DNA from: Actinomycetes bacterium
GTDB taxonomy: Bacteria; Actinomycetota; Acidimicrobiia; Acidimicrobiales; RAAP-2
Reading direction: 5' to 3'
Length of the DNA stretch: 53,312 nucleotides
Assembly (NCBI GenBank): GCA_021793515.1
Contig: JAJYSP010000019.1
Location: 1 to 53,312 of the forward strand
The first letter of the stretch is position 1. Each line of letters begins with the position of its first letter. Positions 1 through 53,312 of the stretch are shown here, in pieces. The notes beneath the pieces were generated by a model. That model made no database searches. It worked only from the letters and a program-made list of their open reading frames with translations, and was not told the DNA's origin. The translations under genes and the position numbers were made by a program.

Positions 1-41
1 CCTCGGTGTCGGACATCTTCGGCGGCGAGAACCTGCTCTGA
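1..41 (+). CDS. prs: Ribose-phosphate pyrophosphokinase, C-terminal end (partial)
   Basis: Only the last 12 codons of a gene entering from the left are present; they read SVSDIFGGENLL and end at a TGA at 39-41. The ending looks like PRPP synthetase C-termini (a Ser-Val-Ser turn, then Phe and Gly-rich residues). In actinobacteria prs lies directly upstream of rplY and pth, as here. The identity rests on this short tail plus gene order, so it is tentative. Confidence 0.5.
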   Translation, partial: SVSDIFGGENLL

Positions 42-71
42 TCCGAGTTCGCCACCTTGGCGCGCACGGAC

Positions 72-77
72 TAGACT
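72..77 (+). promoter_or_regulatory. Possible -10 box for rplY
   Basis: TAGACT fits the actinobacterial -10 consensus TANNNT and lies 51 bases before the rplY ATG, giving a short leader that contains the AGGAG ribosome site. No good -35 is visible at 17-18 bases; TTCGCC at 48-53 is the best candidate. rplY could also be read through from prs. Confidence 0.3.
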
Positions 78-128
78 CTTCGTCCTGTGTGCCGCCCTCG
101 TTTGGGCCGCAATTGGTTAGGAGTACTC

Positions 129-716
129 ATGTCGCAGGTCACCTTGAACGCATCGACGAGTCGCACGACTGGTTCGCGCACGTCGCGGCGCCTGCGCACG
201 GCCGGATCGATCCCCGGCGTCGTCTACGGCGTCGGCGCTGAGCCACTCGCCGTGGCCGTCAACGCCAAGGAGTTCCGCACTGCGGTTTCGGGCGAGCAGG
301 GGCTCAACACGCTGCTCGAACTAGACGCCGACGGCCGCCGGTTCCTGGTGATGGCCCGTGAGATTCAGCGCCACCCGGTCCGGGGCACAGTCGCGCACGT
401 CGACTTTCAGATCGTGGACCCGAACAAGCCGGTCGTCGCCGACGTGGCGCTGCACATCATCGGTGACGCCGTTGAAGTGCGACACGCGGACTGGGAGGTT
501 GACCAGCAGCTGTTCAGCCTCGAGCTTCGCACACGGCCCGACCAGATCCCCACGCACATCGACGTGGACATCACCGAGCTACGCGTTGGTGGGACCATTC
601 GAATCGCCGACCTCGTGCTTCCAGCGGGTGTCGAGCCCGTCGGCGAGCCGGCGACTGCGGTGGTCGCAACCCACGCCGGTCGATCCGCGAAGGCCGGCGC
701 CGTCGCGACGGAGTAG
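129..716 (+). CDS. rplY: 50S ribosomal protein L25, long CTC form
   Basis: This 195-residue protein binds 5S rRNA in the large ribosomal subunit. Residues 1-90 form the L25 domain: an N-terminal basic stretch (SRTTGSRTSRRLR) is followed by the family motif around IPGVVYG. Residues 95-185 match the TL5/CTC C-terminal beta domain, seen in longer general-stress forms. The start is the ATG at 129, with AGGAG 6 bases upstream; an upstream in-frame start at 87 would remove this ribosome site. The gene sits between prs and pth, the usual actinobacterial order, and ends 4 bases before the pth start. The tail after the CTC domain is short and Ala/Gly-rich. Confidence 0.92.
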   Translation: MSQVTLNASTSRTTGSRTSRRLRTAGSIPGVVYGVGAEPLAVAVNAKEFRTAVSGEQGLNTLLELDADGRRFLVMAREIQRHPVRGTVAHVDFQIVDPNKPVVADVALHIIGDAVEVRHADWEVDQQLFSLELRTRPDQIPTHIDVDITELRVGGTIRIADLVLPAGVEPVGEPATAVVATHAGRSAKAGAVATE

Positions 717-720
717 TCCC

Positions 721-1338
721 GTGTCGCTGCGGCGCTCGTTTGCCGCGACGCGTCACGGTAGTTCCAGCGCCTGGCTCATTGTTGGCCTCGCCAACCCCGG
801 TGACGACTACACCGGAAGCCGCCACAACGTCGGCGGCGACGCCGTGCGTCTCGTGGTGCAGCGTCGTGGGGGTCGCCTCACGCTCGAACGGCGTCAACGG
901 GCGATGTCGACCACGATCGAAACGACCCAGGGCTTGGTCACCCTCGCGGTGCCGACGACGTTTATGAACGAATCAGGTGCCGCCCTGCCCCCCTTGTTGC
1001 GGCGAACCTCGCTCGACGACCTGACCCGATTGCTCGTGGTCCACGACGAGCTCGACCTCGAGCCCGGCCGGCTCCAACTGAAGTGCGGCGGTGGCCTCGC
1101 CGGGCACAACGGACTCCGTTCAATCGCCAAGACCCTGGGTTCCCAGGACTTCTGTCGCCTGCGCATCGGTGTCGGCAAGCCACCGCGCAAGGAGCAGGGG
1201 GCCGACCACGTCCTGCAGCGTCAGACCGGCGCTCGTCGCGCCGCACTCGAGGCCGACGTCGAGCGCGCCGCTGACGCCATCGAGGTCCTGCTCGACGACG
1301 GATTCGACGAGGCCCAGCGGCGCGCGAATCGATCGTGA
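721..1338 (+). CDS. pth: Peptidyl-tRNA hydrolase
   Basis: Pth releases peptides from prematurely dropped peptidyl-tRNA so that the tRNA can be reused. The protein is 205 residues from the GTG at 721, 4 bases after the rplY stop. The catalytic His is in the SRHNVGG segment (normally TRHNVG), the LxNPG motif appears as GLANPGDDY, the family motif FMNESG follows near residue 85, and the conserved HDELDLEPG and GGLAGHNGLRS segments come after it. The N-terminus is about 15 residues longer than usual, so a later start is possible. The stop codon overlaps the mfd start (GTGA), which implies translational coupling. Confidence 0.95.
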   Translation: MSLRRSFAATRHGSSSAWLIVGLANPGDDYTGSRHNVGGDAVRLVVQRRGGRLTLERRQRAMSTTIETTQGLVTLAVPTTFMNESGAALPPLLRRTSLDDLTRLLVVHDELDLEPGRLQLKCGGGLAGHNGLRSIAKTLGSQDFCRLRIGVGKPPRKEQGADHVLQRQTGARRAALEADVERAADAIEVLLDDGFDEAQRRANRS

Positions 1339-4300
1339 GCGCCCCAATCGGCCTGACGCGGGTCCTCGAGCTCGCGACACCGCGCCTGAAGGACGCACTA
1401 GCCGCGGGCACGCTCACCCCGAGTGGCGCCGCGACACCGCTCGCGGTCGCGGCCCACGCCCGAGGGAACGCCCTCACCGTGGCGGTGGTCGCCACCTCGA
1501 CCGAGGCTGAACTGCTCCACGACGCGCTCGTGGCGTTGCTCGGTGACCACACGGCCGTCGTCCTGTGGCCGGCCTGGGACACGCACCCCCTCGAACGGGT
1601 CAGCCCGGATGCCTCGGTCATGGCCGCGAGGTCCTTCGTGCGCTGGCGCCTGTCCCAGGGCGAACGACCGCGCATCGTGGTCGCGCCCATCCGCGCTCTC
1701 GCCCAGATCCTCGCGCCCGATGAGTCGCCCGCGCCCATCGCCGTTCGTCGCGGCGAGTTCCGCGACCGTGATGAGCTGCTGAGCGCGCTCGTGTCGATGG
1801 GGTACCGACGTGAGTCGATCGTCGAGCACCGGGCCGAGTTCGCCGTTCGAGGCGGCATCGTCGACCTGTGGTCACCGCACGAGGAGCAACCGGTTCGCCT
1901 CGACTTCTTCGGTGACGAGATCGAGCGCGTGACCAATTTCGACGTGGCGAGCCAGCGTTCCACCGGCGACCTCGACGAGACGATGCTCATCACAGCTCGC
2001 GAGTGGCTGGCGGGGCCCGTCTCGCGCGACCGCGCTCGGCGCATGGTCTCGGCCGAGCCTTGGGGCAGCGCCGTCTTCGATCGGATCGCGGTGGGGGAGT
2101 CCTTTGACGGCATGGAGGGGTGGATGCCGCTGTTCTGTGACGAGCGACGGACCCTGCTCGACGAACTGGGTGACGCCTCGGTCTTTGTCGTCGAACCCGA
2201 ACGGGTCTCGCACCGCCTGGGTGAACTGCTCGAGGAGGAACGCGAGCTGACCGACACCGTGGCGGCGACGTGGCGCGCGAGTGAGGTCGTACCCCTGTTG
2301 CACGAGGACTGGGTACAGGTCCTGGCCCGCGGCTACGTGCCCTTCGGGGACAACCCCGGGGGCGGTGAGTTGCTCGTGAGCTCACCACCCGTCGTCCAGG
2401 GCGACCCGGCCCGGATTGCGGCGCACGTTCGCGGGTGGTCGGCCAAACGTCGTGGCGTCGTGTTGACGGCCAACGCCGCCGCGGTCGAACGCATGGCCGA
2501 CCAACTGCGCGCCGAGGGGCTCGAGGTCACCACGGACCCGCAACGGGCGCTCGACGTTCGTATCACGGTGCTGCACAGCCTGCTGCCCGCGGGCTTCGCC
2601 ATGGACGACCCCGAGGTCGTGGTCTGGAGCGAGACCGACCTCACGGGTCGGCGAACGGTGCACCGCGCCGCGCGCACCCGCACACGCACCAGTGACGGTT
2701 TCTTCGACGACCTGGCTGTCGGGAGCTACGTCGTGCACCGCCACCATGGGGTGGCCCGGTTCTCGGGCACCACCACGCGGGCCATCAACGGAACGGTGCG
2801 CGACTACCTGATCCTCGAGTTCAAGGATGGTCGCAGTTATTGGCCGACCGAGCAGATCGACGTTCTCACGCCCTACACGGGTGGCGACTCGCCGACACTG
2901 TCGCGCATGGGTGGGGCCGAATGGCAAAAGACGCGCGCGAAGGCTCGCGCTGCCGCCTACCTGGTCGCTCAGGAACTCGTCGACCTGTACCGACAGCGCT
3001 CGGTGGCGGTGGGGCACGCCTTCGCGCCCGACACGGCCTGGCAGCGCGAGGTCGAGGACCTCTTCCCCTTCACGTTGACGCCCGACCAGGCCCAGGCGAT
3101 CGAAGACGTGAAAGCCGACATGGAACGTGAGCGCCCGATGGACCGACTGGTCTGCGCGGACGTTGGATTCGGCAAGACCGAGATCGCCGTGCGGGCCATC
3201 TTCAAGGCCGTTCAGGACAATCGCCAGGCCGCGGTGCTGGTACCGACCACGTTGCTCGCGAGCCAACACTTCGCGACCCTGAGTGAGCGCTTCGCCGGCT
3301 TCCCGGTGCGCGTGGCGCTACTCAGTCGATTCGTCGAAGACGCGGATGCTCGAGCGACGATCGAGGGACTCGCCGACGGTTCGATCGACGTGGTCGTCGG
3401 CACCCACCGCCTGCTTGGTGAGGGGGTGCGCTTCAAGCAGCTCGGCCTGTTGGTCGTGGACGAGGAGCAGCGCTTCGGCGTCAGTCACAAAGAGGCGATC
3501 AAGGCGCGCTCGGTCGGGGTGGACGTGCTCACGCTGTCGGCGAGCCCCATCCCGCGCACCCTCGAGATGGCCTTCGCCGGTATCCGCGACCTCTCGATGG
3601 TCACCACGCCACCGGCCGACCGACGTCCGATCCTCACCCACGTGGGCGAGTACGACGAGGCCGCGGTCGTCGAGGCCGTGCGCCGTGAGCTACTGCGTGA
3701 GGGACAGGTCTTCTTCGTCCACAACCGCGTGTCCGACATCGACGAGGTCGCACGCCGCCTGGGCCAGTTGGTGCCCGACGCCCGGGTCGCGGTGGCCCAC
3801 GGCCAGATGGACGAGGGGACCCTCGAACGGATCATGGTCAACTTCTGGGAGCGCCGCTACGACGTGCTGGTGTGCACCACCATCGTCGAGTCTGGCATCG
3901 ACCTGCCGTCGGTAAACACCCTGATCGTTGACCGCGCCGAACGGCTGGGCCTCGGACAGCTCCACCAGTTGCGTGGACGAGTCGGACGCTCGGGGCAGCG
4001 CGCTTACGCCTACCTCTTCCACGCCGCGGGCAAGACGCTGTCCGAGACGGCCTTCGAGCGACTTCGGACCATCGGGGACAACACCGCGCTCGGCAGTGGC
4101 TTCAAGATCGCGATGCGCGACCTCGAGATCCGCGGCGCGGGCAACCTCCTCGGTCACGACCAGTCCGGTCCGGTAGCCGCCGTCGGCTACGACCTCTACG
4201 TCCAGCTGGTCGCCGAGGCCGTGGCCGAAGCAAAGGGCATCGTGGCGCCCGACGTCGTCACGATCACGTTGGACGTGCCTGGCGAGGCCCACCTGCCCAA

Positions 4301-4727
4301 GGACTACGTCGAGGCGGACGACGCCCGTCTCGAGGCCTATCGACGGCTCGCGGCCGTGTCGAGCCCCGAGTCGCTGGCCGACCTGCGCGACGAGTGGATC
4401 GACCGCTACGGGCCGCTGCCGCGCGCGGCCCAGGGTCTGCTCGATCTGGCCGAGCTCCGTCTCGCCTGTCTCGAGGTGGGGGCGAGCCAACTCACCGTGC
4501 TCCCGGCCAAGGTCGGCGTGCGTTCCACGCCGGTGGTGCGCTTTGGACCCGTCGCACTCTCGCTCAGCCAACAGATGCGGCTGCGCCGGCGCCACGGCTC
4601 GCGAGCCTATGACGAGACGACCGGGGAGGTTCGCCTCGAGGTGCCCGCGTCCTCGATCACCCCCGCGGCGCTGCGTGACCTCGTGCGAGCCACGACTGCC
4701 ACCTCGGCGTCAGAGACGACTCGGTAG
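1335..4727 (+). CDS. mfd: Transcription-repair coupling factor Mfd
   Basis: Mfd is an ATP-driven DNA translocase that removes RNA polymerase stalled at lesions and recruits UvrA. At 1130 residues it is of normal family length. Domains in order: UvrB-homology N-terminal part (about 1-350), RNA-polymerase-binding CarD/TRCF domain (about 455-560, with VHRHHGVARF), RecG-like helicase lobes (about 590-950) and the TRCF C-terminal domain (about 990-1090). Visible motifs are Walker A ADVGFGKTE, motif II DEEQRFGV, motif III TLSASPIPRT, and the QLRGRVGRS motif VI. The GTG start overlaps the pth stop by 4 bases. The order pth-mfd-(PpiC-like)-mazG resembles the mycobacterial mfd-mazG region. Confidence 0.97.
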   Translation: MSAPIGLTRVLELATPRLKDALAAGTLTPSGAATPLAVAAHARGNALTVAVVATSTEAELLHDALVALLGDHTAVVLWPAWDTHPLERVSPDASVMAARSFVRWRLSQGERPRIVVAPIRALAQILAPDESPAPIAVRRGEFRDRDELLSALVSMGYRRESIVEHRAEFAVRGGIVDLWSPHEEQPVRLDFFGDEIERVTNFDVASQRSTGDLDETMLITAREWLAGPVSRDRARRMVSAEPWGSAVFDRIAVGESFDGMEGWMPLFCDERRTLLDELGDASVFVVEPERVSHRLGELLEEERELTDTVAATWRASEVVPLLHEDWVQVLARGYVPFGDNPGGGELLVSSPPVVQGDPARIAAHVRGWSAKRRGVVLTANAAAVERMADQLRAEGLEVTTDPQRALDVRITVLHSLLPAGFAMDDPEVVVWSETDLTGRRTVHRAARTRTRTSDGFFDDLAVGSYVVHRHHGVARFSGTTTRAINGTVRDYLILEFKDGRSYWPTEQIDVLTPYTGGDSPTLSRMGGAEWQKTRAKARAAAYLVAQELVDLYRQRSVAVGHAFAPDTAWQREVEDLFPFTLTPDQAQAIEDVKADMERERPMDRLVCADVGFGKTEIAVRAIFKAVQDNRQAAVLVPTTLLASQHFATLSERFAGFPVRVALLSRFVEDADARATIEGLADGSIDVVVGTHRLLGEGVRFKQLGLLVVDEEQRFGVSHKEAIKARSVGVDVLTLSASPIPRTLEMAFAGIRDLSMVTTPPADRRPILTHVGEYDEAAVVEAVRRELLREGQVFFVHNRVSDIDEVARRLGQLVPDARVAVAHGQMDEGTLERIMVNFWERRYDVLVCTTIVESGIDLPSVNTLIVDRAERLGLGQLHQLRGRVGRSGQRAYAYLFHAAGKTLSETAFERLRTIGDNTALGSGFKIAMRDLEIRGAGNLLGHDQSGPVAAVGYDLYVQLVAEAVAEAKGIVAPDVVTITLDVPGEAHLPKDYVEADDARLEAYRRLAAVSSPESLADLRDEWIDRYGPLPRAAQGLLDLAELRLACLEVGASQLTVLPAKVGVRSTPVVRFGPVALSLSQQMRLRRRHGSRAYDETTGEVRLEVPASSITPAALRDLVRATTATSASETTR

Positions 4728-4730
4728 GCT
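4725..4730 (+). promoter_or_regulatory. Leaderless-type -10 box for the PpiC-like gene
   Basis: TAGGCT overlaps the end of mfd (its TAG stop lies inside the box) and stands exactly 6 bases before the GTG at 4737. This spacing puts the transcription start on or next to the start codon. The same layout recurs at about ten other genes in the window. Confidence 0.45.
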
Positions 4731-4736
4731 GTCTAG

Positions 4737-5819
4737 GTGCGTCGAATCACTGCCCTCTTCGTCATTGCCCTCGTCCTCGCGGTCCTCGTCGGTCGCTCCA
4801 GCATCTCCTCGGGGGTGAGCGTCAACGGGACGACCGTGTCCGCGTCCGAGGTTCGAGCCGAGTTGAGCGCCATCGCCGTGTCACCGACGCTCCAGTGCTA
4901 CCTAACCGCAATTGCCCCGGCGAGCTTCTCGGCCGGTGGCGGCTCATCGACCATGGCCGCGTCCGGAGTCGCCGCGTGGTCGAACCTGCGCATCGAGGGG
5001 ATGGCGATCGACCAGTACGTCCGCAGCCACCTGCACTATTATCCAGGCTCGGACCTCGTCAAGGCCAAGGCGTCGCTCGAATTCGAGATGTCCCAGGCCG
5101 CCGCGGCCAACTCGCTCAGCTGCCCCGGGACCGCGGCCCAGGCACTCGCGGCGATGACGCCGTCGATGCGCGACGCCGAGGTTCTCGCCCAGGCCGAGTC
5201 GCTCTATCTCGTCAGTAAGTTGAACTCGACCATCCCGCTCACCCCGAGCGCGCTGCGGACCTACTTCGATGCGCACCGCTCGAGTTACGAGACCATCTGC
5301 ATCAGCGTCGCCGAAGTGCCCACGACCGACGTCACCGCTTTCGCCGCGGCCCAGGCGAAGGGCGCCTCGGTGGCCGCGTTGGCGAGGAAGTTCTCGATCG
5401 ACCCCTCCTCACTGCACGGTGGGGTCTACGGTTGCTACGGTCCGACGTCAAACCTGTACGCGGCCGTGCGCGCGGATTCCGCGACGACCCCGCTTAACAC
5501 CTTCCCGAAGACCCCGCTGACCACGACGAGTAACGGCGTGCCCTACGCGCTCTACATCGCGCCCACCAAGCGCACCCCGACCCCGTTCGCCCAAGCCGAG
5601 GCCGCCGTGCTCGCTGACGTGCGCAACCTCAACGCGAACGCGGCCAACACCGTAAAGAACGACATTCTCAATCGAGCGGTGATCGCCGTTGATCCCGCGT
5701 TGGGCCGCTGGGCGTTCGGGACCAACGGGCCGACGGTCTTTGTGCCGGCCCTGCCGTCGACGGCCGACGTCACCGGCTCGACGACGTTGACCGCGCCGAG
5801 CGCGCTCAATTATCAGTGA
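4737..5819 (+). CDS. Exported parvulin-like peptidyl-prolyl isomerase (SurA/PpiC-like)
   Basis: A 360-residue protein with a hydrophobic N-terminal segment (residues 5-20, signal peptide or anchor; no clear lipobox Cys). Residues 25-150 resemble a SurA-type chaperone N-domain, starting with the typical VNGTTVSASEV segment. Residues about 180-290 look like a diverged PpiC/parvulin domain: a repeat-rich helix with ALARKFSID, then GGVYGCYG, matching the family pattern of small-helix, S-x-D and GG-x-G. It probably helps fold exported proteins. It lies between mfd and mazG; a different lipoprotein (LpqU) is known near this spot in mycobacteria. The stop overlaps the mazG start. Catalytic activity is uncertain because the parvulin core is weak. 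Confidence 0.7.
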   Translation: MRRITALFVIALVLAVLVGRSSISSGVSVNGTTVSASEVRAELSAIAVSPTLQCYLTAIAPASFSAGGGSSTMAASGVAAWSNLRIEGMAIDQYVRSHLHYYPGSDLVKAKASLEFEMSQAAAANSLSCPGTAAQALAAMTPSMRDAEVLAQAESLYLVSKLNSTIPLTPSALRTYFDAHRSSYETICISVAEVPTTDVTAFAAAQAKGASVAALARKFSIDPSSLHGGVYGCYGPTSNLYAAVRADSATTPLNTFPKTPLTTTSNGVPYALYIAPTKRTPTPFAQAEAAVLADVRNLNANAANTVKNDILNRAVIAVDPALGRWAFGTNGPTVFVPALPSTADVTGSTTLTAPSALNYQ

Positions 5820-7201
5820 GCGAACCCACGGTCCGCGTGGTCGGACTGGGGCCGGGGGACCGAAACCTCGTCACTGACGGCGCATGGCGCTTGATCAGTG
5901 AGTCGCCAGTCGTACGGCTGCGAACTCGTCGTCACCCCGCTGCGGCGTCGCTCGACTCCACAACGAGCTACGACGACTGGTACGACACCGCCGACTCCTT
6001 CGATGAGCTCTATGCGGCCATCGCCGATGACCTAGTGCGCTTGGCGAAGGAGGCCGGCGAAGTCATCTACGTCGTACCGGGATCGCCCGTGGTCGCCGAA
6101 CGGACCGTCGAGCTGCTCTACGAACGGCCCGTGCGGGTGGTCTGTGAACCCGCCGTCTCGGTGATCGACCTCGCCTGCAGTGCCCTCGGCCGTGACCCGA
6201 TGGCGGTGGGGCTACGCGTGGTCGACGCGCTCGGCTCCACCGAACCGCTGGTGGGCCCCGGCCCATTACTCGTGCTTCAGACCTATTCGGCCCCGGTCCT
6301 CGCCTCGGTCGCCGACCGGCTCGCGCCCGAGACGCCGGTCACCGTGCTGCACCACCTCGGACTTCCCGACCAGGTCATCGAGGTCCGACAGGCTCGCGAT
6401 CTGGCCGGATTCGCGGCTGACCACCTGACCTCACTCTGGGTGGACGAGTTGCGAAGCGCCGGGGCGGCGACCGATGACCTGGTGTCACTCACGCGCACGC
6501 TTCGCCGCGACTGTCCCTGGGACCAGGAACAGACGCACGCGTCGCTCACGCGTCACCTGCTCGAGGAGGCCTACGAAGCCCTCGACGCCCTCGAGAGCCT
6601 CGTACGAGGAGAACCCGACCCGACGCCCGACGTGATCGCCCACGTCCAAGAGGAGCTCGGCGACCTGTTGTTCCAGATCGTGTTTCACGCCGAACTCGGC
6701 GACGAGCTCGACCGCTTCAATCTGGCCACGATCGCCGACGCGGTGCGCAGCAAACTCATCGGACGTCACCCGCACGTCTTTGCGGACGTCGAGGTGCGCG
6801 ACGCGGACGACGTGGCGGCGCGCTGGGAGGTCATCAAGCAGGCCGAGAAGGGTCGCACCTCGGTGCTCGACGGGATCGCGTGGCAACTGCCCGCGCTCAC
6901 CTTGTACACCAAATTGCTGCGCAAGGCGACCTCGGTGGGCGTGGTTCGCGAGGAGCTCGCCGCCGAGGTCGCCGAGGCCGCACGGGCCCTCGCGGCCCTC
7001 GACGCCACGCCCGCGACCTCTGACGCGAGCTCGACCTCGGACGTCGATCCCGCCTGGGGCGACGCGATCGAGGCACTCGCGCGGGCCGCGTACGGCGCCG
7101 GTGTCGACCTTGAGGGTGTGTTGCGCGACCGGGTCCACCGCGTCGCCGATCGCGTCCGGGCGACTGAGTCCTCACCCGATGGTCACGAGGACACCAACTA
7201 G
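5816..7201 (+). CDS. mazG: MazG nucleoside triphosphate pyrophosphohydrolase with N-terminal tetrapyrrole-methylase-like domain
   Basis: This 461-residue fusion has the YabN layout. Residues 1-210 resemble the SAM-binding corrin/porphyrin methylase fold, with the start GLGPGDRNLVT and the YVVPGSPVVAE motif. Residues about 225-450 are MazG: the paired acidic motifs LLEEAYEALDALE and QEELGDLLFQ bind Mg, and the second half holds the conserved RHPHVFADV and WEVIKQAEK segments. MazG hydrolyses non-canonical and excess NTPs to NMP and pyrophosphate. The GTG start overlaps the preceding stop by 4 bases, and eno follows after 27 bases. Confidence 0.94.
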   Translation: MSEPTVRVVGLGPGDRNLVTDGAWRLISESPVVRLRTRRHPAAASLDSTTSYDDWYDTADSFDELYAAIADDLVRLAKEAGEVIYVVPGSPVVAERTVELLYERPVRVVCEPAVSVIDLACSALGRDPMAVGLRVVDALGSTEPLVGPGPLLVLQTYSAPVLASVADRLAPETPVTVLHHLGLPDQVIEVRQARDLAGFAADHLTSLWVDELRSAGAATDDLVSLTRTLRRDCPWDQEQTHASLTRHLLEEAYEALDALESLVRGEPDPTPDVIAHVQEELGDLLFQIVFHAELGDELDRFNLATIADAVRSKLIGRHPHVFADVEVRDADDVAARWEVIKQAEKGRTSVLDGIAWQLPALTLYTKLLRKATSVGVVREELAAEVAEAARALAALDATPATSDASSTSDVDPAWGDAIEALARAAYGAGVDLEGVLRDRVHRVADRVRATESSPDGHEDTN

Positions 7202-7207
7202 CGTTGA

Positions 7208-8962
<1,755 letters not shown>

Positions 8963-8966
<4 letters not shown>

Positions 8967-9448
8967 GCACGTTTCGTGACGCGTCGCGGGACGATCTGAT
9001 TGCCGTCGAGGCGTTGATCGGGCGCCCACTCGCCGGCCGCTGCGCGGTCGTGGTGCGCCGACTCGACGGACGACCCGTCGTGATTGAGAACGAGCCTCAC
9101 CTGCGCGACGGGACACCGATGCCGACCCTGTACTGGCTGGTCGACCGGGAACTGCACGCGTCGGTGAGCCGTCTCGAGGGCGAGGGCGGGGTCCACCGCT
9201 TCGAAGCGCTCGTCGACCCCGTCGAGTTGGCGGCGACCCACGACGACTACGCCCGGCGTCGAGACGGGGCGATCATCCAACGCGACGCGGTGGCACCGGT
9301 GGGGGGCGTCGGGGGCACGCGCCTCGGAGTCAAATGCCTCCACGCGCACCTCGCGAACTTTCTCGTCGGGGCGAACGACCCCGTCGGCGCACTGGTCGCC
9401 GCCGCCGTCGAGCTACCCGAGATACGTGTTGAGGACGTCCGTGCCTGA
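8963..9448 (+). CDS. DUF501 family protein
   Basis: A 161-residue protein of the DUF501 family. It is recognised by the cluster VVVRRLDGRPVVIENEP, then PTLYWLV, then a central VHRFEA segment, and near the end GVKCLHAHLANFL, which holds the conserved Cys and two His residues that could bind metal. No biochemical role is established for the family; its steady position between the FtsB-like gene and ppx in actinobacteria suggests a housekeeping function. The TTG start overlaps the previous stop, and the end overlaps the ppx start. Confidence 0.88.
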
Positions 9449-10361
9449 GCCGGTGGCGGTCATCGACTGCGGGTCGAACTCGACGCGCCTGCTGATCGTC
9501 GATGGCTCGGGGAGAACCCTCGAACGGGCGATGCGGATCACTCGGCTGAGTGCGGGTGTGGACGCGACGGGACACTTGGCGCCCGACGCCATGGCGCGGA
9601 CCTTCGCAGTGCTCGAAGCGTACCGGGCGCTCATGGACCGTCACCACGTGGGCGCGGGAATGGTTGTCGGCACCTCGGCCATCCGCGACGCGACCAACCG
9701 TGACGAGTTCGTCGACGGTGCGCGCCGGCTCACGGCGATCGAGGTCCGCGTGCTCGACGGACAGGCCGAAGCCGAGTTCTCCTACGACGGCGCGACGGCC
9801 GGACTGGCCACGGACGACCGTGCGACGATGATCGTCGACGTCGGTGGGGGCAGCACCGAGATCGCGGTGCGCCACGAGGGCGTGCTGCACGCGGTGTCGA
9901 TGCAGTTGGGTTGCGTGCGCGTCACCGAGCGGGCACTCGGGCGCGAGCCAGTGACCGACGAGAGACGCCGGGCGGCCCAGGCCATGATCGACGAGGCGCT
10001 CGACGCCGCGATGGCGTCCGATCCGACCTTCGCATCCACGCCGGGTGGGGTGCGCCTCATCGGACTGGCCGGGACCGTCGCCACGCTGGTCCAACTGGAC
10101 CGGGGTCTGGGGACCTACCGACGCGAGGCCGTCCACCACCAGGTGCTCACCCGCGATACCGTCCAGTACTGGCGCGACCGACTGGCCGTCGAGACTCCCG
10201 AGCAACGACTCGAACACGCCGGGATGGTGGCGGGCCGCGAGGACGTGCTCGTCGCGGGTCTGATGGTGCTCGACGCGGTCATGGGTCGGGTCGGGGTGGC
10301 GGACCTGCTCAGCTCGGAGAGCGACATCCTCGACGGTGTCGCCGCGTGGTTACTGCGGTGA
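9441..10361 (+). CDS. ppx: Ppx/GppA family phosphatase (exopolyphosphatase type)
   Basis: A 306-residue member of the ASKHA-fold Ppx/GppA family, which removes terminal phosphate from polyphosphate or hydrolyses pppGpp. Motifs: AVIDCGSNSTRLLI (phosphate loop 1), GTSAIRDATN, DVGGGSTEI (phosphate loop 2) and GLAGTVATL. The length is that of the short actinobacterial Ppx forms, which lack the HD-type C-terminal domain of E. coli Ppx. I chose the GTG at 9441, inside the DUF501 end, because GAGGA lies just upstream; a TTG at 9426 is also in frame. A PPK2-type kinase at 37.3 kb provides the opposing reaction. Confidence 0.93.
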   Translation: MPEPVAVIDCGSNSTRLLIVDGSGRTLERAMRITRLSAGVDATGHLAPDAMARTFAVLEAYRALMDRHHVGAGMVVGTSAIRDATNRDEFVDGARRLTAIEVRVLDGQAEAEFSYDGATAGLATDDRATMIVDVGGGSTEIAVRHEGVLHAVSMQLGCVRVTERALGREPVTDERRRAAQAMIDEALDAAMASDPTFASTPGGVRLIGLAGTVATLVQLDRGLGTYRREAVHHQVLTRDTVQYWRDRLAVETPEQRLEHAGMVAGREDVLVAGLMVLDAVMGRVGVADLLSSESDILDGVAAWLLR

Positions 10362-10410
10362 CGCGGGGTGTCTCGGCAACCTGGCACGATGGTGGGGTGA
10401 GGTGGCGACG

Positions 10411-11037
10411 GTGACAGCGCGAGGGACGCTCTATTCGCCGGTGACCCTGCACGGACGGCGTGTGGTGTTGCGCACGCTCAACGAGCAGGACTACGACGGT
10501 TGGCTGGAGGTGCGTACCCGCTGCCACGACTGGCTCGTGAAGTGGGAGCCCCGCTCGGCACACTCGTCGCACTTGGCCGAGGATCAACGGAGCTTCGAGA
10601 GCCGCTGCGCACTGCGCGAGCGCGAACGTCAACTGGGTAGCGGCTACGGGTTCGGCATCTTCTACGACAATCGGTTCGTGGGCGAGCTCACGCTCTCGTC
10701 GATCCAGCGAGGACCGTTGCAGTCAGCCTTCATCGGCTACTGGATCGACGAGGCGGTGGCGGGACGCGGGCTGATGCCCGAATCGGTGGTCGTCGTGCTG
10801 CAGTTCGCCTTCGAGACGCTGCGCCTGCACCGTATTGAGATCAACATCATCCCGCGGAACCGGGCGTCGCGACGAGTCGTCGAGAAGCTCGGCTTGCGCT
10901 TTGAGGGCGTGGCCGAACGCTACCTCGAGATCGACGGCGCCTGGGAAGACCACGGCCGCTACGCCATCACCGCCGAGGAATGGGCCGATCGGGCGCCCCA
11001 ACTGGTCGCCGACTGGCTGCTCCCACGGGCCGACTGA
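10411..11037 (+). CDS. GNAT N-acetyltransferase, RimJ/RimL type
   Basis: A protein of about 208 residues of the ribosomal-protein N-acetyltransferase branch of the GNAT superfamily. The N-terminal strand-helix (LHGRRVVLRTLNEQDYDGWLEVR) is typical of RimJ-like enzymes. The acetyl-CoA segment reads YWIDEAVAGRGLMPE, followed by LHRIEINIIPRNRASRRVVEKLG, the family's late motif. The substrate cannot be told from sequence. GTG at 10411 has GGTGAGG 8 bases upstream; GTG at 10402 is an alternative. It ends one base before the convergent glycosyltransferase gene. Confidence 0.88.
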   Translation: MTARGTLYSPVTLHGRRVVLRTLNEQDYDGWLEVRTRCHDWLVKWEPRSAHSSHLAEDQRSFESRCALRERERQLGSGYGFGIFYDNRFVGELTLSSIQRGPLQSAFIGYWIDEAVAGRGLMPESVVVVLQFAFETLRLHRIEINIIPRNRASRRVVEKLGLRFEGVAERYLEIDGAWEDHGRYAITAEEWADRAPQLVADWLLPRAD

Positions 11038-11038
11038 C

Positions 11039-11992
11039 CTACACCGCCTCGATCGCGCGCTCGACGAGGCCCGCGACGTCGGTGGTTCGTACGGTGCCGG
11101 CGATGGCGGCCGCGATGCTCGTCGCGCCGATGGCGTCGTCACGGGAGAGGACGATCAGCGCGTCCTCGGTGCCGCGGGCGATCACGAGGCCCTGGACCCG
11201 CGCCGCGCGCGCGACCTGAGCGACCGTCTCGGGCGACACGTCCGCCGCGGCGACCACGACCGGGTTCACGTGACGGGTGCGCGGCAGTGCCCGTAAGTCC
11301 GCGATCATCGCGAGGGGAGCCGAGCGCAGATGTCGGGAGGATCCCTCGACGTCCTCCCAGGTGACGGGGTGCGCGAGGACCGTGAGGCCGAGCTGGCGCG
11401 CGAGCAGGAAGAACTCCGCGTCGTAGGCGAACCCGTCGACCATGCCCAACAGCCCGAGGAGCCGGGCGGGACCTCGACGGAAGGCCTTGGCGCCGCACTG
11501 GGTGTCGAGGAACGTGACGCCGGTGTAGTGGCGAACGAGTCGGTTGAATACCCGCCCGGCCACGGTGCGCGTGCGTGACTCATAGAGCAGGTGGCCGTCG
11601 TGGGCGCGCGTACCGGCCACGAGGTCGGCCTGGTCGAGCTGGTCGACCATCGCGCGGTAGTGGCACGGATCGATGGCCATGTCGGCGTCCACGGCGAGCA
11701 CGCGCTCGCCGCGCGCCACCGCGACCCCGAGTCGCACGGCCGCGCCCTTGCCCCGGTTGGCTGGCTGTTGGACGACGAGCCGATGGGGGAGTTCGCCGTA
11801 GACCTCGAGGGCCTCGCGAGCCGTGTCGTCGGTGGAACCGTCGTCCACGATCACGAACTCGGTGCGCTCGAGGTCGAGGTCGTCGAGGCAGGGCTGGAGT
11901 CGTGTAAACCCGCGCCGCAGTCGTTGGGCCTCATTAAAAGCGGGAACGACGACGGTGAGGGTGAACTTGGGACCGTTACGGTCGGGCGGCAC
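11039..11992 (-). CDS. Family 2 glycosyltransferase, dolichol-phosphate mannosyltransferase-like
   Basis: A 317-residue protein starting at a GTG (complement of 11990-11992) that overlaps the end of the NlpC/P60 gene by 17 bases. Residues 5-225 form a GT2 GT-A domain: TVVVPAFNEAQRL, VDDGSTDDT, NRGKGAAVRLG, and a metal-binding AVDADMAIDP (DxD). FLDTQCGAKAFRR is a signature of DPM1/ALG5-like enzymes that move a sugar from a nucleotide donor to a polyprenyl phosphate. The last 70 residues form an extra small domain I do not recognise; there is no membrane domain. The donor could be GDP-mannose, given ManC/ManB-type genes nearby (inference). Confidence 0.86.
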   Translation of the reverse strand: MPPDRNGPKFTLTVVVPAFNEAQRLRRGFTRLQPCLDDLDLERTEFVIVDDGSTDDTAREALEVYGELPHRLVVQQPANRGKGAAVRLGVAVARGERVLAVDADMAIDPCHYRAMVDQLDQADLVAGTRAHDGHLLYESRTRTVAGRVFNRLVRHYTGVTFLDTQCGAKAFRRGPARLLGLLGMVDGFAYDAEFFLLARQLGLTVLAHPVTWEDVEGSSRHLRSAPLAMIADLRALPRTRHVNPVVVAAADVSPETVAQVARAARVQGLVIARGTEDALIVLSRDDAIGATSIAAAIAGTVRTTDVAGLVERAIEAV

Positions 11993-13154
11993 CGATGAGT
12001 CCGAACGTGAAGATGGGTGCGTAACTGATCCGCGTGCCGGCGCTGGCGGCGGCGATGATGGTATTCGTGCCCCACGGGCCACTGCCCGCGTACATCACGA
12101 CGTGATCGACCAGGTGGTCGCCGTCGAGGTTGTAGTAGAAGAGCAGGTCGCCTGGCTGGAGCTGGCTGAGCGGGATGTGACGCAGGGCCGGCCATTGGGT
12201 CTCGGTGGTGCGTGGGATCTGGAAGCCCGCGCGCGCCCACGCCCACTGGACGAGTCCCGAGCAGTCAAAGCCCTGGCCGGGGGTCTCGCCGCCCCAGACG
12301 TAGGGGACGCCGATCTGGGAAACGGCGGCCGCGAGTGCCGCACGTCCGGCGGCCGAGCCGGCGGTGCCTCCGGTGAAGATTGGTGGTGTCGCGGCTTGGA
12401 TCGCGGCCAGTACGAGGTTCGCGGCGCTCTGGCCCCCGACGGCCGAGGCCGCCGCGACCGCGGCCTGCTCCTGGGCAACGTCGCGGACCTTTGCGGCCGC
12501 CGTGCCGACTTGGATCTCGTAGGCGATGATCTGCTTCTTCAGCGACTGGGTCACCGCGGTCAACGTGGCTTGGGTCGACGCTTCGTTGCGGATGTTCTGC
12601 TGGAGCAGGTCGCGCATGGTGTTCTCTTGCTGGTGGGCCTGGATCCGCTGGGCCGCCAGTTGGGCGATCGTCGAGTCGAGTGAGCGCTTCTCGTCCTGGA
12701 AGCGGGTCCTGATCGTGGTCAGGTTGCCGATGGCCTGGTTCTCGTACTCCGTGCGTGCATCACTCAATGTCACCGGCTGGTTAAAGAGCGCAATCGTCTG
12801 GGCGACTGCGGCACCGAACACGTAGGCGCGCACGACCGCGCGCACCAGCTGGCGCGACGTGGTCGCGATCGACGCACGCTTGAGCGTCTCTCGTCCCTCG
12901 AGTCGCTTGACGTTGATCGTGATCGTGGCGAACTGGACCTTGGCGGCGTCGTAGGCGTTGGCGGTGGACTCGCTCGTGCGTTGCTGCTGGGCGAGGGTCG
13001 CCGAGAGCGCGGCGATCTCGGCGCGGGTCTGGGCGATTGTCTGTGCGCTCGAAGTCGAAGAAAGCGTCGTCGTGGTCATCGCTACGACCATCATCGCGGC
13101 GAGAAAACGGGTCTTGAGTGAACGGGCCGTGCCCCGACGACGCACGCGGTTCAT
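11976..13154 (-). CDS. Secreted NlpC/P60 peptidoglycan hydrolase with coiled coil (RipA-like)
   Basis: A 392-residue exported endopeptidase. It has a basic N-terminus and a signal peptide (to about residue 37), a long coiled coil (about 40-235) rich in Ala, Gln and Thr as in RipA/RipC-type hydrolases, and an NlpC/P60 domain (about 275-385). The catalytic Cys is in GFDCSGLVQWAW, and the catalytic His in DHVVMYAG; VWGGETPGQGFD precedes the Cys in the usual way. It should cut D-Glu-mDAP bonds in stem peptides during growth or division. The coiled coil is expected to keep the enzyme inactive until released. The ATG is preceded by a leaderless-type promoter. Confidence 0.92.
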   Translation of the reverse strand: MNRVRRRGTARSLKTRFLAAMMVVAMTTTTLSSTSSAQTIAQTRAEIAALSATLAQQQRTSESTANAYDAAKVQFATITINVKRLEGRETLKRASIATTSRQLVRAVVRAYVFGAAVAQTIALFNQPVTLSDARTEYENQAIGNLTTIRTRFQDEKRSLDSTIAQLAAQRIQAHQQENTMRDLLQQNIRNEASTQATLTAVTQSLKKQIIAYEIQVGTAAAKVRDVAQEQAAVAAASAVGGQSAANLVLAAIQAATPPIFTGGTAGSAAGRAALAAAVSQIGVPYVWGGETPGQGFDCSGLVQWAWARAGFQIPRTTETQWPALRHIPLSQLQPGDLLFYYNLDGDHLVDHVVMYAGSGPWGTNTIIAAASAGTRISYAPIFTFGLIGAARP

Positions 13155-13160
13155 TGTTTC

Positions 13161-13166
13161 AGCCTA
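13161..13166 (-). promoter_or_regulatory. Leaderless-type -10 box for the NlpC/P60 gene
   Basis: On the minus strand the box reads TAGGCT, followed by GAAACA (6 bases) and then ATG. There is no ribosome site between the box and the start codon, so the mRNA probably begins at or beside the ATG. Further upstream the minus strand carries two GTGAAA copies close together (13171-13195), of unknown meaning. Confidence 0.5.
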
Positions 13167-13334
13167 ACGGGCGTCGATCGTTTTTCACTGTTTCACACCA
13201 TTGTCCATCGTGTTGGCGCCGTGCACTCGTGTCGCGTTCGAGCCCGACCGAGCGGCGAGTCTGGTGCACGAGTGGACAACCACCCGGTTCCCGAGCGCGG
13301 TTGCGATGCGTTACGGTGTCAAGCACGACCGCGC

Positions 13335-13408
13335 GGGGGCGTAGCCCAATTGGCAGAGGCAGGGCGCTTAAACCGCCTCCAGTGAGGGTTCGAGTCCCTC
13401 CGCCCCTA
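13335..13408 (+). tRNA. tRNA-Leu(UAA) with a short (class I) variable loop
   Basis: A full cloverleaf of 74 bases: acceptor GGGGGCG (13335-13341) pairs with CGCCCCT (13401-13407, one G-U pair); 3-bp D stem GCC/GGC with an 11-base loop CAATTGGCAGA; anticodon stem GGGCG/CGCCT with loop CTTAAAC, so the anticodon is TAA; T arm GAGGG TTCGAGT CCCTC; discriminator base A; no encoded CCA. TAA should decode the leucine codon UUA. The D loop and A73 are leucine-like, but the variable region is only CCAGT (5 bases), whereas bacterial tRNA-Leu normally has a long arm. The anticodon loop equals that of Streptomyces bldA tRNA. Which synthetase charges it is uncertain. Confidence 0.85.
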
Positions 13409-13436
13409 CGCGTTCGGTCGATGCGCGCATTTTTAG

Positions 13437-13442
13437 TAGCGT
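13437..13442 (+). promoter_or_regulatory. Leaderless-type -10 box for the 13450 gene
   Basis: TAGCGT stands 7 bases before the GTG at 13450. No ribosome site lies between the box and the start codon, so a leaderless transcript is likely. Confidence 0.5.
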
Positions 13443-13449
13443 TGCCCCC

Positions 13450-14238
13450 GTGGCTAAGAGCGCAGCGGGTAAATGGGTCAGCCGGGTCGGATCGTCGGGT
13501 GGCGGTCGGTCCTACAAGAAGTCGAGGCCGTCTAACTTCTACGGCGCGCTGGTCGTCATCGTGGTGCTGGGCTTAGCGGCGACGGTGCTCGCTCGCTACG
13601 AGTACCAGAATCCGAGCGCCGGCTCACCCTCCACGCCTCCCACCATCGGCACGACCTGGTACGCGGCGCTCTCGATTGACAACTGTGGGACGCACGCCAG
13701 TCTGGCGCCGGACCCCACGACAACCGGCGGTTTTGCCGTCGAGGCGAACAACGTGATCAAGGTGAGCCCGGTTACCAAGGCGGACGCCGGCAACAACGCG
13801 ACCCTGGCCCAGTTCACGCGTGAGTACACCGGTCTGCTCGCGACCTCGACCGAGCTCAGCTACCCCCACGGCAAGGGCACGACGACACTGAAGACTGGCG
13901 CCACCTGCGCGCCCAAGACCAAGTACGCCGGCAAGGTCGGTCAGGTCTCCTACGCCTACTGGTCCTCGCTCGCCCAGAAGAAGCCGACGGTTACGACCGA
14001 TCCGAGCACGATCAAGTTCTCGCAGTACCTGCGTGTGACCATGGCCTTCCTACCGAGTGGCGTCACCCCGCCCGCTCCGTCCAAGTCGACGGTCACGGCG
14101 ATGGTGCAAACGGCCGTGACTCCGTCGACGTCGACCACGCTGGCTCCGGCACCGACGACGACCGTGAAGTCCAGCGGGTCCACGACGACGACCGTGAAGT
14201 CCACCTCGTCGACGACCACCACGACGTCAAAGGGATAA
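13450..14238 (+). CDS. Membrane-anchored protein of unknown function with Thr/Ser-rich tail
   Basis: A 262-residue protein with a basic N-terminus (about 1-30, many Lys, Arg, Ser and Gly), one membrane helix (about 34-50), and an extracytoplasmic part. The external part has a compact region (about 65-210) containing two cysteines (about 77 and 155), which could form a disulfide, and a C-terminal tail (about 215-262) almost entirely Thr, Ser, Val and Lys, like a wall-spanning or glycosylated linker. I do not recognise a known domain. It lies one base upstream of the ManC-type gene, so the two are probably co-transcribed from the leaderless promoter. Confidence 0.75.
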   Translation: MAKSAAGKWVSRVGSSGGGRSYKKSRPSNFYGALVVIVVLGLAATVLARYEYQNPSAGSPSTPPTIGTTWYAALSIDNCGTHASLAPDPTTTGGFAVEANNVIKVSPVTKADAGNNATLAQFTREYTGLLATSTELSYPHGKGTTTLKTGATCAPKTKYAGKVGQVSYAYWSSLAQKKPTVTTDPSTIKFSQYLRVTMAFLPSGVTPPAPSKSTVTAMVQTAVTPSTSTTLAPAPTTTVKSSGSTTTTVKSTSSTTTTTSKG

Positions 14239-14239
14239 C

Positions 14240-15262
14240 TTGCAGGCCGTCATCCTCGTCGGCGGCATGGGGACGCGACTGCGCCCACTGACCTACGAGA
14301 CGCCCAAGCAGATGCTGCCGCTCGTGGGCGTGCCGATGATCGAGTGCGCGTTGGAGAACCTGGCCCGGCACGGGGTCACCGACGTCGTGCTCTCACTCGG
14401 TTACTTGCCGGATCGGTTCATCGAGGCCTATCCCAACGACGTGATCGCCGGGATCAAGGTCACCTACGCCGTTGAGTCCGAGCCGCTTGACACCGCCGGG
14501 GCGATCCGATTCGCCGCGACCGAGGCGGGCATCACCGAGACCTTCATCGTGGTCAACGGGGACGTCGTCACCGACCTCGACCTCACCGCACTGCTGGCCT
14601 TTCACCGCGAGCGCGGCGCCGAGGCCTCCATCGCACTGCACCCGGTCGTGGATCCGTCCCTGTTCGGTGTGGTACCCACCGCGCCCGACGGACGTGTCCT
14701 CGCCTTCGTCGAAAAGCCGCCGCGCGACGAGGCCCCCACCAACCTCATCAACGCCGGCACCTACGTCATGGAGCCGGGGGTCCTGGACCGTATCGCACCC
14801 ACCGGGCGCGTGAGCGTGGAACGAGAGACCTTCCCCGCGCTCGCGGCCGATGGCGTGCTCTACGCCATGGCCGACCACGCCTACTGGCTCGACACCGGTA
14901 CGCCCCACGCCTACCTGCAGGCCAACGTCGACATCCTGCGCGGCCGTGACGGGCGCAACGTGCCGGCGATTCAGAACGGCTCCTGGGCGCACGCGACGAG
15001 TCGTGTCGATGAGTCTGCGACGCTACGTAACGCCGTGGTCGACCAGCACTGCCAGGTCGGCGCCGGTGCGTTCATCGAGCGTGCCGTGCTCTTGCCCGGT
15101 GCCGTGGTCGGCGACGGCGCCGTCGTACGGTGGTCGATCATCGGTCCGGGTGCGGTCATCGGTGAGTTCGCCGAACTCGGACCGACGTGCGTGGTCGGGG
15201 CCAAGGAGCACGTGGCCCCGGGTTCCATCCTGAGCGGCGACGTGCGCCTCGGCGGCGTCTGA
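14240..15262 (+). CDS. manC: Sugar-phosphate nucleotidylyltransferase, mannose-1-phosphate guanylyltransferase type
   Basis: A 340-residue NDP-sugar pyrophosphorylase. Residues 1-230 are the Rossmann-like nucleotidyltransferase domain with AVILVGGMGTRLRPLT (nucleotide loop), PKQMLPLVGVPM and VNGDVVTDLD (metal site). Residues 250-340 form a short left-handed beta-helix with hexapeptide-like repeats. The family includes GDP-mannose pyrophosphorylases of actinobacteria; closely related enzymes use glucose-1-phosphate, so donor specificity is inferred. A phosphomannomutase at 33 kb and an Rmd-type reductase at 22 kb support GDP-mannose. The TTG start has AAGGGA just upstream. In mycobacteria a GDP-mannose pyrophosphorylase gene also neighbours fbiA/fbiB. 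Confidence 0.82.
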   Translation: MQAVILVGGMGTRLRPLTYETPKQMLPLVGVPMIECALENLARHGVTDVVLSLGYLPDRFIEAYPNDVIAGIKVTYAVESEPLDTAGAIRFAATEAGITETFIVVNGDVVTDLDLTALLAFHRERGAEASIALHPVVDPSLFGVVPTAPDGRVLAFVEKPPRDEAPTNLINAGTYVMEPGVLDRIAPTGRVSVERETFPALAADGVLYAMADHAYWLDTGTPHAYLQANVDILRGRDGRNVPAIQNGSWAHATSRVDESATLRNAVVDQHCQVGAGAFIERAVLLPGAVVGDGAVVRWSIIGPGAVIGEFAELGPTCVVGAKEHVAPGSILSGDVRLGGV

Positions 15263-15264
15263 CC

Positions 15265-15972
15265 CTAACGGAACAGGTCGCCGTTCACCGGTCGGATGAT
15301 GTCGCGCGCGACCGAACCGTCGCCGAAGTAGGTCGGATCGAGCCCGCGCAACCGAGCGAACGGTGTGCCAGCGGCCTTGCCGAGTACGAGGTTCGCCGCC
15401 CCGGCGATCTCGTCGGCGATCGCGACCTCGGTCGCCTCGAGTGTGCGCCCGGTCGCGTCGACGGTACCGCGCAGGTCGAGCACGGCCCGTAGACCGGCCG
15501 CACCGATGGCGACGTCGGTGACGCCGTGTCGCCATGCGCGACCGAAGGTGTCGGTGATGACGACACCGACGTCGACGCCCCGACGTCGGCGCAGCTGGGC
15601 CCGCAGGCGTCGAGCGGACCGGTCCGGGTCGGTCGGGAGCAGGACGGCGGTGCCGGGCTCGGTGTTCGAGAGGTCGACACCGGCGTTGGCGTTGACGAAG
15701 CCGTGGTGCGTCTCGGTGATGCGAAGTGTGCCGCGTCGGCGCAAGATTCGTCGGGACTCGGACTCGATCAGGGTGAGCTTCGCCTCGTCGGTGCCGTCGA
15801 AGGTCACGACACGTCCTTCGGCCTTGGCGACGACCTTGCTCGTGACGACAATGACGTCGCCGTCAACGACGGATTCGCCTTGTTCGTCCATCGCTGCGAG
15901 TAGGAGCGCCGCGATGTCACTGTCGCGCGTTACCGCACCGTGCAGCGCGATCGGGGTAACGAGCAGGCTCAT
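15265..15972 (-). CDS. cofE: Coenzyme F420:L-glutamate ligase, stand-alone form
   Basis: CofE adds L-glutamates to F420-0, using GTP, to give F420 with its polyglutamate tail. The 235-residue protein starts at the ATG (complement of 15970-15972), which overlaps the cofD stop in ATGA. Conserved pieces: GDVIVVTSKVVAKAEGR, the ETHHGFVNANAGVDLSN region, VVITDTFGRAWRHG with its metal-site Asp, and DEIAGAANLVLGKA near the end. It lacks the C-terminal nitroreductase domain that makes mycobacterial FbiB about 450 residues long. The longer in-frame opening extends into cofD but is Arg/His-rich and not family-like. It ends 2 bases from the convergent manC-type gene. Confidence 0.93.
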   Translation of the reverse strand: MSLLVTPIALHGAVTRDSDIAALLLAAMDEQGESVVDGDVIVVTSKVVAKAEGRVVTFDGTDEAKLTLIESESRRILRRRGTLRITETHHGFVNANAGVDLSNTEPGTAVLLPTDPDRSARRLRAQLRRRRGVDVGVVITDTFGRAWRHGVTDVAIGAAGLRAVLDLRGTVDATGRTLEATEVAIADEIAGAANLVLGKAAGTPFARLRGLDPTYFGDGSVARDIIRPVNGDLFR

Positions 15973-16883
15973 GACAGCACCGCCGCGGCGAGCGCCGCGT
16001 CGTGGTCGGCTCGGCCCATGACCGTGGTGGTGATGCGGACGTCGTAGCCGCGATCGCGCAGCGTCGCTTCGTGCGCTGCGTCGGCTTCGTCGATGACCCA
16101 CGTGCCCACGAGATCACCGTAGAAGTCCGCGACGCCGACGCAACTCACGTCGTGGCCGAGCTCGGCCAACAGCCGGTCAGCGGGGCCCTTCAGGGCGACA
16201 CCACCGATGATGGGCGAGACGGCGATGACGTCGTCGCGCCGCGCGCGAACCGCGTCTCGCACGCCGGGGACCTGCAGGATCGGGTCGATCGAGATGATGG
16301 GGTTGGAGGGCGCGATGACGATGCGGTGGGCGGCCTCGAGCGCCGAGAACGCAGCCGGCGTCGCGCGGGCGCTGGCCGCGCCGACGATCTCGACTCCCGA
16401 GACGCGTACCGCGTGGTGGTGGCGTACGAAGTACTCCTGGAACGAGAGGCGACCCTCGGCGGTCTCAAAGACCGTCGCGACCGGGTCATCGGTTACCGGC
16501 AGGAGGGTCACGTTCACGCCCAGGGTTGACGCCAACTCAGCGCTAACCATGGTCTTGGTCGCACCGGAGGCCAGTCGTTGCGTGCGATAGAGGTGGGTCG
16601 CGAGGTCCCGGTCGCCGAGGCGGAACCAGGATTCGCCGCCGATTGCTTCGAGCTCAGCCATGACGCGCCAGCTCTCACCGGCGAGGCCCCAACCCGTCTG
16701 GTCGTTGTTGAGGCCGGCCAGCGTGTAGAGGATGGTGTCGAGGTCGGGACAGATGGTCAGTCCGTGCAAAACGAGGTCATCACCGACGTTGACGACCGCA
16801 CGTATCTCGGGGGGGTGTGAAGTGGCGCGTAGGGCTCGCAGGAGTCGCGCGGCGCCAACGCCGCCACTGAGAACGGTGATCAT
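15969..16883 (-). CDS. cofD: 2-phospho-L-lactate (or PEP) transferase, F420 biosynthesis
   Basis: CofD (FbiA in mycobacteria) transfers a phospholactyl or phosphoenolpyruvyl group from the activated GDP form onto the chromophore Fo, giving F420-0 or its dehydro form. The 304-residue protein begins with the nucleotide-binding segment [15 protein letters not shown], followed by [19 protein letters not shown], which holds the metal-binding aspartates, and later [12 protein letters not shown] and [14 protein letters not shown], all family hallmarks. The start is an ATG with a leaderless-type promoter. It overlaps cofE and forms the F420 operon; no cofC/fbiD or Fo synthase gene lies in the window. 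Confidence 0.95.
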
Positions 16884-16890
16884 CCTCGAA

Positions 16891-16896
16891 ACCTTA
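16891..16896 (-). promoter_or_regulatory. Leaderless-type -10 box for cofDE
   Basis: The minus strand reads TAAGGT, then 7 bases (TTCGAGG), then the cofD ATG. A GAGG sequence is present but lies directly against the start codon, too close to serve as a ribosome site. Confidence 0.5.
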
Positions 16897-16952
16897 GAGC
16901 GCGTGTTCTATGTGGCGAGTGCGCCAGAGACCTCGACCTTCACAATCAAGTT

Positions 16953-17227
16953 GTGGCTTACTCAAGCGATCTAGCCGACGCCCAGTGGAAGGTATTGGAA
17001 CCCCTGCTCGTGGTTCGTCCAAACGAGGACCGAAGCACGGAGCCGACCTGCATCACGTCGTGGTTGCGATGCTCTACGTCTCGCACACCGGGTGCCAATG
17101 GCGCGTCGCCCCATCCGTCACGCCTGGCGGGCCGACGTGGCCTCAATCACTGAGTTCCTTCGAGCACTCTGCGAGTGTGGAACAGTTGGCAAATGGCGCC
17201 CCAAGGTTGCGGACCACCAGAGCATAG
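16953..17227 (+). pseudogene. Decayed IS5-type transposase N-terminus with frameshift
   Basis: A GTG at 16953 opens with MAYSSDLADAQWKVLEPLL, the classic N-terminus of IS5-family (DUF4096) transposases. Near 17016 homology moves to another reading frame, which continues with KRGPKHGADLHHVVVAMLY and then TGCQWRVAPS, the next conserved part of the same domain. The reading then loses resemblance, and no DDE catalytic residues follow, so only about the first 60-90 residues of the transposase survive. No terminal inverted repeats were identified. It is non-functional and marks an old insertion in the accessory stretch between cofD and the 18.2-kb gene. Confidence 0.8.
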
Positions 17228-17242
17228 GTGGCGTTGTCTCAC

Positions 17243-17644
17243 CTATTCCGTGGCTGGGTAGAGACGGAGGCCCAGCAGCTCCTTGTGCGTGAGCCTCCGA
17301 TAGAAGTCACCAGCGTTGTCAGTGATGAGGTCGATCCGAGTCGCTCCAAGAAGTGGGAATGCAAAGGTGAGGAGCGCTCGCGCGATTCCCGCGCGCCTGC
17401 TCCGCTCGTCAGTGACGAGCAGTGAAAGATGAGCCTGAATAGCGCCATCAGTTTGGAAGTAGGCGAAGGCCGCGACTTGGTCGTCGATGGTTGCCACGAT
17501 CGACACGACACCTGGCGCCGTGAACACTCGATGAGCCCGAGCACGATCTTCAACGTAGGTTGCCCAGCCTTCAGCAGCGCAAAGGTTGAGTACCGCGTCA
17601 AGATCAACCTCTTCGTAGGGTCTGAACCGTGGCGGTCTCCTCAC
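17243..17644 (-). CDS. GNAT family N-acetyltransferase
   Basis: A protein of about 133 residues from a GTG (complement of 17642-17644). It shows the GNAT core: VVSIVATIDDQVAAFAYFQ (strands 2-3), LSLLVTDERSRRAGIARALL (strand 4 and the acetyl-CoA-binding R-x-x-G-I/V-A loop), then a helix and the late DFYRRLTHK segment. The substrate is unknown. It sits between two transposase remnants, so it may have arrived with mobile DNA. The start is unclear: a GTG at 17731 is in frame but adds a segment without GNAT similarity, and no good ribosome site is visible for either. Confidence 0.72.
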   Translation of the reverse strand: MRRPPRFRPYEEVDLDAVLNLCAAEGWATYVEDRARAHRVFTAPGVVSIVATIDDQVAAFAYFQTDGAIQAHLSLLVTDERSRRAGIARALLTFAFPLLGATRIDLITDNAGDFYRRLTHKELLGLRLYPATE

Positions 17645-17796
17645 CTTTTCAGTATCGCCCCTGGGGGCCCTGGGCCGGAACCGAGTATTCAAACGAAGAA
17701 TCGTCAGGGAAGTCGGACAGTGAGCAAGCACCGCTGAGCCACCTGGCTCAGTTGGTCAAGGCGATCCGGTGGGTCCAAGTAGACACACGCTGTTCC

Positions 17797-18105
17797 CCCC
17801 GCGGCACTGTTGTATGTCGACGAGGCGTTATCGGTGAACCACGGCGCGGACTCTGCCCTGCGCGCGTACTAGAGCTTCTGGAGATCCAACTGGCGAGTGC
17901 CGAGGTAACGCTCCCGGGTGACTTCTTCACCGGCTTCCTTCCGCTCCCGGTTCTCCTTCCAGTTCGCGAGGATGAGTCCCAGCAGAAAGTTGTGACAGAA
18001 CCGTGCAGCCCCCGTGTGGCTCGCGAGTAGTTGACGTTGCGCCGGTGTGGGGTCGAGTCGGTACGAGAAGCCCTGGTGAACCTTGGTGAGCGCCGCCTCG
18101 GGCAT
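17797..18105 (-). pseudogene. TnpB (IS200/IS605 OrfB) N-terminal fragment with in-frame stop
   Basis: From the ATG at 18105 (minus) the first 78 codons match the TnpB N-terminal helix-turn-helix region: YRLDPTPAQRQLLASHTGAA, then RFCHNFLLGLILANW. A TAG at 17869-17871 ends the frame, but TnpB-like sequence continues in the same frame beyond it (YARRAESAPWFTDNASSTYN corresponds to the APWW...S-EAY-S region of intact TnpB). The RuvC-like nuclease domain and zinc finger are absent, so the element is both nonsense-mutated and truncated. No TnpA gene or reRNA-like end could be recognised beside it. Confidence 0.8.
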
Positions 18106-18182
18106 GCGATCAGTATCGCCCCGAGGTGCTTCGTATTTTCCTTACTCCTTCGCCAACCAACAGTGCCGCGGGGGCGCTGTTC

Positions 18183-18188
18183 TAACAT
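18183..18188 (+). promoter_or_regulatory. Leaderless-type -10 box for the serine hydrolase operon
   Basis: TAACAT stands 6 bases before the GTG at 18195, with no ribosome site between. It would drive the overlapping run of genes from 18195 to about 23050. Confidence 0.5.
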
Positions 18189-18194
18189 CGATTT

Positions 18195-19007
18195 GTGGAC
18201 TCCGCGACGCTCTGTGCCGGTTGGCCGGGATCGCCGGCCGTCGGGGTGCTCGCACTGGTGGACGGCGACGTCACGGTGATCGTCGCGGACGGTGACCTCG
18301 AAGACCGTCGACCCTGGGCGTCAGTCTCGAAGCTCGCGGTCGCCATGGCGGTCGGGGTCGAGGTCGACTGGGGCCTGCATCGCTACGAAGAGCCACTCGG
18401 CCCACCGGGGGCCACCCTCGCCCACCACCTCTCCCACAGTGCCGGTTACGGACTGGAGTCGGGTGACGTCACGGCACCGGTGGGGGCCAAACGCGTCTAC
18501 TCCAACGTGGCGGTGGACCGCGCCGTTGACGCGATCGTCGGTGACGAGTCGCCGGCCCAGTGGCTCGACGATCGGGTCTTTCGCGGCCTCGGACTAGGCG
18601 ACACGGCCCTTGAGGGTCGCCCGGCGGCGGGCGTGGTCGGCTCGACGCGCGACCTGATGACCTTCGCGGGAGCGTGGCTGCGCTCGGACGGACTGGCCGT
18701 CGCGACTCGGGATCGGATCCTGAGGCCGTTCCTCGGCGAGCTCGATGGGATCGTGCCGGGATTCGGGCGATTCCGTCCGTGTCCGTGGGGGCTCGGACCA
18801 GAGATCCGTGGCGATAAGGAACATTGGATGGGGGACTGGCCACCCGACAGCGCCGGTCACTTTGGACAGAGCGGCGCACTCGCGCTGTTCAATGTCCGCG
18901 AACGCATCGCGGTCGTGGCGACGAGCACCGTCGCCTTTGGGCCCTGGGCCGTCACGCTCTGGCCGAGCTGGATCTCCGCGATTCGCACACTCGCCCTCAC
19001 CTCGTGA
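18195..19007 (+). CDS. Beta-lactamase/PBP-type serine hydrolase
   Basis: A 270-residue penicillin-binding-protein-fold enzyme of the class C beta-lactamase-like family. The nucleophile motif SxxK is SVSK (about residue 43), the YxN motif is YSN (about 103), and the third motif appears as HFGQSG near residue 225 in place of KTG. The segment LAHHLSHSAGYG matches the family's LLxHTSG loop. There is no signal peptide, so it is probably cytoplasmic or leaves by another route; it may be an esterase or peptidase rather than a lactamase. It is the first gene of an overlapping run leading into glycosyltransferases (GTGA overlap with the next gene). Confidence 0.85.
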   Translation: MDSATLCAGWPGSPAVGVLALVDGDVTVIVADGDLEDRRPWASVSKLAVAMAVGVEVDWGLHRYEEPLGPPGATLAHHLSHSAGYGLESGDVTAPVGAKRVYSNVAVDRAVDAIVGDESPAQWLDDRVFRGLGLGDTALEGRPAAGVVGSTRDLMTFAGAWLRSDGLAVATRDRILRPFLGELDGIVPGFGRFRPCPWGLGPEIRGDKEHWMGDWPPDSAGHFGQSGALALFNVRERIAVVATSTVAFGPWAVTLWPSWISAIRTLALTS

Positions 19008-20011
19008 ACCAGGCCTTGGTGCGGGTCGGACTGGACCTCGACGGATCTTTGGAGTCGCTGGGCAACTCGATGACGGACCTCGCCGACGCCCTCGAGGCCG
19101 CCGGAGGGTGCACACTGGTGCGTTTTCGCACCCGGAGCCGGGCCGGCGCCGGTGACGCAGCGCTCGCCTCCAGGATGTGGTGGTCGCCGTGGTGGCGGCG
19201 TGGGCTGGGTCGATCGGTCGACCGCCTGTTGCCGCCGGTGGACGTGGTCCACGTGGCCGGTGTCGCGACCCCGCCAACGCGTGACGTTCCCGAGATCGTG
19301 TCGGTGGACGACTTGCGCGCCCTGCGTGAGGAGTCGCGAACGAGCCAGCGCGCGGCCCAACTACGTCGGGTGATCGCACGCGGCGCGGTCGTCGTCGCCT
19401 CGAGCCAGGTCGCGCGCGACGAGGTGTTGGCCAACCTCGGAGTGGCCCGTGACCGGGTCGTCGTCGTGCCCCCCGCGGTGCCCAACGTCGACCTGACGAT
19501 GGACGGGGACGCCCTCGTGGTGAACGTCACCGGTGCTGTTGAGCACTTCATCCGTCTCGCTCCCTCGTTGATCGACGCCGGTGCCCGACTGGAGGCCCGG
19601 GTTATCGCGCTCACGAGCACCGCCGCGGCCCAGCGAATCCGGTCCGGCGGGATCGACGTGGACCTGATGGCCCGTCGCGACGCGCGACGGGCGCTGGGCC
19701 AAGCCCGGGTCGTCGTGCACGTGTCCGACGGCGCGAGGTTCCCATCCTTCGCCATTGCGGCCCTTGCGGCCGGTGTACCCACCGTTGCCCGTTCCACGCC
19801 GATCAACCGCGAGCTGTTGAACGGGGCGAGCGAGCTGGCCGAATCCGACGGCGACATCATCGAGCAGGTGAAGGATCTTTGGTCCAACGAGCCACGGCGC
19901 GCGCTGGCGCGGGCCGCGGGTTGGGCGCGGGCCGCGGACTTCGCGCCGTCGAGCGCGGCCACGGCGTACTTGAGCCTGTACGGTGACGTCGTGCGAGGCT
20001 GGGGGTCGTGA
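19004..20011 (+). CDS. Glycosyltransferase, GT-B fold (GT4-like)
   Basis: A 335-residue protein starting at the GTG that overlaps the serine-hydrolase stop. The first residues (VGLDLDGSLESLGNSMTDLADAL) resemble the start of GT4 enzymes. Further GT-B signs are a linker segment LGVARDRVVVVPPAVP and, in the C-terminal half, FAIAALAAGVPTVARSTPINRELL, equivalent to the donor-binding EAxAxGxPVV motif but with a Phe-Ala start and no clear catalytic Glu pair, so it is a diverged member. It is the first of three consecutive overlapping GT-B genes, which probably act in sequence on one glycan. Confidence 0.75.
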   Translation: MNQALVRVGLDLDGSLESLGNSMTDLADALEAAGGCTLVRFRTRSRAGAGDAALASRMWWSPWWRRGLGRSVDRLLPPVDVVHVAGVATPPTRDVPEIVSVDDLRALREESRTSQRAAQLRRVIARGAVVVASSQVARDEVLANLGVARDRVVVVPPAVPNVDLTMDGDALVVNVTGAVEHFIRLAPSLIDAGARLEARVIALTSTAAAQRIRSGGIDVDLMARRDARRALGQARVVVHVSDGARFPSFAIAALAAGVPTVARSTPINRELLNGASELAESDGDIIEQVKDLWSNEPRRALARAAGWARAADFAPSSAATAYLSLYGDVVRGWGS

Positions 20012-21075
20012 TCATCACCGTTTCGCTCGACCAGCTGTCGCGGCCACAGCCCGGCGGGATCGCCACGTACGTCCGTGGCCTCGTGGCCGCGCTCGCGTCG
20101 ATCGAGGCGGGCGACCTCGTGGGACTCACGACGTCGGCCCCGGTTGACCTCGGCGCACTCGCGATCACGCAGCGGCGTATCGGACTGCCGGTGGGCGTGC
20201 TCACGCGTATCTGGTCGCGGTGGCCGCTCGGGGTGCCGGGCGAGTCCGACGTGGTGCACGCGACGTCCCTCGCCGGGCCGTTCGGTGGTGGTCGGAACGC
20301 GGCGGTGCATTCGGTGGCCGTTCACGATCTGCTGTGGCGCGACGAACCCGACGCCGCCACGGCCCGCGGACGTCGGTTCCACGAACAGCGCCTGAGCCTT
20401 CTTCGACGTCGAAGGGACGTGCGCGTCTTCACGTCGTCCCCGGGATTGGATGACCGGCTGGCGGACGACGGCTTCGACCGGTCACGGCTGCACCGGATCC
20501 GACTCGGCGTGGATGACGACACGACGCCCGCCGCGCCCGAGGCGGTGGCACGACTGCTCGCCAACGCGGGGGTGACGGGACCTTTCACTCTCTACGCCGG
20601 GACGCGCGAGCCCCGCAAGAACATCGAGCGACTGGCGCTCGCCCACGCGCACGCTCGCGTTGCGGTGCCGGAACTCGGTCCCCTCGTCATCGTCGGGCCG
20701 AGTGGGTGGGGATCGGTGGCCCTTGACGGTGCGGTCGTGATCGGGCGCGTGACCCGCGAGCTACTGCGCGGGCTTTACCGTGACGCGACCGTGGTGGCCT
20801 ACGTCCCTCGAAACGAGGGGTGGGGACTGCCGCCGGTCGAGGCGCTCGCGCAGGGGTCGCGCGTCGTCGCCTCGACGACGACGCCGAGCGTGCGCGCGAA
20901 CCCCGAGGTCGACCTCGCCGACCCACTCGACGTGGAGGCGATCGCGGACGCGCTACGTCGGTCCCTCGAGCGACCGGACACGCCAGAGGCACGCACGAGG
21001 CGTCAGGCGTCGGTGGGCGATCTCACGTGGCGCCAGTGCGCGCTCGACCACCTAGCGGGTTGGCGATGCGAGTAG
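20008..21075 (+). CDS. Glycosyltransferase family 4
   Basis: A 355-residue GT-B glycosyltransferase. The N-terminus has the acceptor-side motif PQPGGIATYVRGLVAAL. The C-terminal half has GPFTLYAGTREPRKNIERL, the hallmark of group 1 transferases, and a donor-site segment reading VPRNEGWGLPPVEALAQGSR, equivalent to the E-G-F-G-LPxxEAMAxG motif. It probably uses a GDP- or UDP-activated sugar. The GTG start overlaps the previous stop, and the end overlaps the next ATG by 10 bases. Confidence 0.9.
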   Translation: MIITVSLDQLSRPQPGGIATYVRGLVAALASIEAGDLVGLTTSAPVDLGALAITQRRIGLPVGVLTRIWSRWPLGVPGESDVVHATSLAGPFGGGRNAAVHSVAVHDLLWRDEPDAATARGRRFHEQRLSLLRRRRDVRVFTSSPGLDDRLADDGFDRSRLHRIRLGVDDDTTPAAPEAVARLLANAGVTGPFTLYAGTREPRKNIERLALAHAHARVAVPELGPLVIVGPSGWGSVALDGAVVIGRVTRELLRGLYRDATVVAYVPRNEGWGLPPVEALAQGSRVVASTTTPSVRANPEVDLADPLDVEAIADALRRSLERPDTPEARTRRQASVGDLTWRQCALDHLAGWRCE

Positions 21076-22154
21076 CGCTCGACGTCTCGGCGGTCCCCGC
21101 GCACGTCGCGGGCGCCGGCCGCTACGTGGTCGAGATCGCCCGTCGCCTGCCCGCGGCGGGGGTGGACGTCGCGCTCGTGAGCCGCCGCGACGACGCCGAG
21201 CGGTGGCGGTCGTGGTCACCGCAGGCCTCAGTCGAAGCACTCGTGCCCACCGGCCGGGTCCCGCGACTGCTCGCCGAGGCCTGGCGTCTCGGCACCTCGT
21301 CGGTCGCTCGCGAGGCCACGGTCTGGCACGGCCCGCACTACACGATGCCTCGACGTGGTTCGACGCCGACGGTAGTGACGGTGCACGACCTCACCTTCTT
21401 CACGCACCCGCAGTACCACGAGGCCGCCAAGGCCGCCTTTTTCCAACGGGCCATCCGCTACGCGGCGGCGCACGCCGAGGTACTCATCTGCGTCAGCGAG
21501 TTCACCGCGCGCCAGCTGCGAGCGATCGTGCGCGACCTCCCGCCGATCGTCGTCGCCCCGCACGGCGTCGACCTCGACCGATTCCACCCCCAGTCGCCGA
21601 CCACGACCGAGGTGCCCTACGCGCTGTTCCTCGGGACGATCGAGCCGCGCAAGGGCCTCGAGACACTCCTCGAGGCCTTCGCCGCCGTGGCCCAGGACAC
21701 CCCCGATCTTGAGCTCTGGTTGGCCGGTCAGTCGGGCTGGGCCGAGCAGGACGTCCGTCGTCTTCTCGAGGACCACCCGGCGCGATCGCGGATTAGACGA
21801 CTCGGCTTCGTCGACGACGCCGCGTTGCCGTCACTGCTCGCTCGGGCCCGCGCGGTCGTCTACCCGTCCAGGGTCGAGGGATTCGGGCTGCCCGTGCTCG
21901 AGGCGATGGCCTGCGGTGCGGTGGTGGTCACCTCGAGTGGCACCGTCATGGAGGAGATCGCCGACGGTGCCGCCCTCCTCTGCTCACCGGGTGACGCCGT
22001 CGCGCTGAGCGCGACGCTGCAGCGCGCGATCGACCTCGACGGTGAGGCTCGCCGTGACCTCGAGCGCCGCGCGCGCCAACGGGCGGAGGTCTTTACCTGG
22101 GCGTCGTCGGTCGAGCGGCACCTGACGGCCTACGACCTGGCGGCGGGCCGATGA
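21066..22154 (+). CDS. Glycosyltransferase family 4
   Basis: A 362-residue GT-B enzyme with textbook motifs: AGAGRYVVEIARRL near the N-terminus, TVHDLTFFTHPQYH, CVSEFTARQLR, FLGTIEPRKGLETLLEAF, and the donor-site string YPSRVEGFGLPVLEAMACG. Such proteins often add mannosyl or rhamnosyl residues to lipid-linked glycans. I chose the ATG at 21066, since starts further upstream lie within the previous gene and give no homology. It overlaps its neighbours on both sides and belongs to the same run as the Rmd-type reductase. Confidence 0.93.
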   Translation: MRVALDVSAVPAHVAGAGRYVVEIARRLPAAGVDVALVSRRDDAERWRSWSPQASVEALVPTGRVPRLLAEAWRLGTSSVAREATVWHGPHYTMPRRGSTPTVVTVHDLTFFTHPQYHEAAKAAFFQRAIRYAAAHAEVLICVSEFTARQLRAIVRDLPPIVVAPHGVDLDRFHPQSPTTTEVPYALFLGTIEPRKGLETLLEAFAAVAQDTPDLELWLAGQSGWAEQDVRRLLEDHPARSRIRRLGFVDDAALPSLLARARAVVYPSRVEGFGLPVLEAMACGAVVVTSSGTVMEEIADGAALLCSPGDAVALSATLQRAIDLDGEARRDLERRARQRAEVFTWASSVERHLTAYDLAAGR

Positions 22155-23050
22155 CGCGGTCCCTCGTCACCGGCGCCGGCGGCTTCGTCGGGCGACACCT
22201 GATCGACCACCTGACGTCGGCCGGCGATGAGGTCTACGGCGTCGATCGCGAGGTCGACGTGACGGACCGCGGCGCGCTCGAAGCCGCCATCAGTACCGTG
22301 GGACCGCAAGTCATCTACCACCTGGCCGCGATGACCCACGTCGGTGAGTCCTGGCGCCACCCCGACGACTTCACCCGGGTCAACGTGGTCGGCACACTCA
22401 ACGTGCTCGAGGTCGCGCGTCGCGCCGCGCCCGAGGCCGTCGTCCTAATCGTCAGTTCGGCCGACGTCTACGGCGTCGTTGACCCCTCGGAGCTGCCGAT
22501 CGACGAGGGTCACCCGCCGAGGCCGGCGAGCCCGTACGCCCAGTCCAAGATCGAAGCGGAGCACGCCGCGCGCGAGGCCGCGCACCGCGGCCAACGCGTC
22601 GTGATCGTGCGACCCTTCAATCACATCGGTCCCGGCCAGGCGACGAGCTTTGTGGTGCCGGGCATCGCTTCGCGGCTCTTGGAGGCGCGAGAACACGGCG
22701 CTGTCAGCGTGGCGGTGGGGGACCTGTCGGCCCGTCGAGACTTCTGCGACGTGCGCGACGTCGTACGGGCCTATCGCCTGTTGTCGAGTTTCGGTGCCGC
22801 GGGCGAGGTCTACAACGTCGCCTCCGGCCACGACGTCGCGATCAACGACATCGCACTGTGGCTGGTCGAGCGAATTGCGCCACAGGTCCGCCTCGAGGTG
22901 TCCGAGGACCTGCTGCGCCCCGTCGAACTCCCCGTCTCGCGCGGCAGTTTCGCCAAACTCCAGCGCACGACCGGGTGGGAGCCGCGAATCACCCTCGCTG
23001 GGTCCCTCGAGGACGTCGTCGTAGCGTTGGAACAAGACCGTGAGAACTAA
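22151..23050 (+). CDS. rmd: NAD(P)-dependent sugar epimerase/reductase, GDP-4-keto-6-deoxymannose reductase type
   Basis: A 299-residue extended SDR. Motifs: SLVTGAGGFVGRHLIDHL (glycine-rich NAD(P) site), HLAAMTHVGESWRHP, VNVVGTLNVLE, VSSADVYG, and the catalytic YAQSK with RPFNHIGPGQ. This combination is typical of Rmd, which reduces GDP-4-keto-6-deoxymannose to GDP-D-rhamnose; the related GMD dehydratase would need different residues and is not in the window. A substrate such as dTDP- or UDP-sugars cannot be excluded. The ATG overlaps the preceding stop, ending the overlapping run. Confidence 0.8.
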   Translation: MTRSLVTGAGGFVGRHLIDHLTSAGDEVYGVDREVDVTDRGALEAAISTVGPQVIYHLAAMTHVGESWRHPDDFTRVNVVGTLNVLEVARRAAPEAVVLIVSSADVYGVVDPSELPIDEGHPPRPASPYAQSKIEAEHAAREAAHRGQRVVIVRPFNHIGPGQATSFVVPGIASRLLEAREHGAVSVAVGDLSARRDFCDVRDVVRAYRLLSSFGAAGEVYNVASGHDVAINDIALWLVERIAPQVRLEVSEDLLRPVELPVSRGSFAKLQRTTGWEPRITLAGSLEDVVVALEQDREN

Positions 23051-23113
23051 CGTACCTGATTAACAGCTATAAAACTCGACGTCTGCGTGCCCGTTCACCC
23101 AGTGGCGGCCAAC

Positions 23114-23119
23114 TAGCCT
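23114..23119 (+). promoter_or_regulatory. Leaderless-type -10 box for the GT2/membrane gene
   Basis: TAGCCT stands 7 bases before TTG at 23127 and 10 before ATG at 23130. By the spacing used elsewhere in the window this favours the TTG. A TATAAA at 23068-23073 is a second possible -10 about 40 bases further upstream. Confidence 0.4.
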
Positions 23120-23126
23120 TGAGTAC

Positions 23127-26100
23127 TTGATGGATCTTCGTGCACCGGCGGTCGTCGCCGTCGTCGTTACTACGGGACCGGGGCCGGGCCTCGAGGCCAC
23201 GCTCGCGTCGTTGGTCGACCAGGACTACGGCGAACTGAGCGTGCTGGTGGTCGCCAACGGTGAGAGCGAGCACGTCGCGGCACGCGTGGCCGCGGTGGCA
23301 CCCGACGCGTTCGTTCGTGTCCTGGCCGAAAACCGTGGCTTCGCGGCCGCGTGCAACGAGGCCGTGCTCGCCGTCGAGGGCGCGACGTTCTTCCTCTTCT
23401 GCCACGACGACGTGCGCCTCGACCCCGACGCGGTCCACCGCCTCGTCGAGGCGGCCTTTCGGATGAACGCTGGGGTGCTCACACCCAAAGTCGTCGCCTA
23501 CGACGACCCGATGACCCTGCTGCACGTGGGACAGACCTGTGACCGATTCGGGGTCGTCCAGGAGCGCGTCGAATCCGGCGAGATCGACCACGGTCAACAG
23601 GACTTGGAGCGAGACGTCTTCGTGGCGCCCGGCGGGGTCACGCTCATTCGCGCGGACCTCTTCGTGACCCTCCAGGGGTTTGACCCGCTGATTCCCGCGC
23701 TCGGTGAGGACCTTGACTTCTGCTGGCGCGCCCAACTCGCCGGAGCGCGTATCGTCGTGGCCCCGGGCGCGCGCGTTGCGCATCGCCAGACGGTCGCGAG
23801 CGGGGAGCGCCCGGTCACCGCGGTCGGAACGCGCAAGGCGAGTCGCCAGGACCTCCAGCGGCGCCACCGCCTGCTGGTTGTCGCCACGGGTTGGGGTCGC
23901 TGGACCGCCATCAACACCCTGGCCATGCTGTTGGTGCTGGACTTCGTCGAACTGGTGGTGGCGATCGGTGGACGAGACGGCGACCGTGTCGGCGCGATCC
24001 TTGGGTCGTGGCGATGGCTGGTGCACAATCGCCGTCGCGTGCGCGAGCGCCGTCGACAGCGCCGGGTCTACACCGTGCTCACCGACGACGAGCTGCGCCG
24101 CCTCCAGGTTGGCGGGGCCACGCGGCTGCGCAAGTTCATCGTCACGCTCTTGCGTGACGGGTTGGACCGCGCCCGCGGCATCCTGCCCCCCGACGAGCCC
24201 GTTGAGGAGCCCGAGGTCGACGCGGGCGTCGGTTTCGCCGCCGCCTTCGCCGAGGTCGACGCCTTCGACGACATCCCTCAGCGAGCGGACCTCGCCGTGC
24301 GGCGTCCATCGCGGTTCCTCACGAGTTTCCGCTCCCAGGCGCTGACGCTCGCGCTCGTCTCGGTCCTGTGGCTGATCGGCTCTCGAAACCTCGTCGCCAC
24401 CCACCTGCCACTAGTCGGACGACTGGCCCCCCTGGACTCGTGGTGGTCGACGTGGCGGCACTTCTTCGCGTCGTGGTCCCCGAACGGTCTGGGTACGGGG
24501 ACGCCCGGCATGCCGGGCTACGGCGTGCTCGCCTTCGCGGGCACCTTCGTCCTCGGACGCATGGGCATCCTGCCGCGCGTGGCGCTCATCTTCGCCATCC
24601 CGATCGGCGCCTTCGGCGTGGGACGGCTCCTGCGCGGACGGGTCTCGAATCGGGCGAGGTTGGTCGCGGTGCTCGCGTACGTGGCCGCCCCGATCGGACT
24701 GAACATGATCAGTCAGGGCCGCATCGACGTGCTCGTGGTGAGTGCCGGACTGCCCTTCGTGACCCGTCGTCTGATGGAGCTACTCGCGGTCCCGGGCTTT
24801 CGCGATACGCCCTATCCGCCGGCCGTGCCCTTTGGAAGCCGGGGGTGGCCCGCGACCCGTTCGGGCCAGCGCATGGTGGTGGTCATGGAGACCGCCATCG
24901 TGAGCGCGATGGCGCCGGCGATGATCATCGCCGTCATCCTCGTCGTACTCGGCGTCGTGGTGGCCCGCTGGTTCGAGCCCGACGCCGCTCAGAGCCGACC
25001 GTGGCGGTTGCTCGGGGCGGTGCTTGGGAGTGTCGCGGTGTTCCTCGCGCCGATGACGGTCGACGTCGTGCTCGCGGGGCGACGCGCGCTCGAGGTCTTC
25101 GGTCTCGCGCGCGGTCCCTGGTCCGCGCCGACGCTGGCGATGCTCGCGCGAGGCGCCGACGGTGGATTCGGCGCGTCGTGGTGGGGGTGGCTCCTGCCTG
25201 GTGCCGCCGTCATCGGGCTCCTGCTCACCAGGGGCGAACGGCGCGTCATCGCCGGCAAGTTCGCGACCATCGCCACCTTGTCCCTGGTGTTGGCGGCGTT
25301 GACGGCGCGTCACTGGCTCGGCGACTTCGCCCCCGACCTCGACGTGCTGCTGACGCTCTACGCGGTGTCGATCGCTGGACTTATCGGCCTCGGGGTGGCC
25401 GCGCTCGAGTCGGACCTCCGTCAGGCGGGCTTCGGGTGGCGTCAGAGCGTGGCGGCACTCTTCGTCGCGGCGATCGTGGTCTCGGCCCTGCCGTTCCTCG
25501 GCGACTTCGCGAGCGGTCGATTCAATCTGCCGGTGACGAGCGTTGCGGAGTCGATGAGCGCCGCGCAGCCGCCAAACGCGGGCGGCTACCGAATCCTGTG
25601 GCTCGGTGACCCGTCGGTACTCCCCACGCCGGGCTGGTCCGTCGCCCCGGGGCTGGCCGCGGCGACGTCGATGAACGGGTTGCCGGGGGGCTCGACCCTG
25701 TTCTCGCCGCCGGACTCGGGAACCTCGGACGTGCTGCTCGAGGCGATCAACCTCGCGCTGCTCGGTCGAACAGTCCACGTGGGCTCGCTGCTCGCCCAGG
25801 CCGGTGTCGCCACCATCGTGGTGATGGACTCGCCGGCCCCCGAGTACGCGGGCGCGCAGGGCGTGCCGACGCGTCCGGTGCCCACGGCGCTCATGGCGAC
25901 CCTGGCGCGCCAGACCGACCTCGCACTGCAGCTGCAGTCCCCGGCGGTCACGATCTACGCCAACGCCGCGTTCCACGGGCTCGTCGCTGAGTCGTCACGG
26001 ACCTCGCCGACGGGTTGGTCGCCATTGGCCGGTCCCACGTTCGGGACCGGCGCGGTGACTCCGGGAGCGACCGTCGTCGCGGGACTCGCGCCGGCCAGCG

Positions 26101-26363
26101 CCTTCGCCCTGTCGGTCAACGGTGTCGCGGCGACGCGACGCACGGTCTTCGGTTGGGCGCCGTCCTACCTCGTGAACAACTATCATCCGCCGGTCACCGC
26201 CGAGCTCGTGTTGCGCCAGTTCCCCCTCAACGGGCTACTCGCACTGTTCACCCTGGGGCTGTGGGCGATCGTGTGGCTCGGCTTCGGGTCGGTCCAACGA
26301 TTCGAGCGCATCGCGACACGCCGACGGCGCATCAAGCGCGCGGTACACGGGGACCGGACATGA
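23127..26363 (+). CDS. GT2 glycosyltransferase fused to a large polytopic membrane domain
   Basis: A 1078-1079-residue protein. Residues 1-270 are a GT2 GT-A domain: VAVVVTTGPGPGLEATLASL, VLAENRGFAAACNEAV, a metal site in FCHDDVRLDPD (HDD in place of DxD), and a late DLDFCWRAQLAG (ED..W motif). A cytoplasmic linker rich in Arg follows (about 295-385). Residues about 400-830 hold roughly ten membrane helices, resembling GT-C or polymer-handling proteins of actinobacteria, then an extracytoplasmic domain (about 790-1050) and a final helix with a basic tail. It probably makes or exports a surface glycan. TTG at 23127 or ATG at 23130 is the start. DUF5719 follows with a 4-base overlap, a common actinobacterial pair. 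Confidence 0.85.
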   Translation: MMDLRAPAVVAVVVTTGPGPGLEATLASLVDQDYGELSVLVVANGESEHVAARVAAVAPDAFVRVLAENRGFAAACNEAVLAVEGATFFLFCHDDVRLDPDAVHRLVEAAFRMNAGVLTPKVVAYDDPMTLLHVGQTCDRFGVVQERVESGEIDHGQQDLERDVFVAPGGVTLIRADLFVTLQGFDPLIPALGEDLDFCWRAQLAGARIVVAPGARVAHRQTVASGERPVTAVGTRKASRQDLQRRHRLLVVATGWGRWTAINTLAMLLVLDFVELVVAIGGRDGDRVGAILGSWRWLVHNRRRVRERRRQRRVYTVLTDDELRRLQVGGATRLRKFIVTLLRDGLDRARGILPPDEPVEEPEVDAGVGFAAAFAEVDAFDDIPQRADLAVRRPSRFLTSFRSQALTLALVSVLWLIGSRNLVATHLPLVGRLAPLDSWWSTWRHFFASWSPNGLGTGTPGMPGYGVLAFAGTFVLGRMGILPRVALIFAIPIGAFGVGRLLRGRVSNRARLVAVLAYVAAPIGLNMISQGRIDVLVVSAGLPFVTRRLMELLAVPGFRDTPYPPAVPFGSRGWPATRSGQRMVVVMETAIVSAMAPAMIIAVILVVLGVVVARWFEPDAAQSRPWRLLGAVLGSVAVFLAPMTVDVVLAGRRALEVFGLARGPWSAPTLAMLARGADGGFGASWWGWLLPGAAVIGLLLTRGERRVIAGKFATIATLSLVLAALTARHWLGDFAPDLDVLLTLYAVSIAGLIGLGVAALESDLRQAGFGWRQSVAALFVAAIVVSALPFLGDFASGRFNLPVTSVAESMSAAQPPNAGGYRILWLGDPSVLPTPGWSVAPGLAAATSMNGLPGGSTLFSPPDSGTSDVLLEAINLALLGRTVHVGSLLAQAGVATIVVMDSPAPEYAGAQGVPTRPVPTALMATLARQTDLALQLQSPAVTIYANAAFHGLVAESSRTSPTGWSPLAGPTFGTGAVTPGATVVAGLAPASAFALSVNGVAATRRTVFGWAPSYLVNNYHPPVTAELVLRQFPLNGLLALFTLGLWAIVWLGFGSVQRFERIATRRRRIKRAVHGDRT

Positions 26364-27688
26364 GCCGCCGGCCACTCGTCCTCGTGCTCGCCGCCCTGCT
26401 CGCGGCGACGGCGGTCGCTACGAGCATGGTGCACACGTCGAACCCGACGCAGGCGGTGTCCAGTCTGTCGACGGGTCCAGTTGAGTCCACGGCCCTCTAC
26501 TGCGCGGGTCTCGGTGCGTCGGGCACCCCGGCGGGGCACGTCGTCGTGCTCAACACCGCCAATCACACTCGCCACGTCGAGGTGGAGATCGACGCCGACA
26601 CCGGTGCCCCACAGACGCGCCACCTCGTTCTCGCGGCGCACGCGTCAGCGTCGGTGACGCCGCCTGCGACCGGCCACTGGTTCGGGGTGTCGCTCATCGT
26701 GAACGGCCGCGGTGTCGTCGCCGACGAGCTAAACACCGCCGGTACGGCCCAGACCCCCTGCCTCAACGCGGGTTCGACTGACTGGTACGCCAGTGGTTTG
26801 GACACGGCGGTTGGCTCGAGGGCGTATCTCGTGCTATACAACCCGTCTTCGACTTCGACGGTCGTGAACGTGACCGCCGAGACGGCATCGGGGTTCTCGG
26901 CGCCCGCTCCGTATCAGGGGGTGGCGATCGCCGCGCATCGGGTCGTGTCCTTAGATCTCGGGATCCGTATCGTGAACCAGGCGAACGTGGGAATCCACGT
27001 ACGGGTCATTCGCGGCGACGTGGTCGCGACGGCGGTTCAGCAGTCCGGCACGTTCACGTCCTTCAACGCCGGTTCGACGTCGCTCGAGCGAATGGCCTGG
27101 TTCCCTCGCGTCACCACGGCGAGCGGTGCGCTGGCAAGAATTCTCGTCACGAATCCCTCCAACGCCACCGCATCGGTCACGGCGACCATCGGACTGACGC
27201 CCTACAACGTGGCGCCCCAGCGGGTGAGCGTCGCACCGTTCTCGACGGGTTCGATCGTCATCACCCCGAACTCGGCCGTGCCCGCCCACGGGTACGCCAC
27301 GGTGCAGCTTCGTTCGACGGTGGCGGTCGCGGCGAGCCTGGCCACGGGAACGATCAACGGCCAGTCACTGTCGGTACCAGCGACACCGTCGAAGCTCTAC
27401 CTGGTCAGCGACTTCGCCGGTCTCGGCTTTGACGCGATGACCGCGACGAACGTCGGGGCGCGTGCGCTGGCGGTCACCGTAACGGTGCTCGGGCCGATCG
27501 CGACGAGTCGGGTGGTCACGATCGCGCCGGGCACGACGGTCGACCTGCGCGGGCGCGACGGCCTGCCCACCACCCTGCACGGACGGTCGTTCCTGATCAC
27601 CGCGAACCACAGTGATCTCGTCGTCGCGACGACGCTGCCGACGACCCCACCGGGGATCGTCGTCGTGTCGGCTCTAAACGGTGGGTAG
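26360..27688 (+). CDS. Secreted DUF5719 family protein
   Basis: A 442-residue exported protein from the ATG that overlaps the previous stop (ATGA). A signal peptide (about 1-25) is followed by a beta-rich body with three repeating units that share a pattern of F-x-A-G-S/T...W...N-P-S, as in LVLYNPSSTSTVVNVTAE and ILVTNPSNATASVTATI. These look like Ig-like beta-sandwich units. DUF5719 proteins occur beside large membrane glycosyltransferases in actinobacteria, so a role in surface glycan assembly is likely, but no activity is known. Its end overlaps the convergent ftsH end by 15 bases. Confidence 0.8.
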   Translation: MSRRPLVLVLAALLAATAVATSMVHTSNPTQAVSSLSTGPVESTALYCAGLGASGTPAGHVVVLNTANHTRHVEVEIDADTGAPQTRHLVLAAHASASVTPPATGHWFGVSLIVNGRGVVADELNTAGTAQTPCLNAGSTDWYASGLDTAVGSRAYLVLYNPSSTSTVVNVTAETASGFSAPAPYQGVAIAAHRVVSLDLGIRIVNQANVGIHVRVIRGDVVATAVQQSGTFTSFNAGSTSLERMAWFPRVTTASGALARILVTNPSNATASVTATIGLTPYNVAPQRVSVAPFSTGSIVITPNSAVPAHGYATVQLRSTVAVAASLATGTINGQSLSVPATPSKLYLVSDFAGLGFDAMTATNVGARALAVTVTVLGPIATSRVVTIAPGTTVDLRGRDGLPTTLHGRSFLITANHSDLVVATTLPTTPPGIVVVSALNGG

Positions 27689-29677
27689 CGTCGGCGGCTG
27701 CCAGGTCGGCGTCACGTCTGCGCTCACGGTGACCGGGGTCTCCGTGGACGGACTCGACGAGCGGCCAACGCCGGTCAATGTGCTCACGGTCTTGGTCCCG
27801 TGCGGGTGCACCGGCTCGCCGTGCGCCTCGTCGATGAGTCGCGCCGCTTCCTCGCCGTCGATGGTCTCGTGCTCGAGCAGGGCGCGTGTGAGCGCCTCGA
27901 GCCCACGCCGGTGCAGCGTGAGGACCTCGATCGCCCGGGACTCCTGCTCACGCAGGATCCGCTCCACCTCGTCATCGATCATCTGGGAGGTGTGGTCGGA
28001 GTAGTCGCGCGTGTGCATGAGGTCCTCGCCGAGGAACACCTGGTTATTCGAGCCCCAGGCCATCGGACCGATCTCCTTAGACATACCCCACTCGCGTACC
28101 ATCCGTCGCGCCAGGTCAGTGTTGCGCTGCAGGTCATCGGCGGCGCCCGTCGAGAGGTCGCCGTAGACGAGCAACTCGGCGACCCGACCACCCATACGCA
28201 TGCACAGGGCGTCTTCGAGGTGCTGACGCGACATGATGTGGCGGTCCTCCTCGGGCAAGGTCATCGTGACACCGAGCGCCATACCGCGGGGGATGATGGT
28301 GATCTTGTGCAGTGGATCGGACTTCTCGAGCACGTAGGCGAGCAGCGCGTGGCCACTCTCGTGGAAGGCGATGCGCTCGCGCTCGTCGTCGTGCAGGATC
28401 ATCGTGTCTCGCTCTTGACCCATCATGACGCGGTCACGGGCGGACTCGAAGTCCTCCATGCCGATAGTCGTCGAGTGGCGTCGTACGGCGTGCAACGCCG
28501 ACTCGTTGACGAGGTTCGCGAGGTCCGCGCCGCTCATACCGGGGGTGCCGCGCGCCACCATGTGCAGGTCGACGCTCGGGTCAAGCGGTTTGTTCTTCGC
28601 GTGCACCTGGAGGATGGGGAGTCGTTCTTCCAGGTCAGGAAGTGGAACAACGATCTGCCGGTCGAACCGTCCGGGACGCAGCAGTGCGGGATCCAACACG
28701 TCGGGTCGGTTGGTAGCGGCGATGACGACGACGCCCTCGGCCGGGTCGAAACCGTCCATCTCGCTCAGCATCTGGTTCAGCGTCTGTTCGCGCTCGTCGT
28801 GACCGCCACCCACGCCCGCACCACGCTTGCGCCCGATCGAGTCGATCTCGTCGATGAAGACGATTGCCGGCGATTGCTTACGCGCGGTGTTGAAGAGGTC
28901 GCGCACGCGACTGGCGCCAACACCGACGAACATCTCCATGAAGTCCGAACCCGAGACCGAGAAGAAGGGGACCCCCGCCTCGCCGGCGACGGCGCGCGCG
29001 AGCATGGTCTTGCCCGTGCCCGGAGGACCTACGAGCAGTAGCCCCTTGGGGATCAGGGCGCCTACGTCGCGGAAACGCGCCGGATTCTTGAGGAAGTCGA
29101 CGACCTCGCTGATCTCCTGCTTCACCCCGAGATACCCCGCGACGTCCGCGAAGGTGATCTTGGGCTTGTCCTGGTTGAACTGCTTAGCCTTGGAGCGCCC
29201 GACTGACATCATGCCGTTCATCTGACCGCGCGCCTGGCGGCTGGCGTAGATCATGAACAGCGCGAAGATGAGGATCCAGATCAGGTAGGGGAGGAAGGTG
29301 GAGGCGAAACTGGACGGGTTGGAGAACGTGACGTTCACGTTGTTCGCCCGCAGGGTGTCGATCTCACTCGAGATCGCCGGAGCGGGGCCGTTCGCGGTGT
29401 AGTTCGTGCCGTCGGCGAGTTGGCCCGAGATAACGCCGTTGGCGTTATCGACGGTGGCGGACACGACCCGTTGGTTGTGGACGTCGTTCAGCAGTGCCGA
29501 GTAGGAGATGGTGCGCACGCTCTTGCTCTGGAAGAGTGATGGGATGAAGAGGATACCCACGACGAAGGCGATGATCGCGATCGTGATGATCCGCCGCCTC
29601 GACTCGGGCGCCATCGGTCGCTCACCCGACGGCAGTAATTTCTTCAAGCCGGGTTTCTCGTTGGGTGGTGTGCTCAC
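27674..29677 (-). CDS. ftsH: ATP-dependent zinc metalloprotease FtsH
   Basis: FtsH is a membrane-bound hexameric AAA+ protease that degrades misassembled membrane proteins and some regulators. About 667 residues: membrane helix 1 (about 30-47), an external domain (to about 127), helix 2 (about 128-145), AAA+ domain with Walker [10 protein letters not shown] (about 217), Walker B FIDEID and [21 protein letters not shown], then the zinc site HESGH (about 438) with the third ligand in the [10 protein letters not shown] region. I chose the second of two tandem GTG codons (29677) because a TAGATT -10 box lies exactly 6 bases before it; the first (29680) is 3 bases from the box. The C-terminus carries an extra Ser/Thr/Pro-rich tail of about 50 residues. 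Confidence 0.97.
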
Positions 29678-29683
29678 CACCCC

Positions 29684-29689
29684 AATCTA
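29684..29689 (-). promoter_or_regulatory. Leaderless-type -10 box for ftsH
   Basis: The minus strand reads TAGATT, then GGGGTG (6 bases), then GTG at 29677. No ribosome site is present, so the ftsH message is probably leaderless. Confidence 0.5.
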
Positions 29690-29739
29690 GAGGCCCTGAT
29701 GCGATACCAGGCTCGCACGACGCGAATCAGCCGACGTAT

Positions 29740-29745
29740 TAGCGT
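29740..29745 (+). promoter_or_regulatory. Possible -10 box for the CPBP protease gene
   Basis: TAGCGT stands 8 bases before the GTG at 29754. The AAGGG between them is too close to the GTG for a standard ribosome site, so a near-leaderless transcript is plausible. Confidence 0.35.
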
Positions 29746-29753
29746 AAGGGCCT

Positions 29754-30494
29754 GTGGAGAACGCGCCCGAGGTCGAGCGAACCGTGCGACCCGGTGCCGT
29801 CCTCGTCGCGGCCGCCGCGGGGTTCGTCATCGGCGAATTGCTCGCGTCGGCGCTGATTGGCCTAGCGAGTGCCCTCACCCATTTCCCCGGGGGTTTCGCC
29901 GGCCTCGCGGCGGCTCGCCAGGACCCCTGGTGGGCGAGTTCGCTCAGCCTGGTCGGGCTGTGGGTCGGCTTCATCGTGGCGATCGTCGCGGCGACGCGCG
30001 TGGGGGGACTTCGCCCGTGGCCGCATCAGTGGCGTTTTGCGATCGGTGACCTCTGGTTCGTGGCGCTCGGTGTCGCGGCGCAGTTCATCGTGGCGATCCT
30101 CTATCGGCCGTTTCACCTTCAACACCTGAACGCACCGGTGGACAAACTCTTCGGCGCGGCCCACGGCGCCGGATTCGTGCTGCTCGTGGTGCTCACGACC
30201 TTCGGCGCACCCATCGTCGAGGAGTGGTTCTTTCGCGGGGTGGTCTTTCGGGGACTCGTCGCACTCGGCGCGACGCGCTCGCCCCGCCTCGCCGTGACCC
30301 TCGGGGTGGTCGTGAGCGCACTGATCTTCGCCGCGGTCCATGGCGAAGCTCGCCAGTTCGCCGGACTGGCGGGACTCGGCGTGGTACTCGCCGTTGTGGC
30401 GTGGCGCACCAAGCGGCTCCTGCCGAGCACACTCACCCACGTCTCCTTCAACGCGGTGGCAATGGCCTCGGTCATCGCCCATAGGGTCCACTGA
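29754..30494 (+). CDS. CPBP family intramembrane metalloprotease (CAAX/Abi type)
   Basis: A 246-residue membrane protein with about eight helices. The CPBP motifs are present in order: EEWFFRG (EExxxR, about 162-168), FAAVHGE (FxxxH, about 194-200) and a final HVSFN (HxxxN/B, about 228-232). These residues line the metal site of Rce1-type proteases, which act on prenylated or membrane-anchored peptides; bacterial members have varied or unknown substrates. The stop overlaps the next ATG (TGATG), so it is probably co-translated with the large membrane protein that follows. Confidence 0.9.
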   Translation: MENAPEVERTVRPGAVLVAAAAGFVIGELLASALIGLASALTHFPGGFAGLAAARQDPWWASSLSLVGLWVGFIVAIVAATRVGGLRPWPHQWRFAIGDLWFVALGVAAQFIVAILYRPFHLQHLNAPVDKLFGAAHGAGFVLLVVLTTFGAPIVEEWFFRGVVFRGLVALGATRSPRLAVTLGVVVSALIFAAVHGEARQFAGLAGLGVVLAVVAWRTKRLLPSTLTHVSFNAVAMASVIAHRVH

Positions 30495-32947
30495 TGCGGC
30501 GTTGGACGCCCGGTGCGTGGCTCGATCTGCTGGTCGTGGTCTCGGTCATCGCGGTCACTCTGTGGTCGCTGCACCCGAACCTCGTCTTCTCGACCAGCAC
30601 GATCACGGGCGGCGATACGGGTGCGCACCTCGCGCTGCCGGCCTACCTGCGAAGCGTCGGGAACCCGTTCGACCTGACGCCGTGGTATCCCGGGTGGTTC
30701 GCCGGGATGCCCGCGTACACGTACTACTTCATCCTGCCCGACTTGCTCGCAACGTTGGCGAGCTACGTCATCAACGCCGCCCTCGCCTTCAAGATCGCGA
30801 CGATCCTCGGTTCGGTGCTCATGCCGATCGGTGCCTATCTGCTCGGGCGGCTGATGCGCGCCCCCCGACCGATCCCCGCAGCCTTGGCCGCCGCCACGTT
30901 GCCCTTCCTCTTTGACGCGTCATTCACCATCGACGGCGGCAACCTCTTCTCGACGATGGCGGGCGAGTACGCGTTCTCGTTGTCGCTCGCCTTGGCATTG
31001 GTGACCATCGGCCTCTTCGCGCGCGGCATGCGCACCGGGCGTGGCTACTGGCTGGCGGCGATCGGACTCACCCTGACACTCCTCGCCCACGTGCTGCCGT
31101 TCTTCTTCGTCGTCGGTGTCGTTGGTGTGTTGCTTGTCTTCGAGATCCTCGCGCGTCACGGGTGGGGTGATCGAGGCGATCGACCCGTGCCGGGTGACGC
31201 CGCGCGCCCGTTCCGCTTCGCGCTGGGCGCCGGTCTGTTGACCGCGGGTCTGGGCGCGTGGTGGCTCCTGCCCTTCGGATTCAGCCAACAGCTGACGAAC
31301 TCGATGGGCTACACGAATGACAACGTCTCGAACCTGCACGCCATCTTCACGACGCTCGGCTGGTACACCTCGTCGGGCGGCGCCGCGGGAGACCGGTGGG
31401 TGATCGCGATGGCGGCCGTGACCGTCGTCGTGGCCTTCGCCGTCCGAGATCGCCTGGGTATGGTGCTCGCCACTGTCTGTGTGGCGACCCTCGGGGCCTT
31501 TGTCGCCGATCCCCAGGGGGTCATCTGGAACGAACGGCTCGTGCCCTTCTGGTTCATCGCCATTCACCTCGCGGCGGGGTGGCTGGTCGGTTACCCGTTG
31601 GCGCGTTGGTCTGAGCACGTGCGGCTCTACGATGTACGCCCCGGCACGACGCGCGCCGCGCCAGACGACGCCGCGCCAGACGACGCGTCGCCGGAGGACG
31701 CGTCGCCGGAGGACGCGTCGCGAGCGGTGCCGGCCGATGGGACGTCAATGAACGCGGCGCCAGTCGATGGTGCGGCGGAACCCGAGTCAAGCACGCTGGT
31801 CGTGGCGCGAGATGACGCCGAGGTCCGTTCGCACCGCTATCGCCGGTCGTTGCTCGCCACGGCCATCGTGGGGGTACTCGGACTCGCGTCGACGGTACCG
31901 GGACTGATCCCCGCGTCGGCGACCGCACTCGGTCTCTCGACGAGCGGAAACCAAGTCTCGAGCTGGGCGGCGTGGAACTACTCGGGGTACCAGGGCAAGC
32001 CCGCGTGGCCCGAGTACCACGACCTCATGACGACGATGGCCCGCGTCGGTGCTCGGTACGGCTGTGGACGAGCCATGTGGGAGTACGCACCGAGCGAGAA
32101 CCGCTTCGGCACCACGATGGCACTCATGCTGCTGCCGTACTGGACGAACAACTGCATCGATTCGATGGAGGGGCTCTTCTTCGAGTCCTCCGCGACGACG
32201 CCGTACCACTTCCTCGACCAAGCCGAGCTCAGCAGTCAGCCAAGCAACCCCCAGGTCGGGCTGCCCTACGGGCAGCTCAACGTCGCCGAAGGCGTCACGC
32301 ACCTGCAGATGCTCGGGGTGCGGTACTACATCGCCTTCTCACCGCTCGCGGTCGCGGAGGCCAACGGCGATCGCCAACTGCAATTCATCGCTCAAACGCG
32401 CGCCTGGCCGTCCCCCGGGGTTCGCTGGCGTATCTACCTGATCAAATCGAGCCCGATGGTCGAGGGACTCGCCAGTGAACCCAACGTCGTCAGCGGTCTG
32501 GCGAGTCGCACCGCGTGGCTCGCGGCCAACACGAAGTGGTGGCTCGATCCGGCCCGGTGGTCGGTGCTCGTCGCGGCGAGTGGGCCGCCCTCGTGGCCAC
32601 ACACCTCGTCAATCACCGACCTGCACCCCAGTGCCCCGCTCGCTAAGGAGACCGTCACCCACGTGGTCGTGGGACTCCAGCGGATCTCATTCCACGTCGA
32701 CCGCCTCGGCGTACCGACCCTCGTCAAGATCTCCTACTACCCCCGGTGGCACGCGATCGGAGCCACGGGGCCGTACCGCGTGAGTCCCAACCTGATGGTG
32801 GTCGTGCCCACGAGTCACGACGTCACGATGGTCTACGGTTCCACGCCGGCGGTGACCCTCGGTAACTGGTTGAGTGACGTCACCGTCGCGCTCGGACTCG
32901 TCGTGGCGTGGAACGCGTACAAGAGGCGTCGACGGTCCCGGCAGTAG
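30494..32947 (+). CDS. Large polytopic membrane protein, glycosyltransferase-like (PTPS-related membrane family)
   Basis: An 817-residue protein with about 11-13 membrane helices in the first 480 residues and a soluble external domain (about 500-780) before a final helix and basic tail. The start GGDTGAHLALPAYLRSVG matches the first external loop of GT-C-type membrane transferases and the '6-pyruvoyl-tetrahydropterin synthase-related' membrane family; an Asp pair in such a loop is usually catalytic. A low-complexity acidic linker (about residues 388-410) is encoded by short tandem DNA repeats. It probably transfers or handles lipid-linked sugars; the exact reaction cannot be inferred. Confidence 0.72.
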   Translation: MRRWTPGAWLDLLVVVSVIAVTLWSLHPNLVFSTSTITGGDTGAHLALPAYLRSVGNPFDLTPWYPGWFAGMPAYTYYFILPDLLATLASYVINAALAFKIATILGSVLMPIGAYLLGRLMRAPRPIPAALAAATLPFLFDASFTIDGGNLFSTMAGEYAFSLSLALALVTIGLFARGMRTGRGYWLAAIGLTLTLLAHVLPFFFVVGVVGVLLVFEILARHGWGDRGDRPVPGDAARPFRFALGAGLLTAGLGAWWLLPFGFSQQLTNSMGYTNDNVSNLHAIFTTLGWYTSSGGAAGDRWVIAMAAVTVVVAFAVRDRLGMVLATVCVATLGAFVADPQGVIWNERLVPFWFIAIHLAAGWLVGYPLARWSEHVRLYDVRPGTTRAAPDDAAPDDASPEDASPEDASRAVPADGTSMNAAPVDGAAEPESSTLVVARDDAEVRSHRYRRSLLATAIVGVLGLASTVPGLIPASATALGLSTSGNQVSSWAAWNYSGYQGKPAWPEYHDLMTTMARVGARYGCGRAMWEYAPSENRFGTTMALMLLPYWTNNCIDSMEGLFFESSATTPYHFLDQAELSSQPSNPQVGLPYGQLNVAEGVTHLQMLGVRYYIAFSPLAVAEANGDRQLQFIAQTRAWPSPGVRWRIYLIKSSPMVEGLASEPNVVSGLASRTAWLAANTKWWLDPARWSVLVAASGPPSWPHTSSITDLHPSAPLAKETVTHVVVGLQRISFHVDRLGVPTLVKISYYPRWHAIGATGPYRVSPNLMVVVPTSHDVTMVYGSTPAVTLGNWLSDVTVALGLVVAWNAYKRRRRSRQ
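31658..31717 (+). repeat. Four tandem 15-base repeats inside a coding region
   Basis: Units: GCGCCAGACGACGCC, GCGCCAGACGACGCG, then TCGCCGGAGGACGCG twice in identical copy. They encode APDDA, APDDA, SPEDA, SPEDA and so form an acidic linker in the 817-residue membrane protein. The repeat length is a multiple of three, so copy changes would alter only linker length. Confidence 0.9.
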
Positions 32948-32950
32948 CAT
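32945..32950 (+). promoter_or_regulatory. Leaderless-type -10 box for the phosphomannomutase gene
   Basis: TAGCAT overlaps the end of the previous gene and stands 7 bases before GTG at 32958. This argues that the GTG, not the ATG at 32949 inside the box, is the real start. Confidence 0.45.
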
Positions 32951-32957
32951 GACCAGC

Positions 32958-34301
32958 GTGGATACCGACGCCATTTTCAAGGCTTATGACGTGCGCGGGA
33001 CGTATCCCGATCAGCTCGATGAGGTCATTGCGCGCGCGGTGGGTGCGGCGTTCGCTCGCTTCGCCCGGTCGGCGAGGCTCGTGATCGCCCGTGACATGCG
33101 CGAGTCTGGCGTCTCGCTCAGCGCGGCCTTCAGCGACGGCGTGCGGGGCGAAGGTGTTGAGGTTGTGGACCTCGGCCTCGCGTCGACGGACCTGCTGTAC
33201 TTCGCGTCGGGGTTCCTCGACGCACCGGGGGCCATGTTCACCGCGTCGCACAATCCCGCGCGCTACAACGGCATCAAGCTCTGTCTGGCGGGCGCCCGAC
33301 CCGTCGGTGTGGAGTCCGGGCTCCTCGACATCGCGGCCGACGCGCAGGGACTGCTTGGCCTCGACGCCGAACCTTGCGCCGATCGGGTCGAACGGGACCT
33401 CTGGCCCGATTGGATCGCCCACGTGCACTCCTTCATCGACGTCACGGCGTTGCGCCCGCTGCGCATCGTGGCCGACGTCGCCAACGGCATGGGGGGGCTC
33501 GTCGCGCCCCGGGTGTTCGCGGGACTGCCCGTCGAGCTCGACGTGCTGTACCCGGAGCTGGACGGGAACTTTCCTAACCATCCGGCCGACCCGCTCAACC
33601 CCGCAAACCTTGTGGACCTCCAGCGTCGCGTCCTCGAGACGGGGGCCGATATCGGGCTCGCCTTCGACGGTGACGCCGACCGGGTCTTCGTCGTGGACGA
33701 GCGAGCCCAGCCGGTTTCGGGCTCGACGACGACGGCGATGGTGGCCGCCGCACTCTTAGACCGACACCCCGGCGCAACCGTGCTCTACAACCTCATCTGC
33801 TCCAAGACTGTGCCCGAGGTCATCGCCGAGCACGGCGGGGTCGGCGTGCGCACGCGAGTCGGCCACAGCTATATCAAGCAGGTGATGGCCGAAACCGGCG
33901 CGATCTTTGGGGGTGAGCACTCAGGTCACTACTACTACCGCGACAACTACCGCGCCGACTCGGGCATCATCACCGCCTTGATCATGCTCGAGTTGCTGAG
34001 CCGATCCGACGTGCCGCTGTCAGCGCTGCAGGCGCCGTTCCAGCGCTACGCCGCCTCGGGCGAGCGCAACACCGAGGTCGCCGATCCCGCCGGCACGGTT
34101 CGCGCGGTCGCGACACGGTTGCGTGACGAGGGTGTCGCGGTCGACGAGATGGATGGCCTGAGTGCCGACTTCGGGAGTTGGTGGTTCAATCTGCGACCGT
34201 CGAACACCGAACCGTTGCTCCGGCTCAACGTCGAAGCACGCGACGAGACGAGTTGCGCGCGCCACGTCGACGAAGTCGTCGCGATGATCAAGGAGGCGTG
34301 A
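32958..34301 (+). CDS. manB: Phosphomannomutase/phosphoglucomutase
   Basis: A 447-residue alpha-D-phosphohexomutase that interconverts mannose-6-P and mannose-1-P (or the glucose pair). All four active-site loops are visible: phosphoserine loop TASHNP (about 99), metal loop DGDADR (about 238), sugar-binding GEHSGH (about 317) and phosphate-binding RPSNTEP (about 416). The N-terminal FKAYDVRGTYPDQL is typical. It would feed the ManC-type enzyme at 14.2 kb. It is directly followed by a Trm112-like gene, the usual actinobacterial order, but manA, normally close behind, is missing here. The start at GTG 32958 is supported by the -10 box spacing; ATG 32949 is the alternative. Confidence 0.93.
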   Translation: MDTDAIFKAYDVRGTYPDQLDEVIARAVGAAFARFARSARLVIARDMRESGVSLSAAFSDGVRGEGVEVVDLGLASTDLLYFASGFLDAPGAMFTASHNPARYNGIKLCLAGARPVGVESGLLDIAADAQGLLGLDAEPCADRVERDLWPDWIAHVHSFIDVTALRPLRIVADVANGMGGLVAPRVFAGLPVELDVLYPELDGNFPNHPADPLNPANLVDLQRRVLETGADIGLAFDGDADRVFVVDERAQPVSGSTTTAMVAAALLDRHPGATVLYNLICSKTVPEVIAEHGGVGVRTRVGHSYIKQVMAETGAIFGGEHSGHYYYRDNYRADSGIITALIMLELLSRSDVPLSALQAPFQRYAASGERNTEVADPAGTVRAVATRLRDEGVAVDEMDGLSADFGSWWFNLRPSNTEPLLRLNVEARDETSCARHVDEVVAMIKEA

Positions 34302-34534
34302 TGGCCCTCGACCCGTTCCTGCTCGAGTTGTTGGAGGACCCCGTCGATCACGGTCCGCTGCTGTACCTGGTGGACGCGAGCGTGCTCTACAACCCGCGTC
34401 GCCGCGTCGCCTACGAGGTACGTGGGTCGATCCCTGTTCTCTTGCCCGACGAAGCCCGGGCGGTCTCTGACGAGGAGCACGGTCGGTACGTCGCCGACCC
34501 CGAGGCCCGGTCGACCGGGCGACCCGTCAGCTGA
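34301..34534 (+). CDS. Trm112/UPF0434-like small protein lacking the zinc cysteines
   Basis: A 77-residue protein whose ATG overlaps the manB stop (TGATG), with a strong AGGAGG just upstream. The pattern LLELLEDPVDHGPLLY... NPRRRVAYEVRGSIPVLLPDEA follows the Trm112/YcaR family, in which the first part is normally LLxxLxCPxCxGPL. Here both cysteines are replaced (E-D-P-V-D-H), so the zinc knuckle is gone. Actinobacterial homologues next to manB often show the same loss (recalled, not checked). Function unknown; it may stabilise a methyltransferase partner. Its end overlaps the convergent thiolase gene by 8 bases. Confidence 0.8.
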   Translation: MALDPFLLELLEDPVDHGPLLYLVDASVLYNPRRRVAYEVRGSIPVLLPDEARAVSDEEHGRYVADPEARSTGRPVS

Positions 34535-35735
34535 GTCGCTCGACGATCATGGCCATGCCCTGGCCGCCACCGACGCACATCGTCTCCAGGCCGTAGCGCT
34601 TGTCCCGGTCCTCGAGGCCGTTGAGCAGGGTGGTCATGATGCGCGCACCGGTCATGCCGAAGGGGTGGCCGAGCGCGATGGCCCCGCCGTTCACATTGAG
34701 CTTGTCCCAACTGATGCCGAGGTGCTTAGCCGAAGGGATCACCTGAGCCGCGAAGGCTTCGTTGATCTCGACCAGGTCGATGTCATCGATGCTCAGCCCG
34801 GCGCGAGTCAACGCCTGACGGCTCGCCTCGACGGGGCCGAGGCCCATGATCTCGGGATTGAGTGCGCTCACGCCACTCGAGACGATCCGCGCGAGCGGTG
34901 TTAGCCCGAGCGCCTTGGCACGGGTGTCGCTCATGACGATCACGGCGGCGGCGCCGTCGTTGAGCGGGCAGGCGTTGCCGGCGGTGACGGTGCCGCCTTC
35001 GCGAAAGACCGGGGCCAGGGCGGCCAACTTCTCGAGCGTCGTGCCGGCCCGGGGACCGTCGTCGGTCGCAATCACGCGTCCGTCGGGGAGCGTGACGGGG
35101 ATGATCTCGCGCTCGAAGAAACCATTGTGCTGACTCGCGACGGCGAGCTCTTGGCTGCGCAGGGCGAACTCGTCCATCTCGGCGCGCGACACCTGTTCGT
35201 ACTCGGCGACGTTCTCGGCGGTCTGGCCCATCGCGATGTAGACATCGGCGAGCCCCGGACTCGCAGTCCACGGGTCGCCCGCGCGCGCCGAGCGCGCTGT
35301 GGTACGAGCGATCGCCTCGTCGAAGCGCGGGTTCATTGCCTTGGCGATGTCCGATGCCCCGTTTCCGAAGCGCGAGACGGTCTCAACGCCCGCGGCGATG
35401 AAGACGTCACCCTCGCCGGCCTTGATCGCGTGCGCGGCCATGCGGATCGTCTGGAGCGACGACGAGCAGTAGCGGTTGACCGTGACGCCGGGCACGGTGT
35501 CGAGTCCGGCGAGAATCGCGACGACGCGCGCAATGTTGAATCCTGATTCGCCCGCTGGCTGACCACAACCCATCATGAGGTCGTCAATGGTCGTCGGGTC
35601 CAGCTGGGGCACTTTGGCCAGGACCTCGGCCACGACGTGGGCAGCGAGGTCGTCGGGGCGCATGTCAACGAGCGACCCCTTGAACGCTCGACCGATGGGC
35701 GAACGACCGGTGGCGACAATGACGGCTTCGGGCAT
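34527..35735 (-). CDS. Acetyl-CoA C-acyltransferase (thiolase)
   Basis: A 402-residue thiolase that cleaves or forms 3-ketoacyl-CoA. The nucleophile Cys is in VNRYCSSSLQTI (about 91), the HPFG motif in GGAIALGHPFGMTGAR (about 358-366), and the second catalytic Cys in CVGGGQGMAM (about 389). NEAFAAQ is also present. The order of residues fits the FadA/FadI degradation type better than biosynthetic PhaA, but this is inference. The ATG at 35735 has AAGGAGG 5 bases upstream, and a TATGCT box further up. It follows the riboflavin synthase on the same strand, 68 bases apart, so may be separately transcribed. Confidence 0.94.
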   Translation of the reverse strand: MPEAVIVATGRSPIGRAFKGSLVDMRPDDLAAHVVAEVLAKVPQLDPTTIDDLMMGCGQPAGESGFNIARVVAILAGLDTVPGVTVNRYCSSSLQTIRMAAHAIKAGEGDVFIAAGVETVSRFGNGASDIAKAMNPRFDEAIARTTARSARAGDPWTASPGLADVYIAMGQTAENVAEYEQVSRAEMDEFALRSQELAVASQHNGFFEREIIPVTLPDGRVIATDDGPRAGTTLEKLAALAPVFREGGTVTAGNACPLNDGAAAVIVMSDTRAKALGLTPLARIVSSGVSALNPEIMGLGPVEASRQALTRAGLSIDDIDLVEINEAFAAQVIPSAKHLGISWDKLNVNGGAIALGHPFGMTGARIMTTLLNGLEDRDKRYGLETMCVGGGQGMAMIVERLS

Positions 35736-35766
35736 GGATCCTCCTTGGGGCGGACTAACCCTGGTG

Positions 35767-35772
35767 AGCATA
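35767..35772 (-). promoter_or_regulatory. Possible -10 box for the thiolase gene
   Basis: The minus strand reads TATGCT, which fits TANNNT, 31 bases before the thiolase ATG. The leader would contain the AAGGAGG ribosome site. No clear -35 was found. Confidence 0.35.
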
Positions 35773-35803
35773 GTGAACTGCCGAGGGCCGTTCGATCCAA
35801 GGA

Positions 35804-36313
35804 TCAGGCGACGCCGAGCGGCCCCGCGTCCTCGAAGCCCTGACGCACGCCTTGACCGGCTCGGCGGGCGAGCTGCTCGGGCTCGAACAGCATCCAGTAG
35901 GCGTTGCGGGCGTGTTTGGCCGAGCGGTTCTTGAACACCGAAGCCAAGACCTCGGGGTCGTCGGCCTCATCCTCGTGGACGAAGACCTCGAGGATGGGTG
36001 TCGAGGTGAGCAGTTGGGCCTGCATGATGCCGAGCGCCGCCTCGTGGGCGCACTGCTTGTCGATGGGGGCCTTGCCCGGCATCCCGAGGGCGACCACAAT
36101 CGAGCAGCCGTCGCGTTCGATGAGGTTCTTCGCCGCAACCGCGAGGTCCTTGAATCCGGGGACGGTCTTTGAGACGACGGTGAAACGGCTCCCGTAGCCC
36201 GGACAGTCCGCCAATTCGGCGCGCGCGGCGCCGCCCATGTCGTAGCGGGCGAACATTGTGTCCACCACGCCGATACGCGCCGGGACCTCGTGCTTGGACT
36301 TCTTCTTTCCCAT
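35804..36313 (-). CDS. ribC: Riboflavin synthase, archaeal type
   Basis: A 169-residue protein matching the archaeal riboflavin synthase family (Methanocaldococcus RibC type), which dismutates two 6,7-dimethyl-8-ribityllumazines to riboflavin and 5-amino-6-ribitylaminouracil. Family blocks, in order: IGVVDTMFARYDM (about 12-24), SKTVPGFKDLAVA (about 47), VVALGMPGK (about 71), CAHEAALGIMQAQLL (about 86), EVFVHEDEADD (about 109) and GVRQGFEDAGPL at the end. It is not related to the bacterial two-domain RibE. A basic N-terminal extension (GKKKSK) is additional. The ATG has GGAGG 6 bases upstream, and a TACACT box suggests its own promoter. A bacterial home is unusual. Confidence 0.93.
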   Translation of the reverse strand: MGKKKSKHEVPARIGVVDTMFARYDMGGAARAELADCPGYGSRFTVVSKTVPGFKDLAVAAKNLIERDGCSIVVALGMPGKAPIDKQCAHEAALGIMQAQLLTSTPILEVFVHEDEADDPEVLASVFKNRSAKHARNAYWMLFEPEQLARRAGQGVRQGFEDAGPLGVA

Positions 36314-36329
36314 TGGAACCTCCACTGCC

Positions 36330-36335
36330 AGTGTA
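36330..36335 (-). promoter_or_regulatory. Possible -10 box for the riboflavin synthase gene
   Basis: The minus strand reads TACACT in the 32-base gap after the LLM oxidoreductase gene, 16 bases before the RibC ATG. It allows separate transcription of ribC; no FMN riboswitch-like structure is present. Confidence 0.35.
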
Positions 36336-36345
36336 GGGATGTCGC

Positions 36346-37299
36346 TCAGCGCGGAGCGAGGCCGACGATGGCCTCCTCGAGCGTGACGCCCACCGGCACG
36401 ATCGCGATTGTTGGCATTGAGACGCCGGCCTCGACGTAGCGCTGGACGTGATCGCGACAGGCGTCGAACGAGCCGTGGATGATGAGCGCGTCGACGACGT
36501 CGTCGGGGATCGCCGCGTTGGCGAGTTTGCGGTCGCCCGCGGCCCAGGCGTCCCACATCGGCGTGAGTGCCTCGCCGCGACCGAGCCAGCGGTGGAACTC
36601 GGCGTAGGCGTTGACCGTGAGATACGAGGAGATCATCCGTCGTCCGACGGCCCGCGCGAGGTCGGCGTCCGCGGTGGGCACGACGAACAAGCGGGCCGCT
36701 ATGGCCTTGTCGAGACCCACCTCGGCCCGGCAGGTCGCAACGTCCTCGGCGGCTAGCCAGTTGAGGATCGCTCCGTCGGCGTCCGCGCCGGCCAGGTGCA
36801 GCATGGCCGGACGAAGCGCACCGAGCAGGATGCGAGGGCGCTCGACCACGGGTCGCGAGAGCTTGAAGCCGTGGACGCTGAAAGTGGGGAAGTCCTCGTC
36901 GATCTTCTCGCCGTCGAGTGCCCGATTCACGAAGCGCAGCACGTCGCGCGTGCGTGCGAACGGTCGCTCGTAGGTGATGCCGTTCCAGCGTTCGACGACC
37001 GGCTGGCTCGAAGCGCCGAGCCCGATGGTGAGCCGTTCCCCGGCCACCTCGGCGAGTGCGGCGATGGTCATCGCGAGCAGTCCCGGACCGCGGGTGAAGA
37101 CGGGTGCCACGGCGAGTCCGAGATTGAGTCGCGGCTCCCACGCTGCGGCGAGGGCGAGCGGCGTGAATCCGTCGGCTCCGTCGACCTCGGCCGACCACAC
37201 GTCGGTGTAGCCGAGATCGACCAGTCGCGAGTACCAGGTGCGGTGTTCGCCCAGTGGGACGCCGTCAAAGGGGATGGTGATGCCGTAGCGCGAGGTCAT
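36346..37299 (-). CDS. LLM-class F420-dependent oxidoreductase
   Basis: A 317-residue TIM-barrel flavin/F420 enzyme of the luciferase-like monooxygenase superfamily. The N-terminus YGITIPFDGVPLGEHRTWYSRLVDLGYTDVWSAEVDGADGF fits the F420-dependent branch in overall layout (shown here in parts: barrel strand 1, then the conserved W-S-A-E). Other signs are LNLGLAVAPVFTRGPGLLAM, RLTIGLGASSQPVVERWNG and VPVGV near the end. The substrate is unknown; actinobacteria carry dozens of such enzymes. The cofDE genes in the window supply the cofactor. It follows PPK2 by 21 bases and precedes ribC by 32 bases on the same strand. Confidence 0.88.
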   Translation of the reverse strand: MTSRYGITIPFDGVPLGEHRTWYSRLVDLGYTDVWSAEVDGADGFTPLALAAAWEPRLNLGLAVAPVFTRGPGLLAMTIAALAEVAGERLTIGLGASSQPVVERWNGITYERPFARTRDVLRFVNRALDGEKIDEDFPTFSVHGFKLSRPVVERPRILLGALRPAMLHLAGADADGAILNWLAAEDVATCRAEVGLDKAIAARLFVVPTADADLARAVGRRMISSYLTVNAYAEFHRWLGRGEALTPMWDAWAAGDRKLANAAIPDDVVDALIIHGSFDACRDHVQRYVEAGVSMPTIAIVPVGVTLEEAIVGLAPR

Positions 37300-37320
37300 G
37301 ACCCAGTGTGCCAGAACTCG

Positions 37321-38103
37321 CTAGTGGAGGTAGTCATCGCCGCGGGCCTGGGGCACGTGTACGCCGCGGCGCGCCAGGTCGTGCTCCCAACGGTGGATGA
37401 CCGTCTCGAGCACCGCCACGCGGGCGTAGTGCTTGTCCTCGGCGGCGATGATGTCCCAGTGGGCGTGGCCGTGGTCGGTCCAGTTCAGCATGTCGGCGAG
37501 CGCCTCGAGGTACGCCGGCCGTAGTCCGCGGTTGCGCCAGTCGTCCGGGGTCAGCTTCCAGTGCTTGAGCGGGTTTTTTGCGCGGTCGTTGAACCGTGAC
37601 AGCTGCTCGCCGTCCGAGATGTGCAGCCACAGCTTGACGATCGTCACCCCGTCGTTCACGAGTGAGCGCTCGAACTCGACGATCTCGTCGGCGGAGCGGC
37701 GCACGGTGTCCTGGTCGATCAGTCCCTCGACGCGTTCGACGAGGAGCCGGCCGTACCAGGACCGGTCGAAGACCGTCATCTCGCCCCAGCCCGGCAGGTT
37801 CGGCCAGAACCGCCAGAGGAAGTGGTGGCGCCGTTCCTCGTCGGTGGGCACGCTGATCGGAATGACTCGCACGTGACGCGGGTCCAGGGCGCCGGTGAGA
37901 CGGCGAATCGCGCCGCCCTTGCCGGCCGCGTCGAAGCCCTCGAAAAGCACCACGAGCCCGGGCCCGACCTCGTGGGGCTCGAGCAGCCCCGCCGTCAGCA
38001 GGCGAAGGTGCACGAGTCGGCGCTGGGCGCTGAGGATGCGCGACTCGGATTCCTCGCGCGAGAGTTTCGCCGAGAGGTCGATGCCATCAACGCCTTTGTT
38101 CAT
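37321..38103 (-). CDS. ppk2: Polyphosphate kinase 2 family protein
   Basis: A 260-residue P-loop kinase of the PPK2 family, which uses polyphosphate to phosphorylate nucleotides (or the reverse). Walker A is FEGFDAAGKGG (about 54-64), Walker B DRSWYGR (about 113-119), and the lid region includes RFNDRAKNPLKHWK. The conserved YLEALADMLNWTD and AAEDKHYARVAVLE segments follow. The length fits one-domain class I or III enzymes, so NDP or both NMP/NDP substrates are possible. The ATG has GGAGG only 3 bases upstream, and that GGAGG lies within a perfect inverted repeat. First gene of the minus-strand run LLM-ribC-thiolase. Confidence 0.94.
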   Translation of the reverse strand: MNKGVDGIDLSAKLSREESESRILSAQRRLVHLRLLTAGLLEPHEVGPGLVVLFEGFDAAGKGGAIRRLTGALDPRHVRVIPISVPTDEERRHHFLWRFWPNLPGWGEMTVFDRSWYGRLLVERVEGLIDQDTVRRSADEIVEFERSLVNDGVTIVKLWLHISDGEQLSRFNDRAKNPLKHWKLTPDDWRNRGLRPAYLEALADMLNWTDHGHAHWDIIAAEDKHYARVAVLETVIHRWEHDLARRGVHVPQARGDDYLH

Positions 38104-38106
38104 CGT

Positions 38107-38131
38107 CCTCCACGGTCGTCCACCGTGGAGG
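38107..38131 (-). promoter_or_regulatory. Perfect inverted repeat covering the ppk2 ribosome-binding site
   Basis: Arms CCTCCACGGT and ACCGTGGAGG (10 bases each, perfect) flank a 5-base spacer. On the minus strand the second arm contains the GGAGG ribosome site 3 bases before the ppk2 ATG, so an RNA hairpin would hide it. The repeat could instead be a dimeric protein operator: a TACCCT -10-like box (minus strand) touches its upstream arm. It is the most symmetrical intergenic element in the window. Confidence 0.7.
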
Positions 38132-38168
38132 GTATCGCACGAGGACCGGTCGGTGAGGGCGTGTTTCG

Positions 38169-38174
38169 TAGGAT
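38169..38174 (+). promoter_or_regulatory. Possible -10 box for the phosphodiester glycosidase gene
   Basis: TAGGAT stands 17 bases before the ATG at 38192. The leader would carry the strong GGAGGGAGGAG ribosome site. It faces away from ppk2, so the two genes diverge from this 88-base gap. Confidence 0.4.
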
Positions 38175-38191
38175 TGGTGGAGGGAGGAGCG

Positions 38192-39124
38192 ATGCGCGCG
38201 AGGATCTGGGTGGCGGCACTCGCCGTGGTGGCGCTGTCCCCGTCGATGGCGGCGACGGCGTCGGTGCGCGTGGCGCCGCAGCCGGTGTGTTTGCGCGGTT
38301 CGACCCCCGTGTCCGAGGGACCCGAGGCGATGTGTGCGCGGTGGCGACGGCTCGACCCGTGGTCGCGTGTGCCGACGGTGTTCGCTACCACCTTTCGGCC
38401 CGATCCGCACGCAACGACCGTCGTGTACGCCTCGTGGCTGCGTAGTTCAGCCTCGATCCTCGCGCTCTACCCGGGCTACCTGGGCCCAGGCGCGACGAAT
38501 CTCGCGCGCGGGCCCGAGGAGGTCCCACCCACGGCCCGTGGCCGGCTGCTCGCGACCTTCAACGCCGGCTTCTATGAGGCCGACAGCGCCGCCGGCTTCT
38601 ACGTGAATCGAACGCTCTACTTCCCGATGATTCGCGGTCTCGCGACGGTGGTGCGCTACACCAACGGCACGGTGAACGTGGTGAGTTGGGCCGGGGGACC
38701 GCGCCCGGGTGCGAACGTGGTCATGGCCCGACAGAATCTCCCGCTGCTGGTGGCCAGCGCGCGACCGACGGCCCTGAGCGCGAACAACGGCGCCTGGGGG
38801 TTGACCTTGCACGGAGCACCTGCGGTGTGGCGAACGGCGCTCGGCGTGGACGCGGCGGGCAACCTGATCTACGCGGCGGCCCCCAATCAGACGGCGGCGA
38901 GTCTCGCGCGGGTGATGGTGGACCTGCATTGCGTGCGGGCGATGGAACTCGACATCAACCCCGAGTGGCCGATCTTCGTTGCCTACGCGCGCCCGGGGGC
39001 GGGCGCGCCGTCATTGATCGTGCCCAATCCGAACCAGATCCCGAACCGGTTCCTCTATCCGAGCACGAAGGACTTCTTCGCGGTCTTCCAATCCACCAAC
39101 CCGGGTGAAGCGCAACCGTGGTAG
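38192..39124 (+). CDS. Secreted phosphodiester glycosidase (NAGPA domain) family protein
   Basis: A 310-residue exported protein. A signal peptide spans about 1-25, followed by a NAGPA-type domain (about 120-305): ARGRLLATFNAGFYEADSAAGF, WAGGPRPGANVVMARQNLPLLV, RTALGVDAAGNLIYAAA, and the late ARVMVDLHCVRAMELDINPEW in place of the usual AxxLDGGGS. The family removes GlcNAc from phosphodiesters or acts on wall teichoic-acid-like polymers. The conserved DGGGS is changed to ELDINPEW, so catalysis may differ. The ATG has a strong GGAGGGAGGAG site. The stop overlaps the GTG of the CapA gene, so the two are coupled. Confidence 0.83.
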   Translation: MRARIWVAALAVVALSPSMAATASVRVAPQPVCLRGSTPVSEGPEAMCARWRRLDPWSRVPTVFATTFRPDPHATTVVYASWLRSSASILALYPGYLGPGATNLARGPEEVPPTARGRLLATFNAGFYEADSAAGFYVNRTLYFPMIRGLATVVRYTNGTVNVVSWAGGPRPGANVVMARQNLPLLVASARPTALSANNGAWGLTLHGAPAVWRTALGVDAAGNLIYAAAPNQTAASLARVMVDLHCVRAMELDINPEWPIFVAYARPGAGAPSLIVPNPNQIPNRFLYPSTKDFFAVFQSTNPGEAQPW

Positions 39125-40257
39125 GGCGTCACGCGCTCACGAGCGGAGGACGGGCGTGGTTCGCCGGCGCCGTCGGGGTCCTCGTGATTACGGGCGTCGC
39201 CGTCGCCACGGTGGTGACGCGCACGACGACCGTCGTGACCACGACCACGTCGCCGACAATCCCGACCACTTCGCCAACGTCACTTGCGACCACCACGACG
39301 ACCATCGCGACCGTCACCATCGACGCCGTTGGCGACACCGAGCTCGGTAACACCCCGACGCTGCCGCCCGACCCGGCGAGCTACCTCGCGCCGCTTCGGC
39401 GATACCTCGACGCACCGATCGTGTTCGGCAACCTAGAGGGAACGATGACTGCGGCGACGCGTTCCAAGTGTCGACCGCACTCGGCGTACTGTTACGCCTT
39501 CAGGGTGCCGACGAGTTTTGCCCAGGACTACCGGGCGGTGGGTTTCACCGTGCTCAATAGCGCGAACAATCACGCCTACGACTACGGCGCCGCGGGGATC
39601 GCCAGTACGTCGAGGGCCCTCGCTCGGGCCGGGATCGTTGAGGCCGGCCTGCCCGGACAGATCGGCCTTGTGCACGAGGGCGCGCTCCGCGTCGCCTTCG
39701 TCGACTTCGCGCCCTACTACAACACCAACGACATGCTCGACCTCGCACAGGCCGCGACGCTGATCGCCGACGCGCACCGTGAGGCCCAGGTGGTGGTGGT
39801 CTACATGCACGCCGGCGCCGAGGGCCCCAACGCCGCCCACGTGACGCGTCACGTCGAGACCTTTGCCGGCGAGAACCGCGGCAACCCGTACCAATTCGCG
39901 CACGCCGCGATCGACGACGGCGCCGACCTCGTCATCGCCAGCGGCCCCCACGTGCTTCGCGGCCTCCAGTGGTATCGCGGCCACCTCATCGACTACAGCC
40001 TGGGGGACTTCGTCAACTACTACGACTTCGCCACCGTCGGGCCGCTCAAGTATTCGGCGGTCCTGCGCGTCACGCTCGGCGCGACCGGTTCATTTGTGTC
40101 CGGGCGCTTCACGTCCTTCGTGCTGACGAGTGCCGGACTACCCCAGTTCGATCCGTCCGGTGCCGCGGCGTCCTTCGTCAACCGGCTGTCGATACGCGAC
40201 TTCGGAGCGAGCGCGGCCATCATCGGACCGGCCGGAGTCATCAGTCCAGTTGGTTAA
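39118..40257 (+). CDS. CapA family protein (poly-gamma-glutamate/capsule biosynthesis type)
   Basis: A 379-residue protein with one membrane helix (about 12-33), then a Thr/Ser/Pro linker (about 35-65) and a metallophosphatase-fold PGA_cap domain (about 68-340). Motifs: VTIDAVGDTELGN, VFGNLEGTM (metal-site Asn), VLNSANNHAYDYG, VVVYMHAGAE (metal His) and ASGPHVLRGLQWYRGHLIDY, then SLGDFVNYYD. CapA-like proteins act in capsule or poly-gamma-glutamate handling, but related actinobacterial proteins may have other wall roles. The GTG start overlaps the previous stop by 7 bases; its end overlaps the convergent gene by 4 bases. Confidence 0.9.
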   Translation: MVGRHALTSGGRAWFAGAVGVLVITGVAVATVVTRTTTVVTTTTSPTIPTTSPTSLATTTTTIATVTIDAVGDTELGNTPTLPPDPASYLAPLRRYLDAPIVFGNLEGTMTAATRSKCRPHSAYCYAFRVPTSFAQDYRAVGFTVLNSANNHAYDYGAAGIASTSRALARAGIVEAGLPGQIGLVHEGALRVAFVDFAPYYNTNDMLDLAQAATLIADAHREAQVVVVYMHAGAEGPNAAHVTRHVETFAGENRGNPYQFAHAAIDDGADLVIASGPHVLRGLQWYRGHLIDYSLGDFVNYYDFATVGPLKYSAVLRVTLGATGSFVSGRFTSFVLTSAGLPQFDPSGAAASFVNRLSIRDFGASAAIIGPAGVISPVG

Positions 40258-40847
40258 CAGCCACCCCCGCCGGGCACCCCCGGGCCGAGGGCTGGGGCGT
40301 CGACGGTACCGACGTTCGTCGGTCGAGGATTCGGCCCCAGGTGTACGACGTACCACACGCCGCGCCAGGATATGAAGGAGAAGATCCCCACGGACCGCAC
40401 GGTGCCACCCTCGTGGTAGAGCAGGCGGACGCCGGGTAGGTGCCAGTACCCGATGCGGTTCTCACAGGCACCCGGTGGGATCCAGCTCATGTCAGCCAGG
40501 TTGACGCGATCGCCGATGAAAGAACCTGCGTCGAGCGTGGCTGCGTGGTACGCGGCGAGGTCGAGCCGATAGAAGGCCCACAGCCGGTCACGGAAGTCGG
40601 CGGCCGGGTCGTAGATGGCCTTTACCTGGACGTAGGCCGAAAGGGGGAAGAAGAGCGCGCCGGCCTGCGCCACGTCATTGGTCCGGATGGCGTGCCAGAG
40701 CTCACGTACCCGAATGGTGAGCGCCTTACCGGTCCAGGGCCGAGTCGTCTGGGGGAGCAAGTGATGACCTGATGCCCCAGCCGACACGGGCGCCAGCGTC
40801 AGGCCGATGGCGAGTGTCACGGCTGCGAGCCGGTGCAGCATCCTCAT
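40254..40847 (-). CDS. Secreted protein of unknown function
   Basis: A 197-residue protein with a clear signal peptide (about 1-26, basic start, hydrophobic core, AGA-S cleavage region). The mature part is compact and rich in aromatic residues (W, Y, F), with two Cys (in PPGACENRIGYW and at the very C-terminus, GGGGC). I do not recognise a known domain; it might be an NTF2-like fold from its helix-then-sheet pattern, but this is a guess. Its ATG overlaps the stop of the YfhO-like gene upstream (ATGA), so it is probably co-expressed with that membrane protein. The end overlaps capA by 4 bases in a TTAA. Confidence 0.75.
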   Translation of the reverse strand: MRMLHRLAAVTLAIGLTLAPVSAGASGHHLLPQTTRPWTGKALTIRVRELWHAIRTNDVAQAGALFFPLSAYVQVKAIYDPAADFRDRLWAFYRLDLAAYHAATLDAGSFIGDRVNLADMSWIPPGACENRIGYWHLPGVRLLYHEGGTVRSVGIFSFISWRGVWYVVHLGPNPRPTNVGTVDAPALGPGVPGGGGC

Positions 40848-43093
40848 TGGCGTACGTGCTCACCACGCCGCCGCCGCCGCAACCGCGGCCACGCGGGCAC
40901 GAGGAACAGCGCGAGGACCCCGAGTAGGAATCCGGCCGCGGCGGCCTCCTCGTGGGGCGGCAGGTAGGTGTAGGTGACCGTCGAGGACCCCGAGGGGAGC
41001 GCGATCGTCTGGTACACACCATCGGTGGTGGTCAGGGGGACCGACTGGCCATTCACGAACGCGTGCCAGCCCGGCATCATGAGTTCGCTGCGTACGAGGG
41101 TCCCCGGTGCCTTGCAGGTCGCCGTGGCCCGGTCGACGGCGGTGCTTGAAACCGTGCAGTTCGCGTTCGGTGAGGAGAAGAAGGGCGTGGTAGAGGGCAG
41201 TCGGTAGATGTCAGCGCGGAAGTCCGAGAAGACCAGCTTCACCCCGAGGTGCACGAGGGCACGACTCGGTGGCGCCACCGCGGGAAAGAGCAGGTACTGG
41301 ACGTCCGCCGCCTGATACGCGGCCAGATGGGTGACGAGTGCGTTCTCCTGTTCGACGATGCCGGTCATACCGCCCGCCACCATGTACTGACGCGGTGTGG
41401 CCATCCCAGGGTTCAGCTGGGTCGAGATGAGCTTCGCGAACGCCTCGGGGAAGGGCAGGTCGATGGCGTTGAGCGCGTTCAGGCTGTACTGCGAGCCCCA
41501 GTTCGGGTAGAGCACCGCGAAGTCGAGGAAGCGTGACTCGCCGAGGTGCTGCTGGAGGTAGGTGATCGGCGCCTGGTCGACGGTGACGACCTTGGGCGCC
41601 TCGGCCGTTGGAACAAAGAAGAACACGAGCGCCTCGCCCGCGAGCACGATGGCGAACAGGGTCGGGGCGACGCGGTGCTTCGAGAAGAAGCCGACGAGCA
41701 GGATCAAAGCGATAGCGATGAACGGCAGGGCGTCGAGCCCCATGAAGATTATGCGAGTGCGATGGGCGACTACGACGCCGGCGTTGGCCGGCGCCGCCCC
41801 TTCGGCCGACCAGATAGTGAGCAGCAAGCCGATCGTGGTCGTCACGAAGAAGAGCCGTCGTGTGGCGCTACTGGTGGCCAGGTCGGTGATGGCGAGGCCG
41901 GCGAGGACGACCACGGCCAACTCCAGGCTCGGCATCATGTAGCGCGACACGGCGATCTGGTTCACGTAGGGGATGAGGTTCCAGAGGGGGCGCACGTGCG
42001 CCACGTTGAACATGGCGAGTGTCGCGAGCAGGATCCAGGCGGCGAGCGCGATACGAAGTGGTCGGAGCCGGGGACCGAACAGACCCAAGATCGCCAGGGT
42101 CGACGAACCGGCGAGGAGGTAGCCCCCGATGCTGCCCCACGCGTAGACCGCGTTGTGGTTGCTGAAGATCGTGCCGTAGACGTACGGGTCGAGGAACATC
42201 GGCAGCGCCTGGTTCGGCAGCACTGCCGTGCCGTCGATGGAACCGACGTGGCTACCGATGTTCGCGACGCGTAGGAAATCGGCGAAGGCGACGACGACGG
42301 GCAGCGATAGGAGAACACCGACACCACCGCCGAGCACGACTCGTCGCAGGGCGAGCATCCGGCGCTCGCGTACCACCGAGAAGAGCCGGACGACTGCCCA
42401 CACGAGTGCGAGCAGTCCGTCGAGGAAGGCGACCTCGGGGAAGCCGGCGTAGAGCGAGAGCGCGAGCGCCGCCGCGATGACGTACCAGCCACCTCGTGCC
42501 CGACCGGCCACGCCGTCATAGACCATCTCGATGCCCAGGATCAGCATCGGCAGGAACGCGACCGGGTTGAGCACGGCGTTTCCGAGCCACGCGAATGTCC
42601 CGTTCAGGGCGAAGACCACACCGACCCCGGTTGCGACGCTCGTCGCCATCCCGAGGCGGCGTCCGAGGAAGTAGGTCGAGATCCCCGCGATGATCTCGAG
42701 GATCACGTGGAACAGGTACAGCCCATTGGGCAGGGCAAACACGAGCGTGAGGGGGAACAGCGAGGCCCCCTGCATCTCGCCGGCGAGTGGCTGACCGAGG
42801 CCCTCGTAGTAGTTCCACCACGGCAGGTGGCCGTGCAAGAGGTCCATCGCCGAGAGATGGCCGAACGGCTGGGTGATGTAGCCGACGTTGGGGTCAATCA
42901 TCGGACGTCCGCAGGTGACCCGACAGAGTGAGTGTGCGATGCCGCTCGTCCAGGCGATCGGGTTGTTGTTGGCCAGACCCGTCGTGTACATAGCGTTGCC
43001 CGCGAGCACCGCGATGACGATGACGATCAGGGGCCACGCCCACGAGGGCAGTCGTCGATTGGCCGCTCCTAGTCGGTTACGCAGCGAAATCAC
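40844..43093 (-). CDS. YfhO-like polytopic membrane protein
   Basis: A 749-residue membrane protein with about 13 helices, a first external loop with DLLHGHLPWWNYYEGLGQP (the YfhO pattern of a conserved W-N-x-x-x-G-x-P), and an external domain near the C-terminus (about 560-710) ending in MMPGWHAFVNGQ, the YfhO end motif. YfhO proteins in Gram-positives modify lipid-linked or teichoic-acid glycans with sugars; here a similar surface-glycan role is likely. The start is a GTG (complement of 43091-43093) with a leaderless-type promoter. Its stop overlaps the next ATG. Confidence 0.88.
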   Translation of the reverse strand: MISLRNRLGAANRRLPSWAWPLIVIVIAVLAGNAMYTTGLANNNPIAWTSGIAHSLCRVTCGRPMIDPNVGYITQPFGHLSAMDLLHGHLPWWNYYEGLGQPLAGEMQGASLFPLTLVFALPNGLYLFHVILEIIAGISTYFLGRRLGMATSVATGVGVVFALNGTFAWLGNAVLNPVAFLPMLILGIEMVYDGVAGRARGGWYVIAAALALSLYAGFPEVAFLDGLLALVWAVVRLFSVVRERRMLALRRVVLGGGVGVLLSLPVVVAFADFLRVANIGSHVGSIDGTAVLPNQALPMFLDPYVYGTIFSNHNAVYAWGSIGGYLLAGSSTLAILGLFGPRLRPLRIALAAWILLATLAMFNVAHVRPLWNLIPYVNQIAVSRYMMPSLELAVVVLAGLAITDLATSSATRRLFFVTTTIGLLLTIWSAEGAAPANAGVVVAHRTRIIFMGLDALPFIAIALILLVGFFSKHRVAPTLFAIVLAGEALVFFFVPTAEAPKVVTVDQAPITYLQQHLGESRFLDFAVLYPNWGSQYSLNALNAIDLPFPEAFAKLISTQLNPGMATPRQYMVAGGMTGIVEQENALVTHLAAYQAADVQYLLFPAVAPPSRALVHLGVKLVFSDFRADIYRLPSTTPFFSSPNANCTVSSTAVDRATATCKAPGTLVRSELMMPGWHAFVNGQSVPLTTTDGVYQTIALPSGSSTVTYTYLPPHEEAAAAGFLLGVLALFLVPAWPRLRRRRRGEHVRQ

Positions 43094-43099
43094 GGAGCC

Positions 43100-43105
43100 A
43101 GGCTA
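43100..43105 (-). promoter_or_regulatory. Leaderless-type -10 box for the YfhO-like operon
   Basis: The minus strand reads TAGCCT, then GGCTCC (6 bases), then GTG at 43093. No ribosome site is present. Confidence 0.5.
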
Positions 43106-43154
43106 CAAGAGGGGCGCCCCGGAGTCGGGTTGGTCCGTTCGTGACCCGGTCGCA

Positions 43155-44867
43155 TCAGCGGAAGCGGTAGTACATGGTCTCGCCGAGCAGGAGCAGGGAT
43201 TCGGGGAAGTACGGGTCCGAGAAGGTCCCGAAGATGTCCCAGCGGCGGATGAACCGATTCCGGTCGTCGAGTGGATCGAGCGATCCCCTCGATGAGCTCA
43301 CGTGGTGATAGAGCTGCACGTCCGGGGTGTAGACGACGTATCGGCCACTCACGTGACTGCGCAGGCAGATGTCGACGTCGTTCATCACGACCTTTAACTG
43401 CTCGTCCATGCCGCCGAGCTCGTTCCACCACGCGCGTTCGACCATTTGGACCGCCCCGGTGACCGCGGCGACGTCACGCGTGGCGTTGACGAAGCTGTCG
43501 GCGTGCCAGTAGTTGGAGTCGGTTCGAAGGTGTTGGGGATAGGGCGAGATGACGATGCTCTCGTGCTCCTTACGGCCGTCCTGGTCAAGTAGACAGGCGC
43601 CGACGAACCCGACGTCGGGCAACGCCGCTAGGGCGACGAGTCGCTCCAGCCAGTCGGGCGTGACCACGATCGTGTCGTTGTTGAGCGTGACCACGTAGTC
43701 GGCCGTCGCGTGGGCCACGCCTCGGTTGACGATGTGGGCGTAGTTGAAGGGGCCCGGGCACGGCACGACCTGGTAGGGGCACGCTTCGAAGTACGCGAGG
43801 GTCTCGGGGTCCACGGAGTCGTTGTCCAAGATGATGATGTTGTAGTTCGGGTACGTCGTCTTCTCGGTGATGGCGTTGATGCACTGTCGCATGAGGTCGA
43901 CGCGGTCGCGCGTGGGGATCACGATGTCGATCGAGGGCGCTGGTGTGGGCACCGCGACCTGCCACTTGACCAGACCGGGGAACGCCCCGGGTTCGACCGA
44001 CCCCACCCACCCACGACGATCGAGCGCGGCCTGGACGACGCGCAGCGTGTCAGCGTCGAGGTGCGACCGGTCAAAGGACGAGGTCCGCCGTCCGCTGAGT
44101 AGGAGCTCGGCGACGTGGTGGAACGTGGCATCGAGCTCGCTCAGCCGGAGAAAGAGGTCGTGTTCGTAGGCCCACCCCGCATCGCGAGAGAATCCGCCGA
44201 CGCGCCGGATCGCGTCCATACGGATCAGTGCCGGTCGACCGACGACGTTGTAGCTAAGCAGTGTGTGGGGACCCACGGCCGGACTCTTCAGCGTGGGGGC
44301 GTGCGGAGTCGGGCCGTACTCGTCCGCGAAGACCACGTCGTCCTCGTCTCGGGCGTGGGTGCGAAGTACCTCGCGCGCCAGCGTCACGTCACCGGCCGGG
44401 TCCGCGGAATCGGCGATCATCAGCCAGGTCGTGGTGGCACGACTCACCACGTCGTTAAGGGTCGCAATGAACTCGTCGGGGCTCGGGGCGCTCTCATCGA
44501 CGCGCACAATGGTGACGTCCGTGGCGGTGATCCCCGCCGCGGACCGCTCGGGCTGGTCGAGCAGGTACGGGCGGTAGTTGATGGGGAAGAACACTTCGTC
44601 GGGTGCTTCAACGACCACTTTGGTGGTCGGTTCGGGCTTGGTCGTGCCGCGCACCGCGCGGATCACCTTGAGGAGCGGACGTCCGAAGAAGCGCGCGACG
44701 CGGTAGCGACGGGTGTCCTCACCGAGCATTCGGCCGATCGTGCGGCGAATGCGGTTGCCCGACACCATGTGGATGTTGCCGTGGAACTGAGCCCACCGCC
44801 GACGAAGTTCTTCGTCGGTGATCACCGGTTTTGCCTCGTCTACGTCAAACTGACGGATCTCGAACAT
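43155..44867 (-). CDS. Family 2 glycosyltransferase with N-terminal extension
   Basis: A 570-residue protein. Residues about 300-520 are the GT2 domain: APSIDIVIPTRDRVDLMRQC, IIILDNDSVDPETLAYF, NYAHIVNRGVAHATADYV, metal site LNNDTIV (NND in place of DxD), and the late VMNDVDICLRSHVSGRY. The N-terminal 300 residues are a separate region with a second, incomplete GT2-like fold (FADEYGPTP, VGGFSRDAGWAYEHDLFLRL), as in rhamnosyl- and galactofuranosyl-type transferases. No membrane helix is visible, so it is probably cytoplasmic. The ATG has GAGGATGG about 6 bases upstream, and a TAAGTA box lies beyond. Confidence 0.9.
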   Translation of the reverse strand: MFEIRQFDVDEAKPVITDEELRRRWAQFHGNIHMVSGNRIRRTIGRMLGEDTRRYRVARFFGRPLLKVIRAVRGTTKPEPTTKVVVEAPDEVFFPINYRPYLLDQPERSAAGITATDVTIVRVDESAPSPDEFIATLNDVVSRATTTWLMIADSADPAGDVTLAREVLRTHARDEDDVVFADEYGPTPHAPTLKSPAVGPHTLLSYNVVGRPALIRMDAIRRVGGFSRDAGWAYEHDLFLRLSELDATFHHVAELLLSGRRTSSFDRSHLDADTLRVVQAALDRRGWVGSVEPGAFPGLVKWQVAVPTPAPSIDIVIPTRDRVDLMRQCINAITEKTTYPNYNIIILDNDSVDPETLAYFEACPYQVVPCPGPFNYAHIVNRGVAHATADYVVTLNNDTIVVTPDWLERLVALAALPDVGFVGACLLDQDGRKEHESIVISPYPQHLRTDSNYWHADSFVNATRDVAAVTGAVQMVERAWWNELGGMDEQLKVVMNDVDICLRSHVSGRYVVYTPDVQLYHHVSSSRGSLDPLDDRNRFIRRWDIFGTFSDPYFPESLLLLGETMYYRFR

Positions 44868-45015
44868 CAGCCATCCTCAGAAGTACTTACGCACCGCGTA
44901 AAAATCACCGCCCACGCTATCGGAGTGGACCGGTCCCGCCGTTACCCGATCGGTACGTCGCCACAACGTGACCTCGACTCCCCACTTGGGACCGCGCCCC
45001 AAGGGATCGCCGGAT

Positions 45016-45495
45016 TCAGTGGAGGGTCTTGCGCATCTGCAAGGACGTGACCTCGTAGCCACTGCTCTCGTAGAGCTGACGGGCGACATGGTTCGCACCA
45101 AAGACGTTGAGCGCGATCGCGCGGGCCCCCAGTCGGCGGGCCTCGAGCTCGGCGGCGTCGAGGAGTTGGTGCCCGAGGCCGCGGCCCCGGTAGCCCGGCT
45201 CGACCTCAATCGCGTAGATCCACGCCCCACCCGTGATCGGGTCGGTCGGCTCGGTGGCGAGCCAGAGGTACCCGACGATCTCATCGGCTTGCGTTCGCGC
45301 GATGTACCAGTGCATCCCCGGCGTCGCGATCCCTAGCGGCAAGAGACGGTGCTGCTCGACGCGTGCGAGTTCGCCGGCGTCGACCGCACTCCAGTTCCCG
45401 GCGCGGATCTGCTCGGCCACGTAGCCGTCCATCACAGCGGGGATTCGCGCCTCGAACTCCTCGATGGTCATGGGGTCGAGCCGCACATCCTCCAC
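45016..45495 (-). CDS. GNAT family N-acetyltransferase
   Basis: About 159 residues from the GTG at 45495. The acetyl-CoA loop is VEPGYRGRGLGHQLLDAAEL, followed by LGARAIALNVFGANHVARQLYESSGYEV, the standard GNAT end. The first part (PMTIEEFEARIP) resembles GNATs that act on small amines or antibiotics, but the substrate is unknown. I chose this GTG because a TACAGT -10 box stands 6 bases upstream (minus strand); an ATG at 45597 would lie within the promoter of the neighbouring transporter. It diverges from the phosphate-type transporter. Confidence 0.88.
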   Translation of the reverse strand: MEDVRLDPMTIEEFEARIPAVMDGYVAEQIRAGNWSAVDAGELARVEQHRLLPLGIATPGMHWYIARTQADEIVGYLWLATEPTDPITGGAWIYAIEVEPGYRGRGLGHQLLDAAELEARRLGARAIALNVFGANHVARQLYESSGYEVTSLQMRKTLH

Positions 45496-45501
45496 GCGGC
45501 A

Positions 45502-45507
45502 ACTGTA
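45502..45507 (-). promoter_or_regulatory. Leaderless-type -10 box for the GNAT gene
   Basis: The minus strand reads TACAGT, then TGCCGC (6 bases), then GTG at 45495. Confidence 0.45.
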
Positions 45508-45547
45508 ATCGCCGCCGTTCGACCAATCCCTGGGCGGCAATTCGGCA

Positions 45548-45572
45548 GTTAACCGAAAATTCACTTTAGGAT
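45548..45572 (+). promoter_or_regulatory. PHO-box-like tandem repeat with -10 box upstream of the phosphate-type transporter
   Basis: Two seven-base half-sites, GTTAACC (45548-45554) and ATTCACT (45559-45565), are spaced by GAAA and match the Streptomyces PHO-box core GTTCACC at 6 and 5 of 7 positions with the same 11-base period. TAGGAT (45567-45572), a good -10 box, follows directly, so the repeats fall where a -35 element would be, as for PhoP-type activators. The gene downstream is a PHS-type phosphate transporter candidate. Activation by phosphate starvation is therefore suggested. Confidence 0.6.
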
Positions 45573-45602
45573 CAGCCGCCCGTAACTCTCGGGACATGAC
45601 GT

Positions 45603-45614
45603 CGTCACGTGACG
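45603..45614 (+). promoter_or_regulatory. Perfect 12-base palindrome CGTCACGTGACG in the transporter leader
   Basis: CGTCACGTGACG is a perfect palindrome 40 bases before the transporter start, just after the expected transcription start. A near copy, TGACGTC, touches it on the left (45597-45603). It could be an operator or an RNA hairpin; no T-run follows, so it is not a classic terminator. Confidence 0.4.
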
Positions 45615-45654
45615 GGGCAACACTCGGGACTGGGGCGATTTTCGGAAGGATGCC

Positions 45655-47070
45655 GTGAGCGTTTCAAACTCAGAAGTGAGCGGGGCCGGTCCCGCCGACA
45701 CCTCGACGACCGATGCTCGCACCGTTGGTCAGATCCTCGATGACGCACCGACGAGCCGATTCCACCACCGCGCTGTGTTGATCTCGGGCATGGGCTTCTT
45801 CACCGACGCCTACGACCTCTTCGTGATCGGAACCGTGGCCGCGCTCGTCCAGTCGCAGTGGTCGCTCTCGACCACCGAGACGAGTTGGGTCACCGGGTCA
45901 GCGATCCTCGGTGCTTTCCTCGGTGCGATGGTCTTCGGTCGCATCGCTGACAAGATCGGTCGCAAGTCCGTCTACACCGCTGTCGCCGTGATCATGGTGA
46001 TTGGCGCGATCAGCTCCTCGTTCGCTCCGAATGTCTTGACCTTGGTGCTCGCGCGCTTCGTGCTCGGCCTCGGCATTGGCGGGGATTACCCCGTGTCGGC
46101 GGTGTTGATGAGCGAGTACGCGAACCGTAACGACCGTGGACGTCTCGTAGGACTCGTCTTCTCGATGCAGGCGGTCGGCCTCATCGTCGGACCGCTGGTC
46201 GGGTTGGCGCTGCTCTCCTCGGGATTCTCAGAGAACCTGACGTGGCGCCTCCTGCTCGGTCTAGGCGCAATCCCCGCGGCCGCGGTCATCTACCTGCGGG
46301 CACGCATGCCCGAGTCGCCACGGTTCCAAGCGCACGTTCGCCACCAGAGTGAGCGCGCCGCCGCCGAGCTGCACCAGTTCGCCAACGGCGCCGTGGACGC
46401 GACGGTGGTAAAGGCGAACGCGACGACGTTGATGGCCCCCCGTCAGTTCTTCGCGAATCGACAGATGTGGCTGTTGATCATCGGTACAGCGGGCAGTTGG
46501 TTCCTCTTCGACTACGCCTACTACGGCAATACCTTGTCCCTGCCGAGCATCCTGCTCGAGGTGTCACCCACCGCCACGATCAAGGTGAAACTACTGCTCA
46601 CCCTGGCCATGTTCGTGGTCTTCGCGTTGCCCGGGTACATCCTGGCGGTAACCAAGATTGACCGAATCGGACACCGCAGGTTGCAGTCGATTGGTTTTTC
46701 GGTTATGGCCGCGTGCTTCCTACTGCTCGCGGCGGTGCCCCGGTTCACGACGATGGTGGTGCCCTTCGTACTCATCTTCGGGTTCAGCTACCTCTTCACC
46801 GAGTTCGGCCCGAACACGACGACCTTCGTCCTGCCCTCGGAGGTCTTCCCCGTGGAGATGCGAACGACCGGACATGGGATCGCGGCCGGCATCGGCAAGT
46901 TCGGTGCCTTCGTCGGCGTCTTCATGGTGCCTCGCCTGCAGGCGTCGATCGGTCTGCGTGGACTGCTCGTCGTCGCTGGGATTGCGGCGATCGCCGGACT
47001 CGGTACTACCGCGATGCTGCCCGAGCCAGCCAAGACCTCGCTCGAGGATTCCTCCAACCGACCGGTGTAG
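45655..47070 (+). CDS. MFS transporter, phosphate:H+ symporter (PHS/Pho84-like) type
   Basis: A 471-residue protein with 12 predicted helices, a central loop (about 225-260), and N- and C-termini inside. Sugar-porter-superfamily motifs are present: GRIADKIGRKSVY (loop 2-3), MPESPRFQAHVR after helix 6. The GIGGDYPVSAVLMSEYANR segment matches the GGDYPLS(A/S) signature of the PHS family in fungi, plants and some bacteria. ILEVSP/FGFSYLFTEFGPNTTTFVLPSEVFPVEMR is the counterpart late motif (given in pieces). It probably imports phosphate, though metabolite transport cannot be excluded. The GTG at 45655 has GGAAGGA 4 bases upstream. Confidence 0.85.
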   Translation: MSVSNSEVSGAGPADTSTTDARTVGQILDDAPTSRFHHRAVLISGMGFFTDAYDLFVIGTVAALVQSQWSLSTTETSWVTGSAILGAFLGAMVFGRIADKIGRKSVYTAVAVIMVIGAISSSFAPNVLTLVLARFVLGLGIGGDYPVSAVLMSEYANRNDRGRLVGLVFSMQAVGLIVGPLVGLALLSSGFSENLTWRLLLGLGAIPAAAVIYLRARMPESPRFQAHVRHQSERAAAELHQFANGAVDATVVKANATTLMAPRQFFANRQMWLLIIGTAGSWFLFDYAYYGNTLSLPSILLEVSPTATIKVKLLLTLAMFVVFALPGYILAVTKIDRIGHRRLQSIGFSVMAACFLLLAAVPRFTTMVVPFVLIFGFSYLFTEFGPNTTTFVLPSEVFPVEMRTTGHGIAAGIGKFGAFVGVFMVPRLQASIGLRGLLVVAGIAAIAGLGTTAMLPEPAKTSLEDSSNRPV

Positions 47071-47097
47071 CGTCGTCGTCGCTCGTCGGCGCTTCCC

Positions 47098-47103
47098 TAC
47101 AAT
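47098..47103 (+). promoter_or_regulatory. Leaderless-type -10 box for the SDR gene
   Basis: TACAAT stands 6 bases (GGGCTC) before the ATG at 47110; no ribosome site is present. Confidence 0.5.
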
Positions 47104-47109
47104 GGGCTC

Positions 47110-47877
47110 ATGGAATTGGGGCTCGATGATCGCGTCATACTGATAACCGGAGGCACCGACGGACTCGGGCTCGCACTCGCAAAGACCCTCGTCGGCGAAG
47201 GTGCTCGGGTTGCCGTGTGTGGCCGTGATGTCGCCCGGCTGGAGCGCGCGCAGGCCACGCTCGGCGATGAGGCGCTGTGCGTCGAGGTTGACGTGACGCG
47301 CGCCAGTGATCGCGAGGCCTTCGTCCTCGCGGCGAGGAACCGGTTCGGTCGGATCGACGGGCTGGTCAATAACGCAGGACGGTCGGCGGCCACACTCGTG
47401 GCGACCTCCGATGACGACGAATGGCGCGCGGACTACGAGCTCAAGGTGGTGTCGGCACTGCACCTGGCCCGCCTCGTCCTCGATGACCTCGCGGTCTCGG
47501 GTGGCGCGGTACTCAACGTCCTCGCGATCTCAGCGCGCGCCCCCGGTGCTGGTTCCACGCCCACGGCCGCGTCCCGGGCCGCGGGTCTTGCACTCACCAA
47601 GGCCCTCGCGAGCGAGGTTGGTCCGCGCGGCGTGCGGGCTCTCGCCATTTTGATCGGACTCGTCGAGTCCGGACAGTGGGAACGTCGGGCCGCTCAGACC
47701 GGTGTGCCGGTCACCTCGGTGTACGACGACCTCGTCCGCAACGCCCGTATCCCACTCGGTCGCGTGGGCCGGGCCGAGGAGTTCGCGAACTTGGCCGCCT
47801 TTTTACTGTCGCCGCGCGCGAGCTACGTGACCGGTGTCGGCGTGAGTCTCGACGGCGGTCTGTCACCGGTCATCTGA
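47110..47877 (+). CDS. SDR-family protein lacking the catalytic Tyr and Lys
   Basis: A 255-residue classical SDR-like protein. The cofactor site is intact: LITGGTDGLGLALAK (residues 11-25) and LVNNAG (85-90). At the active site Ser141 may be kept, but the YxxxK pair is replaced by Thr152 and Arg156 (PTAASRAAGL where YSASKAAL is expected). The rest, including the late GRVGRAEEFANLAAFLLSP and SYVTGVGVSLDGG, is well conserved, so the change is not a sign of general decay. It may be a non-catalytic or altered-chemistry SDR. It has its own leaderless promoter. Confidence 0.88.
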   Translation: MELGLDDRVILITGGTDGLGLALAKTLVGEGARVAVCGRDVARLERAQATLGDEALCVEVDVTRASDREAFVLAARNRFGRIDGLVNNAGRSAATLVATSDDDEWRADYELKVVSALHLARLVLDDLAVSGGAVLNVLAISARAPGAGSTPTAASRAAGLALTKALASEVGPRGVRALAILIGLVESGQWERRAAQTGVPVTSVYDDLVRNARIPLGRVGRAEEFANLAAFLLSPRASYVTGVGVSLDGGLSPVI

Positions 47878-48016
47878 CGCTCGTTCTCGAAGTCCGGCGC
47901 GTGGCACGTCGATTCGCGTACTACCGTGTCCAGGTGCTCACGCCGTCTCGAGTTGATTGCGCCAGGGGTGCCAACGTGGTGACTCGCGGGCGCGGCCGCT
48001 CGGTGGGGCGGTAGCA

Positions 48017-48466
48017 ATGACGGTGCTCTGGTCCGTGGTGCTCTTCGTCCACATCACGGTCGCGGCGTTCTGGGTCGGGGGACAGCTGATGCTGTCGTTC
48101 GTCGTGATGCCGGCGCTTCGACGTGACGCGACGCCTCAGCAGTTACGCGCGATTGCCCAGTCTGCCGGTCGGCGGTTTACCGTCGTCACGAACCGCGTGC
48201 TGTTCCCGGCGTTGTTCGTCACTGGTCCGTTACTCGCGTGGCACGACGGCGCTCGATGGTCCAACCTCACGACGTCAGCGTTTGGACATCTGTTAGTCGC
48301 CAAGGTGTCACTCGTGGTGGCGGTCGTCGTCATGGCGTCGCTTCACGGGTTCGTGGCCCGCCGTACCTCGCGGCGGGGCGTTCGCATCTACGCGATTGTG
48401 ACCGTCATCGCGTCCGTGGGGGTTCTCGCCTTCGCCGCGTTCCTCTCGATGGCGCCGACGCCGTAG
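48017..48466 (+). CDS. Small CopD-like membrane protein
   Basis: A 149-residue protein with four predicted helices: about 5-27, 55-75, 88-108 and 122-142. The first helix segment LWSVVLFVHITVAAFWVGGQLML carries the His and W-V-G-G pattern of CopD-domain (copper-resistance D) and related four-helix membrane proteins (shown in shorter form: VLFVHITVAAFWVGG), and a second His sits in the third helix (FGHLLVAK). Such histidines can bind heme or copper. No metal gene is next to it. A possible ribosome site is weak. 139 bases separate it from the SDR gene. Confidence 0.72.
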   Translation: MTVLWSVVLFVHITVAAFWVGGQLMLSFVVMPALRRDATPQQLRAIAQSAGRRFTVVTNRVLFPALFVTGPLLAWHDGARWSNLTTSAFGHLLVAKVSLVVAVVVMASLHGFVARRTSRRGVRIYAIVTVIASVGVLAFAAFLSMAPTP

Positions 48467-48578
48467 TCAGGAACATCGTGCGCACGCTCACTGCGCCGGG
48501 AATTAAGTCATTGGCCGTCACGGCCGAACCACCATCGCGTGCCGTTCGCGTGCCGGGTACGGGTGCGACGTCAGCCCG
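48467..48578. other. Gap after the CopD-like gene
   Basis: This 112-base part of a 454-base gene-poor stretch holds no ORF with family-like sequence. The imperfect inverted repeat TTGGCCG/CGGCCGAA at 48511-48528 is the only structure I see; it has no T-run and its role is unknown. Confidence 0.4.
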
Positions 48579-48728
48579 TCAGTGTTGTGCGGACACGCGT
48601 TCGGCGTCAACGGCCTCGTACGAGGGGAAGAAGTCGGGGTCCTTCTCGTAGAGGAAACCGTAGAAGCCGCGCGCTACCTTGCGGAGGACGCCCGACACGG
48701 TCCGATGCGTTTCCGTCCTGTGTTCCAT
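48579..48728 (-). CDS. Small protein of 49 residues, unknown function
   Basis: From the ATG (complement of 48726-48728) a 49-codon frame encodes a basic N-terminal helix and an aromatic, acidic C-terminal half (GFYGFLYEKDPDFFPSYEAV). A GGGAG ribosome site stands 7 bases before the ATG. The aromatic-acidic block looks selected rather than random for such GC-rich DNA. I recognise no family. It stands alone between the CopD-like gene and the PDZ-protein gene and is oriented against both. Confidence 0.5.
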   Translation of the reverse strand: MEHRTETHRTVSGVLRKVARGFYGFLYEKDPDFFPSYEAVDAERVSAQH

Positions 48729-48998
48729 CGATAGTCTCCCTGTTCTCGATAGACGCCAACAATGACGCTGACCCACTACCACGAATCAGCCCAATCGTAC
48801 GGATGGGCGACGACGGTACCGGCTCGTTGCGCCGGGACCAAAGTCCCGAAATTCCGCCGCTGCACTACAGAACGCGTCGCCGCCCAGTCGGGCTGAACCG
48901 TCGGCAACCCCGCGATCGTCGTGAATCTCGACGTAGGCTCAAAATCAATCGTGGCCGGCGCCAGTTGGATGAGGGCGCGGGAGGCTGGGAGGTGGGAC
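48729..48998. other. Gap before the PDZ-protein gene
   Basis: 270 bases with no convincing gene. It should hold the promoters for the 49-codon gene (minus) and the PDZ-protein gene (plus). A TAGGCT box at 48934-48939 is a candidate -10 for the latter. Possible earlier in-frame starts of that gene (48921, 48951, 48969) also fall here. Confidence 0.45.
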
Positions 48999-49799
48999 GT
49001 GGCCGACTCACGGGTGCTTCACCGACTACAACGACAGGTCGAAGAGGTCGCGCAGCTCGAGGACCATGCAGCGACGACGTTGGCGGCGCATCGACGGGTG
49101 GTGCACGCGAATCCCGAGGTGCTCGCGGCGTTCGACGGATTCATCACCATCGCTAAACGACACCGGGACGCGCTGGACGCGTACCGCGGCCGTGACGCCC
49201 GCGATGAGTCCGGTGCACCACCGATTCTGGTCGTCCATGAACGACGCGGCGAGCCGCCGATATCCGACGCGCTGCGCGATGTCCACGCGACCTTCAGCGT
49301 TGCGGTGATGAGCTACGCCGTCCTCGTGGAGTTCGCCCTTCGTCTCTACGATCGTGACTTGCGCGAACTCGCCCCGCGGCACCTCAGCGAGTACGCGGCT
49401 GCCGCGCAACTCACGAGTGAGCTCATCTTCAGCGCCGTGGTCGACGAACTGGTCGAGGACGGCGCTGATTGTGAGTGTGTCTGTCCGATGTGCAGCATCG
49501 GCGTCTGTGGCTGTGTATCGGCGACTGGGGTCACGTTCACCGAGGCGTGGCGCGACGCGACCTCGACGAGCGATGCCGCTCCGGGCTTCCTCATTCAACG
49601 ACCCCGCGTGGATAGCGCACTGCACGTCGCTGGCGTCGAGCGCGGCGACCGTCTCCTCGAAGTCGACGGTCACGCGGTGGCGTCGATCTTCGACATTCAG
49701 GCCGCGATTCGTGCGCATCCGATTGGTGACGACGTTCGACTCCTTCTCGAAAGCGGGCCCGCAGTGGTCCGCCACGTGAGCGACTACCTCCCGCAGTAG
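48999..49799 (+). CDS. Protein with helical domain, Cys cluster and C-terminal PDZ domain
   Basis: About 266 residues from the GTG at 48999, which has GGGAGG 6 bases upstream. Residues 1-165 are helical (VLHRLQRQVEEVAQLEDHA, then AVMSYAVLVEFALRLYDRDL), perhaps a ferritin- or DinB-like bundle. Residues about 165-185 hold six cysteines in the order CxCxCPxCx4CxC (DCECVCPMCSIGVCGC), a possible metal site. Residues about 205-260 are a PDZ domain (LHVAGVERGDRLLEVDGHAV). There is no signal peptide or membrane helix. I know no named family with this layout. A 188-base gap separates it from the convergent SDR gene. Confidence 0.75.
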   Translation: MADSRVLHRLQRQVEEVAQLEDHAATTLAAHRRVVHANPEVLAAFDGFITIAKRHRDALDAYRGRDARDESGAPPILVVHERRGEPPISDALRDVHATFSVAVMSYAVLVEFALRLYDRDLRELAPRHLSEYAAAAQLTSELIFSAVVDELVEDGADCECVCPMCSIGVCGCVSATGVTFTEAWRDATSTSDAAPGFLIQRPRVDSALHVAGVERGDRLLEVDGHAVASIFDIQAAIRAHPIGDDVRLLLESGPAVVRHVSDYLPQ

Positions 49800-49987
49800 C
49801 CGCGGTACGTCCGCGAACCTCGAGGGCGGTTCGCCACGACATCGAATGGGTCGTTCCCACGATGCCCTCGACGGGCCTTCCGACCGCGTGTCGCCCCGCG
49901 AGGTCCCGACACACGGGCGACCGACGTCGCAGCGCTCTGGACTCGTACCGGTGTCCCGTCGGGACCATTGCCTGGCGCACGGGTCCC

Positions 49988-51019
49988 TTACCTCGGCTGG
50001 TCAGTCGGGCCGAGCCCGGTCCTTTGCTCGCACCACGCCCAGAGTTGCACGCCGTCCTCGAGGGCCGAGGTGCGAGGTCGGGTCCAGGGGAGGTAGTACT
50101 CCGAGCGCCGACGGCGGTCGAGCCAGATGCCCGAGTCCCTGGCGGTGTCCTCGCTCGCCGCGCCGCTCGCCAGCCAGACGACGGTGTCGGCGCCCTCCTC
50201 GGGGCGTCGCAGGAGTGGACCCAAACGATGGAAGTTCGGTAACGACTGTGCGAGTCCCGGCGTGTCGGTCCAACCGGGGTGCATCACGAAACTCGATACG
50301 CCGTCGCGTTGCCATCGTCGTTGCCATTCGTGGGCGAGGAGGACTTGAGCGCGCTTTGAACGGGCGTAGGCCCGCACCCCCTGGTACTCGTCACGAGTCA
50401 TGACCAGTGACGGCAAATCGAAGCGCTCGGTGTACATGCCCCCCGACGCCACCGTGACGATGACGGCGCCGTCGGCACGGGCGAGTAACGGCGCCAGGCG
50501 CCAGCTCAGGCGGAAGGGACCGAGCACGTGCGTCGCAACGGTGAGCTCCATTCCCTCAACGTTCTCTGCGAACGAACGCGACAGTGCCCCCGCGGCGTGA
50601 ACCAGACCATCGAGATGGCCGAGTTCATCGCGCAGCTGCGAGGCGAACCCGTCGATCGCTGATGGGTCGCTGAGATCGAGCAGGGAAGCGCGGGCCTGCC
50701 CGCCAGCGCGAACGATTGACGCCTCGACCGCGCGCGTTCGTTGCTCATCGCGTCCCGTGAGCAGCACGGTCGCGCCGAGCTGTGCCAGACCGATGGCGCT
50801 GGCTCGGCCGATCCCCGACGACGCCCCGGTGACGAGCACGGTTCGGCCGTCCATCGGTCGCGACGAGGTCCACGAGGGGCTACGGCGACGGACGAGATAG
50901 CCGACGCGACTGAAGCTGGCCACGATCGTTGTCTCCAGCGCTCCGTCCACTAGCCGATCGAGTCGTGAGCGGCCACGTGATGGGGTGGCAGTGGTGTGGG
51001 GTGAGCGAGGGTGTGGCAC
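49988..51019 (-). CDS. Short-chain dehydrogenase/reductase (DHRS12-like)
   Basis: A protein of about 320-343 residues with an N-terminal extension before the SDR core. The core (about 55-280) has VLVTGASSGIGRASAIGL (cofactor loop), DGLVHAAGAL (NNAG variant), TVASGGMYTE with Ser and the active-site YARSK, so catalytic residues are complete. The N-terminal part (LVDGALETTIVASFSRVGYLVRR) resembles DHRS12-like lipid-linked SDRs. The GTG at 51019 is supported by a TAAAAT -10 box 6 bases upstream on the minus strand; GTG at 50950 is the alternative. It diverges from the FAD oxidoreductase gene, its likely functional partner. Confidence 0.88.
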   Translation of the reverse strand: MPHPRSPHTTATPSRGRSRLDRLVDGALETTIVASFSRVGYLVRRRSPSWTSSRPMDGRTVLVTGASSGIGRASAIGLAQLGATVLLTGRDEQRTRAVEASIVRAGGQARASLLDLSDPSAIDGFASQLRDELGHLDGLVHAAGALSRSFAENVEGMELTVATHVLGPFRLSWRLAPLLARADGAVIVTVASGGMYTERFDLPSLVMTRDEYQGVRAYARSKRAQVLLAHEWQRRWQRDGVSSFVMHPGWTDTPGLAQSLPNFHRLGPLLRRPEEGADTVVWLASGAASEDTARDSGIWLDRRRRSEYYLPWTRPRTSALEDGVQLWAWCEQRTGLGPTDQPR

Positions 51020-51024
51020 AAATT

Positions 51025-51042
51025 CATTTTAGTGCTAAATTG
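51025..51042. promoter_or_regulatory. AT-rich palindrome between divergent genes; overlapping -10 boxes
   Basis: CATTTTAG-TG-CTAAATTG: eight-base arms with one mismatch around TG. The + strand contains TAAATT (51036-51041) and the - strand TAAAAT (complement of 51026-51031), both good -10 boxes, facing away from each other. The palindrome may be a regulator's operator, or just the by-product of two -10 boxes. It is one of the most AT-rich segments in the window. Its position would allow one protein to control both genes together. Confidence 0.6.
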
Positions 51043-51093
51043 AAAGCTTCGCGTCGATCACCGGCGCACACACCCCCGGAGGACTGGAACGAC

Positions 51094-52338
51094 ATGCGCA
51101 TCGCCATCATTGGATCCGGTATCGCTGGGCTCACGTGCGCCCACGTGCTCGGCCAGGACCACGACGTCACGGTCTTTGAGCGTGACGATCGGCCGGGCGG
51201 GCACGCTCATACGGTCGATGTTCAAATCGGCGATGAGGAACACGCGGTCGATACCGGTTTCATCGTCTACAACGAGCGCAACTACCCGGGACTCACCCGG
51301 CTGTTCGATCGTCTCGGCGTGGTCACAAAGCCGAGTGACATGAGTTTTGGTGTGAGCGAAGTCCGAAGCGGACTGGAGTGGAGCTCGAGCTCGCTGGCCA
51401 CCATCTTCGCCCAACGTCGAAATGCCCTTCGCCCCGACTTCCTCGCGATGCTCGGCGATATCGTCACCTTCAATCGCCGGATGCGCCGGGTGCTTCGTGA
51501 CGACGCCGAGTCCTTGCGGGTCCGCGACGTGGTCGAACGCGGGCCGTGGGGCGAGCGATTCGTCGACTGGTATCTCGCGCCAATGGTCTCGGCGATCTGG
51601 TCGGCCCCCCTCGCCGATGCGTTGGACATTCCGGTGGCGACCTTCGCGCGGTTCTTCGAGAACCACGGTCTGCTGAGCCTCACCGGTCGTCCCCGTTGGC
51701 GCACCGTCGAGGGTGGCTCACGCCAGTACGTCGAGCGCATCACGAGCCCACTGGGTCGACGCCTCCGACTCGGAGCGGTGGTCACGAAGGTGACGCGACG
51801 GCGCGACGGCGTCGAGGTGAACAGCGACCAGTACGGCCCCGAGACGTTCGACCACGTGATCATGGCGGCCCACAGCGATCAGAGCCTGGCGCTATTGAGC
51901 GACCCGACTACCGCTGAGCGCGAGGTTCTCGGGGCGCTGCGGTATCAGATGAACTCGGTAGCGTTGCACGTCGACGACGCGTTGCTGCCTCGTACGCCGG
52001 CGGCACGGGCGAGCTGGAACTACCGGATCGGCGAAGACAACGCCGGGGCCACCGTGACCTATCACATGAACCGCTTGCAGTCGATTGACTCGAACTACGA
52101 GATCTGTGTGACCCTCAACCAGACGGACCAGATCGCGCCGGACAAGTTGCTGGCGCAGTACGACTACGCCCACCCAGTCCTCGATGCGGGCGCCGTCGCC
52201 GCCCAGTCACGATTTGACGAGATCAATGGTCAGGGCGCAACCTGGTTCTGTGGTGCCTACTGGGGCTACGGGTTCCACGAGGATGGTGTGCAAAGTGCGT
52301 TGCGCGTCTGCCGCGCACTCGGCGTTGACTGGACGTGA
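51094..52338 (+). CDS. FAD-dependent oxidoreductase (amine-oxidase/desaturase-like)
   Basis: A 414-residue flavoprotein with the dinucleotide-binding start RIAIIGSGIAGLTCAHVL and the second half motif ERDDRPGGHAHTVDV. TGFIVYNERNYPGLTRLF and APMVSAIWSAP are typical of the NAD(P)-binding-domain/amine oxidase proteins found beside DUF1365 and CFA-type methyltransferase genes in many bacteria; related proteins in alphaproteobacteria help make modified (for example furan) fatty acids. GGAGGA stands 9 bases before the ATG. The stop overlaps the DUF1365 start. No role is proved for this copy. Confidence 0.9.
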   Translation: MRIAIIGSGIAGLTCAHVLGQDHDVTVFERDDRPGGHAHTVDVQIGDEEHAVDTGFIVYNERNYPGLTRLFDRLGVVTKPSDMSFGVSEVRSGLEWSSSSLATIFAQRRNALRPDFLAMLGDIVTFNRRMRRVLRDDAESLRVRDVVERGPWGERFVDWYLAPMVSAIWSAPLADALDIPVATFARFFENHGLLSLTGRPRWRTVEGGSRQYVERITSPLGRRLRLGAVVTKVTRRRDGVEVNSDQYGPETFDHVIMAAHSDQSLALLSDPTTAEREVLGALRYQMNSVALHVDDALLPRTPAARASWNYRIGEDNAGATVTYHMNRLQSIDSNYEICVTLNQTDQIAPDKLLAQYDYAHPVLDAGAVAAQSRFDEINGQGATWFCGAYWGYGFHEDGVQSALRVCRALGVDWT

Positions 52339-53141
52339 CCGTGATGAGGAGTGCGATCTACGAAGGGGTGGTGCGGCACCGACGCACGACGCCCGTTGGC
52401 CACGAGTTCTCATATCGGCTGTACCTCCCGCTCATCGATCTGAGCGAGGCCCATGCGGTCATGTCGCGTCACCCGTGGTGGTCCATCGAACAACGTCGAC
52501 CCGTGCGTTTTCGGCGCGACGATTACCTCGGGCCCGTGGACGTGCCACTCGACACCGCGGTTCGTGACGCGGTCGAGAGACAACTGGGGTGGCGCCCGAA
52601 CGGTGACGTCGCGGTGCTGGCCCATCCACGGACGTGGGGGTGGCTGTTCAATCCCATCGCCCTCTACTTCTGCTACGACCTGACGGGGGAGCGCGTCGAG
52701 GCGCTCGTGGCCGAGGTGACCAACACGCCGTGGCACGAACGGCACGTCTACGTGATGGGCGCGCCGGGTACGCATCGATTGACCAAGGCGATGCACGTGT
52801 CGCCGTTCATGGGCATGGACGCCTTCTATGAATTCGACTACGCCACGCCCGGAGACGATTTGGTCGTCTCGGTGGATGTCTATGAGGGGGGCGCGCTCGT
52901 CCTGGCGACGTCGCTGCAGTTGACGCGTCACGAAATGAATCGACGAACGATGGGTCGCGTGCTGTGGAACTATCCACTGATGACGTGGCGGGTGACGCTG
53001 GGTATCTATCGCCAGGCCCTCGCGCTGCGGCGTCGAGGGGTCCCATTCGTGGCCCATCCGCCGAAAGTCCGAGAGCTCGAGGGCGCCCGAGAACGCGGCG
53101 TGTCGGACCGAGACGAGATGCGGGAGGTTCATGATGCGTGA
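52335..53141 (+). CDS. DUF1365 family protein
   Basis: A 268-residue protein of the DUF1365 family: SAIYEGVVRHRRTTPVGHEF with its R-H-R-R and H-x-F pattern, YRLYLPLIDLSE, HPRTWGWLFNPIALYFCYD, EVTNTPWHERHVYVM, and KAMHVSPFMGMDAFYEF. The family always travels with the FAD oxidoreductase and a CFA-type methyltransferase; a role in lipid modification is thought likely, but the reaction is not known to me. GTG at 52335 overlaps the previous stop; ATG at 52344 is an alternative. Its end overlaps the next gene's ATG. Confidence 0.92.
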   Translation: MTVMRSAIYEGVVRHRRTTPVGHEFSYRLYLPLIDLSEAHAVMSRHPWWSIEQRRPVRFRRDDYLGPVDVPLDTAVRDAVERQLGWRPNGDVAVLAHPRTWGWLFNPIALYFCYDLTGERVEALVAEVTNTPWHERHVYVMGAPGTHRLTKAMHVSPFMGMDAFYEFDYATPGDDLVVSVDVYEGGALVLATSLQLTRHEMNRRTMGRVLWNYPLMTWRVTLGIYRQALALRRRGVPFVAHPPKVRELEGARERGVSDRDEMREVHDA

Positions 53142-53312
53142 ACGCGTGGGGTCGAATTCGGTCAGTCATCCCTTGACCTACGGTGAGTCGGTCAATGGGT
53201 CGGCCCGTCGGGCGTGGCTGGCGCGACGGGTGCTGTTACTCCTCGGAGCCCGCTCCCGGGGCGGTCGACTGGTCGTGGACGAGCCCGGGGCAACAGGGCA
53301 GTTCGGACGGGG
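53134..53312 (+). CDS. Probable CFA-type SAM-dependent methyltransferase, N-terminal part (partial)
   Basis: A frame opens at the ATG at 53134, after GGGAGG, overlapping the DUF1365 end by 8 bases, and runs off the window after 59 codons. The segment RRAWLARRVLLLLGARSRGG followed by RLVVDEPGATGQFG resembles the N-terminus of cyclopropane-fatty-acyl-phospholipid synthase-type proteins before the methyltransferase core. The assignment is mostly from the gene neighbourhood, as this family normally follows DUF1365. No SAM-binding motif is within the visible part. Confidence 0.5.
   Translation, partial: MRERVGSNSVSHPLTYGESVNGSARRAWLARRVLLLLGARSRGGRLVVDEPGATGQFGR

Follow-up and report, generated by a model that had tools for sequence, protein, structure and literature searches.

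An archaeal-type enzyme as the probable sole riboflavin synthase of an actinobacterial clade

Bacterial RibE (TIGR00187) and the archaeal riboflavin synthase (TIGR01506) carry out the same reaction at the same position in the pathway, and 5-amino-6-ribitylaminouracil is a product released by every riboflavin synthase. In the passages of one report that deal with the two enzymes, the archaeal synthase is a homopentamer, RibE is a homotrimer, and the families are unrelated (PMC10366380). According to an excerpt of a second, RibE trimers in some bacteria are packed within cages of lumazine synthase (RibH) by way of a C-terminal tail (PMC13376624). A third, in its passages on roseoflavin-making Streptomyces, describes RibE2 of the roseoflavin cluster as a synthase that comes in addition to the normal one and proposes that it was horizontally acquired (PMC11039241). 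We searched the open-access literature and found no paper describing a member of the TIGR01506 family as the sole riboflavin synthase of a bacterium. In the uncultured actinobacterium considered here, ribE has very probably been displaced, in an old event, by an archaeal-type enzyme that now serves as the cell's only riboflavin synthase; we infer its catalytic activity, its oligomeric state, and the order of events.

The window is the whole stretch of 53,312 nucleotides that was analyzed. The gene lies on its minus strand at positions 35804 to 36313, with the ATG at 36313 and the stop codon ending at 35804, and encodes 169 amino acids. The original prediction had placed it at these coordinates, to which we add the strand, and had also proposed a ribosome site; a GGAGG motif of this kind can be read on the minus strand at 36319 to 36323, 5 bases before the ATG. 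The prediction's assignment of the protein to the archaeal riboflavin synthase family and not to RibE, and the six conserved blocks that it quoted, are borne out as well. All six blocks occur letter for letter in the translation. TIGR01506 matches the protein over its full length (residues 14 to 166) with 175 bits (E 8.8e-52, NCBIfam cut-off 100.55), and TIGR00187 is absent from the three NCBIfam models that the protein matches up to E 1. The best solved structures by sequence include the riboflavin synthase of M. jannaschii (E 6e-52), to which the window protein is 57% identical. A three-row alignment of the window, M. jannaschii, and Streptomyces proteins has 69 invariant columns, and the motif positions are conserved across 114 aligned rows.

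The kinship to lumazine synthase that had been proposed holds at the level of fold, as PF00885, a superfamily shared with lumazine synthase, is the protein's single Pfam match, and structural comparison by Foldseek agrees. This common superfamily could be taken to mean that the protein is a second lumazine synthase, or a RibH paralogue with altered function. We consider this extremely unlikely. The score of the protein against the lumazine synthase model TIGR00114 is 25.7 bits, far under the cut-off of 84.6, in contrast to its score far over the riboflavin synthase cut-off; a proper RibH is already encoded in the rib operon; and a mere paralogue would leave the pathway without its last enzyme. 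The predicted structure points the same way. In a single-chain AlphaFold model built from 17 aligned sequences (pLDDT 90.8), the fold is that of the solved archaeal enzyme and is set apart from lumazine synthase: the best Foldseek matches are 2b98 and 2b99 (TM 0.94–0.95 by target, rmsd 1.3), whereas the leading lumazine synthases reach a TM of at most 0.76 with an rmsd of 3 or more (0.76 and 3.7 for the top one). Family score, 57% identity, and fold match together mean that the resemblance is not due to chance. Thus, judged by its sequence, the window gene encodes an archaeal-type riboflavin synthase, which would have the catalytic activity of its family and is probably a pentamer.

Whether such an enzyme stands alone depends on the rest of the genome, which is 97.65% complete in 43 contigs. 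RibE gave no match there at E 0.001, in a search that was positive in 11 of 14 control genomes, although a RibE may conceivably be hidden in a gap of the assembly. One RibH exceeds its cut-off, and it lies inside a rib operon of the order rpe-ribD-ribBA-ribH, in which adjacent genes touch or overlap and leave no space for ribE between ribD and ribBA. The same arrangement recurs in relatives, where the names ribD, ribBA, and rpe were assigned by resemblance to the window genome's own genes, with RibD and RibH additionally matched to curated models. Out of 26 archaeal-type genomes, leaving aside the divergent case G654, the ribD locus could be inspected in 23, and G225, G518, and G568 yielded no locus. 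ribD is followed directly by ribBA, without ribE, in 22 of these 23; the exception, G279, has a ribD with no ribBA beside it. ribE sits between ribD and ribBA in 12 of the 13 RibE genomes seen, the exception being G644 of family f101, whose operon lacks ribE and whose RibE is found on a separate contig (L310 and L311).

An alternative is that the archaeal-type gene is an accessory, raising the capacity for flavin in the service of secondary metabolism, much like RibE2 of the roseoflavin cluster. The only match in the plasmid collection does come from Streptomyces camelliae (60% identity), where it lies in a roseoflavin-type cluster together with rosB and ribX. Nevertheless, this reading seems very unlikely to us, as there is no RibE to supplement in the genome itself or in its genus (0 of 37 genomes), most genomes of the genus carry the gene, and the four neighbors tested encode a thiolase, a luciferase-like monooxygenase, a PPK2, and a phosphomannomutase-type enzyme rather than roseoflavin functions. 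The extra demand for flavin precursors raised by the original prediction is unsupported because no RibE is present for the gene to supplement. Its other suggestion, that the gene may replace RibE, is the one that we grade as most likely, given the absence of a RibE match, the ribE-less operon, and the near-exclusive distribution of the two types.

That distribution was followed at three levels. Within the genus, an archaeal-type gene scoring above the cut-off is present in 30 of 37 genomes; one further genome has a copy split between two frames, and six show no copy. RibH is found in 36 of the 37. Sampling of the order (298 genomes) gave 45 with the archaeal type, 188 with RibE (counted at E 0.001; 180 exceed the cut-off), and two with both, namely G518, whose RibE match is weak (E 6.6e-4), and G654, whose archaeal-type copy is divergent. 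Among the 230 RibH-bearing genomes of the order, the archaeal type occurs in 43, RibE in 182, both in two, and neither in seven (Fisher p about 1e-35, a value that ignores relatedness). Because the trees described below need only three changes of type, the independent evidence amounts to a few switches, not 45. Across the phylum sample, 9 of 396 genomes pass the TIGR01506 cut-off, and every one of these belongs to family f1 or f28, within this order. Hence the notion that this form might be widespread in actinobacteria, which the original prediction had set against its own claim, applies within one order but not across the phylum. Exchange between the two kinds extends beyond this order, since the control genome of Haloferax volcanii matched RibE and not TIGR01506.

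Five genomes of the genus (G001, G008, G013, G014, and G016) keep ribD-ribBA-ribH with neither synthase found. In G001 and G008, the contig ends exactly at the expected site of the gene. G013, which is 97% complete, has the thiolase with 3 kb of upstream sequence and no archaeal-type gene there, and G014, G016, and G019 gave no thiolase match at the strict threshold applied; G019 is without both the archaeal-type gene and RibH. G013 and G016 (L156, L157, and L272) are small sister genomes of 1.5 Mb, and G013 has a very long branch in the RpoB tree. The split copy, in G029 (L160:6491-6980), runs across two overlapping frames and reflects either an assembly error or a broken gene. Two contigs both titled palsa_741 (L045 and L075) hold different copies, 87% and 79% identical to the window's; in this metagenome-derived genome they represent either mixed strains or a real duplication. 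In G654 (family f14), a RibH-like gene is followed by the divergent archaeal-type synthase-like gene (L231:6995-7962), which is without the HEA and GFEDAGP blocks, and a normal ribD-ribE-ribBA-ribH operon is also present; the two genes are possibly a secondary-metabolism pair.

The surroundings of the gene bear on its transcription and on the integrity of the contig. It belongs to a run of four genes in the same direction on the minus strand: a PPK2-type polyphosphate kinase (37321 to 38109), a luciferase-like monooxygenase (PF00296; 36346 to 37299) directly upstream, the synthase itself, and a thiolase resembling acetyl-CoA acetyltransferase (34527 to 35735) directly downstream. The four may form one transcript because the gaps between them are only 21, 32, and about 70 bases. 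A -10 box of its own, part of the original prediction, is not supported: a scan of 34400 to 38500 for promoters of the sigma-70-like type found none. Since the synthase starts 32 bases past the stop of the upstream gene on the same strand, co-transcription is at least as likely as a promoter of its own. No FMN riboswitch was found in the window or in L151–L154, where the sole Rfam match is a tRNA.

Conservation of this neighborhood was counted among the best 80 of 346 related contigs. In 56 of 71 checkable relatives there, the thiolase follows the synthase within 300 bp. The luciferase-like gene precedes the synthase by no more than 400 bp in 23 of 72, and PPK2 is the immediate upstream neighbor in 9 of 72. 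Among the families of the order, the neighborhoods of the archaeal-type gene vary, and they therefore carry little information on function. A special tie to coenzyme F420, also suggested at the outset, finds no backing either, as the by-product in question is common to all riboflavin synthases and the luciferase-like neighbor accompanies the gene in only those 23 of 72 relatives. A CofG-type F420 gene is present in the genome, on another contig.

Assembly of the genome in many contigs also raises the concern that this one is contamination, or a misbinned archaeal contig. The linkage to the same thiolase in most checkable relatives among those best 80 of 346, together with the presence of the gene in most genomes of the genus, refutes this explanation, whose probability we regard as negligible. 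A mobile origin is likewise unsupported: no match was found in viral contigs or phages, and among plasmids there is the one Streptomyces record. As for the titles of the best 80 of 346 related contigs, 74 are actinobacterial, five are Acidobacteria or Acidobacteriota, and one is Saccharibacteria. Six contigs with titles of the latter kinds (L040, L053, L080, L081, L087, and L110) have the gene at 75–89% identity. L087 and G406, a genome of the window's genus, encode identical proteins, and these six titles are therefore probably wrong.

The history of the replacement can be approached through trees of RpoB and of the pathway enzymes. An RpoB tree built from 30 genomes groups all 19 archaeal-type rows within a single clade of 25 rows (support 100/100), which additionally holds the RibE-bearing family f21, the mixed family f101, and G013. 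A RibBA tree of 57 rows, with rows outside the order dropped and only six rows of genus g1 kept, gathers all 23 archaeal-type rows into a single clade of 30 rows (100/96), which includes f21, G644, and two rows with neither synthase. Five f101 genomes with RibE have RibBA proteins that branch together (100/99), well apart from this clade. Each tree needs three changes of type, and parsimony gives them no direction. The tree of RibE is poorly resolved, including the source of the f21 and f101 proteins. In the archaeal-type tree, which left out some g1 rows and most rows from related contigs, the Streptomyces sequence joined G654, with a warning of long branches; in a version without G654, which left out more, the Streptomyces row was unresolved.

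Two accounts of these trees have to be weighed. Because the archaeal-type clade also holds the RibE-bearing f21 and the mixed f101, some lineages probably went back to RibE. The simplest story would be one early replacement, after which most of f101 imported an entire rib operon and G644 acquired a separate RibE. Alternatively, the archaeal-type gene could have been gained several times independently within the order. In favor of several gains, f21 keeps ribE within its operon yet nests in the archaeal-type clade on both trees, gene neighborhoods differ between families, and parsimony counts cannot separate gain from loss. Against them, the f101 genera with RibE lie inside the RpoB clade while the RibBA proteins of the five RibE-bearing f101 genomes lie outside the corresponding clade, which fits import of the whole operon, and the ribE-less operon of G644 combined with a RibE on another contig looks like, and fits, a return to RibE. 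The RibE of f21 may be either a return or an older retention. We hold several independent gains to be possible, if somewhat doubtful. To the detailed alternative, in which a single loss of ribE was followed by at least two swaps back (the f101 operon import and the stand-alone RibE of G644), and in which this bacterial pool, rather than archaea directly, was the source of Streptomyces RibE2, we can commit ourselves only tentatively and at less than even chances. On identity, the S. camelliae copy is nearer to the window protein (60%) than to M. jannaschii (50%), the single archaeal sequence on which this comparison of donors rests.

On the reading that we favor, the displacement of ribE would have run as follows. 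In an ancestor shared by a clade of some ten families within the order, ribE would have been lost from rpe-ribD-ribE-ribBA-ribH and a stand-alone archaeal-type gene would have taken over, with some lineages later regaining RibE. In present cells, two molecules of 6,7-dimethyl-8-ribityllumazine supplied by RibH would be dismutated to riboflavin and 5-amino-6-ribitylaminouracil, and the latter would return to RibH. An enzyme of the lumazine synthase fold, probably pentameric, would thus stand in place of the trimeric bacterial RibE. Such an enzyme cannot use packing by a C-terminal tail, and the clade therefore allows one to ask whether packing matters.

What is new is accordingly not a family but an unexpected role for a known one: in a bacterial clade, it presumably acts alone at the last step of vitamin B2 synthesis. 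Any database that relies on TIGR01506 would already give these proteins the right name. The case is a clean natural example of non-orthologous replacement of an essential vitamin enzyme across domains, in which the gap remains visible in an otherwise intact operon, and the lineages that apparently switched back add to it. For annotators, a missing ribE in these bacteria should not be called riboflavin auxotrophy. The bacterial pool is also a possible alternative source of Streptomyces RibE2. If one loss with repeated returns is true, two unrelated folds would be able to replace each other freely, in either direction, in the role of an essential vitamin enzyme.

Compared with the systems introduced at the start, the window protein shares with M. 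jannaschii RibC (2b98 and 2b99) its fold and the DTMFAR, TVPGFKDL, GMPG, CAHEA, EVFVHE, and RQG...GP blocks. It differs in having a lysine-rich N-terminal extension of about ten residues and in its host, a bacterium with bacterial-type ribD, ribBA, and ribH. To bacterial RibE it is unrelated in sequence, and with RibH, for which the genome has a separate gene, it shares the fold superfamily. The synthase of the Streptomyces rosB cluster (RibE2/RibC) is of the same family, 60–63% identical, and likewise actinobacterial, with altered GMPGKA, HEDEA, and GFEDAGP blocks relative to the window protein. In contrast to that enzyme, however, the window gene is not additional to a RibE detectable in its own genome, and its four Pfam-tested neighbors encode other enzymes, not rosB or ribX.
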